Source of the DNA: Bryobacterales bacterium
GTDB lineage: Bacteria; Acidobacteriota; Terriglobia; Bryobacterales; Bryobacteraceae
Direction: 5' to 3'
Length of the DNA stretch: 32,234 bases
Assembly (NCBI GenBank): GCA_027324255.1
Contig: DAHVTI010000030.1
Coordinates: 1 to 32,234 of the forward strand
Of the stretch, positions 1 through 32,234 are shown in pieces. The notes under the pieces were generated by a model. The model saw only the letters and a list, made by a program, of their open reading frames with translations, did no database searches and was not told the DNA's origin. The translations under genes were made by a program, and so were the position numbers. Position 1 is the first letter of the stretch. Each line of letters starts with the position of its first letter.

Positions 1-1
1 C

Positions 2-1126
2 GGGCTGCTGCGGACGCGGCTGGGGATGAGCTACACGCCGGTGAAGTGGCTGAAGGTGTCGGCGCTGGCGCAGGACAGCCGGGCGCCGGGCTACGTGAAG
101 GCGTCGAACAGCTTCCGGGACGCGCTGGACCTGCAGGAGGCCTACTTCGAGATCGGGGGCAGCGGCACGCGGGGCTTCGGAGTGTCGGGCGGGCGGCAGA
201 TGCTGAACTACGGCGAGGCGCGGCTGCTGGGCTCGCCGCAGTGGGGCAACGTGGCGCGCACGTGGGACTTCGGGCGGGCGTATTACCGGACGGAGAGCTG
301 GTCAGTGGACCTGCTGGTGGCGTCGCCGGTGAAGGTGCGCAGCGAGGAGTTCAACCGGCCGGTGTTCGGGGACCGGATCTGGGGCGTTTACGCGTCGGCG
401 CCGAAGGTATCGAAGAAGGCGCAGTACGACCTGTACTTCCTGCGGCACGAGCAGAACCGGGCGGGGGGCTACACGGGGGGCAGCCAGGCGGCGGGGACGG
501 ACCGGCTGGGCGTGAACGCGTACGGATTCCGGCTGACGGTGCCGCTGGGGGAGGGCTTCAAGTACAACATGGAAGCGACGCTGGAGAACGGCAAGGTGGG
601 GCCGGCGGAGCAGCGGGCGGCGGGCTACTACGGCAGCGTGGGGCGGCAGTTCGCCCTGGCGGGGCGGGCGCTGGACGTGAGCGGGGAGTACAAGTACGCC
701 TCGGGCACGAAGGACCCGGGGAATGCGGGGCGGAGCGGGACATTCGACCAGTTCTACCCGGCCAACCACGACAAGTTCGGGCACGAGGACCTGATCGGGT
801 GGAAGAACATCCACAACATCCGGTCGCTGGCGACACTGGCGGTGACGCGGCGGCTGGCGTTGAACTTCATGTACGACAGCTACTGGCTGGCGAGCGAGAA
901 GGACGCGCTGTATAACGGGCCGGGCAAGGCGATCAGCAGGTCGGCGGCGGGCACGGCGGGAAGGCACGTGGGCCAGGAGGCCGACTTGTTCGCGACCTGC
1001 AAGGTGGGGCGGCGGTGGACGGTGGGCGGGGGCTACGGCTATTTCTTTGCGGGCGAGTTCGTCCGCGCGACGACGCCGGGGGCGGGCCCGTCGTACCTGT
1101 ATTTCTTCCACACTTACTCGTTTTAG
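2..1126 (+). CDS. Alginate-export-type outer-membrane beta-barrel protein (5' partial)
   Basis: The reading frame is open to the left edge of the window, so the first ATG at 26 is probably internal and the true start lies upstream. The visible 374 codons resemble the C-terminal part of the alginate export family (AlgE-like porins, PF13372). They show alternating short amphipathic strands rich in Tyr, Gly and Arg, the family-like segment FDQFYPANHDKFG (residues about 244-256 counted from ATG 26), and a terminal aromatic strand ending in Phe (FFHTYSF), the usual signal for the barrel-assembly machinery. The expected role is passive diffusion of an anionic polysaccharide or small solute across the outer membrane; the substrate cannot be read from sequence. 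The stop is TAG at 1124-1126. The next gene starts 61 bp later on the same strand. Family assignment is by recalled sequence pattern only. Confidence 0.75.
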   Translation, partial: GLLRTRLGMSYTPVKWLKVSALAQDSRAPGYVKASNSFRDALDLQEAYFEIGGSGTRGFGVSGGRQMLNYGEARLLGSPQWGNVARTWDFGRAYYRTESWSVDLLVASPVKVRSEEFNRPVFGDRIWGVYASAPKVSKKAQYDLYFLRHEQNRAGGYTGGSQAAGTDRLGVNAYGFRLTVPLGEGFKYNMEATLENGKVGPAEQRAAGYYGSVGRQFALAGRALDVSGEYKYASGTKDPGNAGRSGTFDQFYPANHDKFGHEDLIGWKNIHNIRSLATLAVTRRLALNFMYDSYWLASEKDALYNGPGKAISRSAAGTAGRHVGQEADLFATCKVGRRWTVGGGYGYFFAGEFVRATTPGAGPSYLYFFHTYSF

Positions 1127-1187
1127 AAGGTGCGGAGGGGCGGGCCGGTGCGGCCGGACGGAAGGACCAGGCAAAAGGAGTGCAACC

Positions 1188-1739
1188 ATGAGGATCAGAC
1201 TGAGCGTAGTGGCGGCTGGACTGGCCGCGGCGTGGGTGTGGAGCGGGGCCGCGGCGGCAGAGCTATCGGCCGCAGCGCGCGGCAAGGTGGAGGCGAAGGT
1301 GGCGGCGATGAAAGGGCTGGCGTCAGACCCGGCGGTGGTGGCGGCGGTGAAGACGTACAATGCGGCGCCGCCGGCGGCGGCGAAAGCGATGACGCAGGAG
1401 CAATGGAAGGCTCTGACGGTGCTCGATCCGGCCGTGCGGGCGTACACGAAGAACGCGGCGGCGGTGGCGCTGAAGGCGAAGCGCGACGAGACGGTGACGG
1501 AGGCGTTTGTGTCAGGGGCGGACGGTGGGAAGGTGGCGTTCTTGAGCAAGCCTTCGAACTGGAGCCACAAGGGGAAGGACAAGCACACGCAGCCGATGGG
1601 CGGGCGGGTGTGGATCGGGCCGGCGGAGGTGGACGATTCCACGGGGCAGGAGCAGGTGCAGGTGGCGGTGCCTGTGCTGGACGGGGGCCGGCCGGCGGGA
1701 TCGCTGGTGGTGGGGCTGGCAGTAGGAAAGTTGAAGTAG
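1188..1739 (+). CDS. Periplasmic Cache/PDC-like sensor protein, stand-alone
   Basis: This 183-residue protein starts at ATG 1188, preceded by AAGGAG at 1175-1180 (7-nt spacing). Upstream in-frame codons lack such a site. Residues 1-24 form a Sec signal peptide (MRIRLS, a hydrophobic Ala-rich core, then AAAA before ELSA). No second membrane segment is visible, so the mature protein should be periplasmic. The C-terminal half (about 105-183) contains a segment beginning [18 protein letters not shown], then [26 protein letters not shown] and a final [19 protein letters not shown]. This order resembles the strands of single Cache/PDC ligand-binding domains (motif plus VPV and GSLVVG strands). It lies 28 bp upstream of a chemoreceptor and is probably co-transcribed. 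I infer that it binds a small molecule and may present it to that receptor. The ligand is unknown. Confidence 0.7.
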
Positions 1740-1767
1740 AGGCCGCAGGGCATCCGGAGGGCGAACG

Positions 1768-3162
1768 ATGAAGGCGAGAGGCATCACGGGCCAGATGGGC
1801 ATGCTGGTGGCGGCGTTTGCCGCGGTGGCGGTGCTGGGAGTTGGAGCCGAGGCCTACCTGCTGGAATCGGCGTCCGGCGAGGCGCAGGCGCGGGAGGCCC
1901 GGGCGATCGGGCAGAGCCAGGGCCTGCTGAACCTGGTGAAGGCGGTGGGCGGGCTGCAGTCGCTGACGCAGCGGCTGGTGCGGGAGCGGGACCCGGATGC
2001 GCTGGAGAAGCTGATGGAGCAGAGCCGGGCGGTGGCGCGGGACTGCCGGGGCAGGGTGAGCGGCTTCGGCGACGAGGCGCTGACGGACGGCGTCGAGCAG
2101 TTGATCGCCGCCGGGGAGAAGGTGACCGAAGCCGTGGTGCGGGGCGGCTACGCGGAGGCGCAGCAGGCTCTGATTGAAGAAGCCGCGCCGCGGTTTGAGG
2201 CCGTGCTGGAGCGGATCGAGATGCTGCAGGACAGCGCGAGCGAGAAGCAGGCGGCGGAGTCGAAGCGGGCCAACGAGCGGCGGGTGCGGCTGAACCTGGG
2301 GGCGGTGCTGGCGGCGGCGGCGATGCTGGCGGCGCTGTGCCTGACGGCGCGGCGCGTGGCCGAGCGGCTGCGGAAAGAGCTGAGCGGAGCGGTGGAGCAG
2401 TTGAGCGCGGGGGCGGAGCAGATGGCGCGGGCGACGGCGCAGATTTCGAGCGTGAGCCAGACGCTGGCGAGCGCGGCGAGCGACCAGGTGGCGGCGCTGG
2501 AACGGACGACGGAGACGGGCAAGGCGCTGCAGGCCACGATCGAGAAGAACGCCGGGCATTCGCGGGGAGCGGCGGCGCACATGGCGGAGACGGCGCGGGC
2601 GGTGGAGGTGTCGAACGGCCAACTGGAGCAGATGGCGGAGGCGATGGGCGAGATTTCGGCGTCGTCGGGTAAGATCTCGCAGATCATCCGGGTGATCGAC
2701 GAGATTGCGTTCCAGACCAACATCCTGGCGCTGAACGCGGCGGTGGAGGCGGCGCGGGCGGGCGAGGCGGGGCTGGGATTCGCGGTGGTGGCGGAAGAGG
2801 TGCGCAACCTGGCGCAGCGGTGCGCGCAGGCGGCGCGCGACACGACCGGGCTGATCGAGACTTCGCTGGCGCATTCGAAGACAGGCACGGAGCGGTTCCG
2901 GACCGTGCAGGAGTCGACCGCGGCGATCGAGCGGAGCGCGGTGCAGGCGCGGGAGCTGGTGGAAGCGACGGGGCGGGGCGGGCAGGCGCAGAGCGAGGCG
3001 GTACGGGAGATCGGGCTGGCGCTGGGTCGCCTGGAGTCGCTGACGCAGCAGACGGCGACGAGCGCGGAGGAGAGTGCGGCGGCGGCCGAGGAACTGAGCG
3101 CGCAGGCGGCGGAACTTCGGCTGGTGGTGGCGGGCATCGAGACGCTGACCGGCCGGAGCTAG
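1768..3162 (+). CDS. Methyl-accepting chemotaxis protein, four-helix-bundle sensor, no visible HAMP
   Basis: This 464-residue protein has GGAGG at 1756-1760, 7 nt before the ATG. TM1 spans about residues 9-29. A helical, charged periplasmic region of about 145 residues follows, like a four-helix-bundle sensor. TM2 is at about 175-193. A coiled-coil cytoplasmic domain then carries the highly conserved receptor tip [20 protein letters not shown] (311-330), [20 protein letters not shown] (331-350). This tip binds CheA/CheW, so signalling-domain identity is secure. After TM2 there is only a short basic linker ([13 protein letters not shown]) and no recognisable HAMP domain. The C-terminus (LTGRS) has no CheR-tethering pentapeptide. 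The upstream gene encodes a secreted Cache-like protein that could supply ligand specificity. The stop TAG lies in the tetranucleotide CTAG (3159-3162), shared with the stop of the convergent gene. Confidence 0.9.
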
Positions 3163-3989
3163 CGGCCGAGCAGGGGCGCGAGGTAGGCGAGATTGCGGCG
3201 CAGGTCGGCTTGGCGGTCCTGGGAGGGAGAACCGGTCTCGAGGACGATGGCGCCCTGCCAGCCGATGGCGGCGATGGCGCGCAGGGCGGCGGCGACGTCC
3301 ACCTTGCCTTCTCCGAGGTAGCCCTTGTCCTTGAAGTGGAACTGGCAGATGCGGCCGCGGCCGAGGATGCGGATTTCGGCCGGCGGATCGGCGCCGTAGA
3401 GGTTGGTGGCGTTGCCGATGTCGTAGTAGATTTTGAGCGCGCGGGAGCCGACGGCGTCGAGGATGCGGAGGTCGTCGGCGGCGCGGATGGTGTTCTCGAA
3501 GCCGAGGGTGACCCTGGCTTTTTCGGCTTCGCGGGCGAGTTCCTTCAAAGGGCCGGCGACGGCATCCATGTCGGCGCGGGATTCCAGGGCGCAAGGCCCG
3601 AAGAAGACGAGCATGAGGATGGGGGCGCCGAGGCGGCGGGTGACGGCGACGGCCTCGGCCGCGAGGCGCAGGGCGGCGGGATCGTTTTTCAGGCAGTGGA
3701 CGTGGAGGATGTCGAGGTAGGTGGAGACGAGGGGCAGGCGGAGGCGGCGGGACTCGGCGAGGAAGCGCGACTGGAGTTCGGGGTCGGACAGGAGCAGGGG
3801 GCCGTCGGGGGTCCGGCGGCCGAGGGTGACCTGGAGCCCTTCGAAGCCGAGGGAGGCGGCAACGGCGACGGAGGCGGGATCGGAGGCGTGGCCGGTGATA
3901 CCGTCCATGACGCCGATGGTGAGCCTGGAGCGCGGAGCGGCGAGGGCGGCGGCGGGCAGAGAGGCGAGCAGGGCGCGGCGGGAGAACAT
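3159..3989 (-). CDS. Exported sugar phosphate isomerase/epimerase-like TIM-barrel protein
   Basis: This 276-residue protein belongs to the xylose isomerase-like TIM barrel superfamily (AP_endonuc_2, PF01261). The N-terminus [19 protein letters not shown] has an SRR-x-L twin-arginine-like motif and a hydrophobic core, so it is probably exported, possibly by Tat. Likely metal ligands are visible in the expected order: Glu in GFENT, Asp in YYDIGN, His in FHFKDKG and Glu in VLETG. Family members isomerise or epimerise sugars and inositols; the substrate here cannot be named. The gene starts 12 bp after the stop of the upstream minus-strand DUF2225-like gene, which suggests an operon. Its stop codon overlaps the stop of the convergent chemoreceptor gene within CTAG. 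Confidence 0.82.
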
Positions 3990-4001
3990 GGGGGCGACCG
4001 G

Positions 4002-4667
4002 CTACTGGAGCGTGACGCGCTGGGCGCCTGCGGGCCGTTCGGGGATCTCCTGGAGCGAGTGACAGGAGGTGTCGCGGTTCTGGATGAAGGTGAGCTCGAG
4101 GCGGAGGAGGTCCTCGATGAGGGGCGGGATGCCGTCGCCCTGGAGGCCGGCGCGGCAGGTTTGGAGGGCCTCGTCGAAGGCGCCCATGCGGCGGCAGACG
4201 TCGGTGACGAGGGCGAACTCCTCGTGGGGGTTGTTCATGAAGTTCTGGCGGGCGGCCTTGCCGCGCTTCCAGAGATCGATGGCGAGGGCGCGGGCGGAGC
4301 GGGCGGAGGCTTCGTCGCCGGAGTCGTCGGCGAGCCAGGCGGCGTGGAGGGCGGTCCAGCCGGCTTCGGCGAAGTGGCCGAGCTGCTCAAGGATGAAGGC
4401 GTGGCGGAGGAAGGGGCCCTGCTTCTGGAGATATTCCTCTGAGCGGACGATTTCGGCGACGCCTTCGGGGCGCTCGCCGATGTCGGGGGCGGCGTAGCCG
4501 CAATGGGGGCACTCCACCACCCAATGGCCGATGGTGGAGCGGAGCATCTCGCCGGGGCGGGTGTCGAAGTCGGGCGGCTCGATGGTGTTCGAGCTGCCGA
4601 GGATGACGCGCGTGGACATCTCGCCGCAGACGGCGCAGCAGGTGGTTTTTTCGCCGATGGTGGTCAT
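4002..4667 (-). CDS. Zinc-ribbon protein, DUF2225-like
   Basis: This 221-residue protein has a split zinc ribbon: Cys11-x2-Cys14 near the start and Cys53-x2-Cys56 ([12 protein letters not shown]). Between them lies a short strand region, [20 protein letters not shown]. This arrangement resembles DUF2225 (PF09986), an uncharacterised family. The remaining 150 residues are predicted to be mostly helical, with Ala/Leu-rich helices ([46 protein letters not shown]) like TPR repeats. There is no signal peptide, so it should be cytoplasmic. A GGGAGG run lies upstream of the ATG with an 11-nt spacing, longer than ideal. It is divergent from the AAA+ gene, with 44 bp between start codons, and heads a two-gene minus-strand unit. 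The biochemical role is unknown. Confidence 0.65.
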
Positions 4668-4698
4668 GGGCCCGATCGCCTCCCGCCTGCGGTTTTAG

Positions 4699-4704
4699 CA
4701 CAAT
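4699..4704 (+). promoter_or_regulatory. Candidate -10 element of the AAA+ gene
   Basis: CACAAT matches four of six positions of the sigma-70 -10 consensus and ends 7 nt before ATG 4712. The intervening AGAGAGG abuts the start codon, too close for normal Shine-Dalgarno pairing, so a leaderless or near-leaderless transcript is possible. I see no good -35 match. Confidence 0.3.
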
Positions 4705-4711
4705 AGAGAGG

Positions 4712-5539
4712 ATGATTGTCGAAATCGAGGGAGTGGGGCTGCACCTTTCGCACCCCGATCAGTTGGACGCGAAGTGGGTGGGGCAGGAGGAAGTGCTGCG
4801 CCAACTGCTGGCGGCGTGGCTGGTGGTGGACGAGCGGGACGTGCCGATGAACCCGCGGCTGGTGGGCAAGCCGGGGGTGGGGAAGACGACGCTGGCGTAT
4901 GCGGCGGCGGCGCGGCTGGGGCGGGAAGTGTACATCATGCAGGCGACGGTGGACACGCGGCCGGAGGATCTGATCGTGCAGCCGGTGATCGAGGGGCCGG
5001 GCCGGCTGCGGTACGTGGCGTCGCCGCTGGTGACGGCGATGCTGCGGGGCGGGGTGGCGATTCTCGACGAAGGCAACCGGATGTCGGAGAAGAGCTGGGC
5101 GAGCCTGGCGCCGCTGCTGGACGCGCGGCGGTACGTGGAGAGCATCGTGGCGGGGATCAAGATCAAGGCGCACCCGCTGTTCCGGATCGTGTGCACGATG
5201 AACGACGACGCGTCGACGTTCGACCTGCCGGAGTACATTCACTCGCGGCTGCAGCCGCAGATCCTGATCGACTTTCCGGAGCGCGAGGAGGAGCTGGCGA
5301 TTCTGAGGGAGAACCTGCCGTTCGCCGAAGAGAAGGTGTTGGAGTACGTGACGGACTTCCTGCAGATGGCGCACGCGGCGGAGGAGCGCTACACGGTGCG
5401 GGACGGGATCAACATCGGGCGCTACGCGCTGAAGCTGATGGCCGGGCTGGAGGCGCAGGGGGACTTCACGCCGGCGGTGCATTTCGCGGTGCGGCAGGTG
5501 CTGGGGGAAGAGGCGATGCGCTATGTGCGGCGGCGGTGA
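4712..5539 (+). CDS. MoxR-type AAA+ ATPase
   Basis: This 275-residue AAA+ ATPase is of the MoxR/dynein-related (AAA_5) type. It has Walker [10 protein letters not shown] (52-60), Walker B GVAILDE (114-120) followed by GNRMSEKSW as in MoxR proteins, sensor 1 CTMND (161-165) and a likely arginine finger in HSRL (Arg179). The C-terminal lid helices run to about residue 275. MoxR ATPases act as hexameric remodelers, usually encoded beside a VWA-domain partner whose metal-binding or maturation state they control. No VWA gene is adjacent here. Instead, its last 17 bases overlap the start of a 609-residue protein of unknown family, implying translational coupling and a functional pair. It appears cytoplasmic, with no signal or membrane segment. 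Confidence 0.88.
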
Positions 5540-7352
5540 GGAGAGCCGGGCGGGCGCGCTGGGGCTGAGGCGGGGGCACCTGAGCTACCTGCCGGTGGCG
5601 CCGGGGCGGATGGAGTTCGCGGCAGAGGTGCGGCGGACGATTCTGGCCGAGCGGCCCGCGGTGGTGGCGGTGGAACTGCCGGGGTGGCTGGAGCGGCCGT
5701 ACCGGGCGGCGGTGGAGCGGCTGCCGGCGATGTCGGTGATCGTGTATCCGGAAGAAGAGGGCAGCGAGCGGGGCGTGTACGTGGTGGTGGAGCCGGCCGA
5801 TCCGTTTGTGGAGGCGGTAAGGACCGCGCGGGAAACGGGGGCCGAAGTGGTGTGGCTGGAGCCGGACACAATCGACCGGCCGCACCTGCCGGACCTGTAC
5901 CCGGATACCTGGGCGGTGCGGACGACAGGGTATGAAAAGTACGTGGAAGCCTTCCGGGTGCACCGGCAGGCGCGGCCGGTGGAGGCGGCCGAGCACGCCG
6001 CGGCGATGGCTTGGCGGCTGCAGGGGACCGATCCGGAGCGGCCGACGCTGGTGGTGCTGAGCCTGAACCTGCTGGAGAGCGTGCTGGACGCGATGGAGGA
6101 GCCGCAGGAGGCGCCGCGGGCGCGGCGCGGCGCGCAGGCGGAGCTGGTGAATCCGCACCCGGAGTGCCTGGCGCAGATCACCGCGGAGTACCCGTTCCTG
6201 CAGGAGCTGTACGAGCAGTACAGGACCTGGATGGAGCCCGAAGAGCTGGCCGACCGGCGGCTGGCACAGTTCCGGCTGCTGAAGGAGTCCGAGCGGAACT
6301 ATGAGGCGCAGACGGGCGAGCGGGTGTCGCACTGGCAGAGAAGAATGATGGCGCGCTACACGCGCAACCTGGCGATGGTGGATAGCCAACTGGTGGCGAA
6401 CCTGTTCGACCTGACGGCGGCGGCGCGGGCGATAGTGGACGATAACTTCGCGTGGGAGGTGTGGCAGGCGGCGAACTCGTATTCGTGGCAGGAGGAGCGG
6501 AGCGCGCTGGAGACGGTGAACCTGAGCGCGGAAGAGGTGTTCCTGCGGAGCCGGAAGATGCGGCTGAGGAGGCGGCTGCCGCGGGAGAAGAGGCGGCTGA
6601 TGCCGCGCGGGCTGAAGCCGCGGTTGAAGGAGAAGTTCAAAGGGGAGTGGGCCGAGCAGGTGGACGGCGAAGCGATTTGCAGCTATCCGCCGGAAGACCT
6701 GGTCATCGAAGACTACGGGAAGCTGCTGAGGCGGAAGGCGAAGAGCCTGCTGAGCGAGGAGCGGGCGCGGGTGGAGCCGTTCACGACGTCGGTGGAAGAC
6801 GGGATCGACATGCGGGAGACGATCCGGAACTGGCACGAGGGGAAGATTTTCGTGCGGAAACTGGAGCGGGTGAGCGGAGACGTGGGGGCGGTAGTGGTGA
6901 TCTTCGACGAAGACCGGGGGGAGCGGTATCCGTACCAGACGACGTGGCTGGGCGAGCATCAGAACGAGAGCGACATGGCGTTTTATTCGACGCCGCCGTT
7001 CGACCACATGGTGGGGCCGGGGATCGGGCGGGCGGAGTACGGGGGGTTCCTGATGTCGCTGCCGCCGCGGCGAATGTTCGACGTATGGAGCGACCCGGAC
7101 TACGATTTCGCGGAGACGAAGGCGGAGCGGCTGTTGATGGCAGGGCTGGACTACAGCGTAGAGCGGCACGTGGTGTACGTGGCGGCGCGGCCGCCGAGAA
7201 CGATCTTCCGGTCGATTGCGGCGCACCTGAACCGGCAGATCGTGTACATCCCGTGGGGCCAGCTATCGCCGGCCAAGTTGAAGAAACTAAGGGTAGTGCA
7301 CGTGCTGGACGGGTACGCGCGGAGGGAGACGGCGAGCCGCTACATCTGGTGA
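5523..7352 (+). CDS. Uncharacterised 609-residue protein coupled to the MoxR-type ATPase
   Basis: The start ATG at 5523 lies inside the end of the AAA+ gene (17-bp overlap), with GGAAGAGG shortly upstream. I do not recognise a named family with confidence. Residues about 18-200 read as an alternating alpha/beta domain starting [19 protein letters not shown], with [21 protein letters not shown] soon after. This loosely recalls the GxxH...VxVELxxxR pattern of the TraB/ChaN/DUF5682-like fold. Residues about 200-430 are helical and very basic, including a dense Arg/Lys stretch, [20 protein letters not shown]. Residues about 430-609 form a second alpha/beta domain with [41 protein letters not shown] and [16 protein letters not shown]. 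There is no signal peptide or membrane helix. The context suggests a client or effector of the ATPase. It could be a divergent DUF5682-type protein, which occurs with MoxR ATPases elsewhere. Confidence 0.8.
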
Positions 7353-7416
7353 AACCGGAAGGCGGGCGGGAAGCGTCTTCAAAGAAGTGCCGGCGCGGGA
7401 AGCCACGTGTTTCGGC

Positions 7417-7425
7417 TGATATACT
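7417..7425 (+). promoter_or_regulatory. Extended -10 promoter of the first propeller gene
   Basis: TG-A-TATACT is an extended -10 element (TGn plus five of six consensus bases). It lies in the 100-bp gap after the 609-residue gene and ends 27 nt before ATG 7453, giving a predicted leader of about 20 nt. No clear -35 is visible, which is normal for extended -10 promoters. Confidence 0.5.
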
Positions 7426-7452
7426 GAGAGTTTGCATCCTCTGAGATTCCCC

Positions 7453-10194
7453 ATGAAGTGGACAGTCCTTTTGCTCTTGTTCGCATCCCTGTGCCCTGCA
7501 CAGGAGTTTTCTTCGGCGCAGGCGGCGCGCCTGGTGATCGGCCAGAAGCCGTTTACGGCGGCATCGCCGGGAGCCAGCGACATCCTGCTGGGCTCGGTGA
7601 CGGGCGTGGCGTACGCGGCCGATACGCTGGTGGTGGCGGATTCCAATAACATCGGCGGCACGCCGCTGAACCACCGGGTGCTGATCTACAGGAACGTGAG
7701 TTCGTTCGTGCCGGAGCGCAAGGCGGCCTTCCAGCAGACGGATACGCGCTGCCCGGCGTGCGTTGGACAGGCGGCGACGGTGCTGGGCCAGCCGGATTTC
7801 GCAACGACGACGCAGAACGCGACGGCGCAGAACACGCTGCGCAGCCCGCTGGGGGTGGCCTACAACGGCAACATCCTGGTGGTGAGCGACACGGACAACA
7901 ACCGGGTGTTGATCTGGAAGAGCCTGCCGGCGGCGAACCAGCAACCGGCGGACCTGGTGATCGGGCAGAAGGACTTCACGAGCAATATGCCGGGGCGCTC
8001 GGCCTCGACAATGCGCGGGCCGCAGGGTTTGTACCTGAATGCAAACAATGAGCTTTGGGTGGCGGACACGGGCAACAGCCGGGTGCTGTACTTCGGCGTG
8101 GTGACGCAGAACGGGCAGGAAGCGAAGCTGGTGCTGGGCCAGCCGGACATGGGCACGAATCAGCAGCAGGGCAAGTATCCGGAATTCGTGGTGAAGAGCG
8201 ACTCGATGCTGGGGCCGACGTCGGTGACGAGCGACGGCACGAAGCTGGTGGTGGCGGACCTGGGGCTGAACCGGGTGCTGATCTGGAATGCGATGCCGGC
8301 GAAGAACGGGCAGCCGGCGGACGTGGTGCTGGGGCAGCCCGACTTCACGAGCCCCGAGTTGCAGGTGGACGGGACGCCGACGCGGAACAAGCTGTGCGCG
8401 TCGAACGGGACGGACGCCGACGGGAAACCGACGTATCCGGAGCGCTGCGCCTCGACGCTGGACCTGCCGCGGTCGGTACTGACGGACGGCAAGCGGCTGT
8501 ACGTGGCCGACTCGGGCAACGACCGGATCCTGATCTGGAACGAGATTCCGCACGAGAACGGGCAGGTGGCGGACTTGGTGCTGGGGCAGTGGGACTTTCT
8601 GCTGAACCAGGCTTCGGATTCGGGCGAGCCGCGGCGCGTGTCGGCGACGGACTCGTTCAAGACGCCGGTGGGGCTGGCCTGGGACGGCGAGAACCTGTAC
8701 GTGGGCGACACGTACAACCGCCGGGTGCTGGTGTACACGCCGGCCGATTTCAGCCTGCCGATTACGGCGGTGCGCAACGCGGCGAGCCCGAAGACGTATG
8801 CGTCGGGCACGGTGACAATCGGCGGCACGGTGGACAAGGACTTCGAGTTGACGATCAAGATCGGCAACGAGAACGTGAAGAACGCCGACGGGACCACGGC
8901 GGACCCGGCTTCCTACATCATCAAGACGGTGGCCAAGGAGACGTTTTCGGACATCATCGACCGCTTTGTGGCGTCGATCAACGCAGGCGACGGGAACCCG
9001 TACGTGATCGCGACGCCGAACAAGGCGTTCGACGCGATCATCCTGACGGCGCGGGAGGAGGACGTGGCGGGCAACGCGATTACGCTGGAGACGGCGGTGT
9101 CGACCTCCGCGACGGTGACGCTGACGGCGAGCGGGACGAAGCTGACGGGCGGGCAGGATCCGTCGCTGATCGCGCCCTACGCAATCGTGTCGATCCTGGG
9201 CGAGAACCTGAGCGACCACACCGAGGCGGTGAGCGACCTGACGAAGCCGCTGCCGCTGGAGATGGGCGGCGTGCAGTTCTTCGTGGACGGCATCCAGGTG
9301 CCGCTGCTGGCGGTGGCGCCGGACCGTGTGGTGGCGCAGATTCCGGTGCAGGTGTCGGGCTCGACGAGCGCCAGCGGGATCCTGAGGGTGCAGCGGGCCA
9401 ACGGCGGGATCACGGTTTCGACGGCGGTGGCGGTGCGGCTGATCGAGTACAACCCGACGGTGTACACGGCCGATTCGCTGCAGCCGTCGCCGGGGATCGC
9501 CTACCACTCCTCGAGCCAGGCGACGAGCACGGTTTCGGTGGACGGGACGGCGAACGCCGGGGACATTGCGACGATCAAGATCCGGGACCGCGAGTACAGC
9601 TACCAGGTGCAGTCGACCGATACGCTGACGGTGATCCGGGACAACCTGATCGCGCTGATCAACGCGGCCGATCCGGAGGTGGAGGCTTACGCGGCGGGGC
9701 CCTTCCAGCGCATCCGGCTGCGGGCGAAGGTGCCCGGCCCGGCCGGGAACGGGATACCGATCGAGGCGTCGGCGACGTCGGACGCGCAGGTGATCATGAC
9801 GGCGCTGAACACGGAGCTGTGCTGCGCGAACGAGGCCGGGGCGCTGGTGACGGAAGAGAACCCGGCGATTCCGGGCGAGACCATCGTGGTGCTGGCGAGC
9901 GGGCTGGGCGTGGTAATGCCGGAGGCGGCGCGCGACGCGATGTTCAACGGCCAGCCGTACGACGGGCCGGAGTTGAACGACGCGGCGGAGTTCGTCTCGT
10001 CGCTGGCCGGGGGCAAGACGGCCAACGTGCTGTTCGCGGGATTGCGGCGCGGCGCGGTGGGGGTCTACGAAGTGCACCTGGAGCTGAACCCGGATCTGGA
10101 AACGAATCCGAAGACACAGGTGACGATCGCGCAGAGTTACCAGGTATCGAACGTCTTCACGATCCCGGTGCTGAACAAGAACGAAGCGCAGTAA
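7453..10194 (+). CDS. Secreted NHL-type beta-propeller protein with inserted modules and TIGR03437-like C-terminus
   Basis: From ATG 7453 (an in-frame TTG at 7432 is less likely) this is 913 residues with a Sec signal peptide, MKWTVLLLLFASLCPAQ. Residues about 25-430 hold repeated blades of the type VADTGNSRVLIW followed by ADLVLGQPDFTS, a propeller related to NHL repeats. Residues about 437-565 form a module of the type TVTIGGTVDKDFELTIKIG...VNA-like helix...ILTARE...GNAITL. A Solibacter-type TIGR03437-like segment follows (about 569-670: YAIVSILGENLSDHTEAV, MGGVQFFVDGIQVPLLAVAP). A second copy of the inserted module lies at about 696-786 (GDIATIKIRDREYSYQV...NGIPIEAS), and an Ig-like C-terminal segment at about 787-913 (PGETIVVLASGLG...GVYEVHLELN). 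It is probably extracellular or surface-associated; the ligand is unknown. A second propeller gene follows after 13 bp. Confidence 0.85.
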   Translation: MKWTVLLLLFASLCPAQEFSSAQAARLVIGQKPFTAASPGASDILLGSVTGVAYAADTLVVADSNNIGGTPLNHRVLIYRNVSSFVPERKAAFQQTDTRCPACVGQAATVLGQPDFATTTQNATAQNTLRSPLGVAYNGNILVVSDTDNNRVLIWKSLPAANQQPADLVIGQKDFTSNMPGRSASTMRGPQGLYLNANNELWVADTGNSRVLYFGVVTQNGQEAKLVLGQPDMGTNQQQGKYPEFVVKSDSMLGPTSVTSDGTKLVVADLGLNRVLIWNAMPAKNGQPADVVLGQPDFTSPELQVDGTPTRNKLCASNGTDADGKPTYPERCASTLDLPRSVLTDGKRLYVADSGNDRILIWNEIPHENGQVADLVLGQWDFLLNQASDSGEPRRVSATDSFKTPVGLAWDGENLYVGDTYNRRVLVYTPADFSLPITAVRNAASPKTYASGTVTIGGTVDKDFELTIKIGNENVKNADGTTADPASYIIKTVAKETFSDIIDRFVASINAGDGNPYVIATPNKAFDAIILTAREEDVAGNAITLETAVSTSATVTLTASGTKLTGGQDPSLIAPYAIVSILGENLSDHTEAVSDLTKPLPLEMGGVQFFVDGIQVPLLAVAPDRVVAQIPVQVSGSTSASGILRVQRANGGITVSTAVAVRLIEYNPTVYTADSLQPSPGIAYHSSSQATSTVSVDGTANAGDIATIKIRDREYSYQVQSTDTLTVIRDNLIALINAADPEVEAYAAGPFQRIRLRAKVPGPAGNGIPIEASATSDAQVIMTALNTELCCANEAGALVTEENPAIPGETIVVLASGLGVVMPEAARDAMFNGQPYDGPELNDAAEFVSSLAGGKTANVLFAGLRRGAVGVYEVHLELNPDLETNPKTQVTIAQSYQVSNVFTIPVLNKNEAQ

Positions 10195-10207
10195 GGGAGA
10201 ACGCGAG

Positions 10208-12058
10208 ATGAGGAACCTGGTTTCAATCACGAAGATCTCCCGCGGGGCGGGACGGCTGGCGGCGGCGGCGCTGCTGGCGGGGAGCCTGGCGGCGCAGGCG
10301 CCGAAGTACACGATCAATTCCTTTGCGGGCATGGGGACCAGCGGCTTCGAGGGCGACGGCAGCGATGCGAAGGCGGCGAAGCTGTACGGACCGCTGGGCC
10401 TGGCGGCGGACTCGTCCGGCAACATCTACATCGCCGACCAGTTGAACCACCGCATCCGCAAGGTGAGCGCCAGCGGGACCATCACGACCATCGCGGGCAA
10501 GGACGTGCCTGGCGTGACGGGCGACGCCGGGACGGCGACGGACGCCGCGCTGCACAACCCGAGCGGGCTGGCGGTGGACTCTTCCGGCAACGTCTACATC
10601 GCCGACACGACGAACCACAAGATCCGCAAGGTGGGCACGGACGGCAAGATCACGCTGTTCGCGGGCGACGGCGTGGCGGGCTTCGTGGAGAAGAACTCGG
10701 ACGATACGTACGTGGAAGCCAAGTACGCCGAATTCAACTACCCGACGGGCGTGGCGGTGGATTCCTCGGGCAACGTCTACATTGCCGATTCGGCCAACCA
10801 CAGGATCCGCAAGGTGGGGACGGACCTGAAGATCTCAACCGTGGTGGGGACGGGCGTGAGCGGCTACAGCGGCGACGGAGGGGCGGCGACGGACGCGAAG
10901 CTGAACCACCCGACGGGCATCGCGGTGGGCTCGGGCGGCAGCCTGTACATCGCGGACCAGCAGAACCACCGGATCCGCAAGGTGACGCCGGACGGGGTGA
11001 TCCAGACGATCGCGGGCGTCGGCCTGCCGGGCTACACGGGCAACGGGGGACCGGCGGCGAGCGCGAAGCTGTTCTACCCGACGGGCGTTTCGGTGGACGC
11101 GTCGGGCAACGTCTACGTGGCCGATATGACGAACAACCGGATCCGGCGGATCGCCGAGGACGGGACCATCGAGGCGATCGGCGGCTCGGGACGCTTCGGC
11201 GATACGGGCGAGGACGAACCGGGGCTGAACGCCAAGCTGAAGTTCCCGACGGCGGTGCTGGCGACATCCGGGGGCAAGGTTTATTTCTCCGACAGCCAGA
11301 ACCACCGGGTGAAAGTGCTGACGCCGGTGGCGGAGCCGCCGACGGCGGCAGGGAACCCGGTGATTTCGGAAGGCGGGGTGGGGCTGGCGGCGGAGTACGG
11401 CGCGTCGCGGACGATCGCGCCGGGGGCGTGGATCGAGATCCGCGGCAGCGGCCTGGCCGGCGAGACGGCGGAAGCGACGCGCGTGACCATCGACGGACAG
11501 CCGGCGGTGGTGGTGGAAGCGGGCGCCGAAAGGCTGAAGGCGCAGGCGCCGTTTTCGCTGAGCGCGGGCGAGCGGCAGGTGACGGTGGCGACGGAGGCCG
11601 GGCAGAGCGAGCCCTACACGGTGCAGGTGGCGGCGGCCGAGCCGGGGCTGGAAGCGCGGGCGGAACTGCGGGTGGAAGAGCGGCAGTTTGCGGCGGCGCG
11701 GATCGGCGACAGCGAAGTGTACGCGCTGCCGGAAGCAGCGGTGGAAGGGCTGGAGTCGCGGCCGGTGAAGGCCGGCGAGACGCTGGTGGTTTCCGGCACG
11801 GGCTTCGGGGCGGTGACGCCGTATGTGGAAGCGGGCGAGCCGGCGAGAGACGGCTCGACGCTGCTGGCGCCGGTGAAGTTCGAGATCGGCGGCGTGGAGG
11901 CGCAGGTGGTCTCCGCGGGGCTGGCTCCGGACAAGGTGGGCGTCTACGAGTTCCGCATCGCGGTGCCGGAGCAGGCCGAAAGCGGCCCGGCGGCGCTGCG
12001 GGTGAGCGTGGACGGGCGCGAGAGCGGGCAGACGCTGTTCGTGGCCGTGGAAAAGTAA
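10208..12058 (+). CDS. Secreted six-bladed NHL-repeat protein with TIGR03437-like C-terminus
   Basis: This 616-residue protein has GGGAG at 10195-10199, 8 nt before the ATG. A signal peptide covers about residues 1-30 (basic N-terminus, core AAAALLAGSLAAQA). Residues about 60-375 contain six NHL units with the core pattern PTGVAVDSSGNVYIADSANH followed by RIRKVGTDGKI and TIAGxGxxGxxGDGG. Each unit is about 56 residues, so the DNA shows an imperfect tandem repeat of about 168 bp. The C-terminal part (about 395-616: LAAEYGASRTIAPGAWIEIRGS, VTIDGQPAVVVEAGAERLKAQAPF, VGVYEFRIAVP) matches the TIGR03437-like Ig-type module common in Solibacter relatives. It is expected to be extracellular. The 13-bp gap from the upstream propeller gene suggests co-transcription. 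Function beyond a binding scaffold is unknown. Confidence 0.88.
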   Translation: MRNLVSITKISRGAGRLAAAALLAGSLAAQAPKYTINSFAGMGTSGFEGDGSDAKAAKLYGPLGLAADSSGNIYIADQLNHRIRKVSASGTITTIAGKDVPGVTGDAGTATDAALHNPSGLAVDSSGNVYIADTTNHKIRKVGTDGKITLFAGDGVAGFVEKNSDDTYVEAKYAEFNYPTGVAVDSSGNVYIADSANHRIRKVGTDLKISTVVGTGVSGYSGDGGAATDAKLNHPTGIAVGSGGSLYIADQQNHRIRKVTPDGVIQTIAGVGLPGYTGNGGPAASAKLFYPTGVSVDASGNVYVADMTNNRIRRIAEDGTIEAIGGSGRFGDTGEDEPGLNAKLKFPTAVLATSGGKVYFSDSQNHRVKVLTPVAEPPTAAGNPVISEGGVGLAAEYGASRTIAPGAWIEIRGSGLAGETAEATRVTIDGQPAVVVEAGAERLKAQAPFSLSAGERQVTVATEAGQSEPYTVQVAAAEPGLEARAELRVEERQFAAARIGDSEVYALPEAAVEGLESRPVKAGETLVVSGTGFGAVTPYVEAGEPARDGSTLLAPVKFEIGGVEAQVVSAGLAPDKVGVYEFRIAVPEQAESGPAALRVSVDGRESGQTLFVAVEK

Positions 12059-12065
12059 TTCCGGC

Positions 12066-12335
12066 TCAGGCGGGGTTATCCGGCTCGTAGGGCTTCAGGC
12101 CGGCCGAGGAGAGGACTTCCCTGCCGTGAGGGACGGCGGCTTCGGGCAGGTAGAAGAAGGCGCCGATCAACTCGCGGACGAAGAGGACGCCGCCACGGTA
12201 GCGGTCCGGCTCGACGAGGTAGTCGAGCGAATGGGCGTCGAAGAGATCCTCCACCTTTCTGGCTTCCCTGAGCCGTTTGGCGATGTAGACAAGGACGAGT
12301 TCCTGATCGGGGAAGAAGGTTTCTTCGCGGCGCAT
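12066..12335 (-). CDS. Small DUF2007-like protein
   Basis: I place the start at ATG 12335, giving 89 residues (MRREETFFPDQELVLVYIAK...KPYEPDNPA). The frame is open further upstream, but those residues are low-complexity Pro/Ala/Arg antisense to dprA and are not convincing. The protein has a beta-alpha-beta pattern, LVLVYIAKRLREARKVEDLFDAH then DYLVEPDRY and GVLFVRELIGAFFYL. It resembles DUF2007-type 'putative signal transducing' domains, which are small and GlnB-like. No good Shine-Dalgarno is visible. It ends 7 bp from the end of the convergent propeller gene and is divergent from dprA. Its function is unknown. Coding status is supported by the sharp change from protein-like to low-complexity sequence at this ATG. 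Confidence 0.6.
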   Translation of the reverse strand: MRREETFFPDQELVLVYIAKRLREARKVEDLFDAHSLDYLVEPDRYRGGVLFVRELIGAFFYLPEAAVPHGREVLSSAGLKPYEPDNPA

Positions 12336-12397
12336 GGGGACAGATCCAGGGTAACCCACAAGAGACGGGCGGCGGCGTGCGCGCACCATCTCTAAGA

Positions 12398-13564
12398 ATG
12401 CCTGGCACGACACAACTGAGAAGCGAAGAAGAACTGCTGCACTGGCTGGCGTTCCGCCTGACGCCGGGGCTGGGCCCGAAGAAAGCGGGGGAGCTGCTGG
12501 CGCGGTTCGGCAGCCCGGTGGCGGTGTTCCGGGCGACGGTCTCGGAACTGGAGGCGGCGGGGCTGCCGGGGACGGTGGCGCGGAGCGTGGCGAGCGGCTG
12601 CGCGTTTGAAGACGCCGCCGAGCAGCAGGAGCGGCTGCGGCGCAGCGGGGCGCAGGCGGTGGCGCTGGGCGACGACGTCTATCCGTCGCTGCTGAGCGAG
12701 ATCTTCGATCCGCCCACGCTGCTGTTCGCGCTGGGGCGGCTGGAGCTGCTGGAGAGAGTGAAAGTGGCGGTGGTGGGGAGCCGGCGGGCAAGCACGTATG
12801 GCATGGCGGCGGCGGAGCGGCTGTCGGCGGAGCTCGCCGGCGCGGGGGTGGTAGTGGTGAGCGGGATGGCGCGGGGCATCGACACGGCGGCGCACCAGGG
12901 GGCGCTGGGGGCGGCGGGAGGCACCATCGCGGTGTTCGGGAGCGGGCTGGACGTGATCTACCCGGCGGAGAACCGGAAGCTGGCGGAGCGGATCGGCCGG
13001 GAGGGCCTGCTGCTGAGCGAATTCCCGTTCGGGGCGCCGGCGCACCCGCAGAACTTCCCGGTGCGGAACCGGACGGTGAGCGGGCTGAGCGAGGGCGTGG
13101 TGGTGGTGGAGGGGGAGCAGTACAGCGGGAGCCTGATTACGGCGCGGCTGGCGCTGGACCAGAACCGTGAGGTGTTCGCGGTGCCGGGCAACATCACGAA
13201 CCGGATGAGCTTCGGGCCGAACCTGCTGATCAAGCAGGGGGCGCAACTGGTGCAGGCGGCCGGCGACATCCTGGACGGGCTGAGCTGGGACGCGCGGAGC
13301 CGGCTGAGCGGGCAGGCGCAGTTGGGGCTGACGGGCTCCGACCGGCAGCGGGCGGAGGCGGAAATCGGCGGCCCGATGGCTGAAATGGCCAGGGAAGTTC
13401 TTTGTTTGCTGGAGGTTGACAAGACCCGGCAGATTGACGACCTGCTGGCTGCGCTGCCGCACCGATCGTCGTCGGAGATCATCGCGATGCTGTTCGAACT
13501 GGAGCTGGCGGGGCGGATCCGCCAACTGCCGGGCCGCAGTTATGTTAAGGTATGGAGCGAGTGA
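12398..13564 (+). CDS. dprA: DNA-processing protein DprA
   Basis: From ATG 12398 (a GTG at 12377 is an alternative) this is 388 residues, a usual length. DprA binds single-stranded DNA and loads RecA during natural transformation and recombination. An N-terminal helix-hairpin-type region (LTPGLGPKKAGELLARFG) precedes the Rossmann-like domain. That domain carries VAVVGSRRASTYG, SGMARGIDTAAHQGAL, GTIAVFGSGLDVIYPAENRKL, SEFPFGAPAHPQNFPVRNR and SGSLITARLALDQNREVFAVPG, all family hallmarks. The C-terminal about 70 residues (EVLCLLEVDKTRQIDDLLAALPHRSSSEIIAMLFELELAGRI) form the winged-helix DprA domain. No clear Shine-Dalgarno precedes the start. topA follows 78 bp downstream, a gene order seen in many bacteria. 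Confidence 0.96.
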   Translation: MPGTTQLRSEEELLHWLAFRLTPGLGPKKAGELLARFGSPVAVFRATVSELEAAGLPGTVARSVASGCAFEDAAEQQERLRRSGAQAVALGDDVYPSLLSEIFDPPTLLFALGRLELLERVKVAVVGSRRASTYGMAAAERLSAELAGAGVVVVSGMARGIDTAAHQGALGAAGGTIAVFGSGLDVIYPAENRKLAERIGREGLLLSEFPFGAPAHPQNFPVRNRTVSGLSEGVVVVEGEQYSGSLITARLALDQNREVFAVPGNITNRMSFGPNLLIKQGAQLVQAAGDILDGLSWDARSRLSGQAQLGLTGSDRQRAEAEIGGPMAEMAREVLCLLEVDKTRQIDDLLAALPHRSSSEIIAMLFELELAGRIRQLPGRSYVKVWSE

Positions 13565-13630
13565 GGAGGTCTGCCGGAGCCGGCGTAAAAGCGGGCCTTC
13601 GGAATCTCTTTGCTCGCCGAATTCATCAAT

Positions 13631-13636
13631 CGTAAT
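13631..13636 (+). promoter_or_regulatory. Candidate -10 element of topA
   Basis: CGTAAT has the TAAT half of the -10 consensus and ends exactly 6 nt before ATG 13643. No Shine-Dalgarno is present, so a leaderless topA message is possible. A possible TTGCTC -35 lies at 13610-13615 with a short 15-bp spacer. This is the weakest match among the N6 examples in the window. Confidence 0.25.
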
Positions 13637-13642
13637 CCTGTT

Positions 13643-16084
13643 ATGGCGAAATCTCTCGTGATCGTCGAATCGCCCGCGAAGGCGAAGACGATCGGCAAGT
13701 ATCTGGGAAAGAACTTCACTGTCAAGGCAAGTCTGGGACATATCAAGGACCTGCCGAAGAACGACATTGCGGTAGACGTGGAACGGGACTTCCGGCCCTC
13801 GTATGTAGTGATTGAGGGCAAGAAGAAACTGATCGAGGAGCTGAAGAAGGCGGCGAAGGAGTCCGACGCCGTGTACCTGGCGGCCGACCCGGACCGGGAA
13901 GGCGAGGCGATCTGCTACCACCTGCAGGAAGAACTGCAGCCGAAGCGGGCCGACAAGCCGGCGATGTACCGGGTGACGTTCAACGAGATCACGGCCAACG
14001 CGGTGCGGAAGGCTTTCGAGAGTCCGCGGCCGGTGGACACGAACCTGGTGGACGCGCAGCAGGCGCGGCGCGTGCTGGACCGGCTGGTGGGGTACAAGAT
14101 CTCGCCGCTGCTGTGGGACAAGGTGCGGCGCGGGCTGTCGGCGGGGCGCGTGCAGACGGTGGCGCTGCGGCTGATTGTGGACCGCGAGCGGGTGATCCGG
14201 GCGTTCCAGCGGGAAGAGTACTGGTCGATCGAAGTCCACCTGAACGCGAAGAAGGCGCCGGCGCTGAAGACGTCGGTGGCGAAGCGGAACGGGGCCAACC
14301 TGGACGTCGCGAGCGAGGAAGCGGCGGCGGCGATCGTCAAGGCGCTGGGCGGGGCGGAGTACGTGGTCCGCTCGGTGGTGACGAAAGAGAAGCGGCGCCA
14401 CGCGGTGCCGCCGTTCATCACGTCCACCTTGCAGCAGGAGGCGGCGCGGAAGCTGCGGTTCAGCGTGAAGCGGACGATGATGCTGGCGCAGCGGCTGTAC
14501 GAAGGCGTCGAGATCGGCACGGAAGGCGCGGTGGGCCTGATCACTTACATGCGAACCGATTCGACGCGCGTCAGCGACGACGCGCTGACGGAGGTGCGGG
14601 AGCTGATCGCGCAGCGCTACGGCGCGGGCTACCTGCCGGAGTCGCCGAACTATTACAAGACGAAGAAGGCGGCGCAGGACGCGCACGAAGCGATCCGGCC
14701 GACGTCGGCGATGCGCCACCCGGACGAGGTGGCGGGCAACTTGTCGGAAGACGAGCTGAAGCTTTACCGGCTGGTGTGGCAGCGGTTCGTGGCCAGCCAG
14801 ATGACGCCGGCGGTGTTCGACCAGACGACGGTGGAAGTGACGGCGCGGGGCGGCGACCAGGCCGACTACCTGATGCGGGCGACGGGCAGCGTGCCGAAGT
14901 TCGACGGCTTCCAGGCGGTGTACAAGGAAGGCAAGGACCAGAAGGACGAGGAAGACGCCGAAGAGAGCAACCGGCTGCCGCAGGTGAGCGAAGGCGAGAC
15001 GCTGAAGCTGAAGTCGATCGAGCCGGAGCAGCACTTCACGGAGCCGCCGCCGCGGTTCACGGAAGCGACGCTGGTGAAGGAACTGGAAGCGGACGGCGTG
15101 GGGCGGCCATCGACCTACGCGTCGATCCTGTCGACCATCCAGGAGCGCGAGTACGTCAAGAAAGAGGGCGGGCGGTTCTTCCCGACGGAGCTGGGCACGG
15201 TGGTGACCGAGTTGCTGGTGGAGAGCTTCGCCGACATCTTCGACATGACGTACACGGCGCGGATGGAAGACGAGCTGGACGAGATCGAAGAAGGCAAGAT
15301 GGACTGGCGCACGGCCATGTCCGACTTCTACGAGCGCTTCCAGAAAGACCTGGCGGAGGCCGAGCGGTCGATGCGCGACATCAAGCGCATGGAGGTGCCG
15401 ACGGACCAGGTGTGCGACAAGTGCGGCAAGCCCATGGTGATCAAGTGGGGCAAGCACGGGAGCTTCCTGGCGTGCACGGGCTATCCGGAGTGCACCAGCA
15501 CGCGGCAGTTGAACGTGGGACTGCACGAGCTGGAAGGCGAGGAAGGCAAGGTCGAGATCTCGGAGCAGGACGCCACGGAGTACTGCCCGAACTGCGGCCG
15601 CGAGATGGTGCTGAAGAAGGGCCGTTTCGGGACGTTTCTGGCCTGCACCGGGTATCCGGACTGCAAGACGACGAAGCAACTGGGCGAGGCGCAGAAGGCG
15701 CCGGACCGGCCGCTGGAGGAGAAGTGCCCGCAGTGCGGGCTGCATCTGGTGGTGAAGAGCGGGCGGTTCGGGGAGTTCACGGCGTGCTCCGGCTACCCGA
15801 AGTGCAAGTACGTGAAGCAGCAGACGATCGGGGTGATGTGCCCGCAGTGCGGGCAGGCGGAACTGAGCGCACGGCGCAGCAAGCGCGGCAAGACGTTTTA
15901 CGGCTGCACGCGGTACCCGGACTGCGACTTTGTGGCGTGGGCCAAGCCGATTCCGGAGAAGTGCCCGGAGTGCGGCGGCAACTACCTGGTGGAGAAAGTT
16001 CTGAAGTCGGGCCACTTCGCGGCGTGCCCGAACAAGGAGTGCAAGTACAAGCGGGAGATGGCGCCGGCCGAGGTGGCGGACTGA
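13643..16084 (+). CDS. topA: DNA topoisomerase I (type IA)
   Basis: This 813-residue type IA topoisomerase relaxes negative supercoils through a 5'-phosphotyrosine intermediate. The start is set at ATG 13643 (MAKSLVIVESPAKAKTIGKYL), the canonical TOPRIM beginning; an in-frame TTG at 13610 would add an unconserved 11 residues. The TOPRIM acidic motif is YLAADPDREGEAI, and the catalytic tyrosine is Tyr302 in GLITYMRTDSTR. The C-terminal about 220 residues hold five four-cysteine zinc ribbons: CDKCGKPM...CTGYPEC, CPNCGREM...CTGYPDC, CPQCGLHL...CSGYPKC, CPQCGQAE...CTRYPDC and CPECGGNY...CPNKEC. The last differs from the first four, with GHFAACPNKEC. It follows dprA, and a GH63-like gene begins 37 bp downstream. 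Confidence 0.98.
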   Translation: MAKSLVIVESPAKAKTIGKYLGKNFTVKASLGHIKDLPKNDIAVDVERDFRPSYVVIEGKKKLIEELKKAAKESDAVYLAADPDREGEAICYHLQEELQPKRADKPAMYRVTFNEITANAVRKAFESPRPVDTNLVDAQQARRVLDRLVGYKISPLLWDKVRRGLSAGRVQTVALRLIVDRERVIRAFQREEYWSIEVHLNAKKAPALKTSVAKRNGANLDVASEEAAAAIVKALGGAEYVVRSVVTKEKRRHAVPPFITSTLQQEAARKLRFSVKRTMMLAQRLYEGVEIGTEGAVGLITYMRTDSTRVSDDALTEVRELIAQRYGAGYLPESPNYYKTKKAAQDAHEAIRPTSAMRHPDEVAGNLSEDELKLYRLVWQRFVASQMTPAVFDQTTVEVTARGGDQADYLMRATGSVPKFDGFQAVYKEGKDQKDEEDAEESNRLPQVSEGETLKLKSIEPEQHFTEPPPRFTEATLVKELEADGVGRPSTYASILSTIQEREYVKKEGGRFFPTELGTVVTELLVESFADIFDMTYTARMEDELDEIEEGKMDWRTAMSDFYERFQKDLAEAERSMRDIKRMEVPTDQVCDKCGKPMVIKWGKHGSFLACTGYPECTSTRQLNVGLHELEGEEGKVEISEQDATEYCPNCGREMVLKKGRFGTFLACTGYPDCKTTKQLGEAQKAPDRPLEEKCPQCGLHLVVKSGRFGEFTACSGYPKCKYVKQQTIGVMCPQCGQAELSARRSKRGKTFYGCTRYPDCDFVAWAKPIPEKCPECGGNYLVEKVLKSGHFAACPNKECKYKREMAPAEVAD

Positions 16085-16109
16085 GGCCTGAAGCCAGGCG
16101 GCGGCAGTC

Positions 16110-16115
16110 TAGAAT
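16110..16115 (+). promoter_or_regulatory. -10 element of the GH63-like gene, likely leaderless
   Basis: TAGAAT matches five of six -10 consensus bases and ends exactly 6 nt before ATG 16122. There is no Shine-Dalgarno between them, so transcription would begin at or next to the start codon. The -35 region (near 16087-16092, CCTGAA) is poor. Confidence 0.5.
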
Positions 16116-16121
16116 GGACGC

Positions 16122-18746
16122 ATGACCGCCGAGCATCAGCGTCTGGCCGAAGACGAGCGCCGCGAGAAGCACTGGCGGCGGTGGGGCCCCTATCTATCTG
16201 AGCGGCAGTGGGGAACGGTGCGCGAGGACTATTCGGCCGACGGTGACGCGTGGAACTACCTGCCGTTCGAGCACGCGGCGCTGCGGGCCTACCGCTGGGG
16301 GGAAGACGGGCTGCTGGGGATCAGCGACAACCACCAGCGGCTGTGCTTCGCGCTGGCGCTGTGGAACGGGCGGGACCCGATTCTGAAAGAGCGGCTGTTC
16401 GGGCTGACGAACGGCGAGGGCAACCACGGCGAGGACGTCAAGGAGATCTACTACTACCAGGACTCGACGCCAACGCACTCCTATTTGAAAGGGCTGTACA
16501 AGTATCCGCAGGCGGAGTTCCCCTACGAGTGGCTGCGGCGGCGCAGCCGGGAGCTGGGCTCAGAGGGGCACGAGGTGGAGCTGTGGGAGTCCGGGTGTTT
16601 TGACGGGGACCGCTACTTCGACGTGGAGGTGGAGTACGCCAAGGCGGACGTGGACGACGTGCTGATCCGGGTGACGGCGACCAACCGCGGGCCGGAGGCG
16701 GCGCGGCTGCACCTGCTGCCGTCGCTGTGGTTCCGGAACCGGTGGTCGTGGGGCAAGCCGGACCGGCCGAGGCCGGAGATGCGGCAGACGGGGCAAGGGC
16801 GGGTATCGCTGACCGAGCACTCGCTGGGGGAGTTGTGGTTTGCGGCGGACGCGGGCGGGGAGCTGCTGTTTGCCGAGAATGAGAGCGACGCGAAGACCCT
16901 GTGGGACGAGCCGGAGAGGACGCCGTATCCGAAGGACGCGTTCCACCGGAGGGTGGTGAAGGGGGAGGCGGAGGCGGTGAACCCGGCGCGCACGGGGACG
17001 AAGATGTGCCTGTGGCACGAGGCGGTGGTGGGGGCGGGCGAGAGCGTGACGGTGCGCTGCCGGCTGGCGCCGGGGGCGGCGCCGGCGGAACCGTTCGCGG
17101 GTTTTGATGAGGCCTTCGGGCGGAGGCGGCGGGAAGCGGACGAGTTCTACGCGGCGGTGCAGGCGCCAGGGCTGTCGGAGGACGCGCGGAAGGTGCAGCG
17201 GCAGGCGCTGGCGGGGCTGCTGTGGTCGAAGCAGTTCTACCACTACTCGGTGGAAGAGTGGCTGGAGGGCGATCCGGCGTGGCCGAAGCCGCCGGAGGCG
17301 CGCAAGCAGGGGCGCAACAGGGCGTGGCCGCACTTCTTCACCAACGACGTCCTGTCGATGCCGGACAAGTGGGAGTACCCGTGGTTTGCGGCGTGGGACC
17401 TGGCGTTCCACATGATCCCGTTCGCGCTGATCGACGCCGCCTTCGCCAAGAAGCAACTGGAACTGCTGCTGCGGGAGTGGTACCTGCATCCTAATGGGCA
17501 GGTCCCGGCCTATGAGTGGAACCTGGAGGACGTGAACCCGCCGGTGCACGCGTGGGCGTGCTACCGGGTGTTCCAGATCGACGCGAAGCAGACGGGGCGG
17601 CCGGACCACGGGTTCCTGGAGCGGTGCTTCCACAAGCTGCTGATGAACTTCACGTGGTGGGTGAACCGCAAGGACTCGCTGGGCGATAACATCTTCGAGG
17701 GCGGGTTTCTGGGATTGGACAACATCGGGGTGTTCGACCGGTCGCGGCCGGTGGGGAGCGGGGTGCTTCTGGAGCAATCGGACGGGACGGCATGGATGGC
17801 GATGTACTGCCTGAACCTGCTGCGGATCTCGATTGAGCTGTCGCGGGTGAACCCGGCCTACGAGGATATTGCGAGCAAGTTCTTCGAGCACTTCCTGTAC
17901 ATCGCGAGCGCGTTCAACAAGGGGAACGGCGCGGGGCTGTGGGACGAGCAGGACGGGTTCTACTACGACCGGCTGCGGATGGCGGACGGGACGACGAAGT
18001 TTCTGCGGGTGCGTTCGTTGGTGGGGCTGCTGCCGCTGTGCGCGGTGGAGGCCTGGAGCGCGGAGGAGTTCGGGCGGCTGGAGGGGTTCGCGAAGCGGAC
18101 GAACTGGTTCCTGACGCATCGGCACGACCTGACGGTGAACCTGCTGTTTTCGCCGCCGGGGCCGGAGCGGGAGCGGGGCATCATTGCGCTGGTGGAGCCG
18201 TTGCGGATGCTGCGGGCGCTGGAGGTGATGCTGGACGAGGAGGAGTTCCTGTCGGCGCATGGGATCCGGTCGCTGTCGCGGTATCACGTCAAGCGGCCGT
18301 TCGTGCTGAAGCTGGACGGCGAGGAGCACCGCGTGGACTACACGCCGGCGGAGTCGAGGAGCCGGATGTTCGGCGGGAATTCGAACTGGCGGGGCCCGGT
18401 GTGGTTTCCGCTGAACTACCTGCTTATCGAAAGCCTGCAGCAGTTCCATTTTTTCTTCGGGGACAGGCTGACGGTGGAGTTCCCGACGGGGTCCGGGCAA
18501 CTGATGCACCTGGGGGAGGTGGCGGCGGAGCTGTCGCGGCGGCTGTCGCGGCTGTTCCTGCGGGATGAAAAGGGGCGGCGGCCGTGCTACGGGGACACGG
18601 AGCTGTTCCAGACCAACGAGCACTTCCGCGACCACGTGCTGTTCCACGAGTACTTCCAGGGGGACGACGGCGCGGGGCTGGGCGCGTCGCACCAGACGGG
18701 GTGGACGGCGCTGGTGGCGAAGCTGCTGCAGCAGAGCGGGGAGTGA
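16122..18746 (+). CDS. GH63/MGH1-like glycoside hydrolase (glucosidase)
   Basis: This 874-residue protein lacks a signal peptide or membrane helix and is probably cytoplasmic. Its N-terminal region (LSERQWGTVREDYSADGDAW, RAYRWGEDGLLGISDNHQRL, GLTNGEGNHGEDVKE) is a beta-sandwich-type start typical of the glucosidase family. The catalytic (alpha/alpha)6 region carries KWEYPWFAAWDLAFHMIPF, AYEWNLEDVNPPVHAWA (about 463-480) and GGNSNWRGPVWFPLNYLLIE (about 749-768). These match the MGH1-like/GH63 group, which includes alpha-glucosidases and mannosylglycerate hydrolases. The acids are probably the Asp in AWDLAF or LEDVN and a Glu in the C-terminal segment, but I cannot fix them without an alignment. 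No sugar transporter or trehalose gene is adjacent, so the substrate is open. A palindromic repeat cluster starts right after the stop, and three short repeats there resemble this gene's last 30 bases. Confidence 0.88.
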   Translation: MTAEHQRLAEDERREKHWRRWGPYLSERQWGTVREDYSADGDAWNYLPFEHAALRAYRWGEDGLLGISDNHQRLCFALALWNGRDPILKERLFGLTNGEGNHGEDVKEIYYYQDSTPTHSYLKGLYKYPQAEFPYEWLRRRSRELGSEGHEVELWESGCFDGDRYFDVEVEYAKADVDDVLIRVTATNRGPEAARLHLLPSLWFRNRWSWGKPDRPRPEMRQTGQGRVSLTEHSLGELWFAADAGGELLFAENESDAKTLWDEPERTPYPKDAFHRRVVKGEAEAVNPARTGTKMCLWHEAVVGAGESVTVRCRLAPGAAPAEPFAGFDEAFGRRRREADEFYAAVQAPGLSEDARKVQRQALAGLLWSKQFYHYSVEEWLEGDPAWPKPPEARKQGRNRAWPHFFTNDVLSMPDKWEYPWFAAWDLAFHMIPFALIDAAFAKKQLELLLREWYLHPNGQVPAYEWNLEDVNPPVHAWACYRVFQIDAKQTGRPDHGFLERCFHKLLMNFTWWVNRKDSLGDNIFEGGFLGLDNIGVFDRSRPVGSGVLLEQSDGTAWMAMYCLNLLRISIELSRVNPAYEDIASKFFEHFLYIASAFNKGNGAGLWDEQDGFYYDRLRMADGTTKFLRVRSLVGLLPLCAVEAWSAEEFGRLEGFAKRTNWFLTHRHDLTVNLLFSPPGPERERGIIALVEPLRMLRALEVMLDEEEFLSAHGIRSLSRYHVKRPFVLKLDGEEHRVDYTPAESRSRMFGGNSNWRGPVWFPLNYLLIESLQQFHFFFGDRLTVEFPTGSGQLMHLGEVAAELSRRLSRLFLRDEKGRRPCYGDTELFQTNEHFRDHVLFHEYFQGDDGAGLGASHQTGWTALVAKLLQQSGE

Positions 18747-19072
18747 GGGGTGGAGGCCGGACCTGGAGGTCCGGCCGCAGGCCTGGCCACCATCGCCCCT
18801 GACGGGGCTACGGCGCCTGGGGGAGGCCCCACGGGTGACGAGGTTGCTGCGACTGGGTGGGGAGGGGCCGGACCTGGAGGGCCTGCCCCACGCGTGACGA
18901 GGTTGCTGAAGTCGGGCGGGCAGGGGGCCAGACCTGGAGGTCCGGCTGCAGGCCTGGAGGCCTGCCCCACGGGGCGAGGTTGATGCAGCAGAGCGGGGGT
19001 GAGCGCGGCGGTGCCGAAGGGGCCGTAGACTAACGGGCGAGGCTAACGCCCTCAGGAAGGAATGGTGAGGCC
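18747..19072 (+). repeat. REP-like palindrome cluster with short imperfect repeats
   Basis: This 326-bp gap has no convincing gene. A perfect inverted repeat lies at 18755-18776, arms GGCCGGACCT and AGGTCCGGCC around GG. A second perfect one lies at 18948-18965, arms GCAGGCCT and AGGCCTGC around GG. A decayed copy with the core GACCTGGAGG lies near 18866-18885, and another near 18926-18946. Between them, a unit of about 30 bp like GTGACGAGGTTGCTG recurs at 18833-18861, 18891-18920 and 18971-18999. The same unit resembles the end of the preceding gene at 18713-18743 (GGCGAAGCTGCTGCAGCAGA). All palindromes share a CCTGGAGG core, as in REP/BIME elements. The first hairpin could also stop transcription, but no T-run follows. 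Confidence 0.7.
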
Positions 19073-20548
19073 GTGCGTCCATTAGCCCTGCTGGTTGTCC
19101 TGGCGGCCGCGCTGCCCGGCGCGCGCTATGCGAATCCGCTCGTGATCGAGAACTCCCGCAGCGTCGCGGACCCGTGCGTCATTCGCTTCGAAGGGCGCTA
19201 CTATCTCTTCCTGACGGGCGGGCGGGCCTGGGTCTCCGACGACCTGGTGATGTGGAAACACCACCCGTACACGCTGCCCGGCGGCAGACGGATTGCCGCG
19301 CCGCACGCCTTGGTGCACGGCGGGCAGGTGTGGCTGACCGGAAACGGCACGGGGCTCTACCGCGCGCCCGCGCCGGGCGGACCCTGGGAGTACGCCGGTG
19401 ATCTGCAGGACACGGCGGGCAAGAAGATGTCGCTGTTCGACACGATGATCTTCCCGGACGACGACGGGCGGCTGTACATCTACTGGTCGGGGATGCGCAC
19501 GGACGGGATCTACGGGGCGGAACTGGACCGCGAGAATCCCACGAGCATTGCGACTCCGGCGAAGAAGCTGTGGACCTTCGACCCCTCGCACCGGTGGGAG
19601 CGCTATGGCGACAACAACGAAGGAACCGCGCTGAGCTGGCTGGAAGCGCCGTGGATGACGAAGCGGAAGGGGACGTATTACCTGCAGTATTCGGCACCGG
19701 GAACCGAGTGGAAGACGTACGCCGTGGGGGTGTACACCAGCAAGCACCCGCTGGGCCCGTTCCGGTACGCGGAGCGGAATCCGGCGCTGGTGCACCGCAA
19801 CGGCCTGATCAACGGGGTGGGGCACCATACGGTGATCGAAGGGCCGGACGGCGGGTTGTGGGCGATTTACACGGTGCTGTACCGGAACCAAGGCGTATTT
19901 GACCGGCGCGTGGGACTCGACCCGGTGCGGTTCGACGCCAACGGCAACCTGTACGTCGACGGCCCGTCGGAGGAGCCGCGGGAGGGGCCACGGCAGGGCG
20001 GCGCCGCGGCGGCGGAGGGCTCGATGGCGGTCTCCTGGAACCGGTACAACTGGCAGGCGAGCAGTGCGAAGCCGGGGCGGGACCCGTCGTATGCCTTCGA
20101 CAACAACGTGCGCACATGGTGGGAGCCAGCGCAGGGGGACACACGCCCGTCGCTGACCCTCGACCTGGGATGCCGCAATCCGGAGGACCCGAACCAGGAG
20201 TTCGTGGTGGATTCGGTGCGTCTGCTGACCGACGCGGCGCCGCAGCCGGAGCAGATGCTGTTGAAGGTGGACGGCCACGCGGGATGGCTGCGGGGCGGGG
20301 CTCGCCGCGCGCCGGAGGCGCTGGAGCCACTGCGCTTCAAAGTGGAAGTGTCGCAGGACGATAGAACCTACGTGGCAGCCGGAGGGCGCACCGACGATAC
20401 GGCGAGGAACAACGACTTCGTGGAGTTCGCGCCGGTGCGCTGCCGCTACATCCGCCTGACGCTGGACCGCACGGCAGCGAAGATGCCGCTGGCAGTGCTC
20501 GAGTGGACGGTGTTCGGGAAGCCGGCCGGGGCCGGGAAGGCGCGGTAA
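19073..20548 (+). CDS. Secreted GH43-like five-bladed propeller with F5/8-type C-terminal domain
   Basis: From GTG 19073 this is 491 residues with a signal peptide (MRPLALLVVLAAALPGARYA). AGGAAGG at 19054-19060 is 12 nt from the GTG. An ATG at 19062 opens only a seven-codon frame ending at 19085. Residues about 21-310 resemble family 43 glycoside hydrolases: SVADPCVIRFEGRYYLF (probable catalytic-base Asp), DTMIFPDDDGRLYIYWSG, LEAPWMTKRKGTYYLQYSA (probable catalytic Glu) and GVGHHTVIEGPDGGLWAIY. Residues about 325-487 look like a discoidin/F5/8 type C carbohydrate-binding domain (PSYAFDNNVRTWWEP, SLTLDLG, FKVEVSQDDRTY, CRYIRLTLD). It probably trims arabinose- or xylose-containing polysaccharide outside the cell. 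Its first 60 bases have as many C as G, unlike the preceding gene. Confidence 0.82.
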   Translation: MRPLALLVVLAAALPGARYANPLVIENSRSVADPCVIRFEGRYYLFLTGGRAWVSDDLVMWKHHPYTLPGGRRIAAPHALVHGGQVWLTGNGTGLYRAPAPGGPWEYAGDLQDTAGKKMSLFDTMIFPDDDGRLYIYWSGMRTDGIYGAELDRENPTSIATPAKKLWTFDPSHRWERYGDNNEGTALSWLEAPWMTKRKGTYYLQYSAPGTEWKTYAVGVYTSKHPLGPFRYAERNPALVHRNGLINGVGHHTVIEGPDGGLWAIYTVLYRNQGVFDRRVGLDPVRFDANGNLYVDGPSEEPREGPRQGGAAAAEGSMAVSWNRYNWQASSAKPGRDPSYAFDNNVRTWWEPAQGDTRPSLTLDLGCRNPEDPNQEFVVDSVRLLTDAAPQPEQMLLKVDGHAGWLRGGARRAPEALEPLRFKVEVSQDDRTYVAAGGRTDDTARNNDFVEFAPVRCRYIRLTLDRTAAKMPLAVLEWTVFGKPAGAGKAR

Positions 20549-20555
20549 GTTGAGA

Positions 20556-20608
20556 CCCGGCGGCGGGGGACTCGCCGGCAGGGCAGGAGAGGAGGGGGCG
20601 CCGCCGGG
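20556..20608. terminator. Long-loop inverted repeat between convergent genes
   Basis: CCCGGCGGCG (20556-20565) and CGCCGCCGGG (20599-20608) are perfect reverse complements separated by 33 nt. The element lies in the 84-bp gap between two convergent genes. It could act as a bidirectional terminator or transcription barrier, but there is no T-run and such GC-rich arms can arise by chance here. Confidence 0.3.
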
Positions 20609-20632
20609 CTAGGCGCGGGCGGGAGGCCGCGC

Positions 20633-21757
20633 TCAGATCCTGAAAAAGATCCGGCGTTGATAGAGCCAGTAGCAGAGATACCACAGGCCGGCCAGCACGA
20701 GCAGGTGCTGCGGAATGGCGCCCAGCGGGCCCAGGAAACTGAAGTTGCCGGTGAAGCCGGCGAGTCCCCGGTTGAGCCAGCCGGAGATGCCGATTTGTCC
20801 CAGCGAATAGACGAAGATCGAATTCATGCCCAGCACGAGGAAGGGAAAAGCCCAGCGCTTGAAGTGCCTGACCTCGATCACCCAATAGAAGGCCATGAGC
20901 ATGAGGATCACCCAACCGGCGCTGAAGAAGGTGAAGGAAGCGGTCCAGAGGCGCTTGACCATGGGGTTGAAGGGTTGCAGGGCGAGACCGAGGACGAAGG
21001 CCGACGCGGCGCAGGCACCCAGGATTCGCAGCTTGCCGGCGGCTGACCGGCCGCCGCGCAGCAGCAGGCCCGCCCAGCAGCCGAACAGGATGGTGACGGC
21101 GTTGCCGATGAAGTTGATGGTGGTGTAGTAGCCGGAGTAGTTGTAGCCGAGGAGATGGAGATCGAGAGCCGAGCCGATGTTGCCGGTCCGGGACCACGGT
21201 CCTTCGGGGCCGGGGAATGCGGCGAACAGGGCCCAGTGGCCGGCCAGCAGAGCCGCCGCCACAACAGTTTGCAGGGAGAACCGCAGGCGCAGGACGAAGG
21301 CGCACAGCAGGTAGCCGAAGGCGATCTGGCAGAGCACGTTGATGAGCTGAAATCGAAGGTGTCCGGAAGCCGCCCCCCAGTTCGAGTAGATATTGCTCAG
21401 GACGACGAGCACCAGAGCCCGCCACGCCACGTGGCGGAAGACCTGGACAGGGGTAGCGCCCGCCGCAAGGCGCCGCCCCAGGGAGAACGGCATGGCCAGG
21501 CCCACCATGAAGGTGAAGGCCGGCTGAATCAGGTCCCAGAAGGTGCAGCCCTCCCAGGCGGCATGTTCCACCTGAGCGGCGAGCCACTCCCATCCGGGCA
21601 CGGTCTGGAGAACTCCGAGACCGAAGCCGCCTGAAACGAGCAGCAGCATGATGAAGCCGCGATAGGCGTCCAGGCTGACCAGGCGCGCTCCTTTGACGTC
21701 TTCCTGATGTGCCGCCCGGGGAGCCGGGATGGTCGATTGCTCGGTTGAGGGCGCCAC
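20633..21757 (-). CDS. Multipass membrane acyltransferase, HGSNAT/DUF5009 family
   Basis: This 374-residue protein starts at GTG 21757, preceded on its strand by AGGAGG (plus-strand 21764-21769, 6-nt spacing). About ten hydrophobic helices are visible. The N-terminal signature RLVSLDAYRGFIMLLLV (26-42) and HAAWEGCTFWDLIQPAFTF (65-83) match the bacterial relatives of heparan-alpha-glucosaminide N-acetyltransferase (DUF5009, related to DUF1624/YeiB). By analogy His65 is the candidate acetyl-carrying histidine. The family moves acetyl groups from cytoplasmic acetyl-CoA to a sugar amine outside the inner membrane. The substrate here is unknown but could be an exopolysaccharide or cell-wall sugar. 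It lies 140 bp downstream of the dehydrogenase small subunit and probably has its own promoter. Confidence 0.85.
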   Translation of the reverse strand: MAPSTEQSTIPAPRAAHQEDVKGARLVSLDAYRGFIMLLLVSGGFGLGVLQTVPGWEWLAAQVEHAAWEGCTFWDLIQPAFTFMVGLAMPFSLGRRLAAGATPVQVFRHVAWRALVLVVLSNIYSNWGAASGHLRFQLINVLCQIAFGYLLCAFVLRLRFSLQTVVAAALLAGHWALFAAFPGPEGPWSRTGNIGSALDLHLLGYNYSGYYTTINFIGNAVTILFGCWAGLLLRGGRSAAGKLRILGACAASAFVLGLALQPFNPMVKRLWTASFTFFSAGWVILMLMAFYWVIEVRHFKRWAFPFLVLGMNSIFVYSLGQIGISGWLNRGLAGFTGNFSFLGPLGAIPQHLLVLAGLWYLCYWLYQRRIFFRI

Positions 21758-21763
21758 TGGATG

Positions 21764-21769
21764 CCTCCT
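21764..21769 (-). promoter_or_regulatory. Shine-Dalgarno that sets the GTG start of the acyltransferase
   Basis: On the minus strand AGGAGG lies 6 nt before GTG 21757. It is among the best ribosome-binding sites in the window and supports the GTG start over downstream ATGs. Confidence 0.75.
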
Positions 21770-21897
21770 GCGGTCTGCTGTTCTGGCCGGTGTTGCGTGT
21801 CCGACACTATCACGGTTGGCAGGCGGGCAAAAGGCCGCTGCCGGAACCCGGCCGGCCAGGGGGATGGGGCACAGCCGGCGCTGCGGAGGAACGGTGC

Positions 21898-22497
21898 TCA
21901 GCCGGCCCCGAATGGTGAGCGCTTGAGGGCGTAGGTGAGGGCCTCGGCTGGGACCTGGAAGGTGGCCATGCCGGTGTTGCCCTGGAAGCCGAGGGCCTTC
22001 ACGCCGGCGGGCGATGTGAAGTAGGCATCCACGACCATGCGGCGGGCCCAGTCGAAGAACTCGATGCCGGGGCCGAGCTCGGGGGAGTCGTTGCGGCGGT
22101 AGGCGATGAGGTCGAGCAGCTCGGTGCGCTGGGAGGGGGCGGCATCGAGGAAGGCCGAATGGAAGCGCGTGCGGCTGGCGGCGTCGAGCCAGGCGAGGCC
22201 GCCCTGCCAGATACGGGCCATGCGGTCAGAGCCGGAGCAAAGCAGGTCGATGTATTCGGGGGCGCCGGCGCCGGTGCCGCCCGGCTCAGTGGCTTCGGGC
22301 GGGATGATGAGGTCGGCCAGGAGGACGACGGTTTTGAATTCGTGGGCGTTGAGGGCCTTGGGGGCATAGACGCCGTTGCCCTGCCGCTTCGCCTCGGCGG
22401 CGTGCTGGTGGACGTGCTGCATGGTTTGGGCGTCGAGTTGGCCGAGGGTGGCGGCGACGGCGGCGCTGCGCAGGAGGGAGCGGCGGGTGGCGTCCAT
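21898..22497 (-). CDS. Gluconate 2-dehydrogenase subunit 3 family protein (small subunit)
   Basis: From ATG 22497 this is 199 residues. The ATG overlaps the stop of the upstream large-subunit gene in TAATG, so translation is coupled. The N-terminus MDATRRSLLRSAAVAATLG is a twin-arginine signal. The body (FKTVVLLADLIIPPEATEPGGTGAGAPEYID, WQGGLAWLDAASRTRFHSAFLDA, FFDWARRMVVDAYFTSPAG) matches the gluconate 2-dehydrogenase subunit 3 family (PF13618). These small subunits carry the Tat signal and help export and stabilise the FAD-containing large subunit. No cytochrome c subunit gene follows; the next gene downstream is an unrelated acyltransferase. Confidence 0.9.
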   Translation of the reverse strand: MDATRRSLLRSAAVAATLGQLDAQTMQHVHQHAAEAKRQGNGVYAPKALNAHEFKTVVLLADLIIPPEATEPGGTGAGAPEYIDLLCSGSDRMARIWQGGLAWLDAASRTRFHSAFLDAAPSQRTELLDLIAYRRNDSPELGPGIEFFDWARRMVVDAYFTSPAGVKALGFQGNTGMATFQVPAEALTYALKRSPFGAG

Positions 22498-24200
22498 TAG
22501 AGGTCCCCTTTCTTCATGCTGTCGGCGATGTATTCGGAGGCGCGCCAGGCCATGGCGCAGATGGTGAGAGTGGGGTTCTTGTCGGGGTTGGTGACGAAGG
22601 GGGCGGCGTCGGCGACGAAGACGTTTTTGGTGTCGTGGGCCTGGCCGTACTGATTGAGGGCGCTCGAGCGGGGATCGCTGCCCATGCGGACGGTGCCGAG
22701 CTCGTGGATGATGGCGCCGGGGGCGGAGATGGCGCGCGAAGGGTCGTCCAGGGATCGGGGGCCGAGGACGCGGCCGCCCATGCCCTCGATGATGGAGGCA
22801 AAGGTGTCGTGCATGTGGCGCACCATTCTGAGTTCGTGGTCGCTCCACTTGAAGTGGAAGCGGAGGACGGGGATGCCCCAGCGGTCGACGGTGTGGGGAT
22901 CGATGTCGCAGTAGGAGCCGGCGTTGGGGATCATCTCGCCGCGGCCGGCGAAACCGACGGTGCAGCCGTAGGAGTCGAGGATGGCCTTCCTGAGGCCGGC
23001 GCCATAGCCTTCCTGCGCGCGGCAGACGCCGTTGAAGCTGCCGACCATGGGCATGTTATAGCCGCCGCCGATTTCGATGTGGTAGCCGCGGGGGAACTCC
23101 TTGTTCTTCTTTTCGAGACCGAACCAGGGCATGTAGAGGTGGCCGCCGGCGTAGCCGTCGGAGTTGTGCTTCGGCATGCCTTCGAGGGCGGGGATGCGGC
23201 CGCTGAGGCTGTAGCCGACGGTGTCGGTGAGGTTGCGGCCGACGGCGCCGGAGGAGTTGGCGAGGCCATCGGGATGGCGGGAGGAGCGGGAGTTGAGCAG
23301 GAGGCGGGCGCTTTCGCAGGCACTGGCGGCGAGGACGACGACGCGGCAGCGGATCTGCCTTTCGGTGCGGGTGGTTTTGTCGACGTAGCTGACGGCGGTG
23401 GCGCGGCCGTCGGGGCCGGTGAGGATCTCGCGCGCCATGGCATTGGGGATGACGGTGAGGCGGCCGGTCTTCAGGGCCGGAAAGATCTGGACCTGGCTGG
23501 AGGAGTAGTTGGAGGCGGTGATGCAGCCGCGGCCGCATTCGGCGCAGTAGTGGCAGGCCGGGCGGCCGTTGTGGGGCCGGGTAAGGATGGCCATGCGGGA
23601 GGGGATGCAGGGGATGCCGAGGCGGGCGGCGGACTTCTGGATCAGGACTTCGTGGACGCGCGGAGCGGGGGCGGGTAGGTACTGGCCGTCGGGCGCGGTG
23701 CGGATGCCTTCGCGGGTGCCGCAGACGCCGATGAAGCGCTCGGCCTTGTCGTAGTAAGGCGCGATGTCGTCGTAGGTGACGGGCCAATCGGCGCCGATGC
23801 CGTCGCCGAGGAGGGAGGGCTTGAAGTCGTAGTCGGCAAAGCGGAGGCTGATGCGGCCGTAGTGGTTGGTGCGGCCGCCGAGGATGCGGGAGCGGAACCA
23901 GCGGAACTGGGTGCCCTGGGCGGTGGTGTAGGGCTCCTCGTCGATCTCCCACCAGCCGTTGGGGGCGTTGAAGAAGCCGAAGTCCTTGCGGCCGAAGTAG
24001 GATTCGGCGTCGCCGCCGGCGCCGCGGTGCGGGTAGTCGGCGGGGGTTTTGTGCTCTTTGTAGTCGCGCGCGGGATTGAGCAGGGGGCCGGCTTCGAGCA
24101 GGGTGACGCGGACCCCGAGGCCGGTGAGAACGTGGGCGACCGTGCCGCCGCCGGCGCCGCTGCCAATGACGACAACGTCAGCCACCGATGAGCCCCTCAT
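22497..24200 (-). CDS. GMC-family FAD-dependent oxidoreductase with a ferredoxin-like cysteine motif (large subunit)
   Basis: Start chosen at ATG 24200 (567 residues); ATG 24212 would add four residues. The frame stays open upstream, but that sequence is not protein-like. The N-terminal FAD-binding motif is VVVIGSGAGGGTVAHVLTGLGVRVTLLEAG. A cysteine cluster CHYCAECGRGC lies at 216-226 (Cys216, 219, 222, 226; CX2CX2CX3C). The GMC C-terminal domain has HELGTVRMG (candidate catalytic His) and NPDKNPTLTICAMAWR (second active-site Asn). The partner downstream is a Tat-signal small subunit, so the complex should be exported to the periplasm and oxidise a sugar, sugar acid or polyol. Cysteine clusters in related FAD glucose and fructose dehydrogenases hold an iron-sulfur cluster that relays electrons; I infer the same here. 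No Shine-Dalgarno is evident at either start. Confidence 0.9.
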   Translation of the reverse strand: MRGSSVADVVVIGSGAGGGTVAHVLTGLGVRVTLLEAGPLLNPARDYKEHKTPADYPHRGAGGDAESYFGRKDFGFFNAPNGWWEIDEEPYTTAQGTQFRWFRSRILGGRTNHYGRISLRFADYDFKPSLLGDGIGADWPVTYDDIAPYYDKAERFIGVCGTREGIRTAPDGQYLPAPAPRVHEVLIQKSAARLGIPCIPSRMAILTRPHNGRPACHYCAECGRGCITASNYSSSQVQIFPALKTGRLTVIPNAMAREILTGPDGRATAVSYVDKTTRTERQIRCRVVVLAASACESARLLLNSRSSRHPDGLANSSGAVGRNLTDTVGYSLSGRIPALEGMPKHNSDGYAGGHLYMPWFGLEKKNKEFPRGYHIEIGGGYNMPMVGSFNGVCRAQEGYGAGLRKAILDSYGCTVGFAGRGEMIPNAGSYCDIDPHTVDRWGIPVLRFHFKWSDHELRMVRHMHDTFASIIEGMGGRVLGPRSLDDPSRAISAPGAIIHELGTVRMGSDPRSSALNQYGQAHDTKNVFVADAAPFVTNPDKNPTLTICAMAWRASEYIADSMKKGDL

Positions 24201-24427
24201 CGTTTGCAACATGTCATTCAGGAATATCACAAGAGGACGCAGGGATGGAGGGGGGCGGGCAAAACAGGACGGAATGGGCGATAATGAAAGAACACAAACG
24301 AGCGAGCATGTTCTCGCCGTTGCCGCTCTTGGCCCCCCGACCGGGCAAACACCTATTGTTTCAAACAAAACGAAACTTGTCTGTCAACACGCCGTCACAG
24401 GCGTCCAGGAGAATCGGAGCCATCGAA

Positions 24428-24775
24428 ATGCCGACCAAGAAAAAAACCTCCCCCGAAACCGAAGCCGTGGTGAAGGCCGCACAGACCACGGTGGAGAAGA
24501 AGAAGACGAAGGCGAAGTCGCCTGCGGCGACGCACAAGTCCCCGGCCCGCAAGGTGGCGCCGCGGAAGAGCGAAGTGAGGGCTGCCGCAGTTGATGACAT
24601 GCAGGTGGAGAAGGCGGCGGCGGCCGCAGATACCGCGTTCGACGCCGGCGCACACCACGACGAGATCGCGCGCGAAGCCTACTACCTGTTCCTGAACCGC
24701 GGCACACACCACGGGCATGAGCACGAAGACTGGCTCCGAGCGATTGAGATCGTCAAAGCGCGCCATCAGGCCTAA
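24428..24775 (+). CDS. DUF2934 protein with lysine-rich tail
   Basis: From ATG 24428 (GGAG at 24416-24419, 8-nt spacing) this is 115 residues. The N-terminal about 60 residues are low-complexity and strongly basic (MPTKKKTSPETEAV, EKKKTKAKSPAATHKSPARK), like histone H1-type or nucleoid-associated tails. The C-terminal about 40 residues (HDEIAREAYYLFLNRG, HEHEDWLRAIEIVKAR) match DUF2934 (PF11154), a short helical domain frequent in Acidobacteriota and other soil bacteria. The domain's function is not established. A DNA-binding role is plausible from the tail but is inference. The reading frame is open upstream to 24188, but that part is not conserved in character and lacks a ribosome site. It is divergent from the GMC gene and convergent with lexA, 14 bp away. 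Confidence 0.8.
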   Translation: MPTKKKTSPETEAVVKAAQTTVEKKKTKAKSPAATHKSPARKVAPRKSEVRAAAVDDMQVEKAAAAADTAFDAGAHHDEIAREAYYLFLNRGTHHGHEHEDWLRAIEIVKARHQA

Positions 24776-24789
24776 GGGTCTGACGGCGC

Positions 24790-25449
24790 TCAGGCCCGCT
24801 GTGCGAGGTGCTGCTGCCGGTAGCGGCGCAGCACGGCCAGGACCCTGCCCTGGAGTTCCACCTTGTCGGGAGGAACCCGGATGGGGTCCATGGCGCTGTT
24901 GGCCGGCTGAAGCCGGATCATGCCGTCCGGATCGCGATAGAAGCGTTTGAGCGTTGTCTCCAGTCCATCCACGAGCGCGACGATAATCTCCCCGTCGCGC
25001 ACCTCCGAAACACGCTCCACCAGGACGAAGTCGCCGCTGCAGATGTGGTCCTCAATCATCGAGTCCCCTTTGACCTGCAGGGCATAAGTCTCCGCCGACC
25101 CAGCGAAATCGGCGAAGTTGAGAGCCTCCGGCGTCGGGACTGACTCCACCGGCGCACCCGCAGCGATTCTCCCCAGCAAAGGCACCTCCAAATGCCCTCC
25201 GCGCTGGGACTGCACGCGTTCGCGCTCGGCCGCACGGTAATCCGGCGACACTTCGATGGAGCGGCTTTCGTTGTACCGCCGCTTCAGGTAGCCCTTCTGT
25301 TCCAAAGCGGTGATGTGCTTGTGGACGGTGGCCAGCGAAGCCAGCTTCAGTCCGGCTGCTATTTCCTCAAAACTGGGGCTATAGCCATTCCGCTCGGTGT
25401 ACTCGACCAGGAAGTCGAGTACTTCTTTTTGCCTGGGCGTGAGAGCCAT
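24790..25449 (-). CDS. lexA: SOS-response repressor LexA
   Basis: This 219-residue LexA represses DNA-damage genes and self-cleaves when stimulated by RecA filaments. The N-terminal winged helix is clear (LTPRQKEVLDFLVEYTERNG, SPSFEEIAAGLKLASLATVHKHI, LEQKGYLKR). The autocleavage site is Ala97-Gly98 in RIAAGAPVE. The catalytic dyad is Ser130 (KGDSMIEDHI) and Lys168 (GLETTLKRFY). All key residues are present. The recognition region (SLATVHKHITALE) differs from the E. coli sequence, as expected for a different operator. A TTGACG/AAGAAT promoter ends 6 nt before the ATG, so the message is probably leaderless. The 25-bp sequences around it contain GAAC/GTTC half-sites suitable for autoregulation. 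The G-over-C skew of neighbouring genes is absent here. Confidence 0.97.
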   Translation of the reverse strand: MALTPRQKEVLDFLVEYTERNGYSPSFEEIAAGLKLASLATVHKHITALEQKGYLKRRYNESRSIEVSPDYRAAERERVQSQRGGHLEVPLLGRIAAGAPVESVPTPEALNFADFAGSAETYALQVKGDSMIEDHICSGDFVLVERVSEVRDGEIIVALVDGLETTLKRFYRDPDGMIRLQPANSAMDPIRVPPDKVELQGRVLAVLRRYRQQHLAQRA

Positions 25450-25455
25450 GCCTTT

Positions 25456-25484
25456 ATTCTTGGCGAATACGAAGCGAACGTCAA
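25456..25484 (-). promoter_or_regulatory. lexA promoter, leaderless type, with possible operator half-sites
   Basis: On the minus strand, TTGACG (25484-25479) and AAGAAT (25461-25456) are separated by 17 bp, and ATG 25449 follows after 6 nt. A GTTCG half-site lies between the two hexamers, and GTTCG-type half-sites recur at about 25508-25517. This suggests LexA binding over its own promoter, but no operator consensus for this lineage can be read from one site. Confidence 0.5.
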
Positions 25485-25557
25485 TACTGCCTTTAGGGTA
25501 CTATCACTGTTCGTTCCCTTCGGGGGTGGGCGGGCGAATCGGCCTTGGGGCGTAAGT

Positions 25558-25785
25558 CTAATTCATGCCGCACTTGCCCGGGGTGGGGCAGGCGCCGCCG
25601 GAGGGGCACATGGCGGGAGAATTTTGCCGCGAGGAGCCCATTTTGGGGGCGAAGGTGGAATGTTCGCGGGCGAGGCGCTTTTCGCCGCAGGAGGGGCAGG
25701 CGAGAGTCTCGAGATCGGAGTCGCGGCGGATGAGCTTTTCGAACTTCGTGCCGCAGTCCTGGCAGATGTATTCGTAGATGGGCAT
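25558..25785 (-). CDS. FmdB-family zinc-ribbon protein
   Basis: This 75-residue protein starts MPIYEYICQDCGTKFEKLI, the standard FmdB/CxxC zinc-ribbon opening. The ribbon cysteines are Cys8, Cys11, Cys30 and Cys33. The C-terminal tail, MCPSGGACPTPGKCGMN, adds three more cysteines and may be a second metal or redox site. FmdB proteins are often called regulators but lack an agreed function. The ATG lies 5 bp after the stop of the upstream dacB gene, so the two are probably one transcript. It lies 108 bp from the lexA start, and no other gene is seen in that gap. Confidence 0.85.
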   Translation of the reverse strand: MPIYEYICQDCGTKFEKLIRRDSDLETLACPSCGEKRLAREHSTFAPKMGSSRQNSPAMCPSGGACPTPGKCGMN

Positions 25786-25790
25786 GGGGA

Positions 25791-27266
25791 TCAGCGGGTC
25801 CCTTCTTCGAGTAGCGCTACAGCGATTTTATCAATGATGACGCGCACGGCGGAAGAGGGGGCGGTGGCGCCGTTGACGATGATGGAGAAGGCGATGCGGC
25901 GGCCGGGGCCGTCGCCGGCATAGCCGGAGAGGGCGGCGACGTGGGAGATGGAGCCGGTCTTGGCGCGGATGAGGGAGGCCTGCTTTTCGCCGCGGAAGCG
26001 GGAGGAGAGCGAGCCGTCCTCGCTGCCGACGGGGAGCAGATCGCGGAAGGTTTCGCGGTGCTCGCTCTGGTGGAGGGCGCGGAGGACGGTGACGACGGTG
26101 AGGGGGTTGACGAGGGTGCGGCGGGAGAGTCCGGAGCCGTCCTCGAACTCGAACTCGCGTTTGCCGGCGCCGAGGCTTTCGAGCCAGGCGGACATCTCCT
26201 TCTGGGCGGCGGAGGCGGAGCCCTCGCCGCGGGTGACATGGCCGATTTCGCGGAGGACGATTTCGGCGTGGAGGTTCTGGCTGACCTTATCGATGACCTG
26301 GAGGGTCTCGGCGAGAGGCGGGGACTGGCGGCTGGCCAGGACGGTGCCGGCAGGCTCGGAGTAAGGGACGCCGGCGTGGCGGTGGGCGGCGAGGACGCGG
26401 CCGCGGATGGAGATGCCGCGGGCGCGTAGCAGTTGGGCGAAGGCCTCGGCGGCGAAGGCGGCGGGGTCGTCGACGGCGAGGTAGTCGGTGAGGGCGGCGG
26501 AGTTGGGCGGGGCGGTGCCGGAGATTTCGAGGACGCGGGAGGCGGGGGCGCGGTGGATGGTGATGCGGCGCTCGGCGCCGGGCAGGGTGCGGAGGGTGTT
26601 GTGGATGGTGAAGTACTCGAGGGAGGGGGAGAGGGAGACGGCGGCGGGGTCGCCGGCGGACTTGCCGGGGCGGACGGTGATGGTGAGGGAGTTGTCGTTG
26701 AGGGTGAGGGCGCTGACGGGGGCGCCGTAGTCCCAGGGCATGTCGCCGATGGCCCAGCCGCCGGGGTAGGGATCGTAAGGCCAGCGGGTATCGTCGCCGA
26801 TCAGGTCGCCGTCGATGACGCGGAGGCCGGCGGCGGCCACCTGATCGGCGAGCAGGGCGAGAGGGGCGAGGGGGTCGCCTTCGATGTGCCCCTTCTGATA
26901 GGGGATGCGGCGGGCGGAGAGAGTGGGATCGCCGCCGCCGGCGAGGCGCAGGCCGCCGTGCAGGACGCCCTGGGGATCGGGCCGGCCGGAGGCGAGGACG
27001 CGGGTTTCGAAGCGGTAGCCGGGGCCGAGCCGCAAGAGGCCGAGGGCGGTGGTGAAGAGCTTGGTGTTGGAGGCGGGCGTGAGGACGGCGGAGGCGTTGC
27101 GGGAGTAAACGACCTGGCCGGTGGAGGCGGAGACGGCGTGGATGCCCCAGGTGGCGCCGCGGGCGGCGGGGGCGGCGAGGATGGAAGAGATGCGGTCGTC
27201 GAGCGATTGCGCGGGGAGGAGCGCGACGGAGAGAGCGAGGCCCAGGAGGGTGGCGGTGCGCTGCAT
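25791..27266 (-). CDS. dacB: D-alanyl-D-alanine carboxypeptidase/endopeptidase, PBP4 type
   Basis: From ATG 27266 this is 491 residues, a usual length for peptidase family S13. The longer upstream frame lacks protein-like character. The signal peptide is MQRTATLLGLALSVALLPAQ. The three penicillin-binding motifs are present: Ser66-Asn-Thr-Lys69 in TPASNTKLF, SQN in KVSQNLHAEIVLREIG and KTG in IRAKTGSISHVAALSGYAG. The family insert (GGLRLAGGGDPTLS, GDLIGDDTRWPYDPYPGGWAIGD) is typical of PBP4. The enzyme removes the terminal D-Ala from peptidoglycan pentapeptides and can cut cross-links in the periplasm. FmdB follows in the same direction. The start is divergent from a small exported protein, with only 24 bp between start codons. 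Confidence 0.95.
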   Translation of the reverse strand: MQRTATLLGLALSVALLPAQSLDDRISSILAAPAARGATWGIHAVSASTGQVVYSRNASAVLTPASNTKLFTTALGLLRLGPGYRFETRVLASGRPDPQGVLHGGLRLAGGGDPTLSARRIPYQKGHIEGDPLAPLALLADQVAAAGLRVIDGDLIGDDTRWPYDPYPGGWAIGDMPWDYGAPVSALTLNDNSLTITVRPGKSAGDPAAVSLSPSLEYFTIHNTLRTLPGAERRITIHRAPASRVLEISGTAPPNSAALTDYLAVDDPAAFAAEAFAQLLRARGISIRGRVLAAHRHAGVPYSEPAGTVLASRQSPPLAETLQVIDKVSQNLHAEIVLREIGHVTRGEGSASAAQKEMSAWLESLGAGKREFEFEDGSGLSRRTLVNPLTVVTVLRALHQSEHRETFRDLLPVGSEDGSLSSRFRGEKQASLIRAKTGSISHVAALSGYAGDGPGRRIAFSIIVNGATAPSSAVRVIIDKIAVALLEEGTR

Positions 27267-27278
27267 GAATTCACAGTG

Positions 27279-27284
27279 TATCCT
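27279..27284 (+). promoter_or_regulatory. -10-like element for the small exported protein
   Basis: TATCCT (four of six consensus bases) ends exactly 6 nt before GTG 27291. On the other strand, TACACT (27280-27275) ends 8 nt before the dacB ATG. The two divergent -10 candidates therefore overlap by two bases inside a 24-bp gap. Confidence 0.35.
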
Positions 27285-27290
27285 GGGGCC

Positions 27291-27944
27291 GTGCGTAGTG
27301 CCCTGAGTCTGGTGATTTGCTGCGGTGCCTGTTGGGGAGGGACGGAGCCCCGCAAGTCCGCGATGGATTACCCCGTCCACGTGGAGGCGGCGCGCGGGAA
27401 CATCGGGGCGGAGTATTTTGGCCGTGCCTACGACGGGGCGGGCGGCTCGTTTTACGCCGAGGATTACTTGGTGATCGAAGTGGCGCTGTACCCGGAGAAG
27501 GGTGCGCCGATGAAGCTGGCGCCGGGCGACTTCCGGCTGCGGCTGAACGGGGCGACGCGGGAGTGGATGCCGGTGACGTCGGGGACGGTGGCGGTGGCGA
27601 TCCGGCAGCCGGGGCTGGACCGGACCAGGCCGGGCGTGGTGATGGGCGGTGGCGTGGGGCCGGGGGTGATCGTGATGGGCGGGCCGCGCACGGTGGAGCG
27701 GTTCCCCGGGGATCCGCAAACGCGCGGGCCGAGCCGTCCGGGGACGGGGCAACCGGAGAAGCCGGACGGCGTGGAGATGGGAGCGAAGGCAGCGCAGGCA
27801 CTGGCGTTGGAGAGCATGGCAGTGGACGGCGCAGGCGGGAGCGGGCTGCTGTATTTTCACTGGCGCGGAAAGGTGCGGGACCTGAAGCGGATCGAACTGA
27901 TCTACGACGGACCAGCGGGGCGGGCGTCGGTCAGGCTGCGCTGA
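27291..27944 (+). CDS. Small exported protein of unknown function
   Basis: From GTG 27291 this is 217 residues; ATG 27363 is an alternative but would remove the signal. The N-terminus (MRSALSLVICCGACWGG) is a short hydrophobic segment with Cys residues, possibly a lipoprotein signal though the lipobox is not standard. The mature part has a strand-rich domain (DYLVIEVALYPEKGAPMKLAPGDFRLRLNG, TVAVAIRQPGL). A Gly/Pro-rich linker follows (VVMGGGVGPGVIVMGGP, then SRPGTGQPEKPD), and the terminal strands are LLYFHWRGKVRDLKRIELIYDGPAGRASVRL. I do not recognise the family. A DUF4352-like or Ig-like fold is possible, but I cannot show it. The last 14 bases overlap the end of the convergent MFS gene. 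Confidence 0.65.
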   Translation: MRSALSLVICCGACWGGTEPRKSAMDYPVHVEAARGNIGAEYFGRAYDGAGGSFYAEDYLVIEVALYPEKGAPMKLAPGDFRLRLNGATREWMPVTSGTVAVAIRQPGLDRTRPGVVMGGGVGPGVIVMGGPRTVERFPGDPQTRGPSRPGTGQPEKPDGVEMGAKAAQALALESMAVDGAGGSGLLYFHWRGKVRDLKRIELIYDGPAGRASVRLR

Positions 27945-29142
27945 GGCGGGCTTCCAGCAGGATCAACAGGAGCAGGACGACGACGAAGATGGAGCCGGCC
28001 AGCGGCAGCCCCATGACGACGCCGATACCGAAGAAGTATGCGAAGTAGCCGAGCGAGGCGGGGGCGAGCAGGCCGCCGGTGAGGGCGACGGAGAAGACGC
28101 CGTTGAAGAAGCCGGGGTGGTAGTAGGGGAAGCGGTCGCCGATCTTTTCCATGACGAGGGGCAGGATGACGGAGAAGCCGCCGCCGGCGAGGAGCACGCC
28201 GACGGTGGCGCCGAAGAGATTGTTGGTCTGGAAGAGGACGACGCAGGCAAACATCGGCAGGCCGACGGCGCCGGTGAGGAGGCGGCCATGGCGGACGCGG
28301 GGCAGGAGCCACTGGGCGGCGATGCGGCCGATGAGCAGGGCGGCCCAGTAGAGGGCGAGGAGGGAAAGGGAGGTGGCGGGACTGGCGCCGAGGCGCTGGG
28401 TGAGGAAGAGGGCGAGCCAGCCGGCGAGGGCGCCCTCGTTGCCGAATTGGAAGAAGAGGAGGAGGGCGAAGAGGATGGCGGCGGGGCTCTTGAAATCGCG
28501 GACGACGTCGCGCCAGGCGGGCTGGGGGGGGAGGGTCGCTTCGGGCAGGCGGGCTTTGGCGTAGATGACGGCGGCGAAGCCGGGCGCGACGGACAGCAGG
28601 ATGAGCAGGCTGGGGGCGGTGTAGACAAAGAACGCGCCGGCGAGGAAGAGGGCGCAGAGGAGGCAGCCGAGCCCGAAGAAGACGCCGCCGAGGTTGAGGG
28701 TAGCGGCTTTGTGAAGTTCATAGGCGGGGGAGATGGCGTGAAAGCCGGCGAGGTTGACCAGTCCGGCGGATAAGCCGATGAGGAACAGGCCGGCCATGCG
28801 CCAGTAGAAGGGGGCGGGCGGGGAGAAGGCAGCCAGGAGCAGAAGCGCCGCGCATGCGGCGGCGCAGCCGAGGCTCATGGTGAAGGCGATGCCGCGGCGG
28901 CGCAGCAGCGGCATGCCGATGAAAGAGGCGGCGAGGATGCCGAGGTTCTGGAGCAGGAAGTAGGAGCCGATGAGGACGTAATTGGGCTCGATGTGATGGC
29001 GCCATACCAGAAGCAGGCCGCCCAGGAGCGAAGTGAGCATACCTGAGACGAACATGGAGGAGATGCCTCGGCGGGCCATCCGGCTTTGCAGGCCCGCGGG
29101 ACCGGCCTGGGCCTCGAAACGCTGATGAGCCTCCGGATGCAC
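27931..29142 (-). CDS. MFS-type permease
   Basis: I set the start at GTG 29142 (403 residues) because TACAAT ends exactly 6 nt upstream; ATG 29079 (382 residues) is the alternative. Twelve hydrophobic segments are visible: the first is about ISSMFVSGMLTSLLGGLLLVW and the last SIFVVVLLLLILL. A long cytoplasmic middle loop carries KARLPEATLPPQPAWRDVVRDFKSP. Short Arg-rich loops such as PLLRRRGIAF follow the MFS pattern of alternating basic cytoplasmic loops. The substrate is unknown; the context gives no clear hint. The C-terminus (LLEARLSAA) overlaps the convergent exported-protein gene by 14 bp. The gene is divergent from the EF-G-like gene across a 207-bp gap. Confidence 0.85.
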   Translation of the reverse strand: MHPEAHQRFEAQAGPAGLQSRMARRGISSMFVSGMLTSLLGGLLLVWRHHIEPNYVLIGSYFLLQNLGILAASFIGMPLLRRRGIAFTMSLGCAAACAALLLLAAFSPPAPFYWRMAGLFLIGLSAGLVNLAGFHAISPAYELHKAATLNLGGVFFGLGCLLCALFLAGAFFVYTAPSLLILLSVAPGFAAVIYAKARLPEATLPPQPAWRDVVRDFKSPAAILFALLLFFQFGNEGALAGWLALFLTQRLGASPATSLSLLALYWAALLIGRIAAQWLLPRVRHGRLLTGAVGLPMFACVVLFQTNNLFGATVGVLLAGGGFSVILPLVMEKIGDRFPYYHPGFFNGVFSVALTGGLLAPASLGYFAYFFGIGVVMGLPLAGSIFVVVLLLLILLEARLSAA

Positions 29143-29148
29143 CCCAGT

Positions 29149-29154
29149 ATTGTA
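29149..29154 (-). promoter_or_regulatory. -10 element of the MFS gene, likely leaderless
   Basis: On the minus strand TACAAT (five of six consensus bases) is followed by 6 nt and GTG 29142. There is no Shine-Dalgarno. The -35 region is a T-rich stretch without a good match. Confidence 0.5.
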
Positions 29155-29337
29155 GCTCCGATAGGGGAAAAAGAATGGAAATTCCGGGCGGAAGGAGGAA
29201 GACAGGGCGGGAGGGAAGGGCCGGACGAGGCGTCGGGATATACCAGACAAACGACTCCAGTATTCAACATTTCAATTGTGGTACGATGCGCCTCAGAAGG
29301 ACGCCTTGCTCGAATCCACGGCGCCCAATCCACCCTT

Positions 29338-29341
29338 GGAG
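29338..29341 (+). promoter_or_regulatory. Shine-Dalgarno of the EF-G-like gene
   Basis: GGAG lies 8 nt before GTG 29350, whereas GTG 29341 would overlap it. This decides the start at 29350 within a frame that is open back to 29086. Confidence 0.6.
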
Positions 29342-29349
29342 TGTGCCCA

Positions 29350-31446
29350 GTGAAGGTTTACGAAAGTACCGATGTCCGAAACGTGGCCCTCGTCGGCCAC
29401 GGCAATAGCGGAAAGACGTCGCTTGCGGCCGGGATGCTGTTTGCCGCCGGGGTGACGAACCGCCTGACCCGAGTCGATGAGGGCAACACCATCACGGATT
29501 ATGACGACGAGGAGATCAGCCGGAAGATCACGATATCGACGTCGCTGGCCGCGGTCGAGTGGAACAAGAAGAAGCTGAACGTGTTTGACACGCCGGGCTT
29601 CAACCTGTTCATGTACGACACGAAGATCTCGATGGCGGCGGCCGATTCGGCCCTGATCCTGGTGGACGGGGTGGCGGGCGTCGAGGTGATGACGGAGAAG
29701 GTGTGGGAGTATGCCGAGGGGTTCAACCTGCCGCGCGCGTTCCTGATCAATAAGCTGGACCGGGAGCGGAGCGATTTCCAGCGGTCGGTGGACAACGTGA
29801 TAGAAGTGTTCGGGCGGCACTCGATTCCGGTGCAACTGCCGATCGGAGCGGAGCGGGACTTCACGGGTGTGGTGGACCTGATCACGATGAAGGCGTTCAG
29901 CTACACGCCGGACGGGGACGGCAAGGGACAGGAGATCCCGATTCCGGCCGGCATGAAGGCGCAGGCGGACGAAGCGCACGGCGCGCTGATCGAGATGGTG
30001 GCGGAAGGCAAAGACGAGCTGATGGAGAAGTACTTCGAGAACGGCACGCTGCCGGCCGAAGACATTATCGCGGGGCTGCACGATGCGGTGAAGGAAGACA
30101 AGGTGTTCCCGATCCTGTGCGGATCGGCGCTGAGGAACATCGGCACCGATCTGATCATGGAGTTCATGCAGACCTTCTGCCCGGACCCGACCGAGCACCC
30201 GGCACTGAAGGCGATGGTGGGCGACCACGAGGAAGCGAAGTCGATCACGGATAAAGACCACGTGACGGCGTACGTGTTCAAGACGGTGGCGGACCCGTTT
30301 GCCGGGCGGCTGTCGTTCTTCAAGGTGTGCACGGGCGTGATGAAGAACGACGCGAACCTGGTGGCGATGCGGTCGCGGAGCCAGGAGCGGCTGTCGCACG
30401 TGAGCGTGGTGCAGGGCAAGACGCTGATCCCGGTGAACGAGCTGCACGCGGGCGACATCGGCGTGGTGGCGAAGCTGAAGGACGTGCTGACGGGCGATAC
30501 GCTGTGCGAGAAGGGAGATTCGCTCGAGTATCCGAAGGTGGAGATCCCCGAGCCGTCGATCGCCTACGCCATTGGGGCGAAGTCGCGCAACGATGAAGAC
30601 CGGATGGGCAACGCGGTGGCCAAGATCCTGGAAGAAGACCAGGGGCTGCGCTTCTACCGCGATCCGCAGACGAAGGACTTCCTGCTGGCCGGCTCCGGCG
30701 GGCAGCACATTGAAGTGATCGTGTCGCGCATGAAGAAGCGCTACAACGTCGAGGTGGAACTGCGGCAGCCGAAGATCCCGTACCGGGAGACGATCCGCGG
30801 CTTTGCCGACGTGCACGGACGGCACAAGAAACAGACGGGCGGGCACGGGCAGTTCGGCGACTGCAAGATCAAGATGGAGCCGCTGGAGCGCGGCAAGGGC
30901 TTCGAGTACGCCAACGCCATCTTCGGCGGCGCTGTGCCGAGGCAGTTCATCCCGGCGATTGAAAAGGGCATCCTGGAGGCGGCCGAGCGCGGCTACCTGG
31001 CGGGCTTCCCGGTGGTCGATTTCAAGGTAACGCTGTACGACGGCTCCTACCACGACGTGGACTCGTCGGAAATGGCGTTCAAGATCGCGGGCCGCAAGGC
31101 CTTCAAGCTGGCGATGGAGCAGGCCAAGCCGGTGCTGCTGGAGCCGATCATGAAGGTGGAAGTGGCCGGTCCGGTGGAGTTCGCCGGCGACCTGATGTCG
31201 GACATGAACGGCCGGCGCGGGCGGATTTCGGGCATGGACACCAAGGGGGCCACGCAGATCATCCGCGCGCAGGTGCCGATGGCCGAAATGCTCACCTACC
31301 AGAACGACCTGACCTCGATGACGCAGGGCCGGGCATCGTTCTCGATGGAGTTCTCGCACTACGACTACGTCCCGGCGCTGAACGCCGACAAGATCATCGC
31401 GGCCTACAAGGCGGCGGCGACGGGCGAGGTGGAAGAGGACGAGTAG
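29350..31446 (+). CDS. fusA: Elongation factor G paralogue (EF-G2-like GTPase)
   Basis: From GTG 29350 this is 698 residues with the five-domain EF-G layout. G motifs are GHGNSGKTS (P-loop), ISRKITIS (switch I), DTPGF (G3), NKLD (G4) and CGSAL (G5). Canonical EF-G has AHIDAGKTT, RGITI, DTPGH and NKMD, so several positions differ, including Phe in place of the catalytic-site His after DTPG. Domain IV retains the TGGHGQFGD loop and GGAVPRQFIPAIEKG. This pattern fits the EF-G2/EF-G-like paralogue group rather than the main translocase. Some members bind GTP and ribosomes but are dispensable or translocation-inactive. Codon use is less G-biased than in neighbours, suggesting expression-level selection. 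A strong terminator follows 26 bp after the stop. No str-operon genes (rpsL, rpsG, tuf) are near, which supports paralogue status. Confidence 0.93.
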   Translation: MKVYESTDVRNVALVGHGNSGKTSLAAGMLFAAGVTNRLTRVDEGNTITDYDDEEISRKITISTSLAAVEWNKKKLNVFDTPGFNLFMYDTKISMAAADSALILVDGVAGVEVMTEKVWEYAEGFNLPRAFLINKLDRERSDFQRSVDNVIEVFGRHSIPVQLPIGAERDFTGVVDLITMKAFSYTPDGDGKGQEIPIPAGMKAQADEAHGALIEMVAEGKDELMEKYFENGTLPAEDIIAGLHDAVKEDKVFPILCGSALRNIGTDLIMEFMQTFCPDPTEHPALKAMVGDHEEAKSITDKDHVTAYVFKTVADPFAGRLSFFKVCTGVMKNDANLVAMRSRSQERLSHVSVVQGKTLIPVNELHAGDIGVVAKLKDVLTGDTLCEKGDSLEYPKVEIPEPSIAYAIGAKSRNDEDRMGNAVAKILEEDQGLRFYRDPQTKDFLLAGSGGQHIEVIVSRMKKRYNVEVELRQPKIPYRETIRGFADVHGRHKKQTGGHGQFGDCKIKMEPLERGKGFEYANAIFGGAVPRQFIPAIEKGILEAAERGYLAGFPVVDFKVTLYDGSYHDVDSSEMAFKIAGRKAFKLAMEQAKPVLLEPIMKVEVAGPVEFAGDLMSDMNGRRGRISGMDTKGATQIIRAQVPMAEMLTYQNDLTSMTQGRASFSMEFSHYDYVPALNADKIIAAYKAAATGEVEEDE

Positions 31447-31472
31447 AGCGGCCGTTTCCATCGAGTGAAAAG

Positions 31473-31510
31473 AAGGGCAGGCCGGGGGCCCTGCCCTTTT
31501 CTTTTTTTTT
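31473..31510 (+). terminator. Rho-independent terminator of the EF-G-like gene
   Basis: A stem of nine base pairs (AAGGGCAGG with CCTGCCCTT, 31473-31481 and 31490-31498) closes a GC-rich loop. It is followed by TTCTTTTTTTTT to 31510. It begins 26 bp after the stop codon and is the clearest intrinsic terminator in the window. Confidence 0.93.
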
Positions 31511-31514
31511 GAGA

Positions 31515-31520
31515 GATACT
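31515..31520 (+). promoter_or_regulatory. -10-like element of the ceramidase-like gene
   Basis: GATACT (four of six consensus bases) ends exactly 6 nt before ATG 31527, immediately after the terminator T-run. No Shine-Dalgarno is present, so the message is probably leaderless. Confidence 0.45.
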
Positions 31521-31526
31521 AGAAAT

Positions 31527-32234
31527 ATGCGAAACGCTGTTCCATTTTTTTTGATGACATTGGCCGGGGCGTTGGCGGCTCAGGGCGCCGGGTTGAAGGC
31601 CGGGGCGGCGGCGCGGAAGATCACGCCGGAGTTGGGCGGGGCGCCGGTGTACATGGCGGGGTTCGACAACGGGCGGGCGGCGGCGGGGGTGCACGACGAC
31701 CTGTGGGCGCGGTGCGTGGCGCTGGAGGCAGGCGGGCAGCCGGTGGTGATCTGCGCGGTGGATGTGATCGGGCTGTTCCACGATGACGTGGTGAAGGTGC
31801 GGGCGGCGGTGCCGGGAGCGCAGGTGATTGTGGCCGCGACGCACGTGCACGAGGGGCCGGACACGATGGGGCAGTGGGGCGCGAAGCAGGGCGTGAGCGG
31901 GATCAACGAAAGCTATAACGCGCACATCGTTGCGGAGACGGCGGCGGCGGCCAAGGAGGCGATTGCGAGGCTGGCGCCGGCGGCGGCGGTTCCGGCGGGA
32001 GTGACGCCGCAAGACGTGGACGGCTACTACGACGACGGGCGCCCGCCGGTGGTGCACGATCCGGAGATCCTTTCGCTGGCGCTGAAAGGCCGTGACGGGA
32101 AAGCGATCGCGACGCTGGTGAACTGGAACAACCACCCGGAGGCGCTGGGCAGCAGGAACACGCTGATCACGTCGGACTGGCCGCACTTCCTGCGGGCGGC
32201 GCTGGAGGCGCAGGGCAGCGGGCCGGTGGTGTTC
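31527..32234 (+). CDS. Neutral/alkaline ceramidase-like secreted enzyme (3' partial)
   Basis: The frame is open from ATG 31527 to the window end (236 codons), so the gene continues outside. The signal peptide is MRNAVPFFLMTLAGALAAQG. The mature start AGAAARKITPELGGAPVYMAGF, then GVHDDLWARCVALEAG, VVICAVDVIGLFHDDVV, THVHEGPDTMG (metal-binding His residues) and LVNWNNHPEALG follow the N-terminal catalytic pattern of neutral/alkaline non-lysosomal ceramidases (PF04734). True ceramidases hydrolyse the N-acyl bond of ceramide with a zinc ion. Many bacterial relatives in this family act on unknown substrates, so only the fold is claimed. Cells of this group can make sphingolipid-like or unusual lipids, but no lipid gene is adjacent. 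The C-terminal domain lies outside the window. Confidence 0.82.
   Translation, partial: MRNAVPFFLMTLAGALAAQGAGLKAGAAARKITPELGGAPVYMAGFDNGRAAAGVHDDLWARCVALEAGGQPVVICAVDVIGLFHDDVVKVRAAVPGAQVIVAATHVHEGPDTMGQWGAKQGVSGINESYNAHIVAETAAAAKEAIARLAPAAAVPAGVTPQDVDGYYDDGRPPVVHDPEILSLALKGRDGKAIATLVNWNNHPEALGSRNTLITSDWPHFLRAALEAQGSGPVVF

Follow-up and report, generated by a model that had tools for sequence, protein, structure and literature searches.

The palindromes between 18747 and 19072 of the window (the whole 32,234-nt stretch of Bryobacterales DNA analyzed here) very probably belong to a non-autonomous REP of the GTAG/GTGG superfamily, built as a composite of one GTGG foot and two tandem hairpins and moved by one particular group of RAYTs. 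While the element falls within a known class of REPs, its construction from two hairpins behind a single foot is a new variation, and titles and abstracts of the open-access literature on RAYT/REP in Acidobacteria, REPIN and tandem hairpins did not describe such a design. According to the available text of PMC8266576, the E. coli RAYT cuts single-stranded REP and requires the foot, and both the recognition and the spreading of REPs by RAYTs are still unsettled. A family whose elements each pair a single foot with two hairpins, their loops co-varying, offers a natural test of which parts a RAYT reads.

Results

Three copies of a composite element in the window

The gap at 18747-19072 is bounded, as had been proposed from its sequence, by two carbohydrate-enzyme genes, one for an MGH1-like/GH63 protein upstream (16122-18746) and a GH43 gene downstream (19073-20548). 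Both perfect inverted repeats of the original prediction were recovered, one with 10-bp arms (18755-18764/18767-18776) and one with 8-bp arms (18948-18955/18958-18965), each around GG, as were its two decayed palindrome copies at about 18866-18887 (repeat family D4) and 18927-18946 (repeat family D2). The gap contains three copies of an element of ~43 nt, one full and two damaged, all on the minus strand, and the two palindromes reported earlier are its two hairpins. The earlier reading of the palindrome as a REP-like repeat holds, but the unit that is repeated is a single-footed double hairpin and not one palindrome.

The composite is best seen in copy 3 (18927-18970), which on the minus strand consists, in order, of a GTGG foot (18967-18970; CCAC on the plus strand), hairpin II (18948-18965; 8-bp stem, loop CC) and hairpin I (18927-18946), with a single base between each part and the next. 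This copy is defined by inverted repeat I18, repeat family D2, a profile match and a covariance-model match at 18921-18976 (E = 3.8e-12); its foot points toward the GH43 gene rather than toward a stop codon. Copy 1 (18756-18832) retains an intact hairpin I (18755-18776), its hairpin II is split by unrelated bases at ~18787-18814, and a foot-end remnant was recognized by eye at 18829-18832. It was identified from inverted repeat I11, a profile match at 18756-18789 and a weak model match at 18750-18796 (E = 8.1e-4). In copy 2 (18866-18891), a fused single hairpin, the outer arm of hairpin I is joined to the outer arm of hairpin II and the foot; this copy was located through a copy of repeat family D4 at 18873-18887, and the fold of 18860-18895 was no better than that of shuffled sequences (63/200 shuffles). 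Similarly fused copies occur elsewhere in the genome from which the window comes (hereafter the source genome), for example on contigs C338, C381 and C389, and these may be single-hairpin relics of deletion between the direct CCTGGAGG cores.

The spacers of the array are themselves repeated. The 3' tail of the upstream gene (18710-18755, plus strand; repeat family D1) is the apparent source of the plus-strand spacer segments. The spacer between copies 1 and 2 (18833-18865) resembles this tail and scored above all 200 shuffles against both the tail and the next spacer. The spacer between copies 2 and 3 (18892-18926) exceeded all 200 shuffles against the first spacer, although its score against the gene tail was equaled by 4/200. 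The segment behind copy 3 (18971-19008) is a close repeat of the gene tail, again above all 200 shuffles, with an 88% match between the last codons of the gene (18716-18747) and 18973-19003. When spacers and flanks were compared for five arrays and one further locus of the source genome, 7/19 same-locus comparisons exceeded all 200 shuffles, as against 0/134 between loci. A local repeat of spacer or flank was seen on C59 (the window contig), C35, C399, C383 and C421; by the same shuffle comparison, the array on C489, one of the five, had none. As judged from these likenesses, a putative duplication of the element together with its local flank explains the similarity of the spacers in the window array, and slippage or unequal exchange would have duplicated the copies along with their flanks. 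REP clusters reiterated along with flanking DNA are reported in the available part of PMC3733652.

Hairpin structure

The main variant of the family (GTGG, 1 nt, an 8-bp stem and a 2-nt loop) fits the rules of the GTAG/GTGG superfamily, which in the accessible text of PMC6006769 are a GTAG/GTGG 0-2 nt from the hairpin, a basal stem of 7-20 nt and a loop of 2-5 nt. In the 22 equal-length variants that were tested, out of 40 distinct ones in the source genome, G1, T2 and G3 are invariant. Paired cells made up 90.1% in this set versus 86.6% in shuffles, and covariation was 0.098 versus 0.044, a value reached by 0/500 shuffles. Three pairs changed on both sides, a count also reached by 49/500 shuffles, and most of the covariation signal came from one exchange in hairpin II, C-G to G-C, in 9/22 variants. 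The palindrome is thus kept by complementary changes, as in the superfamily. RNA folding of one copy with its tail gave -37.3 kcal/mol (z -3.35) and that of the full copy in the window -32.5 kcal/mol (z -1.66; 14/200 shuffles equally good). In transcripts, a copy would give two strong hairpins behind the gene.

Copies across the source genome and its relatives

The source assembly comprises 6.17 Mb in 605 contigs and is 97.5% complete. A covariance model built from 29 of its copies found at least 79 matches in it at E ≤ 0.001, this being a lower bound because 150 of 13,631 candidates were scored. The genome search for the palindrome that had been suggested as a check, run with the 22-nt pattern CAGGCCTGGAGGCCTGCCCCAC and up to 3 mismatches, gave 84 places and 0 for the reversed pattern, and a profile search of the fetched loci yielded 87 copies, whole or partial. 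With at least 79 copies, the palindrome is neither unique in the genome nor confined to this gap. The proposal of a lineage-specific REP-like family is supported by this dispersed, mostly intergenic distribution and by elements of the same design that flank RAYT genes in relatives.

Matches to the model were found in 16 of 61 genomes, the source genome included, with 78 in the source genome, 48 in genome G025, 29 in G028 and 0-9 in eight congeners; copy number within one genus ranges from 0 to 78 between genomes. Among the matches listed for relatives, most share this plan but differ in their stems and loops. Elements of G025 often stand in close inverted or tandem groups (L316, L320, L321, L324, L329), and copies in the source genome are mostly single.

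RAYT genes flanked by the element in relatives

The RAYT group in question (alignment A2) was defined by a gap in scores: 31 rows lie between 142 and 307 bits, and the next two are at 98.7 bits, which is a second piece of one group RAYT, and 69.2 bits. Ten of ten A2 proteins match NCBIfam REP_Tyr_transpos at E ≤ 0.001, one of them scoring 75.4 bits against a family cut-off of 80. The flanks were scanned for GT[AG]G followed by two adjacent hairpins, a search that seeks the double-hairpin shape itself. After removal of one row that is cut by a contig end (G037:C928), 30 group RAYTs were scanned, and a double hairpin was present within 400 bp of 18 of them, compared to 2 of 44 other Y1 genes, these being the subset of all matches with fetched loci (p = 1.4e-7). 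Near group genes (23.0 kb) the same scan found 34 elements; 51.1 kb lying at a greater distance held 1, and 268 kb of shuffled sequence produced 1. At L280, L312, L289, L235 and L225, one copy stands on each side of the RAYT, inverted and with the feet outward. A group RAYT occurs in 12/16 genomes with element matches versus 4/45 without (p = 1.4e-6). Relatives therefore carry RAYT genes flanked by elements of the same design, which is the arrangement of a REPtron. Speaking against the link to this group are the 12/30 group RAYTs without a double hairpin within 400 bp and the 2/44 other genes that have one.

Among the best 80 relatives from named genomes, classified by taxon labels that the author assigned from record titles, the double hairpin was found near 10/18 Bryobacterales genes and 2/7 genes of other Acidobacteria, and near 0/1 Pyrinomonadaceae gene. 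Outside the Acidobacteria it was found near 5/54, and 29/54 had single-hairpin REP-like elements only. This survey partly repeats the scan of 30 RAYTs, since L343 is the gene of L312 and L357 that of L257.

Insertion sites

The 87 copies of the source genome comprise 27 in convergent, 26 in co-directional and 3 in divergent gaps, 14 in predicted ORFs and 17 at locus edges, so that 56/87 lie between two genes and the family is both multicopy and mostly intergenic, as members of the superfamily are. The same loci contain, in total, 25 convergent, 47 co-directional and 14 divergent gaps that are 60 or more bases long, with genes called by a simple codon-usage script written for this analysis and not by a published gene finder. 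A stop codon stands no more than 4 nt from the foot end in 24/46 cases, compared to 1/37 for the tail end (p = 4.1e-7). Random placement within the same gaps gave a mean of 4.0 and a maximum of 10 such cases of 39, versus 21 observed, and a simpler ORF test gave 22/56 for the foot, 3/48 for the tail and 6/230 for random positions. As G025 and G028 have a stop codon this close to the foot in just 2/20 and 2/12 cases, respectively, the pattern is claimed for the source genome alone, and stop-codon siting as a rule for the whole family was rejected.

The TAG stop codon of pyrG ends with the G of the foot. GTAG REPs whose foot forms part of stop codons are also reported in PMC3733652, as far as its available text extends. 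The element is absent behind pyrG in 8/8 congener genes (170 nt inspected) and behind glmS in 6/6 readable ones (1/7 was unreadable). By eye, the gene following glmS looks the same in congeners, and that behind pyrG resembles its counterpart in 2/8 (L428, L430); it differs in the other congeners, which makes those matching sites weaker. Since the congeners have no element at either place, the pyrG and glmS copies are most simply read as insertions in the lineage of the source genome. Together with the element-free congener sites, these stop-codon copies provide before/after pairs for studying insertion and effects on expression.

A position just behind stop codons could also mean that the element is retained primarily for a function of its RNA or DNA at the ends of genes, as a terminator, an mRNA stabilizer or a translation brake at the stop codon, with mobility secondary; we regard this as unlikely, though it is the alternative with most to recommend it. 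E. coli REPs near stop codons act in translation as such a brake. The foot placement in 24/46 cases, the scarcity of copies in divergent gaps (3/87) and the paired changes in the stems would all fit such a role. However, paired stem changes are expected too if a transposase needs the hairpins, and the congeners without an element behind pyrG and glmS, the range of 0 to 78 copies within one genus and the weak stop-codon pattern in G025 and G028 speak against it. Of the source-genome tails inspected by eye, few carry the T run of an intrinsic terminator (that on C456 does), and an intrinsic terminator was rejected on this ground. A sub-threshold Rfam snoRNA match in 18600-19200 (15.6 bits versus a gathering score of 42) was rejected as chance, and three other loci gave no Rfam match at the gathering threshold.

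Orientation of the two hairpins

Comparing the two loops within each of 44 elements from RAYT-flank loci gave 13 elements whose loops are identical in direct orientation, versus a mean of 1.6 and a maximum of 7 in 5000 shuffles, and 0/44 whose loops are identical as reverse complements. Mean loop similarity is 0.72 versus 0.44 when shuffled; as the rows compared are related, this result is not to be read as a probability. Directly behind hairpin I, neither CCAC nor CTAC was found by eye in any of the 35 elements listed from 18 RAYT-flank loci. Given the direct match of the loops and the lack of a far-end foot in these 35 elements, the unit resembles two hairpins in direct tandem with a single foot.

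These data make it improbable that the unit is an ordinary inverted pair of REPs (a BIME, REPIN or head-to-head dimer) that had a foot at both outer ends and lost one of them to decay. Such pairs do share with the window family two close hairpins dispersed as one unit, and the available text of PMC3733652 describes head-to-head dimers 1-2 bp apart in O. terrae, comparable to the two abutting hairpins here. In about 20/76 copies of the source genome (by eye), CCGC behind hairpin I gives a GCGG-like far end that could be a second foot. Against this, the hairpins of the window family are direct by their loops, with 13/44 identical and 0 as reverse complement, there is no regular second foot, and the inverted REPs with a foot on each outer end that characterize BIMEs, REPINs and head-to-head dimers were not seen.

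Behind hairpin I, copies of the source genome outside the window have recurrent tails, either CGCGCTCGTCTTTCGACAG-like or GCAAAACTAACTT-like, which suggests a mobile unit of about 65 nt with two possible subfamilies. At this position, elements beside RAYT genes in relatives often show CTCGACCAGC or GAGAATTCC (by eye).

Transposases of the source genome

Looking up Y1 (RAYT) genes in the source genome, as had been suggested, gave four PF01797 (Y1) matches and a weak fifth on C470 (33 bits), but none of the matching group: in the 97.5%-complete assembly the best score was 51.7 bits, versus 142-307 for the group. The four PF01797 genes have no double-hairpin element within 400 bp, and a profile search found no element in the 8-12 kb around them (L188-L191); the source genome thus shows no RAYT flanked by the element as in a REPtron. 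The original prediction had placed any mobility in trans. In keeping with this, 0/4 PF01797 matches lie on the window contig, C59, but the trans-acting transposase itself was not found, since the Y1 transposases found in the genome are of other groups and lack the element in the 400 bp around them. In an assembly of 605 contigs, a RAYT gene could have been missed. Moreover, the distance to a contig end is at most 250 b for 21/87 copies, versus 4.3 expected, and with copies enriched at contig ends the cognate RAYT gene may sit in an assembly gap. The double-hairpin family itself seems to break the assembly at contig ends.

That the element is moved by the other-group Y1 transposases of the source genome (L047-L050 and the protein on C470), or by another transposase, is very improbable. 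While these are the sole Y1 transposases found in the genome, the element is missing within 400 bp of, and in the 8-12 kb around, the four PF01797 genes, and at least one side of each of L047-L049 carries another end sequence, GACTGTCACC or GACAGTCAGC. That the palindromes are a chance or local low-complexity artefact can safely be dismissed, for although the gap is GC-rich and locally duplicated, at least 79 copies across the genome and a count of 0 for the reversed-pattern control refute it.

L047 (C579), L048 (C167) and L049 (C307) form a trio of related RAYT-like genes that are bordered on one or both sides by GACAGTCAGC/GACTGTCACC-like sequences. They are probably TIRYT units, as their ends look (by eye) like those of the Acidobacteria TIRYT units in the available part of PMC3733652, and these ends are unrelated in sequence to the window element. 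L050 (C413) encodes a Y1-type protein of another group, whose HVH and Y....Q motifs resemble by eye those of class 3 TnpA-Y1 as given in the accessible text of PMC6006769; no double-hairpin element lies within 400 bp of it. L311 (C470) encodes a Y1-type protein of another group, a weak relative.

Discussion

The element described here shares much with the GTAG-superfamily REPs, as these are presented in the available portions of PMC3733652, PMC2817692 and PMC6006769: a GT[AG]G foot separated by 1 nt from a GC-rich hairpin with a 2-nt loop, about 80 copies that are mostly intergenic with few in divergent gaps, a foot at or in stop codons, arrays with repeated flanking DNA, and the same design beside RAYT genes in relatives. 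Unlike those REPs, it places a tandem pair of hairpins, their loops matched, behind a single foot, and the genome that carries it yielded no RAYT of the matching group. Class 3 TnpA-Y1 of Solibacter, with its CnGA-footed repeats, represents another system of high-copy structured repeats in the same bacterial order, and differs from the window family in both foot and transposase, to judge from the text of PMC6006769 at hand.

In the reading of the element as a REP moved by a group RAYT, this HUH-Y1 transposase would have folded and cut the single-stranded element via its GTGG foot and pasted it elsewhere, with sites just behind stop codons either favored or tolerated during insertion. The cognate RAYT would then have been lost from the source genome or be hidden in an assembly gap. 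Weighing against this reading, besides the RAYTs that do not fit the link, are the failure to find a matching RAYT in the source genome, the weak stop-codon pattern in G025 and G028, the GCGG-like far end of about 20/76 copies, the fold of the full copy in the window, which 14/200 shuffles equaled, and the direction of that copy's foot. More tentatively, a lineage of Bryobacterales RAYTs may have shifted its substrate from one hairpin to a matched-loop tandem pair with a single foot, two subunits perhaps each reading one hairpin, and the elements of the source genome may have outlived, or become separated from, their enzyme. This possibility is open to doubt; if true, matched loops would be a signature of double reading by a RAYT.

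Some copies of the element also appear to have received insertions. A sequence of ~105-115 nt with inverted ends, CATAAGCGCTAACTTAAG.../...CTTAAGTTAGCGCCTATG, lies inside hairpin II at L035 (C582) and L024 (C592), and in C582 it is flanked by the 12-bp direct repeats GGCCTGGAGGCC. From these features, the insert looks like a MITE, with ends that may be akin to those of the IS231/IS4 family. Partial joins of the same insert occur at L004 (C156) and L180 (C513).
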